Of a stretch of 64,000 nt of DNA, positions 1 to 64,000 are shown piece after piece. The notes beneath the pieces are model-generated. The model saw only the letters and a list, made by a program, of their open reading frames with translations, was not told the origin of the DNA and searched no databases. The position numbers and the translations under genes were made by a program. Within the stretch, counting starts at the first letter, position 1, and the number at the start of each line of letters is the position of its first letter. Origin of the DNA: Alphaproteobacteria bacterium (GTDB taxonomy: Bacteria > Pseudomonadota > Alphaproteobacteria > TMED109); NCBI GenBank assembly GCA_022824395.1, contig JAJDZX010000030.1, positions 1 through 64,000 of the forward strand, written 5' to 3'.

Positions 1-1
1 C

Positions 2-166
2 GACACACTCGAAGCCGAAATCGCGGCCTGGGAGCAGCAGAGAAACGACAGCCAAGCCCGCATCAACTGGATGTTCACCACCGAAAAAGCCAGAGAAAAA
101 CTGGCCAAAGCCTACCCAAAAACCGATGCTTCCGAGCTTCAAGCCAAAGAGTCAAAACCTCTGTGA
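2..166 (+). pseudogene. IS630-family transposase, C-terminal part (cut by window edge)
   Basis: The frame is open from the left edge and stops with TGA at 164-166, showing about 54 residues. They contain RINWMFTTEKAREKL followed by a Tyr-Pro pair, the usual tail of IS630-type DDE transposases, which are relatives of Tc1/mariner and insert at TA dinucleotides. The catalytic domain lies outside the window, so I cannot tell whether the gene is intact. The AA-rich codon use near its end contrasts with the GC-rich chromosome. The next 120 bases carry the inverted ends described in the following entry. Confidence 0.7.
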
Positions 167-173
167 CACGACA

Positions 174-289
174 CTAGGAGCCTGCGCGGTAGAAAAAGTT
201 GCTACCGCATATTGTATGCCGCACAGGCAATTGCATACCATATATGGATCTGGAGCGCGTCAAAACCGTTCTGAAGCGCAGGCTCCTAG
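174..289. mobile_element. 116-bp element with 14-bp inverted ends, TA flanks (IS630 end or MITE)
   Basis: CTAGGAGCCTGCGC at 174-187 is repeated as its perfect reverse complement at 276-289, so the two copies face each other. Each GGAGCC end lies directly inside a TA, the target duplication expected of IS630/Tc1-type elements. Inside the left end, GCGGTAG (186-192) and CTACCGC (202-208) can form a hairpin. Either this is a small non-autonomous element, or 276-289 is the right end of the IS whose transposase stops at 166 and 174-187 is a subterminal copy. The right end abuts the ATPase remnant at 290. Confidence 0.55.
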
Positions 290-422
290 GCGAGATCGGG
301 AATCGTTGCGGGGATTTGCCGAACAACAGCACTGCAACATTGGTCGGCTGGTCGTCATCAAGCAGGTTCAAATGCTTCAACAAGTCCGTGCCCGGGGCAT
401 GCTCGGACAATGGAAAGTCGCG
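290..422 (-). pseudogene. Remnant of a Schlafen AlbA_2 / AAA_4-type ATP-binding protein gene
   Basis: On the minus strand the translation contains LLKHLNLLDDDQPTNVAVLLFGKSPQRF. This resembles the conserved segment (L-x-LL-D-G-x-PTNAAVLLFGK-x-PQRF) of ATP-binding proteins with an AlbA_2 putative DNA-binding domain. Similarity starts near RDFPL (about 422) and stops at ISP, exactly where the inverted-end element begins at 289. Downstream codons belong to the element, and upstream of 422 the frame loses resemblance to the family. I read it as a fragment of a gene broken by insertion and decay. The match is from memory of the family, with no alignment run. Confidence 0.55.
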
Positions 423-870
423 GGCGCGTTGCGGATGAGGCGAGGCATGACCTCGACGCCAAGGTCCGCCGGTGAAGCCTCGGGACAGGCCGTTGCATCA
501 ATGGGGCCGGAACGGATAAGCGCCCTGTCCCCGAGACAAGCCACAATGCCGCGTACAGCCCTTGGATGATTTCACGCGGAGTCTCGCTCAGTATCCTTGG
601 TGTCCCCGCTCTCTTGTGGCAATATCGACCGCGTATTTTCTACTATTGATTTCCGTGGAGTTCCCGGTGCTCTGGAAGTCGGCGAGAGGACCGGTTGTCC
701 GGAACTCCCGGGCGTTGTGCCATGAATGCCTACAGCGCCCACTCTTTTCCATTGTCGACGTGGGTCGGGACGAGACCCCGGGCCGCTCCCGCGCGCTGGA
801 AGCACCGCCACGATCCGTACAGAAATCTGTATATGTGACTTCGCCAATTTCACAAAATCCTTTTATATTC
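423..870. other. Non-coding or decayed stretch upstream of msrA
   Basis: I recognise no gene here. CCTCGGGACAGG (about 479-490) and CCTGTCCCCGAG (about 525-536) form an imperfect inverted repeat. The last 40 bases before msrA (about 835-895) are markedly AT-rich for this genome, with several TATAT-like steps, and probably hold the msrA promoter, but I cannot fix -35 and -10 boxes with confidence. The short reading frames look like chance frames. Confidence 0.4.
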
Positions 871-910
871 AGTGCTTTATATTAGGATTGCGGCGGACAA
901 GGAGACAGCC

Positions 911-1375
911 ATGGCCATTGCATACTTCGCTGCAGGATGCTTCTGGGGGGTCGAAACCGCCTTCCGGAAAGTCGACGGGGTGCGCTCGACCTCCGTGGGG
1001 TACATGGGCGGCACGCCGTCCAATCCCACGTACGAGGACGTTTGCACCGGCACGACCGGGCACGCTGAGACCGTCCGCGTGGAATTCGACCCCGACACCG
1101 TCGGCTACGAGGATCTGCTCGAAGTGTTCTGGAAGGTCCATGACCCGACGCAGGGCGACCGGCAGGGCCCGGACATCGGCAGCCAGTACCGCTCCATGCT
1201 CTTTCCGGTCGACTTCGGCCAGACGCTGCTCGCCAGCGCGTCGCGGGAGCGGGTCGTGCGGGAGGCCCGGTTCGCCCGCCCGGTGACCACCGGCATCGAC
1301 GACGCGGGGCATTTCTGGCTGGCCGAGGACTATCACCAGCAGTACGAGGAAAAGCGCCGCGGAACGGGAATCTGA
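911..1375 (+). CDS. msrA: Peptide methionine-(S)-sulfoxide reductase MsrA
   Basis: MsrA reduces methionine-S-sulfoxide in proteins, using thioredoxin as reductant, and acts in the cytoplasm as an oxidative-damage repair enzyme. The 154-residue product carries the catalytic GCFWG motif at residues 9-13 (Cys10 nucleophile) and TGHAE at 49-53, and matches the usual single-domain length. An in-frame start 39 bases upstream exists, but ATG 911 is chosen because AAGGAG (899-904) is well placed before it and the family begins just ahead of the catalytic Cys. Its TGA overlaps the ATG of the FAH-family gene by one base (TGATG), so the two are probably co-translated. Confidence 0.93.
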   Translation: MAIAYFAAGCFWGVETAFRKVDGVRSTSVGYMGGTPSNPTYEDVCTGTTGHAETVRVEFDPDTVGYEDLLEVFWKVHDPTQGDRQGPDIGSQYRSMLFPVDFGQTLLASASRERVVREARFARPVTTGIDDAGHFWLAEDYHQQYEEKRRGTGI

Positions 1376-2547
1376 TGGCGCTCTTCACCGCCGACGAGGT
1401 GCTCCCGGAGGATTTCGAACACGGGACGTTTGTCGGGCGCGTCTGGCGGCCCGATGTCGCGGGGCCCAGCGTGGTGCGCCTGGACCCGGACGGCGTGGTG
1501 GACGTGACCGGCAGCTGGGCCACCGTGCGCGACCTGATCGAGGAACCGGACCCGGCGGCGGCGGTCCGCGCCGCGTCCGGCGAGCGCATTGCCGATCTCG
1601 GGGACTGTCTCGCCGCCACGGCGGCGGGGCGCGACGACGGGCCCAGGCTGCTGGCCCCGGTCGACCTGCAGGCGATCAAGGCATCCGGCGTGACCTTCGT
1701 CCGGAGCATGCTGGAGCGCGTCATCGAGGAACACGCGCGGGGAGACCCGTCCCGGGCCGAGACCGCGCGCGCCGAGATGACCGACATCCTCGGCTCCAGC
1801 ATCGCCGACGTCCGGCCCGGCAGCCCGGAGGCGGCCGAACTCAAGCAGCACCTGAGCGCCCGCGACCTGTGGTCACCGTACCTGGAGGTCGGGCTGGGCC
1901 CCGATGCAGAACTGTTCACCAAGGCCCAGCCGATGGCGGCGGTCGGCACCGGCGCGGACATCGGCGTCCACCCCGACTCGGCGTGGAACAACCCCGAGCC
2001 GGAAGTGGTGCTGGTCATCGCCGCCGGCGGGAGGATCCAGGGCGCCACGCTCGGCAACGACGTCAACCTGCGGGACTTCGAAGGACGCTCGGCCCTGCTG
2101 CTCGGGCGCGCCAAGGACAACAACGCGAGCTGCGCGATCGGGCCGTTCATCCGGCTCTTCGACGGGAGCTTCGGGCTTGACGACACGGGCGCCGCGGAGG
2201 TCCGGCTGGAGGTCGACGGCACGGACGGCTTCCGGCTGGACGACACCATCTCGATGACCCTGATCTCTCGCACCCCCGCCGACCTGGCCGGTCAGCTCGT
2301 GAACCGCCATCACCCGTTTCCCGACGGCGCGGCCCTGTTTCTTGGCACGATGTTCGCGCCGACCCAGGATCGCGGCACGCCCGGGTCCGGCTTCACGCAC
2401 CACGCCCACGACGTGGTCAGGATCCGTTCGCCGCGATTCGGCGGACTGATCAACCGGGTCCTGCCGACGGACGAATGCCCGCCCTGGACGTTCGGCGCCC
2501 GCGCGCTGATGGCGAACCTCGCGGCCCGGGGACTCCTGCAGGCGTAA
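1375..2547 (+). CDS. Fumarylacetoacetate hydrolase (FAH) family protein
   Basis: This 390-residue protein has a C-terminal FAH-type fold. NNPEPEVVLVI supplies the metal-binding acidic residues, followed by GNDVNLRDFEG and a KDNNAS segment. The subgroup with WNNPEPE, GNDVNLRDFEGRSALLL and LFLGTMFAP is often associated with sugar-acid degradation as a dehydratase or hydrolase of 2-keto-3-deoxy acids. That assignment is inference here, since no pathway partner is adjacent. It starts one base inside the msrA stop codon. Only 33 bases separate it from the convergent helicase gene. Confidence 0.8.
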   Translation: MALFTADEVLPEDFEHGTFVGRVWRPDVAGPSVVRLDPDGVVDVTGSWATVRDLIEEPDPAAAVRAASGERIADLGDCLAATAAGRDDGPRLLAPVDLQAIKASGVTFVRSMLERVIEEHARGDPSRAETARAEMTDILGSSIADVRPGSPEAAELKQHLSARDLWSPYLEVGLGPDAELFTKAQPMAAVGTGADIGVHPDSAWNNPEPEVVLVIAAGGRIQGATLGNDVNLRDFEGRSALLLGRAKDNNASCAIGPFIRLFDGSFGLDDTGAAEVRLEVDGTDGFRLDDTISMTLISRTPADLAGQLVNRHHPFPDGAALFLGTMFAPTQDRGTPGSGFTHHAHDVVRIRSPRFGGLINRVLPTDECPPWTFGARALMANLAARGLLQA

Positions 2548-2580
2548 GCCACCGCCCCGGAACCGGGCGCGGCGCCACCG

Positions 2581-5055
2581 TCAGCGGGCCGTAACCCTGA
2601 GTTCGGCGAGGGCCGCGAAGGGCTGGTCGGGCGACGCCTTGGGAGGTCGGGCCTTCCGGTGCCGCTTGCCGTTGCGCCGCCGTGCCCAGAGCGTCTGGCC
2701 TTCCTGGACCCCGGCCCGCTGATATCCGAGGCCCGTCATCAGCCGCGCCGCCGGCGCCTCGGGCAGCCCGGTCTCCGCCATCGGGTCGAAGGCGAACGGA
2801 CCGCTCCGGGCGCGGCGCGCCAGACGGCCCGCCAGCTTCTCCACGACCTCCGCGCGGCCGGCCGCCGGCCCGACCACCACGTAGCCGGCGGCGGACCAGA
2901 GGGCGGACGGACAGGCGCTCGCATCGCACCAGGGCTGATCCGGCGGCGGCCCGGCACCGTCGACGCCGAGCGCCTTGAGCATCCACACGAGCGCGCCACC
3001 CGCGCCTTGCCGGAGGGCGGGCACGTCCAGGCATTCCCGGCCCACCCGGATGCCCATGCGACGGAGGCAGGCGCGATCGGCGGGCGTCAGCGCGGCGAGC
3101 ACTTCCCGGACCTCGCGCCGGGCCAGCAGGCCCGCCTCCTCCCGGAGCCGCCAGGCCAACCCCCGCACCGCTGGCGGCAGCGAACTCTCCGCGAGTGCGA
3201 CCAGCGGCGGCAAGGCCCCGTCGATATGGCCGCGGAGCCACTCCCGGAGCCGCTGCTCGACCCGCCTGCGCACCGTCCCGTCGAGCAGGTCGTCGGCCTC
3301 CAGGATCAGTCCGGGCCGCCACCAGGACCGGCCGCGGCGAAGCTTCGCGACAGGCGCCCCCTCCCATGCCAGGTATCCGTCCGCCGTGAGCCGGAACGCG
3401 TCGTCGGGCGCGGTCGCGAGCTGTTCGGCGCGGGTCTTCACCTCGACCGCCAGGGCCCGCCGGGCCGCCGTCCGGACGGGGCGGGTGTCCCATTCCTCCC
3501 GGGCGGCGTCCGGCGTAAACCGGAACCCGGCGAGCGTCCCCACGTACTGTCCCTCGACCACCACCTCGCCGTCCTTGCGGACCGCCCCCACGAGCTCGCC
3601 CGAATCCTGGAGCCGCCGCATCAACGTGGCCATCCGGCGGTCCACGAACCGCCGGGTCAGCGCCTCGTGCAGCGCGTCCGAGAGCCGGTCCTCGACCTCC
3701 CGGGTGTGCTTCCGGAGACCGCCGGCGTCCTCCGCCCAGTGCTCCCGGTGCGCGACGTAGCGCCAGACGCGGACATGGTCGAGGCGCGCCACCAGCAGGT
3801 CGAGGCTGCCGTCCACCCGGTCGAGAGCGGCGACCTGCGGGTGGGTCCAGGACGAGGGCAGCGTGCCGTGCCCGTCCGTCAACCGAAGGTAGATCTCGGC
3901 CAGCAGGGCCGTGTGGCTGTCATCCAGGTTCCTGCGAAAATCCGGGATCGAGGCGACGTCCCAGAGCACGCGGATCCTGGCCGGGCTCGCGGCACGGGCC
4001 GCCACGGCCGGATTCCGGGCCAGCACCTTGAGCGAGCGCTCGTCGTCGACCTCCCGCACGCGCATGAAGAGCGGATCGGGCGGGGGCGCTTCCAGGCTCC
4101 GCTGCAACGCCCGGATCGAGGTGTAGTCGAAGTCGCGGCTCCGCCACATGAGGCGCCGGACCGGGTCGAACCGGTGTTCTTCCAGCGCCTCGACCAGGGC
4201 CGCATCGAACGGCTGGCATCCTGCGGTCGTCCCGAACGTGCCGTCCTGGACATGCCGACCGGCGCGGCCGGCGATCTGGCCGAGTTCGGCCGGCAGCAGG
4301 TCGCGGTGCTCCCGTCCGTCGAACTTCCTGCGGCCGGCAAACGCCACATGGGCGATGTCCATGTTGAGCCCCATCCCGATCGCGTCGGTGGCCACCAGGT
4401 GATCCACCTCGCCGGCCTCGTAGAGCGCCACCTGCGCATTGCGGGTACGGGGGCTCAGGGCGCCTAGGACCACGGCCGCACCGCCGTGCCGACGACGCAT
4501 CTGCTCGGCCAGTCCATAGACCTCATGGGCGGCAAAGGCGACGACGGCGGTGCGCCGTGGCAGGCGGGTCAACTTGCGCTCGCCGCCCCAGCGCAGCGTC
4601 GAGAACCGCGGCCGCTCCTCGATGTCCGCGCCGGGCAGGATCCGCCGGAGGATCGGTCGAACCGTGGCGGAGCCGAGGAACATGGTTTCCGACCGTCCGC
4701 GCGCATGGAGCAGGCGATCCGTGAACACGTGCCCGCGCTCGGGGTCCGCGGCCAGCTGGATCTCGTCCACGGCCAGGAACTCGACGTCGAGGTCGCTGGG
4801 AATGGCCTCCGTCGTCGCTGCGTAGTAGCGCGCACCCCGCGGCACAATGCGCTCCTCGCCGGTGATCAGGGCCGCGGCATCGCGGCCGCGAACCCGGACG
4901 ATGCGGTCGTAGATCTCGCGCGCAAGCAGGCGAAGCGGACATCCGATCAGCCCGCTGGCGTGACCAAGCATGCGTTCGACCGCAAGGTGCGTCTTGCCGG
5001 TATTGGTCGGCCCGAGCACCACCCGGAGCTGGGCTCCGTCGTCGTACCTATCCAC
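2581..5055 (-). CDS. SUV3-like DEAD/DEAH-box helicase
   Basis: The 824-residue protein has Walker A GPTNTGKTH at residues 15-23 and DEIQ at 97-100. It also has the helicase C-terminal signatures DAIGMGLNMDI and QIAGRAGR. This arrangement is characteristic of the mitochondrial SUV3 RNA helicase family, whose alphaproteobacterial relatives are assumed to unwind RNA for degradation or processing. The C-terminal third is Arg- and Ala-rich and poorly conserved. The start at 5055 puts Walker A close to the N-terminus, as usual. The small S4-type RNA-binding gene often found next to alphaproteobacterial homologues is not present here. Confidence 0.85.
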   Translation of the reverse strand: MDRYDDGAQLRVVLGPTNTGKTHLAVERMLGHASGLIGCPLRLLAREIYDRIVRVRGRDAAALITGEERIVPRGARYYAATTEAIPSDLDVEFLAVDEIQLAADPERGHVFTDRLLHARGRSETMFLGSATVRPILRRILPGADIEERPRFSTLRWGGERKLTRLPRRTAVVAFAAHEVYGLAEQMRRRHGGAAVVLGALSPRTRNAQVALYEAGEVDHLVATDAIGMGLNMDIAHVAFAGRRKFDGREHRDLLPAELGQIAGRAGRHVQDGTFGTTAGCQPFDAALVEALEEHRFDPVRRLMWRSRDFDYTSIRALQRSLEAPPPDPLFMRVREVDDERSLKVLARNPAVAARAASPARIRVLWDVASIPDFRRNLDDSHTALLAEIYLRLTDGHGTLPSSWTHPQVAALDRVDGSLDLLVARLDHVRVWRYVAHREHWAEDAGGLRKHTREVEDRLSDALHEALTRRFVDRRMATLMRRLQDSGELVGAVRKDGEVVVEGQYVGTLAGFRFTPDAAREEWDTRPVRTAARRALAVEVKTRAEQLATAPDDAFRLTADGYLAWEGAPVAKLRRGRSWWRPGLILEADDLLDGTVRRRVEQRLREWLRGHIDGALPPLVALAESSLPPAVRGLAWRLREEAGLLARREVREVLAALTPADRACLRRMGIRVGRECLDVPALRQGAGGALVWMLKALGVDGAGPPPDQPWCDASACPSALWSAAGYVVVGPAAGRAEVVEKLAGRLARRARSGPFAFDPMAETGLPEAPAARLMTGLGYQRAGVQEGQTLWARRRNGKRHRKARPPKASPDQPFAALAELRVTAR

Positions 5056-5160
5056 CGGGACCCTCGCCTCCCGAACGCCCCGCGGCTGCAGGCCGGCAGC
5101 ACGCCCGTGCGGTGCAGGCCATCCCGCGCTCCCTAGCGGCGCGTGCCGACCAGACGCCCC

Positions 5161-5472
5161 TCAGTCGGGCTGAAAGAGGTGCGTGTAATGCTCGGCCACG
5201 CGGTAGGGAGTCACCGAGACCCGCTTCCAGACCCCCTCGGTCGTGTAGGGATCGGTGGCAATCCACCGGTCCAGTTCCTCGCGGGTCGGGAAGTCGGCGA
5301 CGGCCGCGGTGCCGATCATGTTGCCGTCGTCATCCAGCAGGGCCCCGCCGACGAGAAGGCGGCCCTCGGCCTGCAGCCGCGAAGCGCAGGCGATGTGGGC
5401 GGGACGCGCCTTCTGGCGGCGGGCAGGTGCGGCGGGATCGTCCCCGTCCCAAGCGAGCACGAGATAACGCAT
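5161..5472 (-). CDS. YciI-like (YCII domain) protein
   Basis: The 103-residue protein starts MRYLVLAWDG and contains RPAHIACASRLQAEGRLLVGG, then a stretch ending DPYTTEGVWKRV. This is the pattern of small ferredoxin-like YCII-domain proteins with a conserved His and Asp. Members include muconolactone isomerase-like enzymes, but most have no known substrate. GGAGA lies just upstream of the ATG. It is divergent from the dehydrogenase at 5554, with 81 bases between for both promoters. Confidence 0.8.
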   Translation of the reverse strand: MRYLVLAWDGDDPAAPARRQKARPAHIACASRLQAEGRLLVGGALLDDDGNMIGTAAVADFPTREELDRWIATDPYTTEGVWKRVSVTPYRVAEHYTHLFQPD

Positions 5473-5553
5473 CGGCGATCTCCGGGGGCGGCGCTGCCGT
5501 CAATCCTACAGGCGTCTGTACAATCGGGCACGGACAACCTCAGGAGGCCATCC

Positions 5554-6537
5554 ATGAAGGTCGTGATCACGGGCGGCGCCGGCTTCGTCGGCCGTCGCCT
5601 CGCCCGGGCGCTCGGGGCGCGCGGAGAGCTCACCGGACCCGACGGCACCCGCCAGGCAATCGACGAAATCGTGCTGTTCGATGCGGTGGCGCCGGACGGA
5701 CCGGTACCGGAAGCCCCCGACGCGACCGTCGTGCAGGGCGATCTCGGCGACCCCGCTTCGGTGGCCGCCGTCATCGACCGGCCGGACATCGGCATCTTTC
5801 ATCTCGGCGCGATGGTCAGCGGTGGCTGCGAAGAGGATTTCGACGGGGCCTGGCGGGCCAACGTCGAGGGAACGCGCAACGTTCTCGAGGCGGCCCGCGC
5901 CGTCGGGTCGGGTCCCCGGCTGGTGTTCACGTCGACGATGGGTGCCTTCGGCGGGGACTACGTCCGCGCACCCGTGGGCGACTTCACCAAGCAGAGCCCG
6001 CAGACCACTTACGGCGTCAGCAAGTCCATCGGCGAGCTCCTGGTCAACGACTACGCACGCAAGGGGTTTGTCGATGCCCGGGCGGCCCGCCTCGCGACCG
6101 TGATCGTGCGCGCCGGAAAGCCCAACATGGCGCTGTCCAGCTACGCGAGCGCCGTGATCCGCGAACCGCTCGCCGGGATCGATTACATGTGTCCGGTATC
6201 AGCGGAGACCAACATGCCGATGATCGGGTATGAGACCTGCGTCGGTTGCCTGATCGCGATGGCCGAGCTGGACGGGGATGCCATCGGACCCGACCGTACC
6301 GTGAACGTGCCGGGCCTCTCCGCGAGCGTGACCGACATACTGGAGGCATTGCAGCGCGTGGCCGGCGACCGCTCCCTCGGCAAGGTCACGATCGACGCGG
6401 ACCCGCTGGTCGCCAAGGTCACGTCCGGCTGGCCGCGGGAGACGGACAACCGCCGCTCCGCCCAGCTGGGCCTGCCCAAGGACCCCGACGTGGACACGAT
6501 CATCGAGACCTATATCCGGGACTACGTCGACGTCTGA
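5554..6537 (+). CDS. denD: NAD-dependent epimerase/dehydratase, D-erythronate dehydrogenase-like
   Basis: This is a 327-residue extended SDR protein. The Rossmann motif TGGAGFVG lies at residues 6-13 and the catalytic YGVSK near residue 154. AGGAGG (5542-5547) precedes the ATG at good spacing, so I prefer this start over longer frames. The overall pattern, with IDEIVLFDAV after the first strand, resembles DenD, which oxidises D-erythronate to 2-oxo-tetronate in four-carbon acid-sugar use. The kinase and epimerase genes usually linked with denD are absent, so the substrate is uncertain. It ends 14 bases before the DUF2125 gene. Confidence 0.72.
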   Translation: MKVVITGGAGFVGRRLARALGARGELTGPDGTRQAIDEIVLFDAVAPDGPVPEAPDATVVQGDLGDPASVAAVIDRPDIGIFHLGAMVSGGCEEDFDGAWRANVEGTRNVLEAARAVGSGPRLVFTSTMGAFGGDYVRAPVGDFTKQSPQTTYGVSKSIGELLVNDYARKGFVDARAARLATVIVRAGKPNMALSSYASAVIREPLAGIDYMCPVSAETNMPMIGYETCVGCLIAMAELDGDAIGPDRTVNVPGLSASVTDILEALQRVAGDRSLGKVTIDADPLVAKVTSGWPRETDNRRSAQLGLPKDPDVDTIIETYIRDYVDV

Positions 6538-6551
6538 GCGGGCGCGGGCGC

Positions 6552-7574
6552 ATGCCGGCGCTCTTGCAGAAGCTGCGCGTCCTCCTGCCGGCGGCCGGCC
6601 TGCTCGTCGCCGCCGGCGGCTACACCTGGTGGTGGCATGCCGTCGCGGACGCGGTTCGATCGCACGTCCCGCTGATGGTCGCCGCGGGCGCGGAGGCGGG
6701 CATCGCGCTCGACCCCGGGACGGCCGAGGTCGGCGGGTTCCCCTACCGCGTGGAGCTGGCGCTGCGCGGCGCGACCGCCGCCGGTCACGGCTGGCACTGG
6801 GCGCCCGAACGGGTGCGCATCTTCGTGCAGCCCTGGAATCTCCGGCACCTGGTCGTGCTGGCTGGCAGCGCGCATCGGTGGGGCCGCGCACCCGGCGGGA
6901 CTGCGCTGGCGGCTGACGTCCTGCGCGCGAGCCTGGTCCACGACCGGGACGGGGTCCTGCAGCGGATCTCGATCGAGGCCACCGGCCTCTCGGCGGCGCA
7001 CTGGTCGCTGCAGCGGATGGAGCTGCATGCCCGCCGCACTCCCGACGGTTTCGAAACCGCCAGCAGGCTGGAAGATGGCCGCGGCTCGGACCGCGGCGGC
7101 CCGGCCGGACCCCACGTCCAGTACGCGCTGCTCGAGGGCACCCTCGCGCCGGCGCCCGGTCTCGCGGCCCTGGCCGACCCGGCGCGCTGGGCACACGCCG
7201 GGGGCGTCCTCGAGGTGTCCCGCCTCGCCTTCGCCTGGGGGCCGCTGCAGGGCGACGCCCAGGGAACGGCCACCCTCGACGCCGACGGGCGGCCGCTCGG
7301 TGCGTTCACCCTGCGTACCGGGAATTTTCCGGGCGCGATCCGGTTCCTCGAAGACCAGGGATGGACGTCACCGGCCGCCGCCCGGGCCGCGGAAGCGGCC
7401 GTGGTCGAGGCCGGTCACGCGACCGCCGAGGCCACGTTCGCGGTTACCGTGCAGGATGGCGAAGTCACCGTCGCGGGGGTGCCGCTGCTGCGGGTCCCGC
7501 CCCTGGTGCCGGTATCGGCAGCTAGTCCTGTTCGAAGGCGATCACACCCTGACGGACTTCACGAGTCCGGGTAA
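6552..7574 (+). CDS. DUF2125 domain protein, probably periplasmic and membrane-anchored
   Basis: The 340-residue protein starts with a short basic segment and a hydrophobic helix (about residues 10-23), then repeats of beta-strand-like sequence. Motifs such as GGFPYRVEL and VRIFVQPWNLRHLVV are typical of DUF2125 proteins, which are found mainly in Alphaproteobacteria and have no known function. Its last 53 bases overlap the 3' end of the prephenate dehydrogenase gene on the other strand. The final residues look unlike the rest of the family, so the natural C-terminus may have been replaced. It may be co-transcribed with the upstream dehydrogenase. Confidence 0.75.
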   Translation: MPALLQKLRVLLPAAGLLVAAGGYTWWWHAVADAVRSHVPLMVAAGAEAGIALDPGTAEVGGFPYRVELALRGATAAGHGWHWAPERVRIFVQPWNLRHLVVLAGSAHRWGRAPGGTALAADVLRASLVHDRDGVLQRISIEATGLSAAHWSLQRMELHARRTPDGFETASRLEDGRGSDRGGPAGPHVQYALLEGTLAPAPGLAALADPARWAHAGGVLEVSRLAFAWGPLQGDAQGTATLDADGRPLGAFTLRTGNFPGAIRFLEDQGWTSPAAARAAEAAVVEAGHATAEATFAVTVQDGEVTVAGVPLLRVPPLVPVSAASPVRRRSHPDGLHESG

Positions 7575-8412
7575 TGAGCTTGATGAGGGCGTCACCGTCC
7601 TCGTGACGGATGAGCCGCTGCAGACCGGCGAGATCCTCGGTCGCCCGCGCAACCATTTCCAGCACGGCATCCTTGTTGCCGAGAAAGATGTCGCGCCACA
7701 TCTGCGGATCACTGGCGGCAATCCGCGTGAAGTCGCGGAAGCCGCCCGCCGCGTACTTCATCACCTCGGTCTGGAGGTGTTCTTCCAGAAGGGTGACCGT
7801 CCCGACGATCGAGAAGGCGATCAGGTGCGGCACGTGCGAGGTAATGGCGAGGACCCTGTCGTGGTGCTCCGCGTCCATCTCGTCCACGTGCATGCCGACC
7901 GCTTCCCACATCCGGCGCACCATCGCCACGGCTGCAGCGTCGGTGGCAGGCGAGGGCGTCAAGACACACCAGCGGCTCTGGAACAGATCCGCGAAGCCCG
8001 CATCCGGGCCCGACTGCTCGGTCCCGGCGATGGGATGACCCGGTACGAAATGAACTCCGGCCGGCAGGTGCGGGGCGACCGCCCGAATCACCGCGGTCTT
8101 CACCGACCCGACGTCGGTCACGATCGCGCCCGGCTGCAGGGCCGGCGCAATCGCGGCGGCAACGTCGCCGTACGCCGAGACCGGTGTGCCGATCACGACG
8201 AGGTCGGCACCCCGAACCGCCGCAGCCGGCGCATCGGCCACCGAATCCACGATCCCGAGTTCGCGCACGCGATCACGCGTCGCCTGCGTGCGGGCGAACG
8301 CCACCTGGTGCTCCACCGCGCCCGCAGCGGTCATTGCCCGGGCCAGCGAGCCGTTGATGAGGCCGCAGCCGATGTAGGCGACGCGGGAAAACAGGGCGTC
8401 CGGGCGGGTCAT
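7522..8412 (-). CDS. tyrC: Prephenate/arogenate dehydrogenase
   Basis: The 296-residue enzyme makes the tyrosine precursor by oxidative decarboxylation of prephenate or arogenate with NAD(P). The N-terminal Rossmann loop reads GCGLINGSLARA, VTDVGSVK follows, and HPIAGTEQSG is the substrate-site loop around the catalytic His. The alphaproteobacterial cyclohexadienyl type often accepts arogenate, so tyrA or tyrC naming depends on activity. Its ATG overlaps the end of the chorismate mutase gene by four bases (8409-8412), indicating a two-gene operon for tyrosine synthesis. The hisC-like aminotransferase often placed between these genes is missing. Confidence 0.9.
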   Translation of the reverse strand: MTRPDALFSRVAYIGCGLINGSLARAMTAAGAVEHQVAFARTQATRDRVRELGIVDSVADAPAAAVRGADLVVIGTPVSAYGDVAAAIAPALQPGAIVTDVGSVKTAVIRAVAPHLPAGVHFVPGHPIAGTEQSGPDAGFADLFQSRWCVLTPSPATDAAAVAMVRRMWEAVGMHVDEMDAEHHDRVLAITSHVPHLIAFSIVGTVTLLEEHLQTEVMKYAAGGFRDFTRIAASDPQMWRDIFLGNKDAVLEMVARATEDLAGLQRLIRHEDGDALIKLITRTREVRQGVIAFEQD

Positions 8413-9179
8413 GTCAGAGGGGCCGCCACCACGCCGGCAATCCGTGCCCCCGGCCCGGCCCAGTTCGGCACGACAGGCACATAGCCATCGAGTGCAACGA
8501 AGCGAAGCGTGCCTTCGCCGCGTGTCGCGGTGGCCAGGACAGAAGGGGCATCGTCGCCTGAGGGAATCGTCGCCGCGGATGCCAGGACGAGCGTCACGTC
8601 CACATCAGAGGGTTCCGGAGCCTGTTCGGCAACCAGGGCGGCGGCCGGCGACGACGCCGATCGGAGCACCGGGATCTGGCCCACGATGTGAAGACCCGGG
8701 TGTTCCGCCAGTGCCGGCCACCAGGCCGCATCGCCGCTGGCGGGACAGCCGGGAAACGGCAGCACGGCGACCGCCGCACGCCCCTGGCTGACCGCATCGA
8801 GCGCCGCCCCCGCGGCCGGAGCCTCCTGCAGATGGACGCACGACCCAAAATGGTCGCGGGCCAGTCGCGCGCTCACGCCGGGCGTTGCGGCCATGATCAT
8901 CGGTCCCTGCAGCAGCAGGTTGCCGGCGATGATCGCGCGCCAGACATCCTGCAGCACGGCGCGGGGCAGCGGTCCATGATGGCGGGCGAGCAATCGCCGG
9001 AGTACCCGTGCCTCGCGGGCCGGACGGAACAGGCGGGGCGCGCCGTCGCCGGCCTGCTTCCGCTTGGACTCGCCCACCAAGGATGCGATCTCGGCACGCC
9101 GCATCAACAGGTCATGGATGCGATCGTCGACGTCGTCGATCGCAAGGCGCAGGTCGTCCAGCCGCATCTCGCCCTTCAT
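8409..9179 (-). CDS. Chorismate mutase with C-terminal extension
   Basis: The first 85 or so residues are an AroQ-type helical chorismate mutase. LDDLRLAIDDVDDRIHDLLMRRAEIA contains the conserved Asp/Arg pattern, and the domain continues through RLFRPAREARVLRRL. It converts chorismate to prephenate. The following 170 residues resemble the poorly characterised C-terminal domain seen in alphaproteobacterial chorismate mutases, possibly related to the prephenate dehydratase fold, with no clear catalytic motif. It is the first gene of the pair with tyrC. Confidence 0.85.
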   Translation of the reverse strand: MKGEMRLDDLRLAIDDVDDRIHDLLMRRAEIASLVGESKRKQAGDGAPRLFRPAREARVLRRLLARHHGPLPRAVLQDVWRAIIAGNLLLQGPMIMAATPGVSARLARDHFGSCVHLQEAPAAGAALDAVSQGRAAVAVLPFPGCPASGDAAWWPALAEHPGLHIVGQIPVLRSASSPAAALVAEQAPEPSDVDVTLVLASAATIPSGDDAPSVLATATRGEGTLRFVALDGYVPVVPNWAGPGARIAGVVAAPLT

Positions 9180-9724
9180 CGCAGCCGGTCCCTGCCGCTA
9201 CCCACCGGCGGCGCCTTCCTGGCGGTCAAGGGACTCGTACATGGCCTGGCTTTCTGCTGCACCCTGCCGCAGGGCTGGCAGCGGCACCGACGTACCTTCA
9301 CTGGCGCATCCGATCGCAGGAGGAAAAGCCGGACTGCGCGGTCATCTTAGTCAACAGCCGGCCGGCAATCCCGCGTCCCCCGCGGCCCGCAGCCGCGGCG
9401 CCGGGGCGGCACGGAGGCGGGCCCGACATCCGAACCGGCGTGCGACATCTACCGCAACCAACCGTAACGCCGGCCGCCGGGCGGAATCCCGCGAAGGGCG
9501 GGAGGCCCGCTCGGCGACGTTACCCGTTTTCGACCGGTTCGCAACGCTCCGCGACGCGCCGGCGCCACGCCCTCGCCAGATCTCTCCGCCGGATTGGCCG
9601 GCCCCGGCGAGGCGCTCGCAGCCGGCGACCGCCTGCCCGCGCGGGAGAGCGGCAAAGGTGTGGCGAGCAGCGACGACGCAGGTGTTGTAGCGTCCCGGCC
9701 CGCCGGAGAGAGGGAGACGGACCC
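9180..9724. other. Intergenic region between chorismate mutase and HAD genes (545 bp)
   Basis: The flanking genes are divergent, so promoters for both directions are expected here. The stretch is as GC-rich as the genes, and I found no convincing -35/-10 pair, RNA gene or repeat. Reading frames crossing it have no recognisable protein pattern. A purine-rich ribosome-binding site (GAGAGAGGGAGA) lies at its right edge before the HAD gene. Confidence 0.4.
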
Positions 9725-10453
9725 ATGACGGACAGCCTCGAATCCACGGACGCGGTCAAGGCACTGTGCTTCGACGTGTTCGGCACCGTGGTCGACTGGC
9801 GCGGATCGGTGATCCGTGAATGCGAGACGCTCTGCGCAGCCAAGGGCCTCGAGATCGATTGCGCGGGCTTCGCCGATGCCTGGCGCGCCGGCTACCAGCC
9901 GGCGATGACGCCGGTGCGCGAGGGGGACCGCACCTACGTGCAGCTGGACGTCCTGCATCGGGAAATCCTCGACGAACTGCTGCCACGCTTCGGACTGTCG
10001 GGCCTGGACGAGGACGAACGCGACCACCTCAACCGGGTGTGGCACCGGCTGGACGGCTGGCCGGACGCGCGCGAGGGCATGCGTCGACTGCGCCAACGTT
10101 TCCTGCTCGCGGCGCTCTCGAACGGTCATGTCGCGCTGATCGTCAACATGGCTCGACATGCCGGATTGCCATGGGACGCGCCACTGGGGGCGGAAATGGC
10201 GCGACAGTACAAGCCCCGCGTCGAGGTGTACGACACCACGATCAGGATGCTCGGCCTCGTGCCACGGGAGACCATGATGGTCGCCGCCCACAACGACGAC
10301 CTGCGCGCTGCGCGGGCGCGCGGCATGCGCACGGCGTTCGTATCCCGGCCGACCGAGTACGGGCCGGAGCAGGAATCGGACCTGGGTCCGGACGACGACT
10401 GGGACATCGTGGCCGGCGATTTCCTCGATCTCGCCGCCCGGCTCGGCTGCTGA
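9725..10453 (+). CDS. Haloacid dehalogenase type II (HAD superfamily)
   Basis: The 242-residue hydrolase begins with CFDVFGTVVDW, the HAD motif I whose first Asp is the nucleophile. ALSNGH is motif II, the Lys in ARQYKPRVEVY is motif III, and AAHNDDLRAA is motif IV. The motif IV and YKPRVEVY pattern fits L-2-haloacid dehalogenase-like enzymes, which hydrolyse 2-haloacids, though many homologues have other substrates. A GA-rich Shine-Dalgarno sequence lies 7-12 bases before ATG 9725. It converges with the alpha/beta hydrolase gene 24 bases downstream. Confidence 0.85.
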   Translation: MTDSLESTDAVKALCFDVFGTVVDWRGSVIRECETLCAAKGLEIDCAGFADAWRAGYQPAMTPVREGDRTYVQLDVLHREILDELLPRFGLSGLDEDERDHLNRVWHRLDGWPDAREGMRRLRQRFLLAALSNGHVALIVNMARHAGLPWDAPLGAEMARQYKPRVEVYDTTIRMLGLVPRETMMVAAHNDDLRAARARGMRTAFVSRPTEYGPEQESDLGPDDDWDIVAGDFLDLAARLGC

Positions 10454-10455
10454 CC

Positions 10456-10480
10456 TGACGCCGCTCAGGCCGGAGCGTCA
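10456..10480. terminator. Possible bidirectional hairpin between convergent genes
   Basis: TGACGC at 10456-10461 pairs with GCGTCA at 10475-10480, enclosing a GC-rich loop between the stops of the HAD and alpha/beta hydrolase genes. There is no T-run, so it is only a candidate. Confidence 0.3.
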
Positions 10481-11368
10481 ATCGCCCGCCGCGTCGAAGC
10501 CCCCCGGCCGGCCGATGAACGCCAGCAGGGACTCCGCGAAGACAGCAGGCTGTTCTTCCGGCACGAAATGCCCGCAGTCGGGGATCACGACCTCCGTCAC
10601 GTCGTCCGCGATCGTCCGCAGCGAAGTCGCCGGCTCCCGGGCCCGGCCCCGAGCCTCCGTGGAGCCTCCGCCGACGGCGAGCACCGGCATCGGGAGCCGA
10701 AACCCGCTCGCAGCGAGGGCCCGGTTGGCGGTGACGGTGTCAGGGATGCTCCGATAGTACGCGAAGCTCGCACCGAGGGCGCCCGGGCGGCCATAGGTCC
10801 GCAGGTACTCGTCGACCGCCGCCGGTTCGATGGCGTCCGCCCGCTGCGAAAAGGCGCGATAGAACCAGCCGAGATAGGCGCGTTCCCGACCCTCCGTGAG
10901 AGTCTCCGGCAGGTCGGGGGTCATGTGAAACGCGTGATGCCACCGTCGCCCGCCCTGCGACAGGTCCGGTCCCAGCCCGGGCACCGTCACGTCGACGACC
11001 GCGAGGGACCGCACGGCGGCCGGGGCCGCAGCGGCCACGGCAAACGCCGCCGCGCCGCCCCAGTCATGGCCGGCAAGATGAAAGCGCGGCACTCCGAGAT
11101 GCTCCTGCAGCAATTCCAGGACGTCACGGGCCACGGTACCGCTGTCGTAGCCGGCGGCCGGCCGGGAGGTGTCCCCGAGACCGCGAAGGTCGGGCGCGAC
11201 CACGGCATAGCCCGCTCCCGCGAGGTGCGGAATGACCCGCCGCCACGCATACCAGGTTTGGGGCCAGCCATGCAGCAGCACAATCGTCTCGCCGCCGCCG
11301 CCGGCCGCGACGTAGTGCATGGCGACCTGCCGCAGCGACGCCGTGCGGTGCTGCAGGAATTCGCTCAC
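10478..11368 (-). CDS. Alpha/beta hydrolase, epoxide hydrolase-like
   Basis: The 296-residue protein has the oxyanion-hole motif LLHGWPQTWYAW. The nucleophile elbow GHDWGG places Asp as nucleophile, as in epoxide hydrolases and haloalkane dehalogenases rather than Ser esterases. The catalytic His lies in DCGHFVPEEQP near the C-terminus. YYRS near residue 200 could provide the lid tyrosine of epoxide hydrolases. The natural substrate is unknown. It is transcribed toward the HAD gene and away from recA. Confidence 0.83.
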   Translation of the reverse strand: MSEFLQHRTASLRQVAMHYVAAGGGGETIVLLHGWPQTWYAWRRVIPHLAGAGYAVVAPDLRGLGDTSRPAAGYDSGTVARDVLELLQEHLGVPRFHLAGHDWGGAAAFAVAAAAPAAVRSLAVVDVTVPGLGPDLSQGGRRWHHAFHMTPDLPETLTEGRERAYLGWFYRAFSQRADAIEPAAVDEYLRTYGRPGALGASFAYYRSIPDTVTANRALAASGFRLPMPVLAVGGGSTEARGRAREPATSLRTIADDVTEVVIPDCGHFVPEEQPAVFAESLLAFIGRPGGFDAAGD

Positions 11369-11811
11369 GGGCCGAACGCGGGCGCCGCCCTGCCGGGGGC
11401 CGGGCCTCCAGCGCCTGGATCGTGGCCGGTCAGCCTTTCCGTCATCCGGCGAGCGTTACACCCCCGGCACCTCGCGATCAAGTCCGCCGGCTCAACACGA
11501 ACGGTCCCGGGGCGGCTGCCGGCAACCGGAGGGCTCCGTCCCCGTGCGGACCGCGCGTCCGGCCCGGCCTGCGGGCCCCGCACCGGCGGAGCCACGCGCC
11601 ACGGCGGCGACGGCCGATACTCCGGGGAGGGAACGTGCGACACCCGCGCGCGGAGGCGTGGTCAAGGCCCGGGGGGCGTCGCCGCGCCTTCCTCAGCAGG
11701 GACCCGGTTATTTCTCCTGTTGATACCTGGATGTTGCCATTGTATTCTCTTTACCTGAGAACGCGATCCAGGCTCCGTGCGAGTCTCGTGTCAAGATGAA
11801 GGACGACTAGA
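11369..11811. other. Intergenic region upstream of recA (443 bp)
   Basis: This region lies between divergent genes and has no recognisable coding sequence. The right end carries the recA promoter annotated separately. I searched it for the alphaproteobacterial LexA operator forms (GTTC-N7-GTTC and GAAC-N7-GAAC) and found none. The left two thirds are very GC-rich. Confidence 0.45.
11720..11748 (+). promoter_or_regulatory. Putative sigma-70-type promoter of recA
   Basis: TTGATA (11720-11725) and TATTCT (11743-11748) are separated by 17 bases and lie 64 bases before the recA ATG, in an AT-richer patch. Four to five of six bases match each consensus box. Confidence 0.5.
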
Positions 11812-12888
11812 ATGGCTGCAAACCATCTCAAGGTGATTGATGTGAATTCCCCGACCGACGACCGGCAACGCAATCTTGATGCCGCACTGAAAGACATCGA
11901 ACGGAGTTTTGGCGCCGGTTCGATCATGCGCCTGGGAACGGACCGCGCGATCGAGGTCGAAGCCGTCTCCACGGGTTCGGTCGGCCTCGACGTGGCGCTT
12001 GGCATCGGGGGCCTCCCGCGCGGCCGGGTCATCGAAATCTATGGGCCCGAGAGCTCGGGAAAGACGACGCTCGCGCTGCACACGGTTGCCGAGGCCCAGA
12101 AAACCGGCGGCATCTGCGCCTTCGTGGACGCGGAACACGCACTCGACCCCATGTACGCGCAGCGGCTCGGGGTGAACGTCGAGGAGCTGCTCCTGTCCCA
12201 GCCGGACGCCGGCGAGCAGGCCCTGGAGATTGCGGACAGCCTCGTGCGCTCGGGCGCGATCGACGTGCTCGTCATCGACAGCGTGGCCGCCCTGGTCCCG
12301 CGGGCTGAGCTTGAGGGCGAGATGGGCGACACGCATGTCGGCCTCCAGGCCCGCCTCATGAGCCAGGCATTGCGCAAGCTGACGGGCTCCATCTCCAAGT
12401 CCCGGACGATCGTGATCTTCATCAACCAGATCCGCATGAAGGTCGGCGTGATGTACGGCAGCCCGGAAACCACGTCCGGCGGCAATGCCCTGAAGTTCTA
12501 CGCGTCGGTACGTCTCGATATTCGGAGAATCGGGCAGATCAAGAATGGCGCGGACGTGGTCGGCAATCAGACGCGCGTTCGGGTCGTCAAGAACAAGATG
12601 GCCCCTCCGTTCAAGACGGTGGAGTTCGACATCATGTACGGGGAGGGCATCTCCAAGCTGGGCGAGATGCTCGATCTCGGCGTGAAGCATGGGGTGATCG
12701 AGAAGGCCGGATCCTGGTACTCCTACGACAGTGAACGGATCGGGCAGGGCCGTGAAAACGCCAAGGCCTACCTGCACGAACGTGCGGATGTCGCGGGTCG
12801 CATCGAAAGCGCCATTCGCGAAGCGGAAGGCCTGGGACCGGTCGCGGAACCCCAGGCACCGGCGAACCCCGTCGACCTGTCAGCCTGA
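11812..12888 (+). CDS. recA: Recombinase RecA
   Basis: The 358-residue RecA forms filaments on single-stranded DNA, drives strand exchange and triggers LexA self-cleavage. Walker A GPESSGKT is at residues 78-85. The Walker B segment [15 protein letters not shown], the L1/L2 region with [20 protein letters not shown], and the polymer interface are all intact. The C-terminal tail is short and only mildly acidic compared with E. coli. A weak AGGACGA precedes the ATG, and a clear promoter lies at 11720-11748. A terminator-like hairpin follows at 12894. Confidence 0.98.
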
Positions 12889-12893
12889 CAGCA

Positions 12894-12917
12894 CGGCCGG
12901 CGCCCCGGCGCCGGCCG
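12894..12917. terminator. GC-rich hairpin between recA and bioY
   Basis: CGGCCGGCGC (12894-12903) and GCGCCGGCCG (12908-12917) form a perfect 10-bp stem with a four-base loop, five bases after the recA stop and between convergent genes. There is no T-run, so it may act in both directions or need a factor. Confidence 0.5.
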
Positions 12918-12942
12918 CATCGCCGCCCGACAAACCCTGGCT

Positions 12943-13587
12943 TCAGATCGCCGGAGCGCCCGTCCTCCGGGCCAGCTTCCAGCCCAGCGGCATGACCACT
13001 GCGGCCAGGGCAAGTTTGATCGCATCTCCGGGAATGAACGGAAGCAGGCCGGCCCACAGGACCACCATCACGAACGAGTGATCGCCCAGTTCCTCCGCCG
13101 GCAGCCCCGAGAGGTGCCACCCGAGCCACAACAACCCGGGCACGTAGAGCGCGACGTTGCCCGCGAACATCGCCAGCGCGGTGCGACCGGCAGTGCGGTC
13201 CCAACCGCGTTCCGCCATGCGCCCGATCAGCCAGGCGGCCGGCAGGTACCCGATCAGGTACCCGCCGCTGGGACCCGCGATCGCACCTGGGCCGGACGCG
13301 CCGCCCGCAAACACCGGCAGACCGGCCAGCCCCTCGATCAGGTAGGCTGCCAGCGCCAACGTGCCCAGCCGCGAACCCAGAGCCATGGCGACCACCAGCA
13401 CCCCGAAGGTTTGCCCGGTAACCGGCACCGGCTCCAGCGGAATCGACAGCCGCGCTGACGCGGCCACGATGGCGGAACCCGCAAGCACCAGCATGGCGTC
13501 CCGAACGACCCGCGGAAGTGCAGGTGCCGGCAGGAGCTGTGCGGCCAGTGTGGAGGGGCGGGGGGAAACAGCGGGGTTGGAAGACAT
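12943..13587 (-). CDS. bioY: Biotin transporter BioY
   Basis: The 214-residue integral membrane protein is the substrate-binding S component of an energy-coupling-factor biotin transporter. It has about six hydrophobic helices. The BioY signatures are present: RLSIPLEPVPVTGQTFGVLV after the first helix, then GPSGGYLIGY, and FIPGDAIKLALA near the end. No bioM/bioN energising genes are adjacent, which is common because BioY can work alone or share an ECF module. ATG 13587 is chosen because the upstream extension has no protein-like character. No biotin operator was recognised. Confidence 0.9.
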   Translation of the reverse strand: MSSNPAVSPRPSTLAAQLLPAPALPRVVRDAMLVLAGSAIVAASARLSIPLEPVPVTGQTFGVLVVAMALGSRLGTLALAAYLIEGLAGLPVFAGGASGPGAIAGPSGGYLIGYLPAAWLIGRMAERGWDRTAGRTALAMFAGNVALYVPGLLWLGWHLSGLPAEELGDHSFVMVVLWAGLLPFIPGDAIKLALAAVVMPLGWKLARRTGAPAI

Positions 13588-13711
13588 GATCTGGGTTCCA
13601 GGACCTGGCGGAAGACACATCCTACCGGGCTGCATTGTGCGGGTCGCCCCGGACGCACGAGGCCGGCATCGCCCGTGCCCGATGGGCTTCCGCCCGCGCG
13701 GCGCACAGACG

Positions 13712-14065
13712 ATGAATCCCGGTCTCGCCGGGCGTGCGGCACTGATCACGAGCTTCACCCGGGGAAGCGGCTGTGCCACGCCTTGCGGGCTGGCCGACCT
13801 GGGCGCCGGCCTGGTGCGGCACGGGCGGACCTGGGTCGAGACGCAGTCCGAGCGCCCGCGGCAGCTGGCCCGCAGTGAAGGACGGTCGGTCGACGAACTG
13901 GAGCGCGAGACGTGCACCGTTCGGAGGACCTCTTCCCCACTCGGCCGGTGCACGGCCCCTGAAGAAGTGGCACACCTCTTCTGCCACGTCTGCAGTCGGG
14001 CCGCAGTGGCGGCCAACGGCGCGTCGCTGTCGGCCGGCGGCGGGATCGTCCGCAACTACAGCTGA
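13712..14065 (+). pseudogene. Internally deleted short-chain dehydrogenase (SDR) gene
   Basis: The 117-residue frame looks like two ends of an SDR of about 260 residues joined in frame. The N-terminus (LAGRAALIT, then GLADLGAGLVRHGR) is the first Rossmann strand-helix-strand, with the Gly-rich loop damaged. The C-terminus (GRSVDELERE, then APEEVAHLF, then NGASLSAGGGIVR) matches the end of a classical SDR that normally reads PEEVA, NGAALRVDGG, VR. The middle, with the catalytic Ser, Tyr and Lys, is missing. It lies upstream of rmuC in the same direction. A functional micro-protein is possible but unlikely. Confidence 0.6.
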
Positions 14066-14081
14066 TGGCGCGCCGCAGTTC

Positions 14082-15137
14082 ATGGAAATAAGCGGATCCG
14101 AACTCCTTATCGGTGCAGTGGTCGGCGTCCTCGCTCTCGTTGCCGGCCTGCTGTTGCGGCCCAGGCGGCACGATCCTGAACTGGGCGTGCTCCGGGATTC
14201 GATCCACCGCACCGAGGGCAAGATCCAGTCCTTTGCCGACAGCCTGGAACTTCGCTGGAAGACGATGGACGAGGCGTCCGACCGGCAGGCCAGCGAGACG
14301 AATCAGACTCTTGCCGGGCTCCGTGAGCGGATCGGCGAGATTCGGGAAGCCCACAAACGGATCGAGAAGCTCGATACCCACATCGTGGACCTGCAGAACC
14401 TCCTGGCCAACAAGCAGGCCGCGGGCGCCTTCGGCGAAGTGCAGCTCGAGAATCTGGTGCGCCAGGCCCTTCCGCCAAGGGCGTACGCGTTCCAGCGAAC
14501 GCTCTCCAACCGGAATCGGATCGACTGCCTCGTCACGCTGCCGCACCCGCCGGGGCCCATCGCCATCGATTCGAAGTTCCCGATCGCGAGCTTCCGGAGG
14601 TTCCTGGATGCCCGCGGCACACCGCACGAACGGGACGCCCGCCGGAACCTGGAAACGGCCGTCAAGAAACACATTTCCGACATTCGGGATCGCTACGTCG
14701 TGCCAGGCGAGACCTCCGACTGGGCGGTGATGTTCCTGCCCAGCGAATCGCTGTTCGCCGAACTCCACGCGAGTTTCCCGAAGACGATCCAGTTCGCGTT
14801 CGAGTCCCGGATCGGGATCGCTTCACCGTCCACCACCATGGCGCTTCTCAACACAATTCGGGGCGTTCTCCGGGATGCGGATTTCCGCACGAACGCCGGC
14901 CTGATTCAGGTTGAACTCGGCCATCTCATGCAGGATCTGGGCCGGCTGGACAGCCGGGTCACCAACCTCCAGAGGCATTTTTCCCAGGTGGAGGGCGACC
15001 TGCGGGAAATCGATACCTCCACGCGAAAAATTCTCAGCCGGGCGGAAAAGATCCGGGAGGTCGAGGTCGGCGGCGACGCCGACGAACCCGCGGGTTCGAC
15101 GGCTCTCGGCGAGACGCGGCCCGCGGACAACCGCTAG
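14082..15137 (+). CDS. rmuC: DNA recombination protein RmuC homologue
   Basis: The 351-residue protein starts with a single hydrophobic helix (about residues 5-27), suggesting an inner-membrane anchor. A coiled coil rich in Glu, Arg and Lys follows, to about residue 110. The RmuC domain has GAFGEVQLENLVRQALP, PIAIDSKFPIASFRRFLDA and VMFLPSESLFAEL. RmuC limits inversions and recombination at inverted repeats, and the domain belongs to the PD-(D/E)XK nuclease superfamily, with DSKFP as the recognisable core. It is convergent with the recR operon, 10 bases apart. Confidence 0.88.
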   Translation: MEISGSELLIGAVVGVLALVAGLLLRPRRHDPELGVLRDSIHRTEGKIQSFADSLELRWKTMDEASDRQASETNQTLAGLRERIGEIREAHKRIEKLDTHIVDLQNLLANKQAAGAFGEVQLENLVRQALPPRAYAFQRTLSNRNRIDCLVTLPHPPGPIAIDSKFPIASFRRFLDARGTPHERDARRNLETAVKKHISDIRDRYVVPGETSDWAVMFLPSESLFAELHASFPKTIQFAFESRIGIASPSTTMALLNTIRGVLRDADFRTNAGLIQVELGHLMQDLGRLDSRVTNLQRHFSQVEGDLREIDTSTRKILSRAEKIREVEVGGDADEPAGSTALGETRPADNR

Positions 15138-15147
15138 CGGCGGTTCC

Positions 15148-15765
15148 TCAAAGCGGGCCGGCGGTGTCGAATGCCCGCCGTGCCGCCAGTGCAGCGCCGA
15201 GCGTTCCTTCGTCGAGATAGTCCAGCTCTCCGCCGACCGGGACTCCCTGCGCGAGGCGCGTGACGCGGACATCGAGTCCCCTCAGCCGCTCGGCCACGTA
15301 GTGGGCCGTGACCTGGCCGTCGACCGTGGCGGATAGCGCCAGGATCACTTCCTGCATCCCCTGCTCGGCCGCGCGCTGCATCAGGGATTCCACCATCAGA
15401 TCCTCGGGCCCCACCCCGTCGAGCGCGTTGAGCGTACCGCCGAGTACGTGGTACCGCCCGGAAAACGCCCGCGCACGCTCCAGTGCCCACACGTCGGCGA
15501 CGTCCTCCACCACGCAAAGTGATCGCGGATCGCGTTGTGGATCGCGGCAGATGCGGCAGGGATCCCGGGTGTCCAGACTTCCGCAGACCTGGCAGGGGCG
15601 GACCGCTTCGGCGGCCGTCCGCAAGGCCTCGATCACCTCGCGCATGGCGGAATTCCGGCGCTTGAGAAGATGCAGCGTGACCCGCCGCGCCGACCGGGGG
15701 CCCAGGCCTGGCAAACGCGCCAGGCGGTCCACCAGCAGTTGAATTGGCTCGGTCTGGTCGGTCAT
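15148..15765 (-). CDS. recR: Recombination protein RecR
   Basis: The 205-residue RecR works with RecO and RecF to load RecA on gapped DNA. The N-terminal helix-hairpin-helix region contains [11 protein letters not shown], followed by a C4 zinc finger ([16 protein letters not shown]) and a Toprim domain starting [14 protein letters not shown] with [12 protein letters not shown]. Length and order are standard. It is the last gene of the dnaX-ybaB-recR operon, nine bases after ybaB. Confidence 0.96.
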
Positions 15766-15774
15766 CCGGAACGG

Positions 15775-16092
15775 TCAGAACCGTGACAGAAGCCAGGGCG
15801 GAATCGGCAGGATCGATCCCATGGTTTTCTTCACTTCCTCCTGGGCCCGCTGCTCCATCTGCGCCTTCGCCTGATTCTGCGCCGCCACGACGAGGTCCTG
15901 CAGCATCGGCAGGTCGGAGGCCAGCGACGGATCGATCTCGACACGGATGCACTCCCCGACCCCGTTGACGGTCACGCGTACCAGCCCGGCTCCGCCCTCT
16001 CCGGTGAATTCGAGGGCGCGCAGCGTTCCCTGCAGGTCGGAAATGCCTTCCTTCAGGCTGCCCATGCTCTCCAGCAACTCGGCAAAACTCAT
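15775..16092 (-). CDS. ybaB: YbaB/EbfC nucleoid-associated protein
   Basis: The 105-residue protein belongs to the YbaB/EbfC family of small dimeric DNA-binding proteins. It shows the typical GEGGAGLVRVTVNGVGECIRV core and a conserved C-terminal helix with DLVVAAQNQA. It is encoded between dnaX and recR as in most bacteria. Its ATG overlaps the dnaX stop by four bases (16089-16092), so translation is probably coupled. Confidence 0.93.
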   Translation of the reverse strand: MSFAELLESMGSLKEGISDLQGTLRALEFTGEGGAGLVRVTVNGVGECIRVEIDPSLASDLPMLQDLVVAAQNQAKAQMEQRAQEEVKKTMGSILPIPPWLLSRF

Positions 16093-17894
16093 GGCTCGTT
16101 CTTCCCGGTCGCTGACCGCTCCCGCACTTCGTTGACCGTCGGCTCGCTGACCCGCATTCCATCCGGCAGATCGCGGACACGCCGCCGCGCCGTCGCAACG
16201 ATCGGTTGGGTTTGGGCCAGGTGCAGCCGGGCTTCGTGTTGCTTCACGCGCCGCTCGCGCACGGTCTCCTGTCCTCCGGATTGTACGAGCGCCAGCAGCC
16301 AGCGAAAACCGGTCGTCCGTTCCAGGTCCTGTGCCAATGACCCGACGAACCTCGGCGGGGCCTTCTCGGACACCCGGTACTCGATTTGCCGTTGGCGGGG
16401 GTCGTATCTGACGAGGTGGACGTAGTTCTCGAGGTTGTAGACGAGGCGTGCATGCTTGCGGTCCCGCAGCAGTTCGACGAGATCCTCGAAGGTGGCCGGG
16501 GCCACCGCCCGGGGCGAACGGGCCGGCGCTGCGGCCGGCTCGGCGACCGCCGGTGCGGCACCGGCCGTGGCCGCCACGGCCTGTGTCCCGCCGCCCGGGG
16601 CGGACGGCGGCGCCGCGCCGGACGCCGGGCCCGTCTCGGCGGTGCCGGTGCCGTCTGCGCTGCTCAGACGCCGCACCAGCGTGCCCGGATCCGGCATATC
16701 GGCGACGAAACAGAGCCGAATCACCGCCATCTCGATCACGCTCCGTGCATCCGGTGCGGCACCGGCCTCTTCCAGCGCCCGCAGGATCATCTGCCAGGCC
16801 CGCGCCAGTACCGGAACGCTCAGCTTCGCCGCGAGCTCTCGACCGCGTGTCCGCTCGTTCTCCGGCACTTCCGGGGCATCCGCGCTCTCCGGGGCAACCC
16901 GTATCCGCGACAGCCAGTGAGTCAGCGCCAGCAGGTCTTCCAGAACCGCACGCGGCTCCGCCCCGGCCGCGTACATCTTCGCAAGCTGCCCAAGCGCCGC
17001 CGGCGCTTCACCCGCCATGACCTGTTCGAACAGGTCGAAGACCAGGGTGCGGTCGGCAAAGCCCAGCATCTCCCGGGTCGCCGGCGCCTCGATGACGCCG
17101 TCCTGATGGCTGATCGCCTGATCGAGGATCGACAACCCGTCCCGAACCGATCCGTCGGCTGCCCGGGCGATGAGTCGCAGCGCTTCATCGTCTATGCGCG
17201 CGTTCTCCAACTGCACGATGCGCCGAAAATGCTCCGCGAGGACTTCCTGCGGTACCCGCAGCAGATCGAAACGCTGGCAGCGCGAGAGCACGGTCACCGG
17301 AACGCGGCGCACCTCCGTCGTGCAAAAGATGAACACGACATGGGCGGGCGGCTCCTCGAGCGTCTTGAGGAGCGCGTTGAACGCCGCCTGCGACAGCATG
17401 TGAACCTCGTCCACGATGTACACCTTGTATCGACCCGTCGTCGGGCGGTAGTGCGCCGCATCGGTCAGGCCTCGCACGTCATCGACGCCCGTGTGGCTCG
17501 CGCCGTCGATCTCCAGAATGTCCAGATGCCGTTCCGCCAGGGCCTCCGTGCAGGAGGCGCACTCGCCGCAGGGCCGCACCGTGGGTTGCGTGCCGCCCAG
17601 GCAGTTCAGTCCGCGCGCGATGATGCGCGCAGTGGTGGTCTTGCCCACGCCGCGCACGCCGACAAAGAGAAACGCGTGCGCGATGCGGCCCCGTTCGAAC
17701 GCGTTGGTCAGCGTGCGGACCAGCACCTCCTGGCCCAGCAGGTCGTCGAAGGTCGTCGGCCGGTACTTCCGTGCCAGCACCAGATACGCAGGCTGCCCGG
17801 ATTCCGCGCCCGGCTTCCGATCCTCTGCCTGCGGGTTCTCGGGGCCCGCCTCGCCTACCGTGTCAAGCTCCAGCAAGCCGCCAGTCTCTGTCAC
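16089..17894 (-). CDS. dnaX: DNA polymerase III subunits gamma and tau
   Basis: The 601-residue clamp-loader ATPase opens the beta clamp during replication. A Pro/Glu-rich N-terminal extension of about 35 residues precedes the core. Walker A GVRGVGKT is at 79-86, the C4 zinc module (Cys at about 98, 109, 112 and 115) follows, then DEVHML and the sensor FCTTE. The tail after about residue 400 is low-complexity Ala/Pro followed by a conserved tau domain. I saw no A-rich slippery site for a shorter gamma form. It heads the operon with ybaB and recR, divergent from nudC. Confidence 0.96.
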   Translation of the reverse strand: MTETGGLLELDTVGEAGPENPQAEDRKPGAESGQPAYLVLARKYRPTTFDDLLGQEVLVRTLTNAFERGRIAHAFLFVGVRGVGKTTTARIIARGLNCLGGTQPTVRPCGECASCTEALAERHLDILEIDGASHTGVDDVRGLTDAAHYRPTTGRYKVYIVDEVHMLSQAAFNALLKTLEEPPAHVVFIFCTTEVRRVPVTVLSRCQRFDLLRVPQEVLAEHFRRIVQLENARIDDEALRLIARAADGSVRDGLSILDQAISHQDGVIEAPATREMLGFADRTLVFDLFEQVMAGEAPAALGQLAKMYAAGAEPRAVLEDLLALTHWLSRIRVAPESADAPEVPENERTRGRELAAKLSVPVLARAWQMILRALEEAGAAPDARSVIEMAVIRLCFVADMPDPGTLVRRLSSADGTGTAETGPASGAAPPSAPGGGTQAVAATAGAAPAVAEPAAAPARSPRAVAPATFEDLVELLRDRKHARLVYNLENYVHLVRYDPRQRQIEYRVSEKAPPRFVGSLAQDLERTTGFRWLLALVQSGGQETVRERRVKQHEARLHLAQTQPIVATARRRVRDLPDGMRVSEPTVNEVRERSATGKNEP

Positions 17895-18064
17895 GCGAAC
17901 CTCGCATTCCGGCCCGCGTCAGGCCGTTTTCGACTATACCGGACGCCGTCGCCCCGTGATGCCGGCGGCGCCGCCGTCAAGGGCGGACGGGAACTGCTCC
18001 GGCCCGCGGGCGCCGGCTCGCGATGCTTGCACACTTCCATCCTTCCAGTAGCTTCATCCCGCCT

Positions 18065-18982
18065 ATGCCTGCCACCAACTTCTACAGTGGATACCCCCTC
18101 CATCGGGCCCACTCCCAGCGCGCGGAGACCGGTTGGCTGGATGCCGTGCATGCCGGCCGCGACGTCCGTGTGCTCGCGCTCTGGCGGAACCGTCATCACG
18201 TGCAGGACGAAAGCACCCCGCTGCCGCTGTGGCAGCAGGGCACCGTTGCCCGGCGACTCGTGAAGACGGCAGACGACACCGTCTTCCTGGGCGAACGCAA
18301 CGCCGTGCCGCACTATGCCTGCGACATCTCCGCAGCCGACGACCCGCTCGCGGGCATCCTGGCGGGGAGCGGCGGCGTGTTCGCCGATCTGCGGTCCCTG
18401 GCGCCGCTGGTCACGCGCGACGATGGAGCGATCATGGCGGCGGCCCGCGGGCTGCTCTTCTGGCATCGGCGGGCCCGCTGGTGCGGTAAATGCGGCTCGC
18501 CGACCTCGTCCGTCGACGCCGGGCACGCGCGCATCTGCGATCGACCCGCCTGCGGCCAACGCTGGTTTCCGCGGGTCGACCCAGCGGTCATCATGCTGGT
18601 GACGTATCAGGACCACTGTTTGCTGGGCCGCCAGGCGACGTGGCCCCCCGGCATGCACTCCACGCTCGCGGGCTTCGTCGAGATCGGCGAGAGTTTGGAA
18701 GAAACGGTGATCCGCGAGGTCGCGGAAGAAGTGGGGCTCCGGGTCGTGGGCCGTCCCGAGTACCGTCACTCCCAGCCGTGGCCGTTCCCATCGTCGCTGA
18801 TGCTCGGATTTCGGGCCGAGGTCGCGGACGATCGGCTAAACATCGACACCGACGAACTCGAGCAGGCCAGCTGGTTCACGCGCGCGGAATTGCGCGCCAG
18901 CCCCGAGAACGAAACGTTTCGATTGCCCGGCAAGGTGTCAATCGCGCGCCGGCTCGTGGAAGAATGGCTCGGCGAAGAATGA
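18065..18982 (+). CDS. nudC: NAD(+)/NADH pyrophosphatase NudC
   Basis: The 305-residue Nudix hydrolase cleaves NAD(H), and in characterised homologues removes NAD caps from RNA. It has an N-terminal domain, then a zinc ribbon (WCGKCG near 139 and CDRPACGQ about 20 residues later). The Nudix box is GFVEIGESLEETVIREVAEEVGL. SQPWPFPSSLM is the NudC-specific SQPWPFPxS motif. A longer frame starts 42 bases upstream, but ATG 18065 gives the normal N-terminus. It is divergent from dnaX and convergent with pheA. Confidence 0.93.
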   Translation: MPATNFYSGYPLHRAHSQRAETGWLDAVHAGRDVRVLALWRNRHHVQDESTPLPLWQQGTVARRLVKTADDTVFLGERNAVPHYACDISAADDPLAGILAGSGGVFADLRSLAPLVTRDDGAIMAAARGLLFWHRRARWCGKCGSPTSSVDAGHARICDRPACGQRWFPRVDPAVIMLVTYQDHCLLGRQATWPPGMHSTLAGFVEIGESLEETVIREVAEEVGLRVVGRPEYRHSQPWPFPSSLMLGFRAEVADDRLNIDTDELEQASWFTRAELRASPENETFRLPGKVSIARRLVEEWLGEE

Positions 18983-18994
18983 CGCCTGACGGAA

Positions 18995-19049
18995 CCGGGA
19001 CCCCGCCGGTAGACCGGCCTGCGGGTCCCGGCACCGTCCCAGCGGTGCC
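18995..19049. terminator. Two tandem hairpins between nudC and pheA
   Basis: CCGGGACCC (18995-19003) pairs with GGGTCCCGG (19023-19031) and encloses a second stem, GCCGG/CCGGC. GGCACCG (19030-19036) pairs with CGGTGCC (19043-19049) directly after. The position in a convergent gap suggests a bidirectional terminator, though there is no T-run. Confidence 0.5.
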
Positions 19050-19172
19050 GTCCGCCTCGGGCTCCGCGAGTAGGCCGGTCACGCCCCTCTGCCCCATCCC
19101 GTTGCGAGACCGACGTCTTGCACGAAGGCGCCGCGCCCGCCGCGGCGTTCCGCTGGGTGCGCCTGGCCTCGC

Positions 19173-20030
19173 TCAGGCGAGCTCGTCGCGGCGGAACTTG
19201 GAAGCCGGATAGACCCCGAGCACCCGAACGCTCCGGGAGAAAAAACCGAGCTCTTCCAGTGCCAGCGCCACATTGGGGTGTTCCGGATGCCCCTCGATGT
19301 CCGCGTAGAACTCGGCCGAGGCAAACGAACGATCCACCATGAAACTCTCGAGCTTGAGCATGTTGACGCGATTCGTCGCGAACCCGCCAAGCGCCTTGTA
19401 CAGCGCCGCAGGAATGTTGCGGACCCGGAACACCAGCGAAGTGATCGTGTGCTGGCTGTCGGCCTCGGGTTCGATCGACTCGGGTCCAAGCACCAGAAAG
19501 CGGGTCGTGTTGCCGGCATCATCCTCGATCGTGCGCGCAACGATTTCCAAACCGTACAACTCGGCCGCGAGCTCGGATGCGATGGCCGCCTGGGCGCGAC
19601 TGTCTCCCTTGGCGACATGACGCGCCGCGCCGGCCGTGTCCTCGAACAGGAACGGCTCGATCCCGTTGGCCTGCAGGAATTTCCGGCACTGACTGAGCGC
19701 ATGGAAATGGCTGGCCGCCTGCCGGATGCCGGCGAGCGTGGTCCCGGCCGGCGCCATGAGATGATGGGTGATACTGGCGAAGTGCTCACCAATGATGTGG
19801 AGACCCGACGCAGGCAGCAGCCGGTGAATATCGGCGACCCGTCCGGCTGCGGAGTTGTCCACGGGAATCACCGCGCGGTCGGCGCGGCCACCTCGCACCT
19901 CCTGGAAGCAGTCCTCGAACGCCGGGCACGGAACGACCTCCGAATCCGGGAACACGTCGAGGCATGCCATGTGCGAGTGCGCGCCGAGCTCGCCTTGAAA
20001 CGCTACTTGCAAGGGCCGATCCATTGGCAA
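19173..20030 (-). CDS. pheA: Prephenate dehydratase
   Basis: The 285-residue monofunctional enzyme converts prephenate to phenylpyruvate for phenylalanine synthesis. The periplasmic-binding-protein-like catalytic domain runs to about residue 180, with FQGELGAHSHMA at the start, VIPVDNSAAGRV, and DTAGAARHV containing the conserved Thr. An ACT domain follows, with NRVNMLKLESF, for feedback control by phenylalanine. Together with tyrC and chorismate mutase at 7.5-9.2 kb, the window holds the Phe/Tyr branch enzymes at two separate sites. It lies 46 bases after kdsB on the same strand. Confidence 0.95.
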   Translation of the reverse strand: MPMDRPLQVAFQGELGAHSHMACLDVFPDSEVVPCPAFEDCFQEVRGGRADRAVIPVDNSAAGRVADIHRLLPASGLHIIGEHFASITHHLMAPAGTTLAGIRQAASHFHALSQCRKFLQANGIEPFLFEDTAGAARHVAKGDSRAQAAIASELAAELYGLEIVARTIEDDAGNTTRFLVLGPESIEPEADSQHTITSLVFRVRNIPAALYKALGGFATNRVNMLKLESFMVDRSFASAEFYADIEGHPEHPNVALALEELGFFSRSVRVLGVYPASKFRRDELA

Positions 20031-20076
20031 CGCCGGTTAAGGGAGCGGCGACGATGCCGCGGAACTACGCACGGGG

Positions 20077-20802
20077 TCAGGCGCCCAGACGGCGGCGCAC
20101 TGATTCGAGGTCGGCCGGAGTGTCAATCCCGGCCGGGGCTGCGTCAACCAGTGCGCCGTCGATCCGCATGCCGTTGTCCAGCGCCCTAAGCTGTTCGAGG
20201 CGCAACGCCCGTTCGCGCTCGCTGGCAGGCAATGCCACGAACTCGCCCAGGGCCCGGCGGCGCCACGCATAAATCCCGACATGATGCCGAAGGCGTTCGT
20301 CCGGCCCGGACACCCTTCGCGAGAACGTGGTGATCATCGCAGTGGCACCCGGTTTCGACGTCGCGAGGTGCGCCTTGACCACCGCCGGTTCATCGCGCTC
20401 GCCAGGGCCGAGCGGCGCCACCAGAGTCCCGATATCGACGGCCTCCACCTGCAGCGGCGCGAGCACCCGGCGGATCGTGCCGGGGGCAATGTCGGGCAGG
20501 TCTCCCTGCAGGTTGATCGCGACGTCGCAAAGCCCGGCCGGATCGAGGACCTGCCATGCCTCCCATACCCGATCCGACCCCGAAGCGTGGCCGGGATCGG
20601 TCATGACGGCCCGTCCGCCCGCGGCCGTGACCGCGGCCGCCACTTCCGGATCGCAACAGGCTACCGCCACCTCGCCGACTTCTGCCGCCTCCGCCTGCCG
20701 CAACACGCGCACCACCATCGGCACCCCGCCGATGTCCGCGAGCGGTTTCCCGGGCAAGCGGCTCGCCGCCATGCGAGCCGGGATGATCACGATCGGGCGC
20801 AT
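20077..20802 (-). CDS. kdsB: 3-deoxy-manno-octulosonate cytidylyltransferase
   Basis: The 241-residue enzyme activates Kdo to CMP-Kdo for lipid A-core assembly. The N-terminus carries IIPARMAASRLPGKPL, the nucleotide-binding signature, with DPGHASGSDRVWEA and INLQGDLP as later conserved elements. A longer frame upstream is rejected because the family begins right before this signature. It pairs functionally with kdsD at 51.2 kb. The same-strand spacing to pheA suggests an operon. Confidence 0.94.
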   Translation of the reverse strand: MRPIVIIPARMAASRLPGKPLADIGGVPMVVRVLRQAEAAEVGEVAVACCDPEVAAAVTAAGGRAVMTDPGHASGSDRVWEAWQVLDPAGLCDVAINLQGDLPDIAPGTIRRVLAPLQVEAVDIGTLVAPLGPGERDEPAVVKAHLATSKPGATAMITTFSRRVSGPDERLRHHVGIYAWRRRALGEFVALPASERERALRLEQLRALDNGMRIDGALVDAAPAGIDTPADLESVRRRLGA

Positions 20803-21091
20803 GCGGGAGGAGAACCTTTCTCGGTCATCCGGTGATCGAACGCCAGTGGGCCCGGCACACCGGGTCCGTCTGCCGCGCAGCGCGGCTGCGAGACGCGGCC
20901 GCGCCATCTTAGCCCTCGGACCGGCGCAGCAGCCCCCCGCTGCGGCTGTCATGCCGGGCAAAGCGCCCCGCGGCACCGGCGGTCCACGCCATTTCGCGGG
21001 TTGGCGGCGGCCCCGTGCCGGCGACTGGCTAGCCGGCAACCTAAGCCCCTATAGTGCCGGTCCCCCTTTCGGTTCTGGACCGTGAGTGCTC

Positions 21092-22060
21092 ATGGAACTC
21101 GTCCGCGTGCAGCCGGGACGCCCCGCCTCACGCCAGGGCCAGGTGGTCGCCCTCGGCAACTTCGATGGCGTGCATCTCGGGCATCAGAAACTGCTGGCCG
21201 TCGCCTCCCGGACCGCGGGCGAAACGGACGATGCCCGGAGCGCCGTCCTGACGTTCGAGCCGCACCCGGCAGCCGTCCTCAGGCCCAAATCGGCGCCTGG
21301 CCGCCTGACCCCGCTGCGCGGCAAGGCGCGCAAGCTTGCGGGAACCGGCGTCGACATCCTCTATGTTCAGCGCTTCTCGCGGGCCTTCGCGGCACTAAGT
21401 GCCGACACGTTCATGGAGGAAGTGCTGGGCCGTGCCCTTGCCGCCAGGCACCTCGTGGTCGGGCATGACTTCCGCTTCGGCGCCGGAAGGACAGGCGATG
21501 CCGACCAGCTCGCGCAGTTCGCCGCCCGGGCGGGTATCGGCCTGACCGTCGTCGACCCGGTCACCGACGAGGCGGGGACGGCCTTCGGGTCGACCGCGAT
21601 TCGGCAGGCCGTCGCCGAGGGACGCGTCGACGAGGCAGCCCGCGCCCTGGGTGCGTCCTTTGAGGTCGAGGGACGCGTCCGGCGCGGTCAGGCACGCGGC
21701 CGCAGGCTCGGTTTCCCGACCGCGAATCTCCACTACCTGTCCCAACTGGCACCACTCGACGGCATTTACGCGGGGTGGACGCGGGTCGAGGGCCAGCCGG
21801 AGCGCGGCTGGCTGCCGACAGCTATCAGCACCGGCACCAGGCCGCAGTTCGCGGGCACGGACCGGATCCTGGAGGCGCACGTCATCGGCTTTCAGGGCAA
21901 CCTCTACGGGCAGCGCCTGCGCGTGGCGTTCTTGCGCAGGATCCGCCCTGAGCGGAGGTTCGCCAACGCGAACGCCCTGATCGCGGCCATGGCGCAGGAT
22001 GTCAGCCAAACCCGGGCTATCACGGCCGAGCTGGGACCTCCAGAGGAGGGGGCGGCATGA
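21092..22060 (+). CDS. ribF: Bifunctional riboflavin kinase / FAD synthetase
   Basis: The 322-residue enzyme makes FMN and then FAD. The N-terminal nucleotidyltransferase domain has the GNFDGVHLGHQKLL signature and a GHDFRFGAGRTGD loop. The C-terminal kinase domain has GRRLGFPTANL and IYAGW. It starts a run of overlapping genes: its TGA overlaps the ileS ATG by four bases (22057-22060). The order ribF-ileS-lspA is widespread in Proteobacteria. Confidence 0.95.
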   Translation: MELVRVQPGRPASRQGQVVALGNFDGVHLGHQKLLAVASRTAGETDDARSAVLTFEPHPAAVLRPKSAPGRLTPLRGKARKLAGTGVDILYVQRFSRAFAALSADTFMEEVLGRALAARHLVVGHDFRFGAGRTGDADQLAQFAARAGIGLTVVDPVTDEAGTAFGSTAIRQAVAEGRVDEAARALGASFEVEGRVRRGQARGRRLGFPTANLHYLSQLAPLDGIYAGWTRVEGQPERGWLPTAISTGTRPQFAGTDRILEAHVIGFQGNLYGQRLRVAFLRRIRPERRFANANALIAAMAQDVSQTRAITAELGPPEEGAA

Positions 22061-24846
22061 GTTCCCGACCCGAATACCGCGACACGCTGTTCCTGCCCCG
22101 CACTGGCTTCCCGATGCGCGCGAAGTTGGCGGCGCGCGAGCCGGAGATGATCGCGCGCTGGGAGGCGATGGACCTCTGGGCCCGTCTGCGCGCATCCGCC
22201 AAAGGGCGGCCCAAGTACATCCTTCACGACGGGCCGCCGTACGCCAACGGCCAGATCCACATCGGCACTGCGCTGAACAAGATTCTCAAGGACCTTGTCA
22301 ACCGTACCCGCCAGATGGCGGGCTTCGACGCCCACTACATCCCGGGGTGGGACTGCCATGGCCTCCCCATCGAGTGGCAGATCGAGCAGGAGTACCGAAA
22401 GCGCAAGCAGTCCCGCGAGGAGGTGCCGATCGCGCAGTTCCGTCGCGAGTGCCGGGCCTTTGCCGAGAAGTGGATCGGCGTCCAGATGGACGATTTCCGG
22501 CGGCTCTTCGTCCTCGGCGACTGGGACGGCCGCTACCTCACGATGGACTTTCGGGCCGAGGCCCAGATCGTCCGGGAGATCGGGAAGTTCCTGCTCGAAG
22601 GCAGCCTCTACCGGGGCCTGAAACCGGTCATGTGGTCGCCGGTGGAACGGACCGCGCTGGCCGAGGCCGAGGTCGAGTACCGGGACATCACGTCGACTGC
22701 CGTCTTTGTGCGATTTCCGATTGCGGAAACCGCGACGCCTGCCCTGGCTGGGGCCGATGTGGTCATCTGGACCACCACCCCCTGGACCCTGCCTGCCAAC
22801 CGGGCCATCGCGTTCGGCGCAGACATCGACTACACGGTCCTCGAAGTGCAGCAATGTGACCCGACTTCCACCGCCCGGCCGGGCGATCGGCTGGTGGTGG
22901 CAGCGGCCAGGGCCCCGGCGGTTGCGGCGGCCGCCGGCATCCTTGCGTTCGAGCCGATTGCCTCGCTGCCCGGCGCCTCGCTCGCGGGTACCGTCTGCTC
23001 GCATCCGATTGACGGGTACGAACATCCCGTGCCGCTGCATGCCGCCGATTTCGTGGGCACGGATCAGGGCACCGGGCTGGTCCACGTCGCCCCCGCCCAC
23101 GGCGACGACGACTTCGAGCTTGGCCGGCGCGCGGGCCTCGAGGTCACCGAGTACGTCGGTGATGACGGCCGGTACAGCGACAGCGTCCCGCAGTTCGCCG
23201 GGGTCCACGTCTTCAAGGCCGACGAACCCGTACTGGGTGCTCTCGACGTGCGCGGAAAGCTCCTCGCCACGGAACGGCACGTCCACAGCTATCCGCACTC
23301 GTGGCGATCCAAGCAGCCCGTGATCTACAGGGCCACCCAGCAGTGGTTCATCAGCATGGAATCGCATGGGCTGAGAGCCAAGGCGCTGGCGGCCATCGAT
23401 GCCACCGAGTGGGTCCCGGTCGTATCGCGAAACCGTATCCGGGGGATGATCGAGCACCGACCGGACTGGTGCGTCTCACGGCAGCGCGCATGGGGCGTGC
23501 CGATACCGGTCTTTGTCGACCGCCGGACCCGTGAACCGCTCCGGGATCGCGCCGTACTCGACCGGGTCGTCGAGGCCGTCGAGGCGGAGGGTGCCGACGC
23601 CTGGTTCACGCGGCCGCCTTCGGAGTTCCTGGGGCCGGACCGCGATCCGGACGACTACGAACGCACCAGCGACATCCTGGACGTGTGGTTCGATTCGGGC
23701 TGCACGCATTCGTTCGTGCTCGAGAACAACCCGGACCAACACTGGCCGGCGGACCTGTACCTCGAAGGCACCGACCAGCACCGCGGCTGGTTCCACAGCT
23801 CGCTGCTCGCCAGTTGCGGCACCCGGGGGCAAGCGCCGTACCGCAGCGTCCTCACGCATGGGTTCGTCCTCGACGGGGACGGGCGCAAGATGTCGAAGAG
23901 CGCCGGCAATGTCGTGCGCCCGCAGGAGATCAACGACACGCAGGGAGCAGACATCCTGCGGCTCTGGGTCGCGATGAGCGACAGCACGGGCGACCTCCGC
24001 ATCGGCGATCAGGTCCTCGCCGGCATGTCGGATGCCTACCGTCGTTTCCGGAACACCTTCCGTTTCGTGCTCGGCAACCTGGCCGGCTTCACCAACGCCG
24101 AGCAGATCGACGCGTCCGACATGCCCGACCTCGAGCGCTGGGTCCTGCACCGCCTTCACGAACTGGAGCGCGTCCGGGCCGACGCGTTCGCCGCGTATGA
24201 CTTTCAGGCGTTTTATCGAGCCCTCCACAATTTCTGCGCCAATGACCTTTCTTCCTTCTACTTCGATGTCCGCAAGGACTCGCTCTACTGCGACCGGAGC
24301 GACTCCGTGCGCCGACGCGCCGCACGCTCGACGCTGCTCATTCTCCACGACGTCCTGACGGCCTGGCTGGCGCCCGTGCTGTGCTTTACGGCGGAAGAAG
24401 CGTGGCTGGAACGCCATCCCGGTGAGGCCGAGAGCGTGCACCTGCGCACGTTCCCGGACATTCCGGAGACGTGGCGCAACGACCCCCTCGCCCGCTCGTT
24501 CACCAGGATGCGCCGGGTGCGCAATCTCATCACCAGCGCACTCGAGATCATGCGGCGCGATCGCACGATCGGCTCGAGCCTGGAGGCGCAGGCCCGTGTG
24601 CACGGGGAGCCCGACCTGCTCGCCGACATCGCCTCGCACGACTTGGCGGAACTGGCCATCGCGTCGCGAATCACGCTGAGCGAAGAGCCGGCGCCGCCGG
24701 ACGCATATCGCGACCCGAGCGTTCCCGGAATAGCCGTCCATGCCACTGCGGCCGATGGGGCGAAATGCGCCCGGTGCTGGCGCGTGCTGCCCGAAGTAGG
24801 AGAAAAGCCGGACGGGCTGTGCAATCGCTGCCGAGAAGCCGTGTGA
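22057..24846 (+). CDS. ileS: Isoleucyl-tRNA synthetase
   Basis: The 929-residue class I synthetase charges tRNA-Ile and edits valine. PYANGQIHIG carries the HIGH-like motif near residues 69-78, a CP1 editing domain with WTTTPWTLPANRA follows, and DGRKMSKSAGN is the KMSKS loop. The C-terminus keeps the zinc site, with Cys pairs in CARCWR and LCNRC. Length is typical of the bacterial type. It shares a four-base GTGA overlap with lspA. Confidence 0.97.
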   Translation: MSSRPEYRDTLFLPRTGFPMRAKLAAREPEMIARWEAMDLWARLRASAKGRPKYILHDGPPYANGQIHIGTALNKILKDLVNRTRQMAGFDAHYIPGWDCHGLPIEWQIEQEYRKRKQSREEVPIAQFRRECRAFAEKWIGVQMDDFRRLFVLGDWDGRYLTMDFRAEAQIVREIGKFLLEGSLYRGLKPVMWSPVERTALAEAEVEYRDITSTAVFVRFPIAETATPALAGADVVIWTTTPWTLPANRAIAFGADIDYTVLEVQQCDPTSTARPGDRLVVAAARAPAVAAAAGILAFEPIASLPGASLAGTVCSHPIDGYEHPVPLHAADFVGTDQGTGLVHVAPAHGDDDFELGRRAGLEVTEYVGDDGRYSDSVPQFAGVHVFKADEPVLGALDVRGKLLATERHVHSYPHSWRSKQPVIYRATQQWFISMESHGLRAKALAAIDATEWVPVVSRNRIRGMIEHRPDWCVSRQRAWGVPIPVFVDRRTREPLRDRAVLDRVVEAVEAEGADAWFTRPPSEFLGPDRDPDDYERTSDILDVWFDSGCTHSFVLENNPDQHWPADLYLEGTDQHRGWFHSSLLASCGTRGQAPYRSVLTHGFVLDGDGRKMSKSAGNVVRPQEINDTQGADILRLWVAMSDSTGDLRIGDQVLAGMSDAYRRFRNTFRFVLGNLAGFTNAEQIDASDMPDLERWVLHRLHELERVRADAFAAYDFQAFYRALHNFCANDLSSFYFDVRKDSLYCDRSDSVRRRAARSTLLILHDVLTAWLAPVLCFTAEEAWLERHPGEAESVHLRTFPDIPETWRNDPLARSFTRMRRVRNLITSALEIMRRDRTIGSSLEAQARVHGEPDLLADIASHDLAELAIASRITLSEEPAPPDAYRDPSVPGIAVHATAADGAKCARCWRVLPEVGEKPDGLCNRCREAV

Positions 24847-25343
24847 GTTCGCGCTCTGCCAGACTTTGGCTGTTCTTCGCCATTCTGGCGCTGGACCAGC
24901 TGACCAAGGCGGGCGTGATCGCCTACCTGTCGGAACCGGCGGGCCCCATCCGGTTGGGGCCTCTGCTTAATCTGGTGCATGTCCGCAATTACGGCATCGG
25001 CTTCGGCTTCCTGGGCGACGGCGGCTCCGGCCAACAGTGGGCTCTGGCAGGGTTCGCACTGACCGTCGCGGTCGTCCTCATGGTCATGCAGGCGCGCGCC
25101 GACGCACGGCTCTACGCGACCGGTCTGATGCTGATAGCAAGCGGTGCAGTCGGCAACGCCATCTGCCGGGTCGCGCGTGGCAGCGTGGTTGACTTCATAG
25201 ACGTGCACGTGTCGGGCTATCACTGGCCGGCTTTCAACGTTGCGGACATCGCCATTACCTTGGGAGCGCTCTGCGTGATCGCCCACGCGTTGCCGCTACA
25301 ACAGGTGGTTGCTAGGCTCCGTTCGCCCCCCCGTGGCCGCTGA
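24843..25343 (+). CDS. lspA: Lipoprotein signal peptidase (signal peptidase II)
   Basis: The 166-residue membrane enzyme removes signal peptides from prolipoproteins at the inner membrane. It has four hydrophobic helices. The catalytic Asp residues are in GSVVDFID and FNVADIAI, and NYGIGFGFL is the conserved box after the first loop. The GTG start at 24843 overlaps the ileS stop, indicating coupling. Its immediate downstream neighbour is itself a lipoprotein gene. Confidence 0.93.
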   Translation: MSSRSARLWLFFAILALDQLTKAGVIAYLSEPAGPIRLGPLLNLVHVRNYGIGFGFLGDGGSGQQWALAGFALTVAVVLMVMQARADARLYATGLMLIASGAVGNAICRVARGSVVDFIDVHVSGYHWPAFNVADIAITLGALCVIAHALPLQQVVARLRSPPRGR

Positions 25344-25351
25344 TACAGCCA

Positions 25352-25882
25352 ATGCATCTGAAACTTGCCATTCTGTTGGTTCTCGCGTCGTCCGTTGTGT
25401 TGGTGGGGTGCGAGCGGCTCCAGGGCACGCTCGGAATCGGCAAGATTTCACCCAATCCGCTCAGGGTGATCCGCCAGGATCCCCTCGCGGTTCCCCCCAA
25501 TCTTGAGCTCCGCCCCCCGCTTGCCGTGGCGGAAGCCGGGTCCGAACTGGACGAGAGCCGGACCGTCGAGGAAGGGGCGGAAGCCTCCAGGGGCGAGGCC
25601 GCGATGCTCGATGCCGCCGCCGCCCACGACGTCGACCCGCAGATTCGACAGCTGCTCGAACGCGACCGCGCGCTCAGGGAGGCGGAAGAGGAAGACGACG
25701 GAGGCTTGTTGGGGATGTTGGACGTCTTCGACTGGTTCGAAGATGACGATGTCGAAGACGTGTCGGTGGAGACTCCTGTCGAAGACGTGTCCGTGGAGAC
25801 TCCGCCTGCCCAGCCGGACACCGATGAGGAGAACGAGGGGGGCGGACTGCTCGATTGGCTGGATATCTTCGACTGGTTTTGA
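25352..25882 (+). CDS. DUF3035-type lipoprotein with duplicated C-terminal segment
   Basis: The 176-residue protein has a signal peptide ending in the lipobox LVGC at residues 16-19, so it should be processed by LspA encoded eight bases upstream. DPLAVPPNLELRPP is the hallmark of DUF3035 proteins, a mostly alphaproteobacterial lipoprotein family. The C-terminal half is very acidic. It holds two copies of EDVSVETP and two near-identical hydrophobic boxes, GGLLGMLDVFDWF and GGLLDWLDIFDWF, the second at the very end. The function is unknown. The M16 peptidase genes that often follow in relatives are absent. Confidence 0.82.
   Translation: MHLKLAILLVLASSVVLVGCERLQGTLGIGKISPNPLRVIRQDPLAVPPNLELRPPLAVAEAGSELDESRTVEEGAEASRGEAAMLDAAAAHDVDPQIRQLLERDRALREAEEEDDGGLLGMLDVFDWFEDDDVEDVSVETPVEDVSVETPPAQPDTDEENEGGGLLDWLDIFDWF
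25751..25804 (+). repeat. 27-bp tandem duplication inside the DUF3035 gene
   Basis: Two adjacent 27-base units (25751-25777 and 25778-25804) differ at only two positions and encode VEDVSVETP twice, keeping the frame. Confidence 0.9.
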
Positions 25883-26289
25883 CGACAGCGACGAATGAAT
25901 GAAGGCGATACCGAGCCGCACACGTCCAGAATTTGGGTATCGGAGCCGACAGGAACTCCCCCGCTGAGACCACGCGATTGACCTGACCCGAGCTGACGTG
26001 TCCCGTGCACGCCGAGCGGGCGGGACGACGCCCGCCCCCGTTGGCGCCCGCGGGAGTCAATCTCCACGGAATCGTGGACGAACTGCCCCGCACCGGCGAA
26101 CGGGTGAACGCTTGAGCGGCCGGCATCTATCGGGAGCGCGGCGGCCGCGGCGCGCAGGCTTCGGGCGGGGCCACAGCCGAAAGGGACATCGCTTATGATT
26201 GCGTCCGCGACTTGCGGCCGGCCGCAGGTCGCCGGTCCACTTCGGTGCGGCCGTCCATGTATCCGTCACATGTCCAATCGGTCGAACCC
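25883..26289. other. Gap after the DUF3035 gene (about 400 bp)
   Basis: I see no convincing gene. GCGGGCG (26016-26022) and CGCCCGC (26029-26035) can form a hairpin that might end the ribF operon transcript. The rest is GC-rich with short frames only. Confidence 0.35.
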
Positions 26290-26595
26290 ATGATGCACCG
26301 TCCACACTTCCCGCGGTTCGGTTGCCTTCTGGCGGCGCTCGCCGTCGCGTTGCCGGCATGTCTCGCGACCCCCTCGACGGCAATTGCCGACGCCCACACG
26401 CCCGAGGTGATGGGCCTGCAGATCGCGCTGCAGGCACAGCAACGCGGGGAAGGCTTTGGCGACTTCACGGCCCGGCAAACCATGATCCTGCGCAATCGGC
26501 AAGGCCAGGAAAGCCAGCGCGACGTGCGCATGAAAGTGCTCGAAGCGGGCGACGGCGGCGACTTCACGCAGACCAGCCTGAGACGGGCGCACTGA
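26290..26595 (+). pseudogene. Truncated outer-membrane lipoprotein-sorting protein (LolA-like) gene
   Basis: The 101-residue frame has a signal peptide (hydrophobic stretch, then ATPSTAIADA). It then reads GLQIALQAQQRGEGFGDFTARQTMIL and RDVRMKVLE, the N-terminal pattern of the LolA-like family usually about 250 residues long and encoded beside RND-type MMPL exporters. The family normally continues with GDKSL and a P-x-D-V-KGTA motif, but here it stops after about 20 unrelated residues. Its TGA overlaps the ATG of the beta-barrel gene (TGATG). I infer a deletion of the middle and end of the gene. Confidence 0.6.
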
Positions 26596-27857
26596 TGTCC
26601 GCCCGGGCACTCCTTCGGTCCGCCGTCTGGACAGCCGCGTGCACCTGCGTCGCACTGACGGCTCGGGAGGCTCGGACAGAATCCGAGTTCGCCTACGAGG
26701 AGGTCTCCGGCCGGATCGGTATCGAGACCCGGGTGTTCCCGGAGTCGGCGCTGGATCCCCGCCAAGCCTCGCACGCGTCCGGCGTGATCCTCCATCCCAA
26801 GCTGTATCTCGAGGATGCAGACGGCAAGAGCGTGACGATCGCACCGTTTTTTCGCTATGACAGCGCCGATCCGCGCCGCACGAAGGCCGACCTACGGGAG
26901 GCCTTCGTGCTGCTCTTCGGTGAAGCCGGCAACAACGAATGGGAACTGCGGGTCGGCATCGATCAGGTGTTTTGGGGAGTCGCGGAGTCCCGGCACCTCG
27001 TTGACATCATCAATCAGGTGGACCTGATCGAGAACCCGAACGAGGAAATCAAACTGGGGCAGCCGATGGCCCATCTCACCTGGTCCGGCGACTGGGGGGT
27101 GCTGGAACTGTTCGGCCTCTCGTTTCACCGGCCGCGAACCTTTCCCGGAGCGGACGGTCGCCTGCGTGCCGTGTTCATCATCGATGATGAGCACGTGACG
27201 TATGAGAGTGCGGCTGACGAGCAGCATCTGGACCTGGCGGTGCGCTACACGCACAGCTTTGGCCTCGTCGATGTCGGCTTGAGCGCATTCGACGGCACCA
27301 ACCGCGAGCCCACGTTCTGCCTTCCCTGTCTTCTGGCGAACCCCGGCAGCGCCCTCACGCAGCACTATGAACAGATCCGCCAATTTGGGCTGGACTCTCA
27401 GATCACCGTCGACGCCTGGCTGCTGAAGCTCGAGGCGATCAGGCGGACCGGCTTTCGGAACCTTTTCGACGTGGAGGAGGACTACAGCGCGTTTGTCGTG
27501 GGCGGCGAATACGCCTTCTACGCTGTCTGGGACTCGCCCGCAGACCTCAGCGTATTGGCCGAATGGAACTACGACGAACGCGGAGAACGGGCCACCAACG
27601 TCTTCCAGAACGATATCTTTCTTGGCGCCCGTTACGCGTTGAACGACGTGCAAAGCACGGACGTCACGATTGGACTGCTGGAAGACGTCGATTTCGGGAC
27701 GCGGACACTCTCGCTCGAGTTCAACCGGCGCCTGACGGACAACTGGGCACTGAACGTGGAGGCCACCGCCTTCCTGAAGATCGGTGAAGGGGATTTCCTG
27801 CAGCGTGACCTGAAAAACGACAGTTTCGTGGGGGCAAACCTCAGTTACAACTATTGA
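26595..27857 (+). CDS. Outer-membrane beta-barrel protein, porin-like, function unknown
   Basis: The 420-residue protein begins with a probable signal peptide (hydrophobic residues 7-24, cleavage near ARTES). It continues with alternating aromatic/polar strands such as WELRVGIDQVFWG and LSVLAEWNYDE. It ends in LSYNY, a C-terminal aromatic as expected for barrel insertion by the BAM complex. It carries two Cys close together (FCLPCLL) in a predicted loop. Barrels of this kind sit next to LolA-like and RND/MMPL genes elsewhere, which fits the truncated neighbour. No exporter is present here, so its role is open. Confidence 0.7.
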   Translation: MSARALLRSAVWTAACTCVALTAREARTESEFAYEEVSGRIGIETRVFPESALDPRQASHASGVILHPKLYLEDADGKSVTIAPFFRYDSADPRRTKADLREAFVLLFGEAGNNEWELRVGIDQVFWGVAESRHLVDIINQVDLIENPNEEIKLGQPMAHLTWSGDWGVLELFGLSFHRPRTFPGADGRLRAVFIIDDEHVTYESAADEQHLDLAVRYTHSFGLVDVGLSAFDGTNREPTFCLPCLLANPGSALTQHYEQIRQFGLDSQITVDAWLLKLEAIRRTGFRNLFDVEEDYSAFVVGGEYAFYAVWDSPADLSVLAEWNYDERGERATNVFQNDIFLGARYALNDVQSTDVTIGLLEDVDFGTRTLSLEFNRRLTDNWALNVEATAFLKIGEGDFLQRDLKNDSFVGANLSYNY

Positions 27858-28606
27858 GCATCCCCCGTACACGCCAGACCGGGGTGTCGGCTCGAAAGGA
27901 GCAGCAGCAGAGATTCGGCACCACGCCGACCCGTGCAGCCCGGGCTCCTGTGGCTGCGCCCTGCCGGCCGCGATGGCGCCGCACGCTGCGCTCCGGTCCC
28001 TTGACGGCACGCTATCGGGCATGATTTTCGAGCGGCGCCCGCCTACCCTTGGCCCGTCTCGCGAACCGGCATTGCACTATCTGGCCAAGGAGCTGGCACC
28101 GGCGGTTGGTGCAGCAATCGCATGTGTCAACCAGCCCTTTACCCAGCGTGACGGAGAGATACTTCGGCCCGCCTCGGTATCATTGACAATGCCGTGTACC
28201 CATTGACATTTTGACCCCAGCTAGGTAATTTAGTTTACGTTTGTTGACGAGCACTGATCGAGCGCGAATGCCGTTGCCCAACGAGCCGTTGCTGTACGGG
28301 GCGCCATCAGTTGACCGTATATCGCGATGCCCGCTCCGTGCCGGGTATCGCCCCGGCCGCAGCTTGCCGGAGGCGGGCCAGAGTGTCGTGCGGCCGGATG
28401 CCGGGATGCCGGCCGCGCTGTCGCCGTAGCACGCAGTATCGAACCGGCCAGCCAGCAGTGCCTCCCGCCGCGTACTTCATCCGCAGAGTTGACCGTCCAG
28501 GCTTTGCGCACGATGACGCCCGCGCGGTGGCGCCATCGTTCGTCCGGTGCGAAGGGGCGCTGCTCCGGCACGACGAATGGCGGCCCGCAACACGCCGAGC
28601 CGAGTG
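27858..28606. other. Long intergenic region before the squalene genes (about 750 bp)
   Basis: No gene is recognised. Around 28180-28250 the sequence is AT-richer and holds GACATTTTGACCCC (28204-28217), similar to motifs at IS21-type ends, but no transposase remains nearby. The 350 bases before the FPP synthase start have long frames on both strands without recognisable protein pattern. Confidence 0.4.
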
Positions 28607-29500
28607 ATGACGCCGGCCACCCAGATGGGATCCGTCCTGGCCGCATTTGGTGACCGGATCGAAACGGTTCTGGACAGCCTCTTGCCTGCCTCGGGCAGTG
28701 CCGAGCGCCTTTATCAAGCGATGCGTTACGCGCTGTTCGGCGGCGGCAAGTACCTTCGCCCGTATATCGTCGATGCTTCCGCCGGCATTTTCGAGGTGCC
28801 GCAGGTCGCAAGCCTGCGAACCGGGGCCGCGGTGGAAATGATTCATGCGTATTCGCTGGTCCATGACGATCTCCCGGCCATGGACGATGACGACCTGCGG
28901 CGCGGGCGGGCCACGTGCCACCGTGCCTTCGACGAGGCGACTGCCATTCTGGCCGGCGACGCCCTGTTGACGCTGGCGTTCCAGACGCTGGCGGCGCCTG
29001 AAACCCACTCCGACGCGACCGTTCGCGCTGATCTGGTGGCCTCGCTCGCGGATTCTGCGGGTGGGAAGGGAATGGTGGGCGGCCAGATGATTGACCTGGA
29101 AAGCGAGCATGTACCGGTGGATGCGGCCGCGATCCGTGACATCATGCGGCTGAAGACCGGCGCGCTGCTGACGTTTTCGGCGACGGCCGGCGCGATCCTG
29201 GGGCAGGCAGATGCCCGGGCCCGCGAAGCCCTGCGCTACTTTGGATCCGATCTCGGACTCGCGTTCCAGATGAAGGATGACCTGCTGGACGTTGAAGGCG
29301 ATGAAGAGAGCCTGGGCAAGCGCGTGGCAAAGGACGCGGAGGCCGGCAAGGCGACACTCGTCTCCCTACTTGGGGTGGAAGGGGCTCGCCTTGAGGCACG
29401 CCGCATGTCCGATGCGGCATTGGCCCATCTTGACTGTTTCGGACCGCGCGCCGACCGCCTCCGCGCGGTGGCCGATTTCGTGCTCGCGCGTGACCACTAG
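28607..29500 (+). CDS. ispA: Farnesyl diphosphate synthase (polyprenyl synthetase)
   Basis: The 297-residue enzyme condenses isoprenyl diphosphates to C15 farnesyl diphosphate. GGGKYLRPY, the first Asp-rich motif DDLPAMDDDDLRRG and the second one, MKDDLLDVEGD, are all present. Residues before the first Asp-rich motif are HAYSLVHDD, a short-chain-type pattern. ATG 28607 is chosen from position, since no strong Shine-Dalgarno is visible. In many Alphaproteobacteria ispA lies beside dxs and xseB. Here it precedes three squalene genes and probably supplies their substrate. Confidence 0.9.
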   Translation: MTPATQMGSVLAAFGDRIETVLDSLLPASGSAERLYQAMRYALFGGGKYLRPYIVDASAGIFEVPQVASLRTGAAVEMIHAYSLVHDDLPAMDDDDLRRGRATCHRAFDEATAILAGDALLTLAFQTLAAPETHSDATVRADLVASLADSAGGKGMVGGQMIDLESEHVPVDAAAIRDIMRLKTGALLTFSATAGAILGQADARAREALRYFGSDLGLAFQMKDDLLDVEGDEESLGKRVAKDAEAGKATLVSLLGVEGARLEARRMSDAALAHLDCFGPRADRLRAVADFVLARDH

Positions 29501-29781
29501 ATGACGGGGCCCGAAGTAACCCCCACGGCGGACCGGTACGCTTCCGAGCGGACGGGAGGGGCTTCGCTGCGGCCAGCCACAGCGGGCCGGCGCCGAGACG
29601 ACCTCCCGACGCTCGACGACCCGCTTTGAGAGCGAAGCGACGACTTGCGTGCGGGCCGGGGATTGGTCAAAGAGAGCCAGGGCGGCCGGGCACCGCGGCG
29701 GCGCCTGTCTTCTCCCGGGACCTTCTTTGCGGGATTATCGGTTGAACCGGGCGGGCGCGCCCCGACACGCTGAACGAGGAA

Positions 29782-30675
29782 ATGGCGGCCGCAATGGAAA
29801 CTCCGTCCGGTAAGACCGCTGCGGACGAGAACTTTCCGGTTGGTTCCTGGCTCCTGCCGGCGCGGCTCCGGCCGCACATCGCGACATTCTACGCGTATGC
29901 CCGGGCCATCGACGACATCGCTGACAACCCGGACCTGCAACCGGACGACAAGATCCGACGTCTGGAAGGCTTTGCTGCCGCGGTGTCTGGCGCGGATACC
30001 ACCAGTCCGGGATTTCACGCGGCCCACGCCATCCGTCGAAGCCTGGCGGCTACACACGTCACGCACCAGCACTGCCTGGATCTGGTCAGTGCGTTCAAGC
30101 AGGATGCAATCAAGCTGCGCTACGAGAGCTGGAACGACCTGATCGGCTACTGCAACCTGTCAGCTGCGCCCGTCGGACGCTACCTCATCGACCTGCACGG
30201 GGAGTCCGCGGCGACGTACCCGGCCTCGGACGCGCTCTGCAACGCGCTGCAGGTCGTCAATCACTTGCAGGATTGTGGAGACGACTTCAGAGCTCTCAAC
30301 CGGGTCTATCTCCCTCAGAACTGGATGACGGCAGCAGAGGTCGATGTTTCGACGCTGGGGGGACGTCAGGCGACGGACGCCCTGCGCCGTGTGCTGAATC
30401 GCTGCCTCGATGCGACGGACCAGCTGCTCATTCGCGCCAGTCGTCTCCCGTCCCAGCTCCGGGATGTCCGCCTCGCGATGGAAAGCGCGACGATCATCGC
30501 CATCGCGAAGCGCCTTAGCGCGGAATTACGGCGACGGGATCCGCTGGCGGAGCGGGTGGTACTGACGAAAGCCCAGTTCCTTGGCTGCGGCGTGTCGGGA
30601 GTCGGCCAAGCCTTGTACCAGAGAATTCCCCGCTGGCTCGGCGCGATGGCCAGCCGGCCGTCGTCGGTTGACTAG
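29782..30675 (+). CDS. hpnC: Hydroxysqualene synthase HpnC
   Basis: The 297-residue trans-isoprenyl diphosphate synthase converts presqualene diphosphate to hydroxysqualene. The N-terminus NFPVGSWLLP and the first Asp-rich motif YARAIDDIADN are HpnC-type. NHLQDCGDDF is the second Asp-rich motif region. ATG 29782 is used, with GAACGAGGA before it, and a second Met at residue 5 is an alternative. It precedes hpnD with a 244-base gap that contains one small tiled frame. Confidence 0.9.
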   Translation: MAAAMETPSGKTAADENFPVGSWLLPARLRPHIATFYAYARAIDDIADNPDLQPDDKIRRLEGFAAAVSGADTTSPGFHAAHAIRRSLAATHVTHQHCLDLVSAFKQDAIKLRYESWNDLIGYCNLSAAPVGRYLIDLHGESAATYPASDALCNALQVVNHLQDCGDDFRALNRVYLPQNWMTAAEVDVSTLGGRQATDALRRVLNRCLDATDQLLIRASRLPSQLRDVRLAMESATIIAIAKRLSAELRRRDPLAERVVLTKAQFLGCGVSGVGQALYQRIPRWLGAMASRPSSVD

Positions 30676-30923
30676 TGGTCATGGGCGCCGCGATGGCGGT
30701 CTTCCGCGGAGGGATTCCCCGTGGCGCCGAAGCCCGGGCCCATGCTGTGTGGCCCCGAGACTGTGCGGCGGAATTCGAGGACCGCGCTGGCCGCGTTTGC
30801 CTAGCGGTGGTCGGAACGAGGGAGCCTGACGTTCCTCACCCGCAGTCAAGCAGCCCGCCAGAGGAGGCGAATCGTCAGGGCAGGAACCCGGACTTGCGCG
30901 CCGAAGGAGAGGCCCCCAGGTGA
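30675..30923 (+). CDS. Small ORF tiled between hpnC and hpnD (doubtful)
   Basis: An 82-residue frame starts with GTG sharing its G with the hpnC TAG and ends with TGA overlapping the hpnD GTG start (GTGA). It therefore fits the gap exactly, in the style of the coupled genes of this genome. The residues are Arg/Ala/Pro-rich with no motif or membrane segment that I know. It could be a real coupling ORF, a remnant, or chance in GC-rich DNA. Confidence 0.3.
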   Translation: MVMGAAMAVFRGGIPRGAEARAHAVWPRDCAAEFEDRAGRVCLAVVGTREPDVPHPQSSSPPEEANRQGRNPDLRAEGEAPR

Positions 30924-31807
30924 ACCCGCAGCCCCGCTACCCGCGACCTCAGCCCGACGCAGCGGCGAGCGCGCCTGAGCCCAGAACCCATGTCAACAAT
31001 GTGGTGGCGCGGTCGGGCACGTCGTTTCTCTGGGGATTGCGAGTGCTCCCTTCGGAACGTCGCCGGGCGATGCATGCGATCTACGCGTTCTGCCGCGAGG
31101 TTGACGACATCGCCGATGAACCGGGGCCGGTCGACGACAAGGCGCGCGCGCTGGCTGCGTGGCGGGAAGAGATCGGGCGCCTGTATGCGGGACAGCCGAC
31201 GTGGCCGACCACGAAGGAGCTGCTGCAGCCCGTGCAGCGTTTTGGCCTGCCGCAGCGTGAGTTCCTTGCCGTGATCGACGGAATGGAAATCGACGCGGCC
31301 CCCACCGTAGAGATGCATAGCCTGGCCGACCTCCTGAGCTACTGCCGAAAAGTGGCAGGCGCGGTGGGCATGCTGTCGATACATGCGTTCGGCGTGCCCC
31401 GGCATCCCGGACCACTGATCGCCGAGAACCTGGGCAACGCCCTGCAGCTCACCAACATCCTCCGAGACCTGAAGGAGGACGCGGCCTTGCAGCGCCTCTA
31501 CGTGCCCGTGGATCTGCTGCGCAGGCATCACGTCGCGACGCGGCCGGCCAGCGCCGTCCTCGATGACCCCGGGTTTCCCGCCGTCTGTGCCCACCTGGCC
31601 GGTGTTGCCCGTGGCTACTACGCGGAAGCGGACCGGCTGCTGAACGAGCTTGGATGGCGGAGGATGCGGCCGGCGGCGCTCATGATGGCGGTCTACCGCG
31701 AGACGCTGGACCGTTTGGAGCATCGCGGCTGGAGCCACATCGGCGACCCCATTCGCCTGACGCCCGCGCGGAAGCTGTACCTGGCGCTTCGGTACGGTCT
31801 CCTCTAG
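30920..31807 (+). CDS. hpnD: Presqualene diphosphate synthase HpnD
   Basis: The 295-residue enzyme joins two farnesyl diphosphates to presqualene diphosphate. FCREVDDIADE (first Asp-rich motif), YCRKVAGAVG and the second motif NILRDLKEDA are intact, and LYVPVDLL is also typical. The start is GTG 30920 with AAGGAG at 30903-30908. A later in-frame start would remove conserved sequence. It ends 11 bases before hpnE. Confidence 0.92.
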   Translation: MNPQPRYPRPQPDAAASAPEPRTHVNNVVARSGTSFLWGLRVLPSERRRAMHAIYAFCREVDDIADEPGPVDDKARALAAWREEIGRLYAGQPTWPTTKELLQPVQRFGLPQREFLAVIDGMEIDAAPTVEMHSLADLLSYCRKVAGAVGMLSIHAFGVPRHPGPLIAENLGNALQLTNILRDLKEDAALQRLYVPVDLLRRHHVATRPASAVLDDPGFPAVCAHLAGVARGYYAEADRLLNELGWRRMRPAALMMAVYRETLDRLEHRGWSHIGDPIRLTPARKLYLALRYGLL

Positions 31808-31818
31808 CAGTTGCAGCG

Positions 31819-33093
31819 GTGAACCGAGTTCATGTCGTCGGCGCCGGTCTGGCGGGGCTTGCCACCGCTGTGTCGCTGGCGCGCGCTGGCCGAGCGGTCG
31901 TTCTCTATGAAGCAAGCGGCCAGGCCGGCGGCCGGTGCCGATCGTACATGGACGCGAAGCTCGCGTGCACGATCGACAACGGCAACCACCTGCTGCTCAG
32001 CGGCAATCAGGCAGCCATGCGTTACCTGGCCGACATCGGCGCCTCGCAGGAGCTGCACGGTCCGCCGGCAGCGCGCTTCCCGTTTCTCGACCTTGCCACC
32101 GGTGAACGATGGTGCCTGCGGCCAAATGGCGGGCCGCTGCCGTGGTGGCTTCTCAGCCCCGGGCGCCGCGTACCCGGTACGAAGATCTGGAGTTATCTGT
32201 CTGCCCTGCGGTTCGCGGTGGCCGGAAGCCGGACCGTAACCGACTGCGTCGGGCAGGACAGCGTCCTGTTCAGGCGTTTCTGGGAGCCGCTCGCCGTCGC
32301 GGTACTGAACACGCCGGCCCAAACGGGGGCAGCCCGTCTGCTCTGGCCGGTGTTCCGGGACACGTTCGCAAAAGGGGAGGCAGCCTGCCGACCGCGGGTG
32401 GCGAAGACGGGGCTGTCGAATGCCTTTGTGGAACCGGCACTGGCACTGTTGCGAAAATCCGGCGCCACCCTCCGGTTCGGATGCCGACTGGGGCAGATCC
32501 AGCACGAGGGCGGGCGGGCGCGGCTACTGGAATTTGGAGACGCATCGGTGCCGCTTAACGACGGGGACAGGGTGGTCCTCGCACTGCCGCCCGCGGCAAC
32601 AGGCGCCTTGCTGCCGGCGCTGACCGTCCCCGAAGCGAGCCATGTCATTGTCAACGCGCATTTTGCGCTCCCAGAGCCCGCCGCGCTCCCCGCCATGTCG
32701 CCGTTTCTCGGCCTGATCGGGGGCACCGCGCAGTGGCTGTTCGTCCGGGGCAACGTGGCGTCGATCACCATCAGTGCCGCCGATGCCATTGCCGAGGCCT
32801 CGGCCGAGGAAATCGCACGCAGGACCTGGAACGACGTTGCCGCGGCACTGGACCGCGACCCGCAAACGATGCCGACCTACCGGGTGATCAAGGAGCGACG
32901 CGCCACCTTTGCCCAGACCCCGACGGAAGTGCTGCGCCGTCCGACAACCCGCAGCGCGTTTGCCAACGTGTTCCTGGCCGGGGACTGGATCGACACGGGC
33001 CTTCCGGCAACGATCGAAGGGGCCATCCGGTCGGGCTACTCGGCGGCGCGGGCCGTGATCCGTAGCGGCGGAACCACCGGCCAAGCCGACTGA
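31819..33093 (+). CDS. hpnE: Hydroxysqualene dehydroxylase HpnE
   Basis: The 424-residue FAD-dependent amine-oxidase-fold enzyme reduces hydroxysqualene to squalene, completing the three-step bacterial route. The dinucleotide site is VVGAGLAGLATAVSLARAG at the N-terminus, followed by YEASGQAGGRCRS and DNGNHLLL. The C-terminal FAD segment is FLAGDWIDTGLPATIEGA. GTG 31819 lies just before the Rossmann strand. The cyclase gene usually following in hopanoid clusters is absent; the next gene is convergent, 35 bases away. Confidence 0.92.
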   Translation: MNRVHVVGAGLAGLATAVSLARAGRAVVLYEASGQAGGRCRSYMDAKLACTIDNGNHLLLSGNQAAMRYLADIGASQELHGPPAARFPFLDLATGERWCLRPNGGPLPWWLLSPGRRVPGTKIWSYLSALRFAVAGSRTVTDCVGQDSVLFRRFWEPLAVAVLNTPAQTGAARLLWPVFRDTFAKGEAACRPRVAKTGLSNAFVEPALALLRKSGATLRFGCRLGQIQHEGGRARLLEFGDASVPLNDGDRVVLALPPAATGALLPALTVPEASHVIVNAHFALPEPAALPAMSPFLGLIGGTAQWLFVRGNVASITISAADAIAEASAEEIARRTWNDVAAALDRDPQTMPTYRVIKERRATFAQTPTEVLRRPTTRSAFANVFLAGDWIDTGLPATIEGAIRSGYSAARAVIRSGGTTGQAD

Positions 33094-33128
33094 CCCGCTG
33101 CTCCGGGGACGAGCCGTCCCGCGGGGCT

Positions 33129-36100
33129 TCAGGCGGCCTGACTCTCTCCGACGTCTTCCTTCGCGTCGAAGGCGGCCTGGAGCTCCTTCTCCAACGCTCG
33201 GGCTCTCGCAAGGTGATCGGCCTTGACGTGTCCGAAGCCCCGGACATGCTCAGGAACGGAGGCTAGGGCGACCGCTGCTGCATGATTGCTCGGGCTCAGA
33301 CGCTCTCCGATGGTCTGCAGGACCTGCTCGTACCGCAGGATCTCAGCCCGTTCGGACCGACGTTCCTGGGTCCAGCCGAACGGGTCGAACGGCGTCCCCC
33401 GCAGGAACCGCAGCCGGGCCAGCACATGAAACACCGGCAGCATCCAGGGTCCGAACGTCAGCTTCCGCAGATTCCCGGTGGCGGGGTCCCGAGGCGCGAA
33501 CAGCGGGGGCGCCAAGTGGAACGTCAGCCGCGGCCGGCCCGTGAACGCCTCCTTGATCCGACGACGGAAGGTGCCGTCCGTGTAGAGGCGCGCGACCTCG
33601 TACTCGTCCTTGTACGCCATGAGCTTGAAGAGGTACCGGGCCACCGCCCCGGCCAGCGCCTCCTCACCCGGAACCCGCGCGGCCTCGATCGTGCGCACCG
33701 TCGCCACGGTCTCGCGATACCGCTCGGCCCACGATCGATTCTGGTATGCCGTCAGGAACTGGACCCGGCGCTCAATCAGTTGGTCGAGTGACTCCTCGCG
33801 CTCGTCCGTCGTGACGGGCTCCGGATCCACGATGTTCCGGATCGCGTCCTGATCGCCAGCCGCGACCCGTCCCCATCTGAAGGCATCGAGATTCATCCGG
33901 ACGGCGACCCCGTTGAGTTCGATGGCGCGTTCGATGGCTTCAACGCCAACCGGAACGTGGCCGCGCTGGACGGCGTAGCCGAGCAGCATCAGGTTGCCGG
34001 CGATGCTGTCACCGAACAGCGTGGTGGCGAGGCGCGTGGCGTCCACGAAATCGGTCGCATCCTCACGGCTGGACTCGGCGATCAGTTCCATCATCCGGCG
34101 GGTGCCGAAGGACAGGTCCGGATTCAGCACGAATTCCGCGACCGGCGCGCGATGCGCGTTGACCACCGCAGCGCTGATCGCCGGACTGAGGCATCCGCGG
34201 ACCTCTGCGTCCGCCGCGACCACCATGTCGCAGCCGAGGAGAAGATCGGTGTGGCCGCGGCCGACCGTGACCGAATGGATGTCTTCCGGCTTCGCCGCCA
34301 ACCGCACCTCGGAGACGACCGCTCCGCCCTTCTGCGAGAGCCCGACCTGGTCCAGGACGCTGACACCCTTTCCCTCGATGTGGGCGGCCATCCCCAGGAC
34401 CGCTCCGACCGTGACGACGCCGGTACCCCCGATACCCGTAATGACCACGTTGTGCGGACGCTCGAGGTCCGGCTGGTCCGGGGCCGGCAAGCGCGCCACC
34501 AGATCGGTGAGGACCGCACCGTCGTGCGACGGCGGCGCCTTCCGTACCTCGACGCCGGACACGGTCACAAAGCTCGGACAGAACCCCTGCACGCACGAGA
34601 AATCCTTGTTGCACGCGGACTGGTTGATCTGGCGCTTTCGCCCGAACTCCGTCTCCAGGGGCTCGACGGAAATGCAGTTCGAAGCCTTCGAGCAGTCGCC
34701 GCAGCCTTCGCACACCAGATCATTGATAAAGGCCCGGCGGTCGGGATCCTCCATGAGACCCCGCTTGCGACGGCGGCGTTTCTCGGCCGCGCAGGTCTGG
34801 TCGTAGACCAGCGCCGTAACCCCCGGCCAGGAGCGCAGCTCCTTCTGCACCGTGTCGAGTTGGCCGCGGTGATGCAGGCTGGTGCCGTCGGCAAACGACC
34901 GTCCGATCCCGTACTTCTCCGGCTCGTCCGTGACCACCGCGATCCGCCGCACGCCTTCCGCACGCAGCTGGTGGGTGATCGATTCCGGTGTCAGTGCGCC
35001 ATCGTGCGGCTGCCCTCCCGTCATGGCCACCGCATCGTTGTAAAGTACCTTGTAGGTCATGCTGGTACCGGCCGAGACGGCGGCCCGAATCGCCAACAGT
35101 CCGGAGTGCTGATACGTCCCGTCACCCAGGTTCTGGAAGATGTGCGGCTCTTCGACGAACGGCTCCATGCCGATCCAGTTCGCACCCTCCGCACCCATGT
35201 GCGTGGTGAGGTGGGTATTGCGATTGGCCCACACGGCCATGTAGTGGCAGCCGATGCCGGCCATGGCCATCGATCCGTCGGGAAGGCGAGTCGAACTGTT
35301 GTGCGGGCAGCCGGAGCAGAAGTACGGCGTCCGCTCAACCGGCGCCGGGGCCCCCGGCGGCGGCATGTTGCCCTCGAATCGCGCAAAAGCGTCGGCCACA
35401 TCGGAAGCGCCCAGCCGTGCGAGGCGCGGGGATAGCGCCTTGGCGACGATGGCGGGCGTCAGTTCCCCGGTGGCCGGGATGAGGGAGAAGCCCTCGTCGT
35501 CGGTCTTGCCCACGATCCGGCGCGGCCGCTGCGCGAGGTGGAATGCAAGGTCCTTGAGCTGGGTCTCGACGAGTGCCCGTTTCTCCTCCACGACGATGAC
35601 CTCCTCGAGCCCGTCGAGGAATGCCCTGGCGCCCACTTCTTCCAGCGGCCAGCTCATGCCCACCTTCCAGAGGCGAAGCCCGAGCGCCTCCGCACGGGCG
35701 GCGTCGATGCCAAGAAGCGCGAGCGCCTCCCGCACCTCTGCGAATGCCTTGCCCGTGGCGGCAATGCCGATTCGATCGTTTGCCCCGCGCCACACCAGCG
35801 TGTCGATGCCGTTTGCCCGTGCGAACGCCTGCGCAGCGGGCAGACGATGCGCGATCATCCGTTCTTCCTGGAGGTGAATGTCATCCGGCCAGCGGATGGA
35901 AAGCCCGCCGTCCGGCAGGTCGAAGTCGTCGGGGATGACTGACGTGGCCCGTTCCGGGTCGACGTAGACCGAGGCCGAACTGTCGATGGTCGCGGTGATG
36001 CACTTCATCGACACCCAAAGTCCGCTGTAGCGGGACATCGCCCAGCCGCGCAGTCCGAAATCCAGGAGATCCTGGACATTCGCCGGATTGAGGACCGGAA

Positions 36101-36602
36101 TCTGCGCATGCACCATGGCCAGTTCGCTGTGATGCGCGATGGTGGACGACTTGGCCAGATGGTCGTCGCCGAGCAGTGCCAGCACCCCGCCGTGGGGAGA
36201 TGTTCCCGCCGAATTCGCATGCCGGAAGGCGTCGCCCGTGCGATCGACCCCCGGACCCTTGCCGTACCAGATGCCGAACACGCCGTCGTGCTTCGGCCTG
36301 GTCACCAGGCCGATCTGCTGCGTGCCCCAGATCGCCGTGGCGGCCAGGTCCTCATTCAAGCCGGGGTTGAAGTGGATGCCGCCCCGCTCGAGGAACCGCC
36401 GCGCATTCCACAGCGCCTTGTCGTAGATGCCCAGCGGAGAGCCGCGGTACCCCGAAATGTACCCTCGCGTGTCAAGCCCGGCCGCCTGGTCAAGACGACG
36501 CTGGACCAGCGGCAACCGGACAAGCGCCTGGGTGCCGCTGAGAAAGGCCCGTCCATCATTGAGTTCGTACTTGTCGTCGAGGGTGACCGTCGCAAGCCGC
36601 AT
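33129..36602 (-). CDS. Indolepyruvate ferredoxin oxidoreductase, fused alpha and beta subunits
   Basis: The 1157-residue protein decarboxylates aryl-pyruvates from aromatic amino acid transamination to acyl-CoA with ferredoxin or a similar acceptor. It carries a pyrimidine-binding domain, then the TPP-binding domain with CSGCPHNSST near residue 430 and GAEGANWIGMEPF. A ferredoxin-like Cys cluster (CEGCGDCSKASNC near 630 and CNKDFSCVQGFC near 665) follows. The gamma-type oxidoreductase domain starts about residue 710 with GIGGTGVVT. The single-chain form is common in aerobic Proteobacteria. It is not in an operon and converges with hpnE. Confidence 0.92.
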   Translation of the reverse strand: MRLATVTLDDKYELNDGRAFLSGTQALVRLPLVQRRLDQAAGLDTRGYISGYRGSPLGIYDKALWNARRFLERGGIHFNPGLNEDLAATAIWGTQQIGLVTRPKHDGVFGIWYGKGPGVDRTGDAFRHANSAGTSPHGGVLALLGDDHLAKSSTIAHHSELAMVHAQIPVLNPANVQDLLDFGLRGWAMSRYSGLWVSMKCITATIDSSASVYVDPERATSVIPDDFDLPDGGLSIRWPDDIHLQEERMIAHRLPAAQAFARANGIDTLVWRGANDRIGIAATGKAFAEVREALALLGIDAARAEALGLRLWKVGMSWPLEEVGARAFLDGLEEVIVVEEKRALVETQLKDLAFHLAQRPRRIVGKTDDEGFSLIPATGELTPAIVAKALSPRLARLGASDVADAFARFEGNMPPPGAPAPVERTPYFCSGCPHNSSTRLPDGSMAMAGIGCHYMAVWANRNTHLTTHMGAEGANWIGMEPFVEEPHIFQNLGDGTYQHSGLLAIRAAVSAGTSMTYKVLYNDAVAMTGGQPHDGALTPESITHQLRAEGVRRIAVVTDEPEKYGIGRSFADGTSLHHRGQLDTVQKELRSWPGVTALVYDQTCAAEKRRRRKRGLMEDPDRRAFINDLVCEGCGDCSKASNCISVEPLETEFGRKRQINQSACNKDFSCVQGFCPSFVTVSGVEVRKAPPSHDGAVLTDLVARLPAPDQPDLERPHNVVITGIGGTGVVTVGAVLGMAAHIEGKGVSVLDQVGLSQKGGAVVSEVRLAAKPEDIHSVTVGRGHTDLLLGCDMVVAADAEVRGCLSPAISAAVVNAHRAPVAEFVLNPDLSFGTRRMMELIAESSREDATDFVDATRLATTLFGDSIAGNLMLLGYAVQRGHVPVGVEAIERAIELNGVAVRMNLDAFRWGRVAAGDQDAIRNIVDPEPVTTDEREESLDQLIERRVQFLTAYQNRSWAERYRETVATVRTIEAARVPGEEALAGAVARYLFKLMAYKDEYEVARLYTDGTFRRRIKEAFTGRPRLTFHLAPPLFAPRDPATGNLRKLTFGPWMLPVFHVLARLRFLRGTPFDPFGWTQERRSERAEILRYEQVLQTIGERLSPSNHAAAVALASVPEHVRGFGHVKADHLARARALEKELQAAFDAKEDVGESQAA

Positions 36603-37314
36603 CGTCGCTATCGTCCCAAGTTGTCGGTATTACAGGATTTAAGTCAGTATAACTCGGAGACTAGGCCCCAGCGTCCGACCGCTGCGCCGCCAGCCGGCCG
36701 GCGACGCGAGAGGGATCCGCCGCAGCCGCGTCGCCACGCGACGGACCGCCCCCGCTGCCGATCCGGCAGGAAAAGCAGTCCGAGCGTGGGGCCGAGCCGG
36801 TGAGCCCGGACCGTAGCATGCCGGGAATCGGCGTTAAACGGTACCACGGCGACTCATCCGGTGCGGACGGCCGGCCATCGCACTGGACAGAGCCAGTCCC
36901 TGCAGACCGACGAATGCCTACCATCTACCATCGACGCCCGGCGCGTGAAACAGGCCCCGGGCGGCTGCGAAGCTGTATCGTCTCTCCCTGCCTTGCGTCG
37001 GACACCTCCGCCGGTGACCGACCGACGACCTGAGGACCGGGCGATGACGCTGAGGAGCCAGCACCAGATCCGGCACAGGCTGTCCTCCGGGCCGGGCCCG
37101 GGGCGGACGGGCGGGCTGGTACCCTCGGGCGCCACACTTGCGAAAGACCTCTACGCGCCCCTCCCGCTCCCTTGGGAAGGCACACCGCCAGGGCGCGCCG
37201 GCACCACGATCGTTCGCAGCTTCTTCACGGAGATCGCCATGGGCCTGGACGATGGCCACGCGAACGAGGGCTCCACGTCCCGCGGCTCGGCGTCCGTTGG
37301 GTAGCGACGCCCAC
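36603..37314. other. Intergenic region upstream of glycerate kinase (712 bp)
   Basis: Flanking genes are divergent. The first 60 bases (36615-36660) form an AT-rich patch with TATAAC/TTATAC-like steps and probably hold the promoter of the oxidoreductase gene, but spacing to a -35 box is not clear. The remaining 650 bases have GC-rich frames on both strands without known motifs, and I see no RNA gene. Confidence 0.4.
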
Positions 37315-38577
37315 GTGCAGCACCGGGCTGCCCTTCGCCGGATGTTCGATGCGGTCGTCGATGCGGCCAATCCGGAGCACCTAGTCGTCCGGCATCTCCC
37401 CCGCCCCCCGCGCGGCCGGACCGTGATCCTGAGCGCCGGCAAGGCAGCAGCGGTCATGGCGAAGGCTGCCGATGAGGCCTGGGACGCGCCGCTCAGCGGG
37501 CTGGCGGTCACCCCGTACGGCCACGGCGTGGCTTGCCCGCGGGTTGAAGTCATCGAGGCGTCCCACCCCGTGCCCGACCAGGCGGGCCAGTCGGCTACCG
37601 CCCGGTTCCTGGAGGAGGCGAAGGCGCTGGGTCCGGACGATCTCCTGCTGTGCCTGATCTCCGGCGGAGCCAGCGCGCTGCTGGCCGCCCCAGCTCCCGG
37701 CATCACGCTGACCCACAAGCAGCAGGTCACCGCCGCGCTGCTCCGTTCCGGCGCGACCATCCACGAGATGAACTGTGTCCGCAAGCACCTTTCCGCCGTG
37801 AAGGGAGGCCGGCTGGCACTCCATGCCGCCCCGGCGCGGGTGGCGACGTTGCTGATCTCCGACGTGCCGGGTGATGACCCCTCGGTGGTCGGGTCGGGCC
37901 CGACGTTCGGCGACGCGAGCACCCAGGGCGAGGCGCAGGCCATCCTCGCGCGGTACGGGATTGAGCCGCCCCCACCGGTACAAGACATCCTCGCAAATCC
38001 GTCGGCAGAAACACCCGAGGCATCCCATCCGCACCTAGCAAGGACCTCGCATCGCATCCTGGTCCGACCTCGGGACGCCCTTCGCGCCGGGGCGCGCTGT
38101 GCCCGCTCGGCCGGGTTTCGCCCGCTCCTCCTGTCAGACCGAATCGAGGGCGAGGCCCGCGACATCGGCACGATGCATGGAGCCATCGCGCGGCACGTGC
38201 TGGAGGCCGGCCAGCCGGCGCGGCCGCCGCTCGCCCTGATCTCCGGCGGCGAGACGACCGTCACCTTGCAGGGGAACGGCAATGGCGGACGGAACACCGA
38301 GTTCTTGCTCGCGGCCGCATTGGCGCTCGACGGAGTCAATGTTTACGGACTCGCATGCGATACCGACGGGATCGACGGCAGGGGCAGCCATGCCGGAGCC
38401 CACATCGACCCGAGCACCCTGACGCGCGCCGCCGAGCGCGGGCTCAATGCCCGCCACTTGCTCGACACGCATGATTCCGGCGGCTTCTTCGAGGCGCTCG
38501 ACGATCTCGTGATCACCGGCCCGACCCGCACCAATGTGAACGACTTCAGGGCGTTCCTGGTGCCGGCCCCCAGGTAG
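37315..38577 (+). CDS. Glycerate 2-kinase (GckA/TtuD, MOFRL family)
   Basis: The 420-residue enzyme phosphorylates glycerate, probably to 2-phosphoglycerate, in hydroxypyruvate/tartronate metabolism. The N-terminal DUF4147 domain has SAGKAAAVMAKA, ISGGASALL, EMNCVRKHLSAVKGGRLA and LLISDVPGDDPSVVGSGPT. The C-terminal MOFRL domain has LISGGETTVTLQGNGNGGRNTEFLLAAA. GTG 37315 fits the family start; a longer frame exists, with ATG 37342 as another choice. No operon partners flank it. Confidence 0.87.
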   Translation: MQHRAALRRMFDAVVDAANPEHLVVRHLPRPPRGRTVILSAGKAAAVMAKAADEAWDAPLSGLAVTPYGHGVACPRVEVIEASHPVPDQAGQSATARFLEEAKALGPDDLLLCLISGGASALLAAPAPGITLTHKQQVTAALLRSGATIHEMNCVRKHLSAVKGGRLALHAAPARVATLLISDVPGDDPSVVGSGPTFGDASTQGEAQAILARYGIEPPPPVQDILANPSAETPEASHPHLARTSHRILVRPRDALRAGARCARSAGFRPLLLSDRIEGEARDIGTMHGAIARHVLEAGQPARPPLALISGGETTVTLQGNGNGGRNTEFLLAAALALDGVNVYGLACDTDGIDGRGSHAGAHIDPSTLTRAAERGLNARHLLDTHDSGGFFEALDDLVITGPTRTNVNDFRAFLVPAPR

Positions 38578-38659
38578 CCGCAATTCCGCGCGGGGCCGCC
38601 GCCGGACGGGGCACGGGCCTGAATCGGATGGACCGGGCCGGTCCCGTCGCTTGCAGCAG

Positions 38660-38710
38660 TTGAACCGCAGGCAGATATATCTAGCATATATTGTCAGTAG
38701 TCTTGCAATG
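38660..38710 (+). promoter_or_regulatory. AT-rich probable promoter region of the amidohydrolase gene
   Basis: A TTGAAC at 38660-38665 is followed by the palindrome AGATATATCT (38673-38682) and CATATATTG, an AT-rich island in a GC-rich genome, 50-100 bases before a gene with a strong Shine-Dalgarno. Exact -10 placement is uncertain, and the palindrome could be an operator. Confidence 0.3.
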
Positions 38711-38758
38711 AAGCTTGTCACGTCGTCGCCATGACGTGGAAGCGAAGGAGAAGCAGGT

Positions 38759-40276
38759 ATGTCCCACACATGGCTGAGTGAACGTGAACAAGCGCTGGTC
38801 GAAGGGGCCGAGCAACTCGATGTCGGTCTGCCAGTGCCGACCCAGATTGTCTCCAACGGCGAGTATTTGCCCCCCAGACAAACGAACATCCAGAAACGCG
38901 TAGAACAACGGATTCTGGACCTGGCTGACGAAAACGCGAAGCACCTCGGTATGAGCCGGCGCGCATTTCTCAACACGAGTTGCGGCATGGCGGCGGCATT
39001 CCTTGCCATGAACGAGATCTACGGTGGCGGCGTCTTCCAGGTCAATCCGGCCGAGGCCCGCGACGCTGCGATGATGAACGTGCGTGATGCGCAGTTGGCT
39101 GGCCAGTTCATCCTGGATGCCCAGACGCACTTCCTCCGCGACGACTTCGGTCACGAGGCCATTCTTGGTCTGGGTGAATTTGCCTCTGAGCACTGGAATC
39201 CGAAGCTTAAGGACGAGGGCCTTACCCTTGCGCGCTACAAGTTCGAGAACTACGTCCGCGAGATCTGGTACACGAGCGACACCAAGGTAGCCCTGATCTC
39301 AGGTGCGCCGTTCGACGACCCGACCTGGTGGATGTTGCACCACGACCAGATGGTGGCGGCGCGGGAGCTCGTGAACGACTTCGCCGGTTCGCGCCGGATG
39401 TTGTCGCACATCGTGATCACGCCGGGTCAGCCCGGCTGGATGGACGCGGTCGACCAGGCCATCGCCGAGTGGCGTCCCGATTCGTGGAAGTCGTACACGA
39501 TCGGGGATCCGCTCTCCCCGTCTAAGTTCCCGTGGCGGCTGGACGACGAAGAGCTGATGTACCCGTTCTACGAGAAATCGTTGAAGGGAGGCATCGACGT
39601 CATCTGCATCCACAAGGGCCTGCTGCCGCCCGACTACGAGGTGTCGTTCCCCGGCGTGTGGCAGCACGCAACCATGGACGACCTTCCGAAGGCGGCCAAG
39701 GACTGGCCCGACATGAAGTTCGTGATCTATCACTCGGGATTGCGGCCGTTCCTCGAGCTGCCGGACCAGGCATGGAAGGAATTCGAGGAGTCCGGTGGCG
39801 AAATCAAGTGGGTGACCGACATGACCCGCGCCGTGATGGAGCACGGGCTCGACAATGTCTACGGCGAGATCGGAACCGCGTTTGCGAATTCTGCCGTGGC
39901 GCACCCGCGCTTCTCCGCCGCCCTGATCGGCACGCTGGTTCGTGACATGGGCGCCGACCACGTGATCTGGGGGACGGACAGCGTCTTCTACGGCTCGCCG
40001 CAGTGGCAAATCGAAGCCATGCGCCGCCTGGAGGTGCCTGAGGACATGCAGGCGAAATACAACCTGCCGTCACTGGGTGGGCCGAACAGTCTGACCAAGC
40101 AGGCAATCTTCGGGCTCAACGCGGCACGCCTCTACAACGTCGGCGTCGAGTCAGCCGCCGACATGCCGACGATGCCGGACTACTCGGAGGACAAGCTCGC
40201 GCAACTGGCGCAACAGTTCCGTGCAGAAGGCGGAGTACCGTCCAACACGCGGTACGGCTACGTCCGGGCAGCCTGA
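38759..40276 (+). CDS. Amidohydrolase-2 family protein with internal Tat-like signal
   Basis: This is a 505-residue TIM-barrel metal-dependent hydrolase or decarboxylase-type protein. The first metal motif is DAQTHF, where relatives have DxHxH. A metal-ligand His follows in VIYHSGL, with GEIGTAF later and the catalytic Asp in WGTDSVFYGSPQW. About 64 residues precede MSRRAFLN and a hydrophobic segment (about 65-85), which looks like a twin-arginine export signal displaced inward. The long start is favoured by AAGGAG about ten bases ahead. Substrate unknown. It has its own terminator, so it is monocistronic. Confidence 0.78.
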   Translation: MSHTWLSEREQALVEGAEQLDVGLPVPTQIVSNGEYLPPRQTNIQKRVEQRILDLADENAKHLGMSRRAFLNTSCGMAAAFLAMNEIYGGGVFQVNPAEARDAAMMNVRDAQLAGQFILDAQTHFLRDDFGHEAILGLGEFASEHWNPKLKDEGLTLARYKFENYVREIWYTSDTKVALISGAPFDDPTWWMLHHDQMVAARELVNDFAGSRRMLSHIVITPGQPGWMDAVDQAIAEWRPDSWKSYTIGDPLSPSKFPWRLDDEELMYPFYEKSLKGGIDVICIHKGLLPPDYEVSFPGVWQHATMDDLPKAAKDWPDMKFVIYHSGLRPFLELPDQAWKEFEESGGEIKWVTDMTRAVMEHGLDNVYGEIGTAFANSAVAHPRFSAALIGTLVRDMGADHVIWGTDSVFYGSPQWQIEAMRRLEVPEDMQAKYNLPSLGGPNSLTKQAIFGLNAARLYNVGVESAADMPTMPDYSEDKLAQLAQQFRAEGGVPSNTRYGYVRAA

Positions 40277-40287
40277 GCAAGCCCGCT

Positions 40288-40323
40288 GAAGGGGAGCGCG
40301 GAACGCTGCGCTCCCCTTCTTTC
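40288..40323 (+). terminator. Rho-independent terminator of the amidohydrolase gene
   Basis: GAAGGGGAGCG (40288-40298) pairs perfectly with CGCTCCCCTTC (40309-40319) around a ten-base loop, followed by TTTCT, 12 bases after the stop. It is the clearest intrinsic terminator in the window. Confidence 0.8.
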
Positions 40324-40852
40324 TGCGGTCTCCGACGCGCATGCGTCACCCCAGAAGCACCTGCCGCTGCAGAGCGCAATGTCCAATTGCGACGGTGCCA
40401 TACGCTACCGCCCAATACCAATTGGCACGTCGGTCTGCGACGGGAGTTTCCACCCCGCTCATGAGGCGGTGCTGCCAGGCTGGCTAGGGACCGGATTGCA
40501 AAGGCGGATAAGAAGGAATCGCAGACATCGGCCGCCAACACACCGGCCGTCGTGGCGACCCCACATGAGGGAGGGGCTGCGGGACGCAGACCGGTTCACT
40601 TGGCGGCATGGTGAGACCCGGAGCCAAGGTTTCTCCCCGACCGGCAGAACATGCACGGGGCGCCGGCATTTCCTCTCGGACAGGTCCGCTGGCACACCAG
40701 CGTACTGGGGCGTCCCGGCCACCCGGTCTATTCCCCGCCGGGTGCGTCAGCAGCATTTCTTCACGTGACCTGCCGTGCCACTGCCGCCTACCACGCGCTG
40801 CGGCCCGTGCGGCGACGGCCTGCCGATCGTGCGGGACGGCCGCGGTCTGCGT
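40324..40852. other. Intergenic region without recognised gene (530 bp)
   Basis: This stretch lies between the terminator and the 3' end of the TPR gene. It has lower coding character than its surroundings. I see no RNA gene or promoter that I can support. CCAATTGCGAC and CCAATTGGC-type steps around 40383-40425 are short repeats of doubtful meaning. Confidence 0.4.
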
Positions 40853-41446
40853 CTAGATGGAGGGTCCAGCCTCGTCCTCGAGCAGCTTGAGGCGCCGCTC
40901 GCCGCCGCCCATCTGCGGGTGTACGGCGAGCGCGCGGCGCAGGGCGCTGGCGGCGGCGGCCGGCTGGCCGTTGCGTTCGTAGATCAGGGCCAACCCGGAC
41001 AGCGCGCCAAAGTGCCGGGGTTCCAGTTCGAGGGTCTCGACGATGTCGGCCACCGATGCCTCGTCGTTACCCATCAGGTAGTGGAGGGTGGCCCGCTTGT
41101 TCCATGCCTCCGCGAAGTCGGGATTCCGTTCGACCAACTCATCGAAGGCGGCAAGCGCCAGCCGGTAGTCGCCGGCCTGCATGGACCGGATGCCGCGGCG
41201 CATGATGTCGCGCGTCTCCGAATCAGGATGCTCCAGCCACAACCCCCAAACCTGCAGTTCGATCTTGACCGCATCGTGCGGGTCGGTGCTGGCCCTGAGG
41301 GCCGCGAACAGGCCATCGAGTTCAGGCGCGGTCTGGTCGGCCGCACCGAACGATCCGACCAGCGCCGCGGCCACCAGGACCGCGGCGCCGATCGCCGCCC
41401 TACGCAACGTAGGCCGTCTTGACCGTCGTGTAGAACTCGGCCGCAT
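40853..41446 (-). CDS. Tetratricopeptide repeat protein, membrane-anchored or exported
   Basis: The product of about 197 residues has a basic N-terminus and a hydrophobic helix (AAIGAAVLVAAALVG), then TPR units. The clearest are MQAGDYRLALAAFDELVERNPDFAEAW, LMGNDEASVADIVETLELEPRHF and RNGQPAAAASALRRALAVHP. Such small TPR proteins are common in Alphaproteobacteria and probably act in the periplasm as interaction scaffolds. The start is uncertain: ATG 41446 has AGGGA upstream, and a TTG at 41407 overlaps the aldehyde dehydrogenase stop codon. It follows that gene on the same strand, so they may be co-transcribed. Confidence 0.7.
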   Translation of the reverse strand: MRPSSTRRSRRPTLRRAAIGAAVLVAAALVGSFGAADQTAPELDGLFAALRASTDPHDAVKIELQVWGLWLEHPDSETRDIMRRGIRSMQAGDYRLALAAFDELVERNPDFAEAWNKRATLHYLMGNDEASVADIVETLELEPRHFGALSGLALIYERNGQPAAAASALRRALAVHPQMGGGERRLKLLEDEAGPSI

Positions 41447-42835
41447 AACGTCCCTGCTCGCGCGGACCATAGGACGATCCCTTCCTGCCCCCGAACGGCA
41501 CGTGGTAGTCGACGCCCGCCGTCGGGAGATTCACCATGACCATGCCAGCTTCCGCGTTCCGGCGGTAGTGACTCGCGTGCTTCAGATTTGTCGTGCAGAT
41601 CCCGGACGACAGCCCGAACGCCGTATCGTTCGCAACCTGAAGGGCCTCGTCGTAGTCGGCCACTCGAATGACCGAGGCGACCGGGCCGAAAATCTCCTCG
41701 CGATTGATCCGCATGCCGGGCGTGGTCTCCGTGAACAGGGCCGGCTGGAGATAGTGGCCCGGGGTGGCCCGGGTCAGCTGCTCGCCGCCGAAATGCAGGC
41801 GGGCCCCCTCCGCCGTGCCGATCCGGAGGTACTCCAGGTCCTGCTCGAGCTGCGATTCATCCACCACCGGTCCGATGTGCGTGCCGTCCTTGAGCGCGTC
41901 GTCCACCACCAGTCCCGCAAGCCGGCCGGTCACCGCCTCGACGAAGCGATCATGGATTCCCTCGGTCACCACCAGGCGCGAGGAAGCGGTACATCGCTGG
42001 CCGGTCGAGAAGAACGCCCCGTTCACGGCGCACTCCACAGCGGTGTCCAGATCCGCATCGTCCAGCACCACGAGTGGATTCTTGCCGCCCATCTCCAGCT
42101 GGAATTTCGCGCGGCGCGCGGCACACGCCGCGGCGACCCTTCCCCCGGTGTCGACGGAGCCGGTGAACGTGACGGCGTCCACACCGTCGCTGGTGAGAAG
42201 CGTCTCGCCCACTTCGGCCCCGCGTCCCACCACCAGGTTGAGCACGCCCTCCGGCAGGCCGGCGCGCACCAGAATGTCGGTGAGCTCCCAGGCGCAACCG
42301 GGCACCAGCGTCGCCGGCTTGAAGACGACCGTGTTGCCGTAACAGAGCGCCGGGGCGATTTTCCACGCCGGGATCGCAATCGGAAAGTTCCACGGCGTGA
42401 TCACGCCGATCACGCCCAGCGGCTCGCGGGTGATCTCCACCTCGACACCGGGTCGGACTGACGGAAGCTTCTCGCCGGCCAGACGAAGCGTCTCGCCGGC
42501 GAAGAAATCGAAGATCTGGCCCGCGCGGCCGACCTCGCCCGCGGCTTCGGGCAGGGTTTGCCTTCCTCCCGGGCGAGCAGCCGGCCCAGCTCCTCCTGAC
42601 GGGCGAAGATCTCGTCGGACGCCCGGCGGAGTACGTCGTGCCGCTGCTGCGGCGTGGTGCGCGCCCAGCCGGGAAACGCGGCGCGGGCGGCCTCCACCGC
42701 TGCGCGGGTGTCGTCGGCGGTCGCAAAGCAGTGCTCGTTGATGACATCGTCCGTGTTCGACGGGTTGACATTGGGCACCGTCGTCGTCGCCACGCGCCAT
42801 TCACCTGCGACGTAGTTGGGAAGGGGCTTCGCCAT
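41400..42835 (-). pseudogene. Aldehyde dehydrogenase (ketoglutarate-semialdehyde-type), frameshifted
   Basis: The family sequence starts at ATG 42835 ([15 protein letters not shown]) and runs to LAREEGK near 42560, then continues in another frame as LPEAAGEVGRAGQIFDFF through to the stop at 41400. One base seems missing at the GGGTTT run, 42554-42559, where GGC AAA CCC should probably read GGC AAA ACC C. Past this point all ALDH features are intact: ITPWNFPIAIP, LEMGGKNPLVV with the general-base Glu, the catalytic Cys in STGQRCTASSR, and EEIFGPV. The pattern is like 2,5-dioxovalerate dehydrogenases of sugar-acid pathways. A recent mutation or a sequencing error are both possible. Confidence 0.8.
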
Positions 42836-42912
42836 GCATCGTCCTCCGGGGGGCTGTCAGCAGGGGCGGAAGCATACCCGACCGGCCGCGCGCGCCGACC
42901 CGGATCGGACGG

Positions 42913-42941
42913 TTGCAGAAGACGCGGGGCACTTGTACCGT
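42913..42941 (+). promoter_or_regulatory. Weak candidate promoter for rpmI-rplT-pheS-pheT
   Basis: TTGCAG (42913-42918) and TACCGT (42936-42941) are 17 bases apart, 70 bases before rpmI, in the gap between divergent genes. The -10 match is poor. Confidence 0.25.
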
Positions 42942-43010
42942 GCGGCTTCTTCCACTGCAGGGACCGTGCTGGGGCCGGCCGGATCGGCCTGCTCCGCGAG
43001 GTGTTGGCCC

Positions 43011-43211
43011 GTGCCAAAGATCAAGAGCAAGCGCTCCGCGATGAAGCGGTTCCGGTTGACCGGCACCGGCAAGGTGCGCCGGAACTTCGCCGGCAAGCGG
43101 CATGGCATGATCAAGCGCACCAACAAGTTCATCCGGACCGCGCGGGGCACCACGACCGCGTCGCCCGCCGATGCGCGCTACATCAAGCGCCACCTGCTCC
43201 GGAACTCCTGA
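43011..43211 (+). CDS. rpmI: 50S ribosomal protein L35
   Basis: This is a 66-residue very basic protein of the large subunit. [23 protein letters not shown] and the C-terminal YIKRHL are standard L35. The start is GTG 43011, since PKxKxK directly follows the initiator in the family. It heads rpmI-rplT-pheS-pheT. The usual upstream infC (IF3) gene is not here. Confidence 0.95.
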
Positions 43212-43226
43212 GCCGAGGCCTCATCC

Positions 43227-43589
43227 ATGACACGCGTCACCAGCGGCGTCACCACGCGCCGACGCCACCGCCGGGTCATCAAGGCAGCCAAGGGCGCCCG
43301 GGGCCGTCAGAAGAACACGTACCGCGCCGCGGTCCAGCGCGTCGAGAAGAACCTCCAGTACGCGTACCGGGATCGCCGGACCCGCAAGCGGGACTTCCGG
43401 AGCCTGTGGATCCAGCGCATCAACGCCGCCGCCCGGACGCACGGGCTGCGGTACGGCGACCTGATCAACGGACTGGGCCGTGCGGGCGTCGAGCTGGACC
43501 GCAAGGTCCTCGCCGATCTCGCGGTGCGCGACCCGGATGCCTTCGGCCTCGTGGTCAAGCAGGCGCAAGCCGCCCTCGAGGCGCGCTGA
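43227..43589 (+). CDS. rplT: 50S ribosomal protein L20
   Basis: The 120-residue L20 is needed early in large-subunit assembly and often represses its own operon by binding mRNA. It shows the standard [18 protein letters not shown] start, [13 protein letters not shown] and the C-terminal globular region with [12 protein letters not shown]. It begins 15 bases after rpmI. I could not recognise an L20-binding mRNA structure upstream. Confidence 0.97.
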
Positions 43590-43632
43590 CCCGACCCCGC
43601 CCAGCAACCGGGCCATGCGCCGGAAGGGCCCG

Positions 43633-44721
43633 ATGAGCACGTTCCTTTCCCAGGCCGCCGCACTCGAGGAAGAGCTGCTCGCGGCCGTCCAGGCCGCCGC
43701 AGACCCGGACGACCTCGAGGCCGTGCGCATCCGCGCGCTCGGCCGGAAGAGCGAGCTCAACGGCATGCTTCGCTCCGTCGCCAGCCTGCCGGGAGACGAG
43801 CGCCGCGGCGCCGGCCAGCATCTCAACGCCGTCAAGGAACGCCTGGCCAGCGCGCTGCGTGAACGCCACGCCGCGCTGGAGGATGCCGCGCTCGAGTCCC
43901 GTCTCGCCACCGAGCGCGCCGACATCACCCTGCCCTCGCGCCGCCAGCCTCCGGGTCGCGCCCATCCGATTTCGCGGACCCTGGACGAAATGATCGCCAT
44001 CCTGGGCGAACTCGGCTTCCGGGTCGCCGAGGGTCCGCACATCGAGGACGATTTCCACAACTTCACGGCGCTCAACATGCCGCCCGAGCATCCGGCCCGC
44101 CAGGACGTCGACACCTTCTATCTCCGCGCCCCTGACGGCGGCGAACGCAAGGTCCTGCGCACGCACACGTCACCCGTCCAGATCCGGGCCCTGCGGGCCG
44201 GCGAGCCGCCGATTCGGATCATCGCGCCTGGCCGCACCTTCCGATGCGACCGCGACGCCACCCACGCACCCATGTTCCACCAGATCGAGGGACTGGCCAT
44301 CGACCGCGACCTCACGATGGGCCACCTCAAGGGCACCATCGCCACGTTCGTGCGGGCCTTTTTCGGCCGGGACGACGTCGAGGTCCGGTTCCGCCCGTCG
44401 TACTTCCCGTTTACCGAACCCTCCGCCGAGGTCGACATCAGCTACCGCCGGACAGAACGCGGCCTCGAGATCGGTGCCGGCGGCGACTGGCTCGAAGTGA
44501 TGGGGTGCGGAATGGTCCATCCCCGCGTGCTCGACAACTGCGGGGTCGACCGGACCACTTGGCAGGGCTTCGCGTGGGGGCTCGGAGTCGAGCGCTTCGC
44601 CATGCTGAAATACGGGATTCCCGATCTCCGCACGTTCTTCGAGTCCGATGTCGCCTGGCTCCGCCACTACGGCTTCGACATGCTGGCACGGCCCAATCTG
44701 CTGGACGGCCTTGATCCATGA
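43633..44721 (+). CDS. pheS: Phenylalanyl-tRNA synthetase alpha subunit
   Basis: The 362-residue catalytic subunit forms an alpha2-beta2 tetramer with PheT. It has an N-terminal coiled coil (residues 1-90), then the class II core with GPHIEDDFHNFTALN, motif 2 FRCDRDATHAPMFHQIEGL and motif 3 GFAWGLGVERFAML. ATG 43633 gives the usual MSTFLSQ-type start, with GGAAGGG upstream, and ATG 43615 is an alternative. The stop overlaps the pheT start by four bases. Confidence 0.96.
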   Translation: MSTFLSQAAALEEELLAAVQAAADPDDLEAVRIRALGRKSELNGMLRSVASLPGDERRGAGQHLNAVKERLASALRERHAALEDAALESRLATERADITLPSRRQPPGRAHPISRTLDEMIAILGELGFRVAEGPHIEDDFHNFTALNMPPEHPARQDVDTFYLRAPDGGERKVLRTHTSPVQIRALRAGEPPIRIIAPGRTFRCDRDATHAPMFHQIEGLAIDRDLTMGHLKGTIATFVRAFFGRDDVEVRFRPSYFPFTEPSAEVDISYRRTERGLEIGAGGDWLEVMGCGMVHPRVLDNCGVDRTTWQGFAWGLGVERFAMLKYGIPDLRTFFESDVAWLRHYGFDMLARPNLLDGLDP

Positions 44722-47115
44722 AGTTCACGCTGTCCTGGCTCCGGGAACATCTCGAGACCGATGCCACCCTCCCGGATATCGCCGACCGCCTGACCGCGAT
44801 CGGGCTGGAAATCGAGGCGGTGGAGGATCGCCGGGAGGCGCTGGCGCCCTTCGTGGTCGCCCGGGTGGCGGAGGCCCGGCCCCATCCCAACGCCGACCGG
44901 CTCAGCGTCTGCACCGTCGACGCCGGCGGCGGCACCGTGCCGGTCGTCTGCGGCGCGCCCAACGCCCGGACCGGCATGAAGGCCGTGTTCGCACCGATCG
45001 GTACGCACATTCCGGGGAGCGGCATCACGCTGTCGGAAAAGACGATCCGCGGCGTGACCGGGCAGGGCATGCTCTGCTCGGCCTACGAGCTGGGACTGGG
45101 CGAGGACCACGACGGCATCATCGAGCTCCCGCAGGACGCCCCGGTCGGCCAAGCGTACGCGCCATGGGCGGGAGCCGACGACCCCGTCCTTGAAATCGCG
45201 CTCACGCCCAACCGAGGGGACTGCGCCAGCGTCCGGGGAATCGCACGCGATCTGGCCGCCGCCGGCGTCGGCAGGCTGCGCGAGCTTCCCGTCGAGCCCG
45301 TAGCCGGCTCGTACGGGAGTCCCGTCGCCTGGCTTCGAGCCCTCGACGAGCGCGGCGACGCCTGCCCCCTGGTGACCGGCCGGTACTTCCGGAACGTGAC
45401 CAACGGTCCCAGTCCGGAGTGGATGCAACGCCGGCTCCAGGCCGTCGGGCTCCGCCCGATTTCCGCACTGGTTGACATCACGAACTACGTCACCCTCGAT
45501 CGCGGTCGGCCCCTGCACGTGTTCGACGCGGACAAGGTGAGCGGGGATCTCCGGATGCGGATGGCGCGGGCCGGCGAGTCGCTGACCGCGCTCGACGGGA
45601 ACACGTACGCGCTCGACCCCGACATCACGGTGATCGCCGATGAGGCGCACGTGTGCGCCATCGGCGGCATCATGGGCGGCGAGGAAACCGGTTGCTCGGC
45701 GGAGACGCGCAATGTCTTCCTGGAGGTCGCCCTGTTCGATCCCGTCCGGACCGCCCGGTCGGGCCGCCGCCTGGGGATCCTCTCGGACGCGCGCTACCGC
45801 TTCGAGCGCGGCGTGGATCCGACGTCGGCGGACTGGGGCGTTCACGAGGCGACCCGACTGATCCTCGAGCTGTGCGGGGGGGAGGCGAGCGAGATCGTCC
45901 GGGCCGGCGCGATGCCGCCGGTACCCGCGCCGGTGTCCTTCCGGCCCGGCCATGTGGCGTCCCTCGGGGGCGTGACCGTGCCCGAGCAGCGCCAGGCCGC
46001 CATCCTCGACGGGCTCGGATTCGGCGTCGAGCGCGCCGCAGCGGACTGGCAGGTCACGCCGCCCGTCTGGCGTCCCGACATCGATGGCGAGGCTGACCTG
46101 GTTGAAGAGATTCTTCGGATCCACGGCTTCGACACGATCCCCGAGACGCCCGTGGAACGGACGGGTGTGCTGCCGGAACGGGCGGCCGGACCCGCCGTCG
46201 TGCAGGCCGCCCGCGTGCGCTCGGCGCTCACGGCGCGGGGGCTCGACGAGACCGTGACGTTCTCCTTCGTGAGTGCCGAACTGGCCAGCGCCTTTGGGGG
46301 CGGCGACGAGTCGCTGCAGCTCGCCAACCCGATCTCGCCCGAACTCGACACGATGCGACCCTCCATCCTGCCGTCGCTGCTGAGCGCCGCCGCCGCCAAC
46401 GCGGCGCGCGGGGTACGCGACACCGGCCTGTTTGAGGTGGGGGCCGCCTACCGAGACGCCACGCCGGAGGGCGAACGTCGCGCCGCCGGATGCCTGCGCT
46501 TCGGGAACGCCGCGCCGCGCCACTGGGCGGAGGCCGTGCGGGCGGTCGACCTGTTCGACGCCAAGGCCGACGCCGAGGCGGCCCTCGCCGCCGCCGGGGC
46601 GCCGGTCGCCAGGCTGCAGGCGCGCGCGGAAGCGCCCGCATGGTTCCATCCGGGCCACTCGGGGGTGCTGGCGCTCGGCCCGGCCATCCTCGCCGCGTTC
46701 GGGGAGCTACACCCGCGGCTGCTGGGGAGCGCCGGGCTCGACCTGCCGGTGGCGGCGGCCGAGATCTTCCTCGACGCCGTGCCGTCCAGCCGCCGGAAAT
46801 CGGGGAACCGGGGGGCGCTGGCAAGGCACAGCCTGATGCCGCTGACGCGCGACTTCGCATTTCTCGTGCCGGCCTCGACGCCGGCCGCGACCGTGGTGCG
46901 TGCCGCCGCGCGGGCCGAGCCAAAGCTCGTGAGCCGCGTGGATGTCTTCGACGTATGGGAAGGCGACGACCTGCCTCCCGACATGAAGTCGGTGGCGATC
47001 GAGGTCGTGCTCCAGCCCCAGGACCAGCCGCTGGACGACGCCGCGATCCAGCGCACGGCGGACGCCATCGTCGACGCCGTCGCCAAGGGCGCGGGCGGGC
47101 AGCTTCGAGGGGGAC

Positions 47116-47123
<8 letters not shown>
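44718..47123 (+). CDS. pheT: Phenylalanyl-tRNA synthetase beta subunit
   Basis: The 801-residue subunit binds tRNA-Phe and edits mischarged tyrosine. It has an N-terminal tRNA-binding OB fold (about residues 40-150, with [12 protein letters not shown]), the B3/B4 editing region ([22 protein letters not shown]), and a B5 domain. A catalytic-like core follows, then a C-terminal FDX-ACB domain with [10 protein letters not shown]. The length is typical. Its end overlaps the lepA start by eight bases, an unusual extension of the pheST operon into lepA. Confidence 0.96.
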
Positions 47124-48933
<1,810 letters not shown>

Positions 48934-49066
48934 ACTGGCGGCGCACTGCCGCGGTTCGTGCGTGCGGCTGGACGGGGGCGCCCGCCGGACCGGCGCCGCC
49001 TCGCCGGTCCCTGCAGCACGGCGGGCGCGCGGCGGCGAGCAGCCTTCTGTGGAGAGTTGGGTCACC

Positions 49067-50431
49067 ATGAGCGACACCGTGAAGTACGTCTTGGCAGAGG
49101 ACCGCATTCCGCGGTCCTGGTACAACATCCAGGCGGACCTGCCGGAACCCCTGCCGCCGGTCCTGCACCCCGGAACCGGCCAGCCCATCGGGCCGGACGA
49201 TCTCGCTCCGCTGTTCCCGATGGCCCTGATCGGCCAAGAGGTCTCGACCGAACGCGACATCGAGATCCCCGAACCGGTGCGGCAGATCTACCGCCAGTGG
49301 CGTCCCAGTCCGCTATACCGGGCCCGGCGGCTCGAGGCAGCCCTCGATACCCCCGCCAAGATCTACTACAAGTACGAAGGCGGGAGCCCGGCCGGCAGCC
49401 ACAAGCCAAACACGGCGGTGGCGCAGGCGTTCTACAACAAGGACGCCGGCACCAAGCGCATCGCGACGGAAACCGGCGCGGGCCAGTGGGGGTCGTCACT
49501 GGCCTACGCGGGCAGCCTCTTCGGACTGGACATCGACGTCTACATGGTCCGGGTGAGCTTCGAGCAGAAGCCCTACCGGAAGGCGATGATGGAGAGCTAC
49601 GGGGCGCGCTGCGTCGCGAGCCCGTCCACGGAGACGCAGGCCGGCCGCGCGGTGCTCGAGGAGCACCCAGACTCGACCGGGAGCCTCGGGATCGCCATCT
49701 CGGAAGCCGTGGAAGTGGCGGCCCAGAACGAGGACACCAAGTACTCGCTCGGCAGCGTCCTCAACCATGTCCTGCTGCATCAAACGGTGGTCGGGCAGGA
49801 GGCCCTGGAACAGATGCACATGGCCGGGAACTACCCGGACATCCTGGTCGGCTGCACCGGCGGGGGCAGCAACTTTGCCGGGATGGTGAATCCGTTTCTC
49901 GGCCGGCAGCTGCGCGGCGGCCCCAAGGTCCGGATCGTTGCGGTCGAGCCGGCGGCATGTCCCTCGCTGACCCGGGGCAAGTACGCCTACGACTTCGGCG
50001 ACACCGGGCATCTCACGCCGCTCGTGAAGATGCACACGCTGGGCTCGACCTTCGTGCCGCCGGGATTTCACGCGGGCGGCCTGCGTTATCACGGCATGGC
50101 TCCGCTCGTCAGCCACCTACACCACCTCGGCCTGATCGAAGCCCGCGCCTACCACCAGAAGGAGTGTTTCGCCGCCGGGGTGCAGTTCGCCCGCACCGAG
50201 GGGATCGTCCCGGCCCCGGAAGCGACGCACGCCGTCAAGGGGGCCATCGACGAAGCCATGAAGTGCCGCGCCGCCGGGGCCGGGCGCACGATCCTCTTCA
50301 ACCTGTGCGGCCACGGCCACTTCGACATGCAGGCGTACAGCGACTACTTCGCCGGCGACCTGACCGATCAGGCCTACGACGAAGGGGAGCTCGCGATGGC
50401 ATTGGCGGGCCTGCCATCCGTCGCAGCTTAG
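49067..50431 (+). CDS. TrpB2-type tryptophan synthase beta-like protein
   Basis: This is a 454-residue PLP-dependent fold type II enzyme. [12 protein letters not shown] contains the PLP lysine, [12 protein letters not shown] lies at the active site, and [10 protein letters not shown] is the phosphate-binding loop. Length and the N-terminal extension of about 60 residues mark the TrpB2 class, which typically acts without TrpA and may use serine and indole or another nucleophile. No trpA is adjacent. GGAGAG precedes ATG 49067; longer frames upstream are rejected. Confidence 0.88.
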
Positions 50432-50559
50432 TCTGGCCGGGGCTCTCCATCGGTCTTCCGGGAAGGGTTCGGGCCGGCCGAGGCCGCGGCGGCCGTCTCG
50501 TCACGTCCCCCCGGCAGGCTCTACACTGAGCTTCCTCCGGCTACCGGAGTTCGCGTCCC

Positions 50560-51192
50560 ATGGACATCCATTTCCACGAAGGTGATCTGCCTTCCGGCCT
50601 GACGTTTCCCGACGGGGCGGCGGTCGACACCGAGTCGATGGGACTCGCCGCGGCCCGGGACCGGCTTTGCCTCGCGCAGGTCTCGGCCGGCGATCGCACC
50701 GTGCACCTGGTCCGCTTCCGCCGGGGCGCCTACGAGGCGCCCCGCCTCAAGGCCCTGCTGGAGGACCGTGACACGCTAAAGCTGTACCACTTTGCCAGGG
50801 CGGACATGACGACGCTCCAGCATCACCTCGGAGTCCGGTCGTACCCCAACTACTGCACCAAGATCGCTTCCCGGTTCGCACGGACCTATACCGATCGCCA
50901 CGGCCTCAAGGATCTTTGCAAGGAGCTCCTCGGCGTCGACATCTCCAAGCAGCAGCAGCAGACCGATTGGGGCGCGGAGACACTGACGCCCCAGCAGCAG
51001 CGCTACGCCGCAACCGACGTGCTGCACCTGCACCGGCTTCGCAGCATCCTCGACGACATGCTGGCGCGCGAAGGCCGCCAGGATCTCGCGCTCCAGTGTT
51101 TCGAGTTCCTGCCCGCCCGGGTCACCCTGGATCTCATGGGGTGGGCCGACGCAGACCCGTTCTCGCACGACATGTACCCCAATCGCCCGTGA
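50560..51192 (+). CDS. nrnC: DEDD-type 3'-5' exoribonuclease, NrnC-like
   Basis: The 210-residue single-domain relative of RNase D lacks HRDC domains. Exo I is AVDTESMG with the first Asp and Glu, Exo II is in LYHFARADM, and Exo III is YAATDVLHLHRL. The segment YCTKIASRFARTYTDRHGLKDL and SKQQQQTDWGAETL are characteristic of alphaproteobacterial NrnC, which degrades diribonucleotides, including pGpG from cyclic di-GMP. It lies directly before kdsD, with one base between. Confidence 0.88.
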   Translation: MDIHFHEGDLPSGLTFPDGAAVDTESMGLAAARDRLCLAQVSAGDRTVHLVRFRRGAYEAPRLKALLEDRDTLKLYHFARADMTTLQHHLGVRSYPNYCTKIASRFARTYTDRHGLKDLCKELLGVDISKQQQQTDWGAETLTPQQQRYAATDVLHLHRLRSILDDMLAREGRQDLALQCFEFLPARVTLDLMGWADADPFSHDMYPNRP

Positions 51193-51193
51193 C

Positions 51194-52192
51194 ATGACCT
51201 CCGCGATGAGCAGGGCGGCAGACGGCCCACGGCCCGCGCACACCTCCGACCTCGCCATCGCCCGCCGGGTGGTGCAGGCCGAGGCCGAGGGACTGGGGGT
51301 GCTTGCGGCCGCGATCGGACCGGCATTCCAGGCTGCCGCCGACGTCCTTGCAGCAACCCAGGGGCGGGTGATCGTGACCGGCATGGGCAAGTCCGGACAC
51401 ATCGCCCGCAAGGTTGCTTCCACACTGGCCTCGACCGGCACGCCGGCCTACTTCGTGCATGCCGCCGAGGCCAGCCACGGCGACCTCGGCATGATCGCAC
51501 CGACCGATACGGTGCTGGCGTTCTCGAATTCCGGCGAAACCGCCGAACTGTCGGATCTGCTGGCCTACGTGCGCCGCTTCCGGATTCCGCTCGTCGCCAT
51601 CACCAGCGTCGCCACCAGCACGCTGGCCACGACGGCGGACGCCGCCATCGTCCTGCCAGACGTCCCCGAAGCCTGCCCCATCGGGCTCGCCCCGACGGTT
51701 TCCACGACCCTGGCCATCGCCGCCGGCGACGCTCTCGCCGCCGTGCTGCTGGAGCGTGGCGGCTTCACGGCCGAGGAATTTCGCGGCCTGCATCCGGGGG
51801 GCCGGCTCGGTGCCCGACTCGTTCGGGTCGCCGACCTCATGCACACCGGCCCGGCCCTCCCGCTGGTCGACGAACGCGCCCCGATGCGCGAAACCCTCCT
51901 CCTGATGACGGAAAAGGGTCTCGGATGTGCCGGCGTCACCGGCTCAGACGGCCGGCTGACCGGTGCCGTCACCGACGGCGACCTCCGCCGGAACATGGCG
52001 CCCGATCTCCTCGAACGGCTCACCCGCGACATCATGACCAGGAACCCGGCCACGATCCCAGCGGAAGCCCTCGGGGGCGAGGCGCTTGCGAAGATGAACG
52101 AGCGCGGCATCACGAGCCTGTTCGTGACGGAGGATGGGCTCCCGAGCGGCGTGATCCACATGCACGACTGCCTCCGTGCCGGAATCGCATAG
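51194..52192 (+). CDS. kdsD: Arabinose-5-phosphate isomerase KdsD (KpsF/GutQ family)
   Basis: The 332-residue enzyme interconverts ribulose-5-phosphate and arabinose-5-phosphate, the first step toward Kdo. The SIS domain has TGMGKSGHIARK and AFSNSGETAEL, followed by two CBS domains (from about residue 205) with LTRDIMTRNPATI at the junction. It opens the kdsD-lptC-lptA-lptB run. The G of its TAG stop is the first base of the lptC GTG start. Confidence 0.95.
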   Translation: MTSAMSRAADGPRPAHTSDLAIARRVVQAEAEGLGVLAAAIGPAFQAAADVLAATQGRVIVTGMGKSGHIARKVASTLASTGTPAYFVHAAEASHGDLGMIAPTDTVLAFSNSGETAELSDLLAYVRRFRIPLVAITSVATSTLATTADAAIVLPDVPEACPIGLAPTVSTTLAIAAGDALAAVLLERGGFTAEEFRGLHPGGRLGARLVRVADLMHTGPALPLVDERAPMRETLLLMTEKGLGCAGVTGSDGRLTGAVTDGDLRRNMAPDLLERLTRDIMTRNPATIPAEALGGEALAKMNERGITSLFVTEDGLPSGVIHMHDCLRAGIA

Positions 52193-52842
52193 TGGCCGCC
52201 TCCGGGCCCCCGGCCGTATTCCCGCACGGTTGGGACAGCCAGCGCCGCCGCAACCACCGCCCGCCCGCCCGTTCGCGCCCGCACGTGTTGCGGGCGATCA
52301 AGCTGCTGCTGTTGCTGGGCGGGCTGGGCTCAATCGTGATGATTATGCTGTGGGATACGGGCCGTCCCCCCGGCGTCGAGGGTGTGCCGGGGGCTTCCTC
52401 GTCCGCGCCGCGCCACGTCATGTCGGGCGCTCGGTTGGTCGGGACCGACATCGAGGGTCGCCGGTACCGGGTCACCGCGGCCCAGGTATTCGAGGATTCC
52501 GGCGACGCGGAGGTCGTCCGTCTGGATGACCTCCGCGCCCGGTTCTTTTCTGGTACAAGAGAAGTCTCCCTCACGGCTGGCGAAGGCCGATACGAGACGT
52601 CTGCACGCCGCATGGTGATGTCCGGCGGTGTGCGCATGGATACCGAGGACGGGACAGTGCTCGAAACCAGATCGTCTGCCTATTTCCCGGACCGGGGCCT
52701 CGTGGAAGGTGCCGAGCCCGTGCGCGTGGCGGGACCCTGGGGTACCGTACGCGCCGGTGGTTTCCGGTTCGACACCCTGTCCGGAACGCTCACCTTCACC
52801 GGCCGGCCGCAGCTCCAGTTGAACCCTGGCGGCGACTCCTAG
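52192..52842 (+). CDS. lptC: LPS export ABC transporter periplasmic protein LptC
   Basis: The 216-residue bitopic inner-membrane protein passes lipopolysaccharide from LptBFG to LptA. A basic Pro-rich cytoplasmic stretch is followed by one helix (IKLLLLLGGLGSIVMIML, about residues 38-56), then a periplasmic beta-jellyroll with LVGTDIEGRRYRVTA and EGRYETSARRMVMSGGV. The start is GTG 52192, overlapping the kdsD stop. Context with lptA and lptB makes the call firm despite low sequence conservation. Confidence 0.88.
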   Translation: MAASGPPAVFPHGWDSQRRRNHRPPARSRPHVLRAIKLLLLLGGLGSIVMIMLWDTGRPPGVEGVPGASSSAPRHVMSGARLVGTDIEGRRYRVTAAQVFEDSGDAEVVRLDDLRARFFSGTREVSLTAGEGRYETSARRMVMSGGVRMDTEDGTVLETRSSAYFPDRGLVEGAEPVRVAGPWGTVRAGGFRFDTLSGTLTFTGRPQLQLNPGGDS

Positions 52843-52844
52843 CG

Positions 52845-53366
52845 GTGCCATTCCGGCTTTCCCTCCTCTGCGCGGCCGTGGTGGCCGCCGGCACCATTCT
52901 TGCGCCATTGGGAACGACCGTCCGGGCGGAAGACGGGCACGATTTCGGTCCGACCGAGATCACTGCGGACACGCTCGAATGGAACGAGGAGGCCGCAGTG
53001 GCCACCGCGGTCGGCAATGCGGTGGCCCGGCAGACGGGACGGACCCTCCGGGCGGAACAGTTCGTCGCCCATGCAATCCGCAGCGAGGACGGGTCCGTGG
53101 ACCAGATCGGGCTGATCGAGGCGACGGGTGGCGTGATCTACGAGACCGCGGCGGAACGGGCCCGCGGCGACGCCGGGCGCTACGACCTCGTTGCCGGGGT
53201 CATCACCCTCACCGGCGAGGTGGAGTTGGAGCGCGATGGCAATCTGCTGCGCGGGGCGATCCTCACGATCGATCTGGTGAACGGGACCAGCCAGGTGACC
53301 GGCGAGGGGGACGAGCGGCCGTCGCTGCAGTTCGGCACCGCCGACGACGAGGACGCCGCACGGTGA
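52845..53366 (+). CDS. lptA: LPS transport periplasmic protein LptA
   Basis: The 173-residue protein has a cleavable signal peptide (hydrophobic residues 5-21, likely cut after VRA) and an OstA-like jellyroll. Its repeats ITADTLEWNEEAAVATAVGNAVA and YDLVAGVITLTGEVELERDGNLLRG are typical. It bridges the periplasm between LptC and LptD. GTG 52845 starts two bases after the lptC stop. The TGA overlaps the lptB GTG (GTGA). Confidence 0.9.
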   Translation: MPFRLSLLCAAVVAAGTILAPLGTTVRAEDGHDFGPTEITADTLEWNEEAAVATAVGNAVARQTGRTLRAEQFVAHAIRSEDGSVDQIGLIEATGGVIYETAAERARGDAGRYDLVAGVITLTGEVELERDGNLLRGAILTIDLVNGTSQVTGEGDERPSLQFGTADDEDAAR

Positions 53367-54127
53367 CAGATCGCGCGGCGGCACCGCTCAAGGTGATCCA
53401 GGGAAGCGAGGGCCTCATCGCCGAGAACCTGACCCACCGGATTCGAAAACGCCTGGTGATCAGCAACGTCTCCCTGCGACTGGCCCGGGGCGAAGCCGTC
53501 GCACTGCTAGGTCCCAACGGTGCCGGCAAGACCACCACGTTTCATCTGCTGGCAGGGCTGCGACCCACCGACTCGGGCTCCATCCGGCTGGACGGCCACA
53601 ACATCACCCGCTGGCCGCTCTACCGTCGGGCACGGCACGGCATCGGCTATCTCGCTCAGCAACCCTCGATCTTTCGCAACATGTCGGTCGAGGGAAACAT
53701 CCGAGCCGCCCTCGAAACGGTGGAACCCGTGGTGTCGCGTCGTGAGCAGACGCTCGACGAGCTCCTGACCGACTTCTCGTTGCTGCACATACGCAAGGCC
53801 TCGGCGCTCGTGCTTTCCGGCGGTGAACGGCGCCGGGTCGAGATCGCACGGGCCCTGGCGTGCCGCCCCAGTTACCTCCTGCTGGACGAGCCGCTCGCCG
53901 GGATCGATCCGATCTTCGTGGGCGAGATGCGGAACCTGATCATGCATATCCGCGACCGTGGCATCGGCGTGCTCATCACGGATCACAACGTGCGGGACGC
54001 GCTGGACATCGTTGACCGCGCCTACGTACTCCACGATGGCCGGGTCCTGTGCCACGGTCCGCCCCGCGACATCGTTGCCAACGATGACGTTCGACGGGTC
54101 TACCTCGGCGACCGTTTTCGCATGTAA
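53363..54127 (+). CDS. lptB: LPS export ATPase LptB
   Basis: The 254-residue ABC ATPase powers LPS extraction with LptF and LptG. Walker A GPNGAGKTTT, the Q-loop in YLAQQPSIFRNMSVEGN, the signature LSGGERRRVEIA, Walker B LLLDEPLAGIDP and the switch His in ITDHNVRD are all present. A short N-terminal extension precedes the fold. GTG 53363 overlaps the lptA stop. The gene is followed eight bases later by rpoN, the classical order. Confidence 0.95.
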   Translation: MTDRAAAPLKVIQGSEGLIAENLTHRIRKRLVISNVSLRLARGEAVALLGPNGAGKTTTFHLLAGLRPTDSGSIRLDGHNITRWPLYRRARHGIGYLAQQPSIFRNMSVEGNIRAALETVEPVVSRREQTLDELLTDFSLLHIRKASALVLSGGERRRVEIARALACRPSYLLLDEPLAGIDPIFVGEMRNLIMHIRDRGIGVLITDHNVRDALDIVDRAYVLHDGRVLCHGPPRDIVANDDVRRVYLGDRFRM

Positions 54128-54135
54128 GGTCGCCC

Positions 54136-55527
54136 GTGCGTGCCGCCCCCGGTCTCCGGATCGGTATCAGCCAGCGACTCACGATGACCCCGCAACTGCT
54201 GGAATCGGTCCGGCTCCTGCAGCACGCGGGCGCTGATCTGAATCGGTACGTGGACGAGCAGCTCGCCTCGAATCCGCTCCTCGACCGAGCCGAACCGGAC
54301 CATGGGGACCGCAAGGCGGCAGCGCTCGACTCCTGGTCGGACACCGGCGTCGTGTGGGCCCGTCCATCAGGCGGGCGGGCCTCGTTCACGGACGAGCTGG
54401 AGGCGGGCCAGCCGGACCTTCGCGCACACCTGGCAGAGCAGGCGAACGTCGATCTGCCGCCGGACGACCGGGCGATCGCGGATCTTCTGATCGACCTGGT
54501 CGACGCAAGCGGCTACCTCGCCGATTTCGACCCCCTTGAGATCGCGGAGTTGTCACGGACGACGGTGGCCGATGTGCTGCGTGTCCTGGGGCAGCTGCAG
54601 ACGTTCGACCCGCCCGGGGTCTGCGCCCGGTCGCTGGCCGAGTGCCTGCGGCTTCAACTGGTGTTCCGCGAGTCCGACTCCCCGAAGATGCTCCTCCTGC
54701 TCGATCATCTCGACCTTGTGGGCGAAGGCGCCGATGACGAGCTCTGTGTCATCGTCGGTGTTTCGATCGAGAACCTCCGGGCGCTGCTGGCAGAGCTGCG
54801 GTCGCTGAATCCGAGACCCGGTCTGGCGTTTGCCAGCCGGCGCGAATTCCTCGGCGCCCCGGACATCGTCGCAACGCCGAGTGCCGATGGCTGGAGGATT
54901 GAGCTCAACCCTGCGTGCTTTCCGCGGATCTATGCGGACCGGGCGGGGTACCTCGCAGCGCGGGCGCATCCCGGCGGCGGGACGGACGGCGGTTCACTCG
55001 CCCGCCAGTGGCAGGAGGCGGCCTGGCTGATCCGGGCCCTGCGGCAGCGGGCCCAGTCGGTCTACCGGGTAGCCAGCGTCCTGGTCCGCATCCAGGAGGA
55101 TTACGTGCGCCACGGCGCGAGTCACCGCCGGCCGCTGTCGCTTCGAACTGTCGGCGGGCTGGTCGACCTGCACGAGAGCACCGTCAGCCGGGTGGTGGCC
55201 AACAAGACCATGGCGACGCCGCGGGGGACCGTCCCCCTGCGGTCGTTCTTTGACCGCCGGCTCGGCAGCACCGACGGAGGCGCCGCGCATTCTCCGAGCG
55301 CGGTTCGCGCGCGGATTCAGGCGCTCATCGATGCCGAGGGCCCCGATCGTCCGCCGATGTCCGACCAGCAGATCGTCGGCGCGCTGGCAGCTTCGGGCGT
55401 CCAGGTGGCCCGGCGCACGGTCGCCAAGTACCGTCGCATGATGCGAATTCCGTCGTCCACGCGGCGCCGGCAGTCGAACCGGCCACCGGCATCACGGGCG
55501 CGCCGGGCGCAGGCCTCCGCGCCGTAG
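54136..55527 (+). CDS. rpoN: RNA polymerase sigma-54 factor
   Basis: The 463-residue alternative sigma factor recognises -24/-12 promoters and needs bacterial enhancer-binding proteins. Region I is Gln/Leu-rich (LTMTPQLLESVRLLQ near residue 16), the core-binding domain follows, then the helix-turn-helix (VDLHESTVSRVVANK). The RpoN box ARRTVAKYRR lies close to residue 430, with a 30-residue basic Ser/Arg tail. The start is GTG 54136. The hpf gene, usually next, is missing, and ptsN follows after 131 bases. Confidence 0.95.
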   Translation: MRAAPGLRIGISQRLTMTPQLLESVRLLQHAGADLNRYVDEQLASNPLLDRAEPDHGDRKAAALDSWSDTGVVWARPSGGRASFTDELEAGQPDLRAHLAEQANVDLPPDDRAIADLLIDLVDASGYLADFDPLEIAELSRTTVADVLRVLGQLQTFDPPGVCARSLAECLRLQLVFRESDSPKMLLLLDHLDLVGEGADDELCVIVGVSIENLRALLAELRSLNPRPGLAFASRREFLGAPDIVATPSADGWRIELNPACFPRIYADRAGYLAARAHPGGGTDGGSLARQWQEAAWLIRALRQRAQSVYRVASVLVRIQEDYVRHGASHRRPLSLRTVGGLVDLHESTVSRVVANKTMATPRGTVPLRSFFDRRLGSTDGGAAHSPSAVRARIQALIDAEGPDRPPMSDQQIVGALAASGVQVARRTVAKYRRMMRIPSSTRRRQSNRPPASRARRAQASAP

Positions 55528-55658
55528 CACGGTGTCTTGACTCCGCGTCGCGCTCGGCCCACTTTGATCTTTCCCTGTTGGGTGCTGTCATCTGCCGGTC
55601 CGCGGACATGCGGGGCCGGAAGGTGGTTCTTGCGCGCCGTCGGATCGGAACCGTTCGC

Positions 55659-56129
55659 ATGCAGCTCGGAAGCTTTCTTGCTCCTTCAGCCATCGTCCCG
55701 AGACTGACCGTCAACAGCACGCGGCAGCTGCTGCACACGCTTGCCAAGGTCGGAGCCCGCGAAACCGGGCTCGGGGAACGGGCGATCTTCCAGGCTTTGA
55801 TGGCGCGCGAGCAACGCGGCTCGACCGGGTTTGGCCACGGGGTGGCGTTGCCGCACGCGCGTCTCAAGGGGCTTGCCCGAGTCACCGGCGTCTTCGCGCG
55901 GCTGATGCCGCCCATCGACTTCGACGCACCCGACGGCCGCCCGGTTGAACTGGTGTTCTGCCTGCTGAGTCCGGAACGGGACGATGCCCTGCACCTGGCC
56001 GCACTGGCGACGATCTCGCGACGACTCGGCCGAGCGAGTTTGCGCCGGGTGCTGCGCGGCGCGAACGAGGCGGATGCGATGCACGCGCTGCTGACGGATC
56101 TGGAGCACACCCAGCCCGAGGCCGCATGA
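55659..56129 (+). CDS. ptsN: PTS IIA-like nitrogen regulatory protein PtsN (EIIA-Ntr)
   Basis: The 156-residue phosphocarrier is the output of the nitrogen phosphotransferase system and usually affects potassium uptake and stress genes. The phospho-acceptor His lies in GFGHGVALPHARL. LKVG-like conservation is partly altered (RETGLGERAIFQALMAREQRGSTG is typical). ATG 55659 is preferred because the longer frame (from 55578) adds unlike sequence. It overlaps hprK by four bases. Confidence 0.92.
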   Translation: MQLGSFLAPSAIVPRLTVNSTRQLLHTLAKVGARETGLGERAIFQALMAREQRGSTGFGHGVALPHARLKGLARVTGVFARLMPPIDFDAPDGRPVELVFCLLSPERDDALHLAALATISRRLGRASLRRVLRGANEADAMHALLTDLEHTQPEAA

Positions 56130-56563
56130 CCCGATCCGGTACGTGCGTCGCGGTTGACGGCCGTGGCGTGCTGCTGCAGGGGCCGAGCGGTGCCGGCAAG
56201 TCCGATTTGGCCCTGCGCCTCATCGACGGTGGCGCCGAACTTGTGGCGGACGATCGCGTCGTACTCGAATCGCGCGCCGGCGTGCTCTCGGCCTGCGCAC
56301 CGCCTGCGCTCCGGGGGCTGCTCGAGGTCAGGGGACTCGGCATCTTCCGCCTTCCGTACCGAACCAGCGTTGCGGTGACGCTGATAGCCCGGCTGGGCGG
56401 CGCGCACGACGACCGTCTGCCGCCGCCGAACACGACCACGATCCTCGGGCATGAGCTGCCGGCCATCGAGCTCTCGGGGGAGCGCGCGTCGGCCCCCGCG
56501 CGGGTTCGCCTGGCGCTCGGCACGGCGGTATCGGTGGCCGGGGTGATGGGAGATGCAGCGTGA
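56126..56563 (+). CDS. hprK: HPr kinase/phosphorylase, short alphaproteobacterial form
   Basis: The 145-residue protein has only the C-terminal kinase domain. Walker A GPSGAGKSDLALRLI is near residues 19-33, followed by LVADDRVVLE and LLEVRGLGIFRLPY (the K2-like signature). The N-terminal domain of Firmicute HprK is absent, as is normal for this class. It phosphorylates a Ser on HPr, linking the PTS to two-component control in Rhizobiales. It overlaps both neighbours by four bases. Confidence 0.92.
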   Translation: MTRSGTCVAVDGRGVLLQGPSGAGKSDLALRLIDGGAELVADDRVVLESRAGVLSACAPPALRGLLEVRGLGIFRLPYRTSVAVTLIARLGGAHDDRLPPPNTTTILGHELPAIELSGERASAPARVRLALGTAVSVAGVMGDAA

Positions 56564-57030
56564 GCGAACCGGCCGGTCGTACCGACGAGAAGTTCGATGG
56601 CGTCGGCATCGTGGTGGTCACGCACGGCCGGTTCGGCGCCGAGCTGGTTGCCGCAACCGAGCACGCGGTCGGCAGCATGCCGGCTGTCCGCGTGCTCGAG
56701 GTCGGCCCGACTGACGACATCGAGGAGCGCCGTCGCGCCATTCGGCAGGCGGGCGACGCGGTGAACGCCGGGCGCGGCGTCATCTACATCGTCGACGTGT
56801 TCGGCAGCACGCCAGCCAACCTCACCCGATCGGTCGTGCAGGACACGAAGCCGGACGGGCAGGCCATGATGCTGGCCAACCCCAATCTGGCGGTCATGTA
56901 CAAGCTCGCCGAAGCCCGCGGACGCGACATGCCGCTCGCCGATCTCCTGGATACCGCGCGCTCGGCCGGCCGCAAGAACATGCTGGAACTCGGGGAAGCA
57001 CTGCGGGGCGGCCGGGACGCCACCGAGTGA
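56560..57030 (+). CDS. PTS EIIA-Man-type phosphocarrier protein
   Basis: The 156-residue protein has the mannose-family IIA fold, with the acceptor His in IVVVTHGRFGAELV and later VIYIVDVFGSTPANL. No EIIB or EIIC is encoded nearby, so it is a regulatory rather than a sugar-transport component, as in other Alphaproteobacteria (called ManX, PtsM or EIIA-2). GTG 56560 overlaps the hprK stop, and the end overlaps the ptsH start. Confidence 0.9.
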   Translation: MSEPAGRTDEKFDGVGIVVVTHGRFGAELVAATEHAVGSMPAVRVLEVGPTDDIEERRRAIRQAGDAVNAGRGVIYIVDVFGSTPANLTRSVVQDTKPDGQAMMLANPNLAVMYKLAEARGRDMPLADLLDTARSAGRKNMLELGEALRGGRDATE

Positions 57031-57314
57031 ACCCGGCGCAACCGGCCGCTTCCCGGACGGCCGAGATCCGCAACCTCCGCGGTCTGCATGCGCGGGCAGC
57101 AGCACGGTTCGTGAAATGCGCCAGCCAGTTCCAGGCCGACGTCACCGTGCGCAAGGATGAGCTGTCCGCTGACGGCAAGTCGATCCTGGGCCTGATGGCA
57201 CTGTCCGCCTCAATCGGGACCACCGTCTCCATTGAGGCGAGCGGTCCGGAAGCGGGGTCAGCCGTTGCCGCCCTCGGCCAGCTTGTGGACGAGGGTTTCG
57301 GCGAAGAACACTGA
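57027..57314 (+). CDS. ptsH: HPr-like phosphocarrier protein (NPr)
   Basis: The 95-residue carrier passes phosphate from EI-Ntr to PtsN and the EIIA-Man-like protein. The catalytic His is in NLRGLHARAAARFVK, and the kinase-target Ser region DGKSILGLMALSA is intact, matching the presence of hprK. Start GTG 57027 overlaps the preceding stop. The enzyme I gene (ptsP) is not in the window. It ends a seven-gene same-strand run from kdsD with mostly overlapping junctions. Confidence 0.93.
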   Translation: MNPAQPAASRTAEIRNLRGLHARAAARFVKCASQFQADVTVRKDELSADGKSILGLMALSASIGTTVSIEASGPEAGSAVAALGQLVDEGFGEEH

Positions 57315-57456
57315 TTCCGCCATCCGGACTTCAGGCCATCGGGCACGCAGGACTGAGCATTTCACTGACGGCGTCGCCATTTCCAGGGACCTGGCTCCGG
57401 CACGTTCGCAAGCACCGCGGTCGTGGCCATGCATCCCGCCGCGGGCAGGCTCTGCG

Positions 57457-58143
57457 CTACGGCCGAGAAAGCGTGCCCTCCGTCTGGTTCAAGGGATAAA
57501 TGAGGTTCAGCGCCGCAAGGATCGTGATGCTGAATTCCGTCAGTTCTCCCCGCCTCGGGGCGCCGGCTGCCATGTTCACCAAGCCCTCCACGAGCACGAT
57601 CACGAGCAAATAGCCGAGATACTGGTACCGCTTCGGGATGGGTATCCCCCAAGCGTCGAGAAACCGGCGCGCGAAGGCAGAGGCATGGTACAGGGGCTTG
57701 ATCAAACCCAGATACAGCACGAACAGCAGCAATATTCCCTTCGAGAAAATGTCCTTGTTGATCGACACCCCGCCAACGGCAAGGTTGTGGAGATTGATCT
57801 CCTGCTGCTTGTTGTGGCTCAGGAAAAACTCCGAACTGTCGATGGCAAGCAGCCTTTGCCCCCAGGAGATCTCTTCGCCGGCACCAAAGATCGCCAGCAC
57901 CGACAGCACGGCGAGGACCGACCGCTGCCTCCAGTTGAGAAGATGCCTGTATTTCCAGAGCCGGCCCGCCAAGAGCACGGCGACCGAGCCCAGCGCGATA
58001 ACCGTCAACCACTCCAGCAGCCCGTCCTCGGCCGTGTAGACGCTGTGGAAGTAATCGTGGTTCACAAGACTGAGAAACACGCCCAGACCGAACAGGATCG
58101 CAGCGTTGATCAGGACAAACGTTTCGGTTCTATCAACGGGCAT
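57457..58143 (-). CDS. Polytopic membrane protein with EEISWGQR and NLHN motifs, function unknown
   Basis: The 228-residue protein has about five to six hydrophobic helices. EDGLLEWLT (residues 39-47), GAGEEISWGQRLL (87-99) and NKQQEINLHN (111-120) are charged or polar motifs next to membrane helices. Similar motif sets recur in unannotated bacterial membrane proteins that I recall but cannot name. The clustering of Glu, Gln, Arg, Asn and His looks catalytic or ligand-binding. The start at 58143 (MPVDRTE) is chosen over 58176 to keep overlap with the upstream gene to 11 bases. It is the last gene of a three-gene cassette. Confidence 0.65.
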   Translation of the reverse strand: MPVDRTETFVLINAAILFGLGVFLSLVNHDYFHSVYTAEDGLLEWLTVIALGSVAVLLAGRLWKYRHLLNWRQRSVLAVLSVLAIFGAGEEISWGQRLLAIDSSEFFLSHNKQQEINLHNLAVGGVSINKDIFSKGILLLFVLYLGLIKPLYHASAFARRFLDAWGIPIPKRYQYLGYLLVIVLVEGLVNMAAGAPRRGELTEFSITILAALNLIYPLNQTEGTLSRP

Positions 58144-58717
58144 CGCGAAAACGCCTCCAAGCACGACTGCCGGCATGCCACGACGAATACACGAAGGCGA
58201 TCGGATCGATCAGATAATCCAACATGTTATCGCTATCGCCGGCATCATGGCCATGCAACAGCAGCGACAGGGCCGCCCAGACAGCAAGCAACCGGGTGGC
58301 CGCGAATCCGACACACGACACCGCCAGGAATAGCAATCCCAGAGCTGCGTACGGATGGTACCCGACCGCGTAGAGATCAATGGGGCCGACGCCCAATGCC
58401 GAGGGATACATCACGAGACCCAGCCAGAAAATGCACGCGCACAGTCGGCCGAGGTCTTCCTCCGCCACCCACTCAGGCAGGAGGCTCCTTACCGCACAGC
58501 ACCCCGAAATCAACAGCATGCCCACGCTGGGTTCCGCCTGAACCGCGGCAACGAACCCGACGAGAGGAACGTGGTCAAGTTGAATTGAGAAGGCCGTGGC
58601 CACGATGGCTGCAGCGATCCCGAACCTGATGGACCAGTTGTCCGTGTAGCGGGCGGAACAGCAGACACCCAGCGAAACCAGTACGAATGCCCAACCGAAA
58701 GAACCGTATGCGGTCAT
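58133..58717 (-). CDS. Polytopic membrane protein, function unknown
   Basis: The 194-residue protein has about five to six predicted helices, including FGWAFVLVSLGVC, FGIAAAIVATAFSI and LGLLFLAVSCVGFAAT, with few charged residues between them. It ends in an Arg/Trp-rich cytoplasmic-looking tail. I do not recognise a family. Its ATG overlaps the sialidase-like stop by four bases and its end overlaps the next membrane gene, so the three products are made together and may form one complex. Confidence 0.6.
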   Translation of the reverse strand: MTAYGSFGWAFVLVSLGVCCSARYTDNWSIRFGIAAAIVATAFSIQLDHVPLVGFVAAVQAEPSVGMLLISGCCAVRSLLPEWVAEEDLGRLCACIFWLGLVMYPSALGVGPIDLYAVGYHPYAALGLLFLAVSCVGFAATRLLAVWAALSLLLHGHDAGDSDNMLDYLIDPIAFVYSSWHAGSRAWRRFRDAR

Positions 58718-59928
58718 GGTTCCGCAGCGGGACCGCGCCGTATTCGTGCAAGCCAGGTTTCGTTGAACGTAACGTGCTTGATGTATTGACGGTCGTACGT
58801 ATAGGCAACATGGATACGTCCGCTTGAGTCCCGCAATATCGACGGGTAGGAAAAGCGCATCCCGGAGCCGGTTTCGGTACGCTCGATATCGTAAATCCGT
58901 GTCCAGTCGCCCGGATCCTGCTCGGAAACGGCCAGTGACAAGTTGTTTCGCCCAATCTCTGAATGGTTGTAAACCATGAGCGTTTCACTGCCCGCCAGCC
59001 GAATGGCGTCAATTGCGCTGTCGGGATTCGGCAAATTCGAGTGTCGTGGAGAAGTAAAACTCAACCCTGCGTCGCTCGTGCTGACGTAGTGAACACGCTT
59101 CACATTGTCTCCTGCATGCCGCATGAAAACATGCGCGGTCTCCGCGTCCACGGCAACCAGCGCGGGCTGAATGTGACTTCGTCCGCGGGTCAGCCGCTTC
59201 TTTCCCCGGACCGATCCATCGGGATTCAGGTGCAATAGCTCAGCGAACTTGCCCAGCAACTCGTGGTAGACCGGGAGCGCGATGCTCCCGTCCAGCATTT
59301 GGACGGGCCGGCCCTTGACCAACGTACTTACATTGAATGCTGGGCTGCTAACCAGCCGCCTTGCCCGGCCAAACGTTGTCCCGCCATCGCGGGAGACCAT
59401 TGCATTGATCGCACTGCCGGACCATCCACCGAATGAAACACTGACAAAAAAGACCCATACCTGTCCGGCGGCATCACGGAAACCGACGGGATTCCCCAAC
59501 TTCTTGATGTATCTGCCTAATTCTTCAGAGAGCTTCTCCCTATTCATGATTTCCCGGGCGGCTTCCCACTGCTGCTCGTTCGGTGGCAAACGGGCCGTAT
59601 AGATCCCCACGTCACGGGCCCCCTCTCTGCTTCCCCCGTACCAGAACGCCCGGATTCCTCCATCTGCCAGTTCGATCAGGGCCGCGCTGTGCACCATGGC
59701 ACGCCCTCCGGGATCGATGGCGCGTTCCTCCCAGACGGGTTCAGCCTCCGAGTCTCCGATCATGTCAGTTGTGTGGGACCCGGTCCCAACTGCATCCGCC
59801 CGGTAGCCCGGCGCAGCGATGTACGAAGTCACGGATTCAAGCGCAGGCGGCAGGGCAAAGCCCAGGAGCACACCGATGCCCGTAATGGCGAGCAAACGTC
59901 GATTTGTTCTTGAAATAATCCGCACCAT
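58714..59928 (-). CDS. Sialidase-like (BNR/Asp-box) protein, membrane-anchored
   Basis: This is a protein of about 404 residues with a basic N-terminus and one hydrophobic helix (LLAITGIGVLLGFALPPAL), so it is probably exported and anchored. A six-bladed propeller of sialidase type should follow. MVHSAALIELADGGIRAFWYGGSREG has the early Arg region, and Asp-box-like turns appear in SRDGGTTFG and STSDAGLSF. Tyr and Glu candidates occur later. Predicted neuraminidases of this kind are often not proven sialidases. MVRIISR at 59928 is preferred over the longer frame to 59991. It leads the cassette with two membrane proteins. Confidence 0.7.
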   Translation of the reverse strand: MVRIISRTNRRLLAITGIGVLLGFALPPALESVTSYIAAPGYRADAVGTGSHTTDMIGDSEAEPVWEERAIDPGGRAMVHSAALIELADGGIRAFWYGGSREGARDVGIYTARLPPNEQQWEAAREIMNREKLSEELGRYIKKLGNPVGFRDAAGQVWVFFVSVSFGGWSGSAINAMVSRDGGTTFGRARRLVSSPAFNVSTLVKGRPVQMLDGSIALPVYHELLGKFAELLHLNPDGSVRGKKRLTRGRSHIQPALVAVDAETAHVFMRHAGDNVKRVHYVSTSDAGLSFTSPRHSNLPNPDSAIDAIRLAGSETLMVYNHSEIGRNNLSLAVSEQDPGDWTRIYDIERTETGSGMRFSYPSILRDSSGRIHVAYTYDRQYIKHVTFNETWLARIRRGPAAEP

Positions 59929-59962
59929 GAACAACAACTTCACAGATCTTGTGCTTCCGAAA

Positions 59963-59991
59963 AGAGTACAAACGACTTGGGAATCCTTCAA
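59963..59991 (-). promoter_or_regulatory. Putative promoter of the sialidase cassette
   Basis: On the minus strand TTGAAG (59986-59991) and TACTCT (59963-59968) are 17 bases apart, 35 bases before the preferred start. The surrounding 60 bases are AT-rich. Confidence 0.35.
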
Positions 59992-60147
59992 TAAACCCTA
60001 TTCTATAATTGGACCGGCACCCCCCTTCCGATATTCTGCGACTGCCTGTCGCCGCGCGTAAAACGCAGGCAAACTCACGGGCCTGCAGCGCCCCCGAGCC
60101 AGAACCATGACACTCGGGCCGATATACTGCGCCGCTCTCGTGAGGGG

Positions 60148-61461
<1,314 letters not shown>

Positions 61462-61462
61462 C

Positions 61463-61951
61463 GTGGGATCTTCCCCGGAATCGGTTGCAACCAGCGTGCG
61501 CCGATTGCTGCTTCCTGACACCGGAGCCACGAACGACCTTGCAGCCGGGCTGGCGCCATTGGCCCGTCGGGGTGACGTGCTTGGGCTGGTGGGCCCTCTG
61601 GGGGCCGGAAAGACAACCTTTGCACGGGCGTTCATCGGCGCCCTCGGCGGCAGCGGAGTCGTGCCCAGTCCCACCTGGCCCCTGGTCGAGTGCCACTCGA
61701 CCGGAGCCGGGAACGTCTGGCATTTCGACTTGCACCGGCTCGAACATGCCGATGAAGTTTGGGAGCTCGGGCTCGAAGAGGCGCTTGCCGACGGCATCTC
61801 GCTCATCGAATGGCCGGAGATCATCGAACGTTGGCTGCCGCCCGAGCGGCTCATGCTGCGGCTGGAGCACGCGGGTACCGGCAGGGCGGTGACGCTCGAG
61901 CCGGGGGCCACGTGGGGCTCGCGTCTCCAAAAGGTGGCCGGCAATGGCTGA
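61463..61951 (+). CDS. tsaE: tRNA threonylcarbamoyladenosine biosynthesis ATPase TsaE
   Basis: The 162-residue ATPase supports TsaB/TsaD in making t6A37 of tRNA. Walker A GPLGAGKTTFARAFI, the PSPTWPLVE switch and HFDLHRLEHADEVWELGLEE are standard. GTG 61463 follows the ahcY stop by one base. Its end overlaps the kinase gene by eight bases. The tsaE-amgK-murU order is common in Alphaproteobacteria. Confidence 0.92.
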   Translation: MGSSPESVATSVRRLLLPDTGATNDLAAGLAPLARRGDVLGLVGPLGAGKTTFARAFIGALGGSGVVPSPTWPLVECHSTGAGNVWHFDLHRLEHADEVWELGLEEALADGISLIEWPEIIERWLPPERLMLRLEHAGTGRAVTLEPGATWGSRLQKVAGNG

Positions 61952-62933
61952 GCGCCGTGCCCGGCTGGACACCTTTCTGAAACGCCAAGGGATCGATCCG
62001 GGTACCGCCGTCCTGCTGGCCGGCGACGCGTCGAACCGCCGGTACTTCCGCACGCCTGGCGGCGTGTTGATGGATGCTCCCCCCGATCTCGAGGACGTCC
62101 GGCCATTCGTTCGCGTGGCGCGTCATCTGCGAGACCTCGGGCTGTCGGCTCCGGAGATTCTGGCCGAGGACGTGGATGACGGCTGGCTGCTGCTGGAGGA
62201 TCTCGGCGACGACCTGTTTTCCCGCGTGCTCGCGACCGGAGCGGCCCCCGAGCCGCTCTACGAAATGGCGGTCGACGTGCTAGTGACGATCACGCGGCAT
62301 CCGCCGCCGCAGTGGTTGGACGCCTACGACCTGCGGCCCCTGCTGGCCGAAGCCGACCTGTTTCTGGACTGGTACCTGCCGGCCGTCGGCGTCGAACCCG
62401 ACCAGGAGCGCCGCGACACGTGGCGCGATGCATGGGCCGCCGTGCTGACCCCCCACCTCGATGTGTTGCCGGTCCTCGTGCTCCGAGACTGCCACGTGGA
62501 CAACCTGCTGTGGCTCCGCGATCGACCGTCGCCGGCAAATGTCGGACTGATCGACTTCCAAGACGCGCTCGCGGGCCATCCCGCGTATGACCTTGCATCG
62601 CTGCTCGACGATGTACGGAATCCTTTGCCATCGGGTCTCGTAGCCAGATTGTTGAAGCGGTTCCTTGCCGCAACGTCGCTGGAGCCGTCGGAATTTCGCG
62701 CCGCGTTTGCTGCGCTCTCCGCCCAGCGGTCATCCAAGATCCTCGGCATCTTCACCCGCCTGGCCCGCAGGGACCAAAAGCCCCGCTACCTGACGTGGCT
62801 GCCCGCTACCTGGAAGCTGCTGGAGCACCGCATCAGCGACGACGGTTTGCTTGCGGTCCGGGAGTGGTTCGACCGGCACGTTCCGGTCCCGCTTCGGCAA
62901 TCGGACGCATTCAATGGCCTCGGCAATCCGTAG
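61944..62933 (+). CDS. amgK: N-acetylmuramate/N-acetylglucosamine kinase AmgK-like
   Basis: The 329-residue aminoglycoside-phosphotransferase-fold kinase phosphorylates the anomeric carbon of N-acetylmuramic acid in a peptidoglycan recycling route that bypasses de novo UDP-MurNAc synthesis. DASNRRYFR is the early substrate/ATP loop, LVLRDCHVDNLLW the catalytic loop (Brenner motif) and GLIDFQDALAGHPAYDL the metal-binding segment. Pairing with the downstream nucleotidyltransferase supports the function. Confidence 0.87.
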   Translation: MAERRARLDTFLKRQGIDPGTAVLLAGDASNRRYFRTPGGVLMDAPPDLEDVRPFVRVARHLRDLGLSAPEILAEDVDDGWLLLEDLGDDLFSRVLATGAAPEPLYEMAVDVLVTITRHPPPQWLDAYDLRPLLAEADLFLDWYLPAVGVEPDQERRDTWRDAWAAVLTPHLDVLPVLVLRDCHVDNLLWLRDRPSPANVGLIDFQDALAGHPAYDLASLLDDVRNPLPSGLVARLLKRFLAATSLEPSEFRAAFAALSAQRSSKILGIFTRLARRDQKPRYLTWLPATWKLLEHRISDDGLLAVREWFDRHVPVPLRQSDAFNGLGNP

Positions 62934-62969
62934 CCACGGCGCTCGCTTGCCACGCGCCCCGACCATCCC

Positions 62970-63698
62970 ATGAGGGCCATTCACACGGCCATGGTACTCG
63001 CCGCCGGACGCGGCGAGCGAATGCGGCCGCTCACCGACCGCGTTCCGAAGCCCCTGGTCCGGATTGCCGGCCGGTCCATGCTGGACCGGATGCTGGATGC
63101 GCTGGAACGTTTTGGCGTATCGAGCGCTGTCGTCAACGCAAGCCATCTCGGCTGGCAGGTCGAGCGAATGCTGGAACGGCGGACGCGGCCGCCCGTCCAC
63201 GTCAGCCTGGAAGACGAACGCCTGGAAACCGGAGGGGGGGTGCGGCGAGCCCTGCCCCATCTCGGACACGGCGCGTTTCTGGTCGCCAATGCCGACATCG
63301 TGTTGCCGCGCGCCGAGTATGCGTTTCGGTCGCTGGAGCAGCACTGGGATGGCCGGGCCATGGATGCGCTGCTGCTGGTAACGCCCCGGGATCGAGCAAC
63401 AGGCTATTCGGGCAACGGCGACTTCGACCTCCTCCCCCATCTCGCGGGCGCAGCGCCGCTCGTACGAACCGATTCCGATCGACAGCCCTACGTGTTCACA
63501 GGGCTTCAGATACTGTCGCAAACCCTGTTCAAAGACGCTCCGGACGGCCCTTTTTCCCTGGGCGCCCTGTACCGCCGTGCCCGCCTCGAGCAGCGCCTGT
63601 TCGGCATCGTGCACCATGGCGGTTGGTTTCACGTCGGGACCGTCCAGGCGGTGCAGGACACGGAACGGCTGCTCGCGACCAGAGAGGCAACAGTGTGA
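62970..63698 (+). CDS. murU: N-acetylmuramate alpha-1-phosphate uridylyltransferase MurU-like
   Basis: The 242-residue nucleotidyltransferase converts MurNAc-1-phosphate to UDP-MurNAc. The signature MVLAAGRGERMRPLTD is followed by PKPLV, then NADIVLP (metal Asp) and LETGGGVRRALP. It ends WFHVGTVQAVQDTERLL, typical of MurU. It starts 36 bases after amgK. addB and addA, which follow in many relatives, were not recognised. Confidence 0.9.
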   Translation: MRAIHTAMVLAAGRGERMRPLTDRVPKPLVRIAGRSMLDRMLDALERFGVSSAVVNASHLGWQVERMLERRTRPPVHVSLEDERLETGGGVRRALPHLGHGAFLVANADIVLPRAEYAFRSLEQHWDGRAMDALLLVTPRDRATGYSGNGDFDLLPHLAGAAPLVRTDSDRQPYVFTGLQILSQTLFKDAPDGPFSLGALYRRARLEQRLFGIVHHGGWFHVGTVQAVQDTERLLATREATV

Positions 63699-64000
63699 GC
63701 CGGCACCTGCCAAATCCACCGTCGGCCACATCGCTGCGAGACTCCATCCGGTGGTGGATGATCCACACGTCCGGTCGCGCGGGCGGCATCCCCATCACCA
63801 GCTCTCGCCCTGCCGCGGCGAGAAGTTCGACAAGCCGGTTCGGCTTCACGGGTCACTGGAGGCGGGAAGCCCGAACGGTCTTCAACGCGCAGCCGCACCA
63901 GTGCCCGACACCGGATGTTACGGGCTCCATCGTGATGAGACGCGCGACAGACGGACGCAAGGGCTCGACATGGCCAGGAAGGATGCGTCCATGGCGCACA
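63699..64000. other. Right-edge sequence without identified gene
   Basis: A plus-strand frame from GTG 63695 stays open to the edge, but its translation matches no family I know, including AddB. On the minus strand a frame from 63849 reads LVELLAAAGRELVMGMPPARPDVWIIHHRM, which looks somewhat protein-like but is short and bounded by a stop. I cannot decide between decayed and novel sequence. Confidence 0.35.

Follow-up and report, generated by a model that had tools for sequence, protein, structure and literature searches.

Three overlapping genes of an alphaproteobacterial genus, here called B, M and D, combine what is probably an already known kind of system, a Kdo hydrolase of the KdoH1/KdoH2 type (B and M, as judged by analogy), with a further membrane protein (D), whose addition is specific to this genus. 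The cassette was analysed within a window of 64,000 nucleotides (positions 1 to 64,000 of contig JAJDZX010000030.1), which contains it in the following form:

58714-59928, minus strand: B, KdoH1-like membrane-anchored beta-propeller of the BNR_2/sialidase superfamily, 404 aa
58133-58717, minus strand: M, KdoH2-like small membrane protein, approximately 7 TM segments, 194 aa
57457-58143, minus strand: D, membrane protein of approximately 6 TM segments, 228 aa, of a family with the motifs EExSWGQ and NxxxExNxHN

All three open reading frames proposed in the earlier note were found on this strand with the overlaps it had given, 4 bases between B and M (ATGA) and 11 bases between M and D. Its description of the products, an anchored BNR/Asp-box protein outside the cytoplasm and small multi-helix proteins with EEISWGQR and NLHN motifs, was likewise borne out: B matches the Pfam family BNR_2 (E 4.6e-71) and has one N-terminal hydrophobic segment, M and D have approximately seven and six hydrophobic segments, respectively, and both motifs are present in D. 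The cassette is flanked by HPr (57027-57314, plus strand) on one side and by ahcY (60148-61461, plus strand) on the other. The start of B is conserved across seven genomes of the genus, and the start of D at 58143 is an ATG which aligns with the GTG of its relatives and has GGAGG just before it. Each of the seven genomes sampled from the genus has the three genes at the same place and in the same order, and dN/dS, calculated against the window copy, was 0.18-0.33 across the cassette genes (approximately 0.2 for B and D, 0.25 for M). This fixed arrangement, together with the dN/dS values, demonstrates that B, M and D are genuine genes under purifying selection and not chance open reading frames.

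The G+C content of the cassette (58-60%, compared with 68% for the window) would be compatible with horizontal acquisition by the genus long ago. Along the window, the drop to 58% falls at positions 58001-60000, over the cassette. B and M were absent from the other sampled genomes of the order, which are mostly small and often incomplete, and a search of genome contigs with B gave matches confined to the same genus. Profiles of B, M and D found no relatives on viral contigs, and thus no sign of a phage module, and PADLOC returned no match for the cassette. The host bacterium is probably sponge-associated, to judge by the names of the metagenome bins that hold its relatives. At 56126-57314 the window encodes a short HPr kinase-like protein (145 aa) together with EIIA-man-like and HPr proteins, with no PTS permease in the annotated stretch; this group would fit a regulatory PTS like those of other alphaproteobacteria.

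The analysis of homologues revealed a long-standing linkage between B and M. Matches to the M profile were found in beta- and gammaproteobacteria and in one further alphaproteobacterial family, and every locus fetched around a strong M match has B directly upstream of M on the same strand, usually with an overlap of approximately 4 bases; these loci cover approximately 19 proteobacterial families, and the sole exception (L081) ends at a contig edge. Among 274 gammaproteobacterial genomes, nine carry both B and M, none carries M alone and one carries a BNR_2 protein alone (Fisher p 4.8e-16), the latter being a divergent, weaker relative of B (E 1.7e-40). Pairwise tree distances of B and M are also correlated across 19 families (r 0.76, reached in 0 of 5000 permutations). 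The co-occurrence that the earlier note had proposed to check is therefore found for B and M, but D joins them in this genus only, and the claim that the three genes form one unit holds within the genus (all seven genomes) and not elsewhere, where B-M stands as a pair and D belongs to an unrelated family. One weak match to the M profile (L082, 7346-8134), which by eye resembles an AzlC-type transporter, was taken as chance.

The propeller of B was compared with sialidases of known structure by HMMER alignment. Its C-terminal half aligns with 1eur (2.8e-5) and NanI (2.9e-5), and its N-terminal half aligns weakly with NanB. B homologues share the single N-terminal hydrophobic segment, which is stronger than every later segment in 21 of 22 of them. 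The positions aligned with the catalytic residues of these sialidases are as follows:

58846-58848, minus strand: B Tyr361, aligned with the sialidase nucleophile Tyr (1eur, FSYP versus MSYS), conserved in 21/22
58948-58950, minus strand: B Arg327, aligned with sialidase Arg3 (1eur, NanI), conserved in 22/22
59119-59121, minus strand: B Arg270, aligned with sialidase Arg2 (NanI ...LKLFMRN), conserved in 21/22
59167-59169, minus strand: B Gln254, at the position of the sialidase catalytic Glu (NanI tEC versus QP), conserved in 21/22
59689-59691, minus strand: B His80, at the position of sialidase Arg1 (RIP motif) in the weak NanB alignment, extended 4 residues by register, conserved in 21/22

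The position of the sialidase acid/base Asp is occupied by Glu102 in the weak NanB alignment, and the nearby Asp106 is near invariant too. The comparison of the active site with that of sialidases, suggested by the earlier note, thus has a divided outcome: the Tyr and two members of the GH33 Arg triad (Arg2 and Arg3) are kept, whereas the Arg1 position holds a His (by the weak alignment) and the catalytic Glu is a Gln. All of these positions are conserved in 21 or 22 of 22 homologues. B thus belongs to the sialidase superfamily and has a conserved pocket, but appears not to be a standard sialidase. A second BNR_2 protein was not found in the same genome.

A separate observation concerns one B homologue (L101, 5493-7465, from the 1.5 Mb genome G681), which is still an open frame although Tyr361, Arg270 and nearly all other conserved residues of its pocket have been lost. 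The M gene beside it retains its Asp/Tyr/Asn motifs. This couple is possibly a pseudo-enzyme pair.

The topology of M was worked out, from hydropathy and the positive-inside rule, before the comparison with Kdo hydrolases arose. It predicts approximately seven segments with the N-terminus out and the C-terminus in. The loops at residues 19-33, 76-94 and 182-194 are rich in Lys and Arg and would therefore lie inside, which places the following motif loops in the periplasm:

58358-58408, minus strand: M motif YPxALGxGxxDxYxxGY, predicted periplasmic loop
58202-58234, minus strand: M motif SxNxxDYLxDP, predicted periplasmic loop

The residues predicted on the periplasmic side are S64, Y104-P105-G109-D114-Y116-G119 and S162-N164-D167-Y168-D171-P172. 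The earlier note had allowed that the membrane proteins might match a known unrelated family; in Pfam and NCBIfam, no family was found for M or for D. Weak matches to FA_desaturase (0.02) and to NADH subunit A were below cut-offs or attributable to chance. M was not found on plasmids searched for it. AlphaFold models of M and D built from seven close sequences had pLDDT values of 39 and 42, respectively, and were too poor for use.

KdoH1 and KdoH2 of Francisella novicida are FTN_0495 and FTN_0494 (PMC4688374), which have been annotated as "BNR/Asp-box repeat protein" and "hypothetical membrane protein", respectively (PMC2928790); the former is described as a BNR protein elsewhere as well (PMC6587636). 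This pair acts at the periplasmic face, where it takes off the terminal Kdo (PMC3245313). A Kdo hydrolase is also described in Helicobacter pylori (PMC3245313, PMC12342981), in which Kdo trimming alters sensitivity to polymyxin as well as the ligation of O-antigen (PMC3245313, PMC5371381), and Kdo hydrolase mutants are polymyxin-sensitive (PMC5371381). The architecture of B-M corresponds to that of this two-component enzyme, and the view of the earlier note that no described system has such a composition is thus most likely wrong. We consider it likely that B-M is a Kdo hydrolase of this type, the likeness being judged by architecture and published annotation. According to Zhao and Raetz (2010), KdoH1 reportedly has one N-terminal TM segment and KdoH2 seven, and activity is said to need both. 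Kdo and sialic acid are both 2-keto-3-deoxy acid sugars, which suits a sialidase-like fold with a retained pair of Arg residues.

From the gene pairing, predicted topology, conserved residues and LPS-type neighbourhoods, which the analysis shows, we infer a Kdo substrate, complex formation and hydrolysis. B would hang in the periplasm from its one N-terminal helix, and M would span the membrane with approximately seven helices and expose its conserved Asp/Tyr/Asn motifs on the same side; B and M may therefore work as a single active unit on the periplasmic surface of the inner membrane. This unit would act after Kdo-lipid A has been flipped across the inner membrane and before its export by Lpt. 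It would remove the outer Kdo by a retaining mechanism with a Tyr nucleophile, as in sialidases, with the two Arg residues of B binding the Kdo carboxylate, and such removal could trim the LPS for later modification.

The neighbourhoods of B-M fit a role in the envelope. The window itself contains kdsD, lptC, lptA and lptB, approximately 3-6 kb from the cassette and on the opposite strand; this proximity is weak support for an LPS role, since kdsD-lptC-lptA-lptB is a common gene order in alphaproteobacteria. GT39 proteins (ArnT/PMT-like; Pfam PMT) are encoded directly beside B-M in five families (f194, f278, f270, f214, f207), and LTA-synthase-like transferases of the sulfatase fold (Pfam Sulfatase) in three (f166, f172, f392). 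By reading of open reading frames rather than by profiles, the f166 loci resemble an LPS core cluster, and one further locus (L133) has hldE-, hldD- and lapB-like genes near B-M. The preference of the earlier note for a role in an envelope glycan over nutrition agrees with this setting of the homologues, among LPS and lipid-linked glycosyltransferase genes, and with the result that NeuB was not found in the genome (93% complete).

These neighbours could also mean that B-M is a related two-component periplasmic glycosidase acting on another envelope sugar, e.g. one added by the adjoining ArnT/PMT-like transferase. The position of GT39 directly upstream of B in several families would favour this, as would the LTA-synthase-like transferases in others and the changed sialidase Arg1 and Glu. 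Many B-M loci, however, have neither transferase as a neighbour, and several stand alone; moreover, the architecture described in the literature is a precise match and has Kdo as its substrate, and the pocket of B hardly varies among the families that were aligned, which points to a shared substrate, for instance Kdo. We therefore regard another sugar as a rather unlikely substrate of the family as a whole, while the pairing with GT39 or LTA-synthase-like proteins could mean a different substrate in part of it. That B is a true sialidase, acting on sialic acid of the host (sponge) or of the bacterium itself, is very unlikely: the BNR_2 fold, the conserved Tyr and the two Arg residues would suit such an enzyme, but Arg1 aligns with a His, the Glu aligns with a Gln and the genome has no detected NeuB, and the membrane anchor and the tight pairing with M also speak against it.

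D raises a different alternative, namely that the three proteins make up a single new machine and that it needs D as a subunit. Its 11-base overlap with M, its retention in all seven genomes under similar selection and its invariant polar residues, which are predicted to face the periplasm, all point in this direction. Yet D is missing from every B-M locus that was fetched outside the genus, and D homologues occur without adjacent B or M in other alphaproteobacteria and on Roseovarius plasmids; an obligatory role is thus very unlikely. D is a separate, widespread and unnamed family which is joined to B-M only in this genus. Homologues were found in 16 of 190 alphaproteobacterial genomes (counting the window's own and one congener), and 13 diverse homologues all share, without variation, the motifs EExSWGQ and NxxxExNxHN. 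In D of the window they correspond to:

57853-57876, minus strand: D motif EEISWGQR, predicted periplasmic end of a TM helix
57784-57795, minus strand: D motif NLHN, within the family motif NxxxExNxHN

Hydropathy places E50, E55, E101, E102, N122, E126, N128, H130, N131 and E214 (numbered from 58176) on the predicted periplasmic side. On one other contig (L104, 6459-8230), two D-family genes lie in tandem, with neither B nor M.

Returning to the Kdo hydrolase reading of B-M, D most likely takes part in the same LPS step or acts upon it. More specifically, it is conceivable, if on balance unlikely, that D is a third Kdo hydrolase component gained in the genus, which further modifies the trimmed Kdo-lipid A or regulates such a modification; if so, D would found a new class of envelope-modifying membrane enzymes. 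In either case, its family is a clean and testable one that still lacks a name.

Because the annotation of B relatives reads exo-alpha-sialidase or BNR protein, and neither Pfam nor NCBIfam offers a model for M, a probable Kdo hydrolase may have gone unrecognised in approximately 19 proteobacterial families. If this is true, LPS with a single Kdo would be commoner than is known, and the B-M gene pair would predict it from the genome. In a likely sponge symbiont, Kdo trimming may influence the host's encounter with the bacterial LPS.

Among known relatives, the GH33 sialidases (NanI, NanB and the Micromonospora viridifaciens enzyme 1eur) share with B the Asp-box propeller and the aligned Tyr361, Arg270 and Arg327; they differ from it at His80 (Arg1), Gln254 (Glu) and, by weak alignment, Glu102 (Asp), and B has in addition a membrane anchor and a partner protein. 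The soluble BNR_2 "exo-alpha-sialidases" of rhizobial and other plasmids belong to the same Pfam family (24-31% identity to B), but in the three examined they have no M alongside and lie near a TonB receptor or near transporters and enzymes of the DHDPS family. The KdoH1/KdoH2 pairs (FTN_0495/FTN_0494; HP0579/HP0580), to which the match is made through their descriptions, differ from the cassette by the third gene, D, present in this genus. They resemble it in joining a BNR/sialidase-related protein to an adjacent polytopic membrane protein in an LPS setting: B would correspond to KdoH1 in its single N-terminal TM segment, and M, which adjoins B and has approximately seven hydrophobic segments, to the reportedly seven-TM KdoH2.
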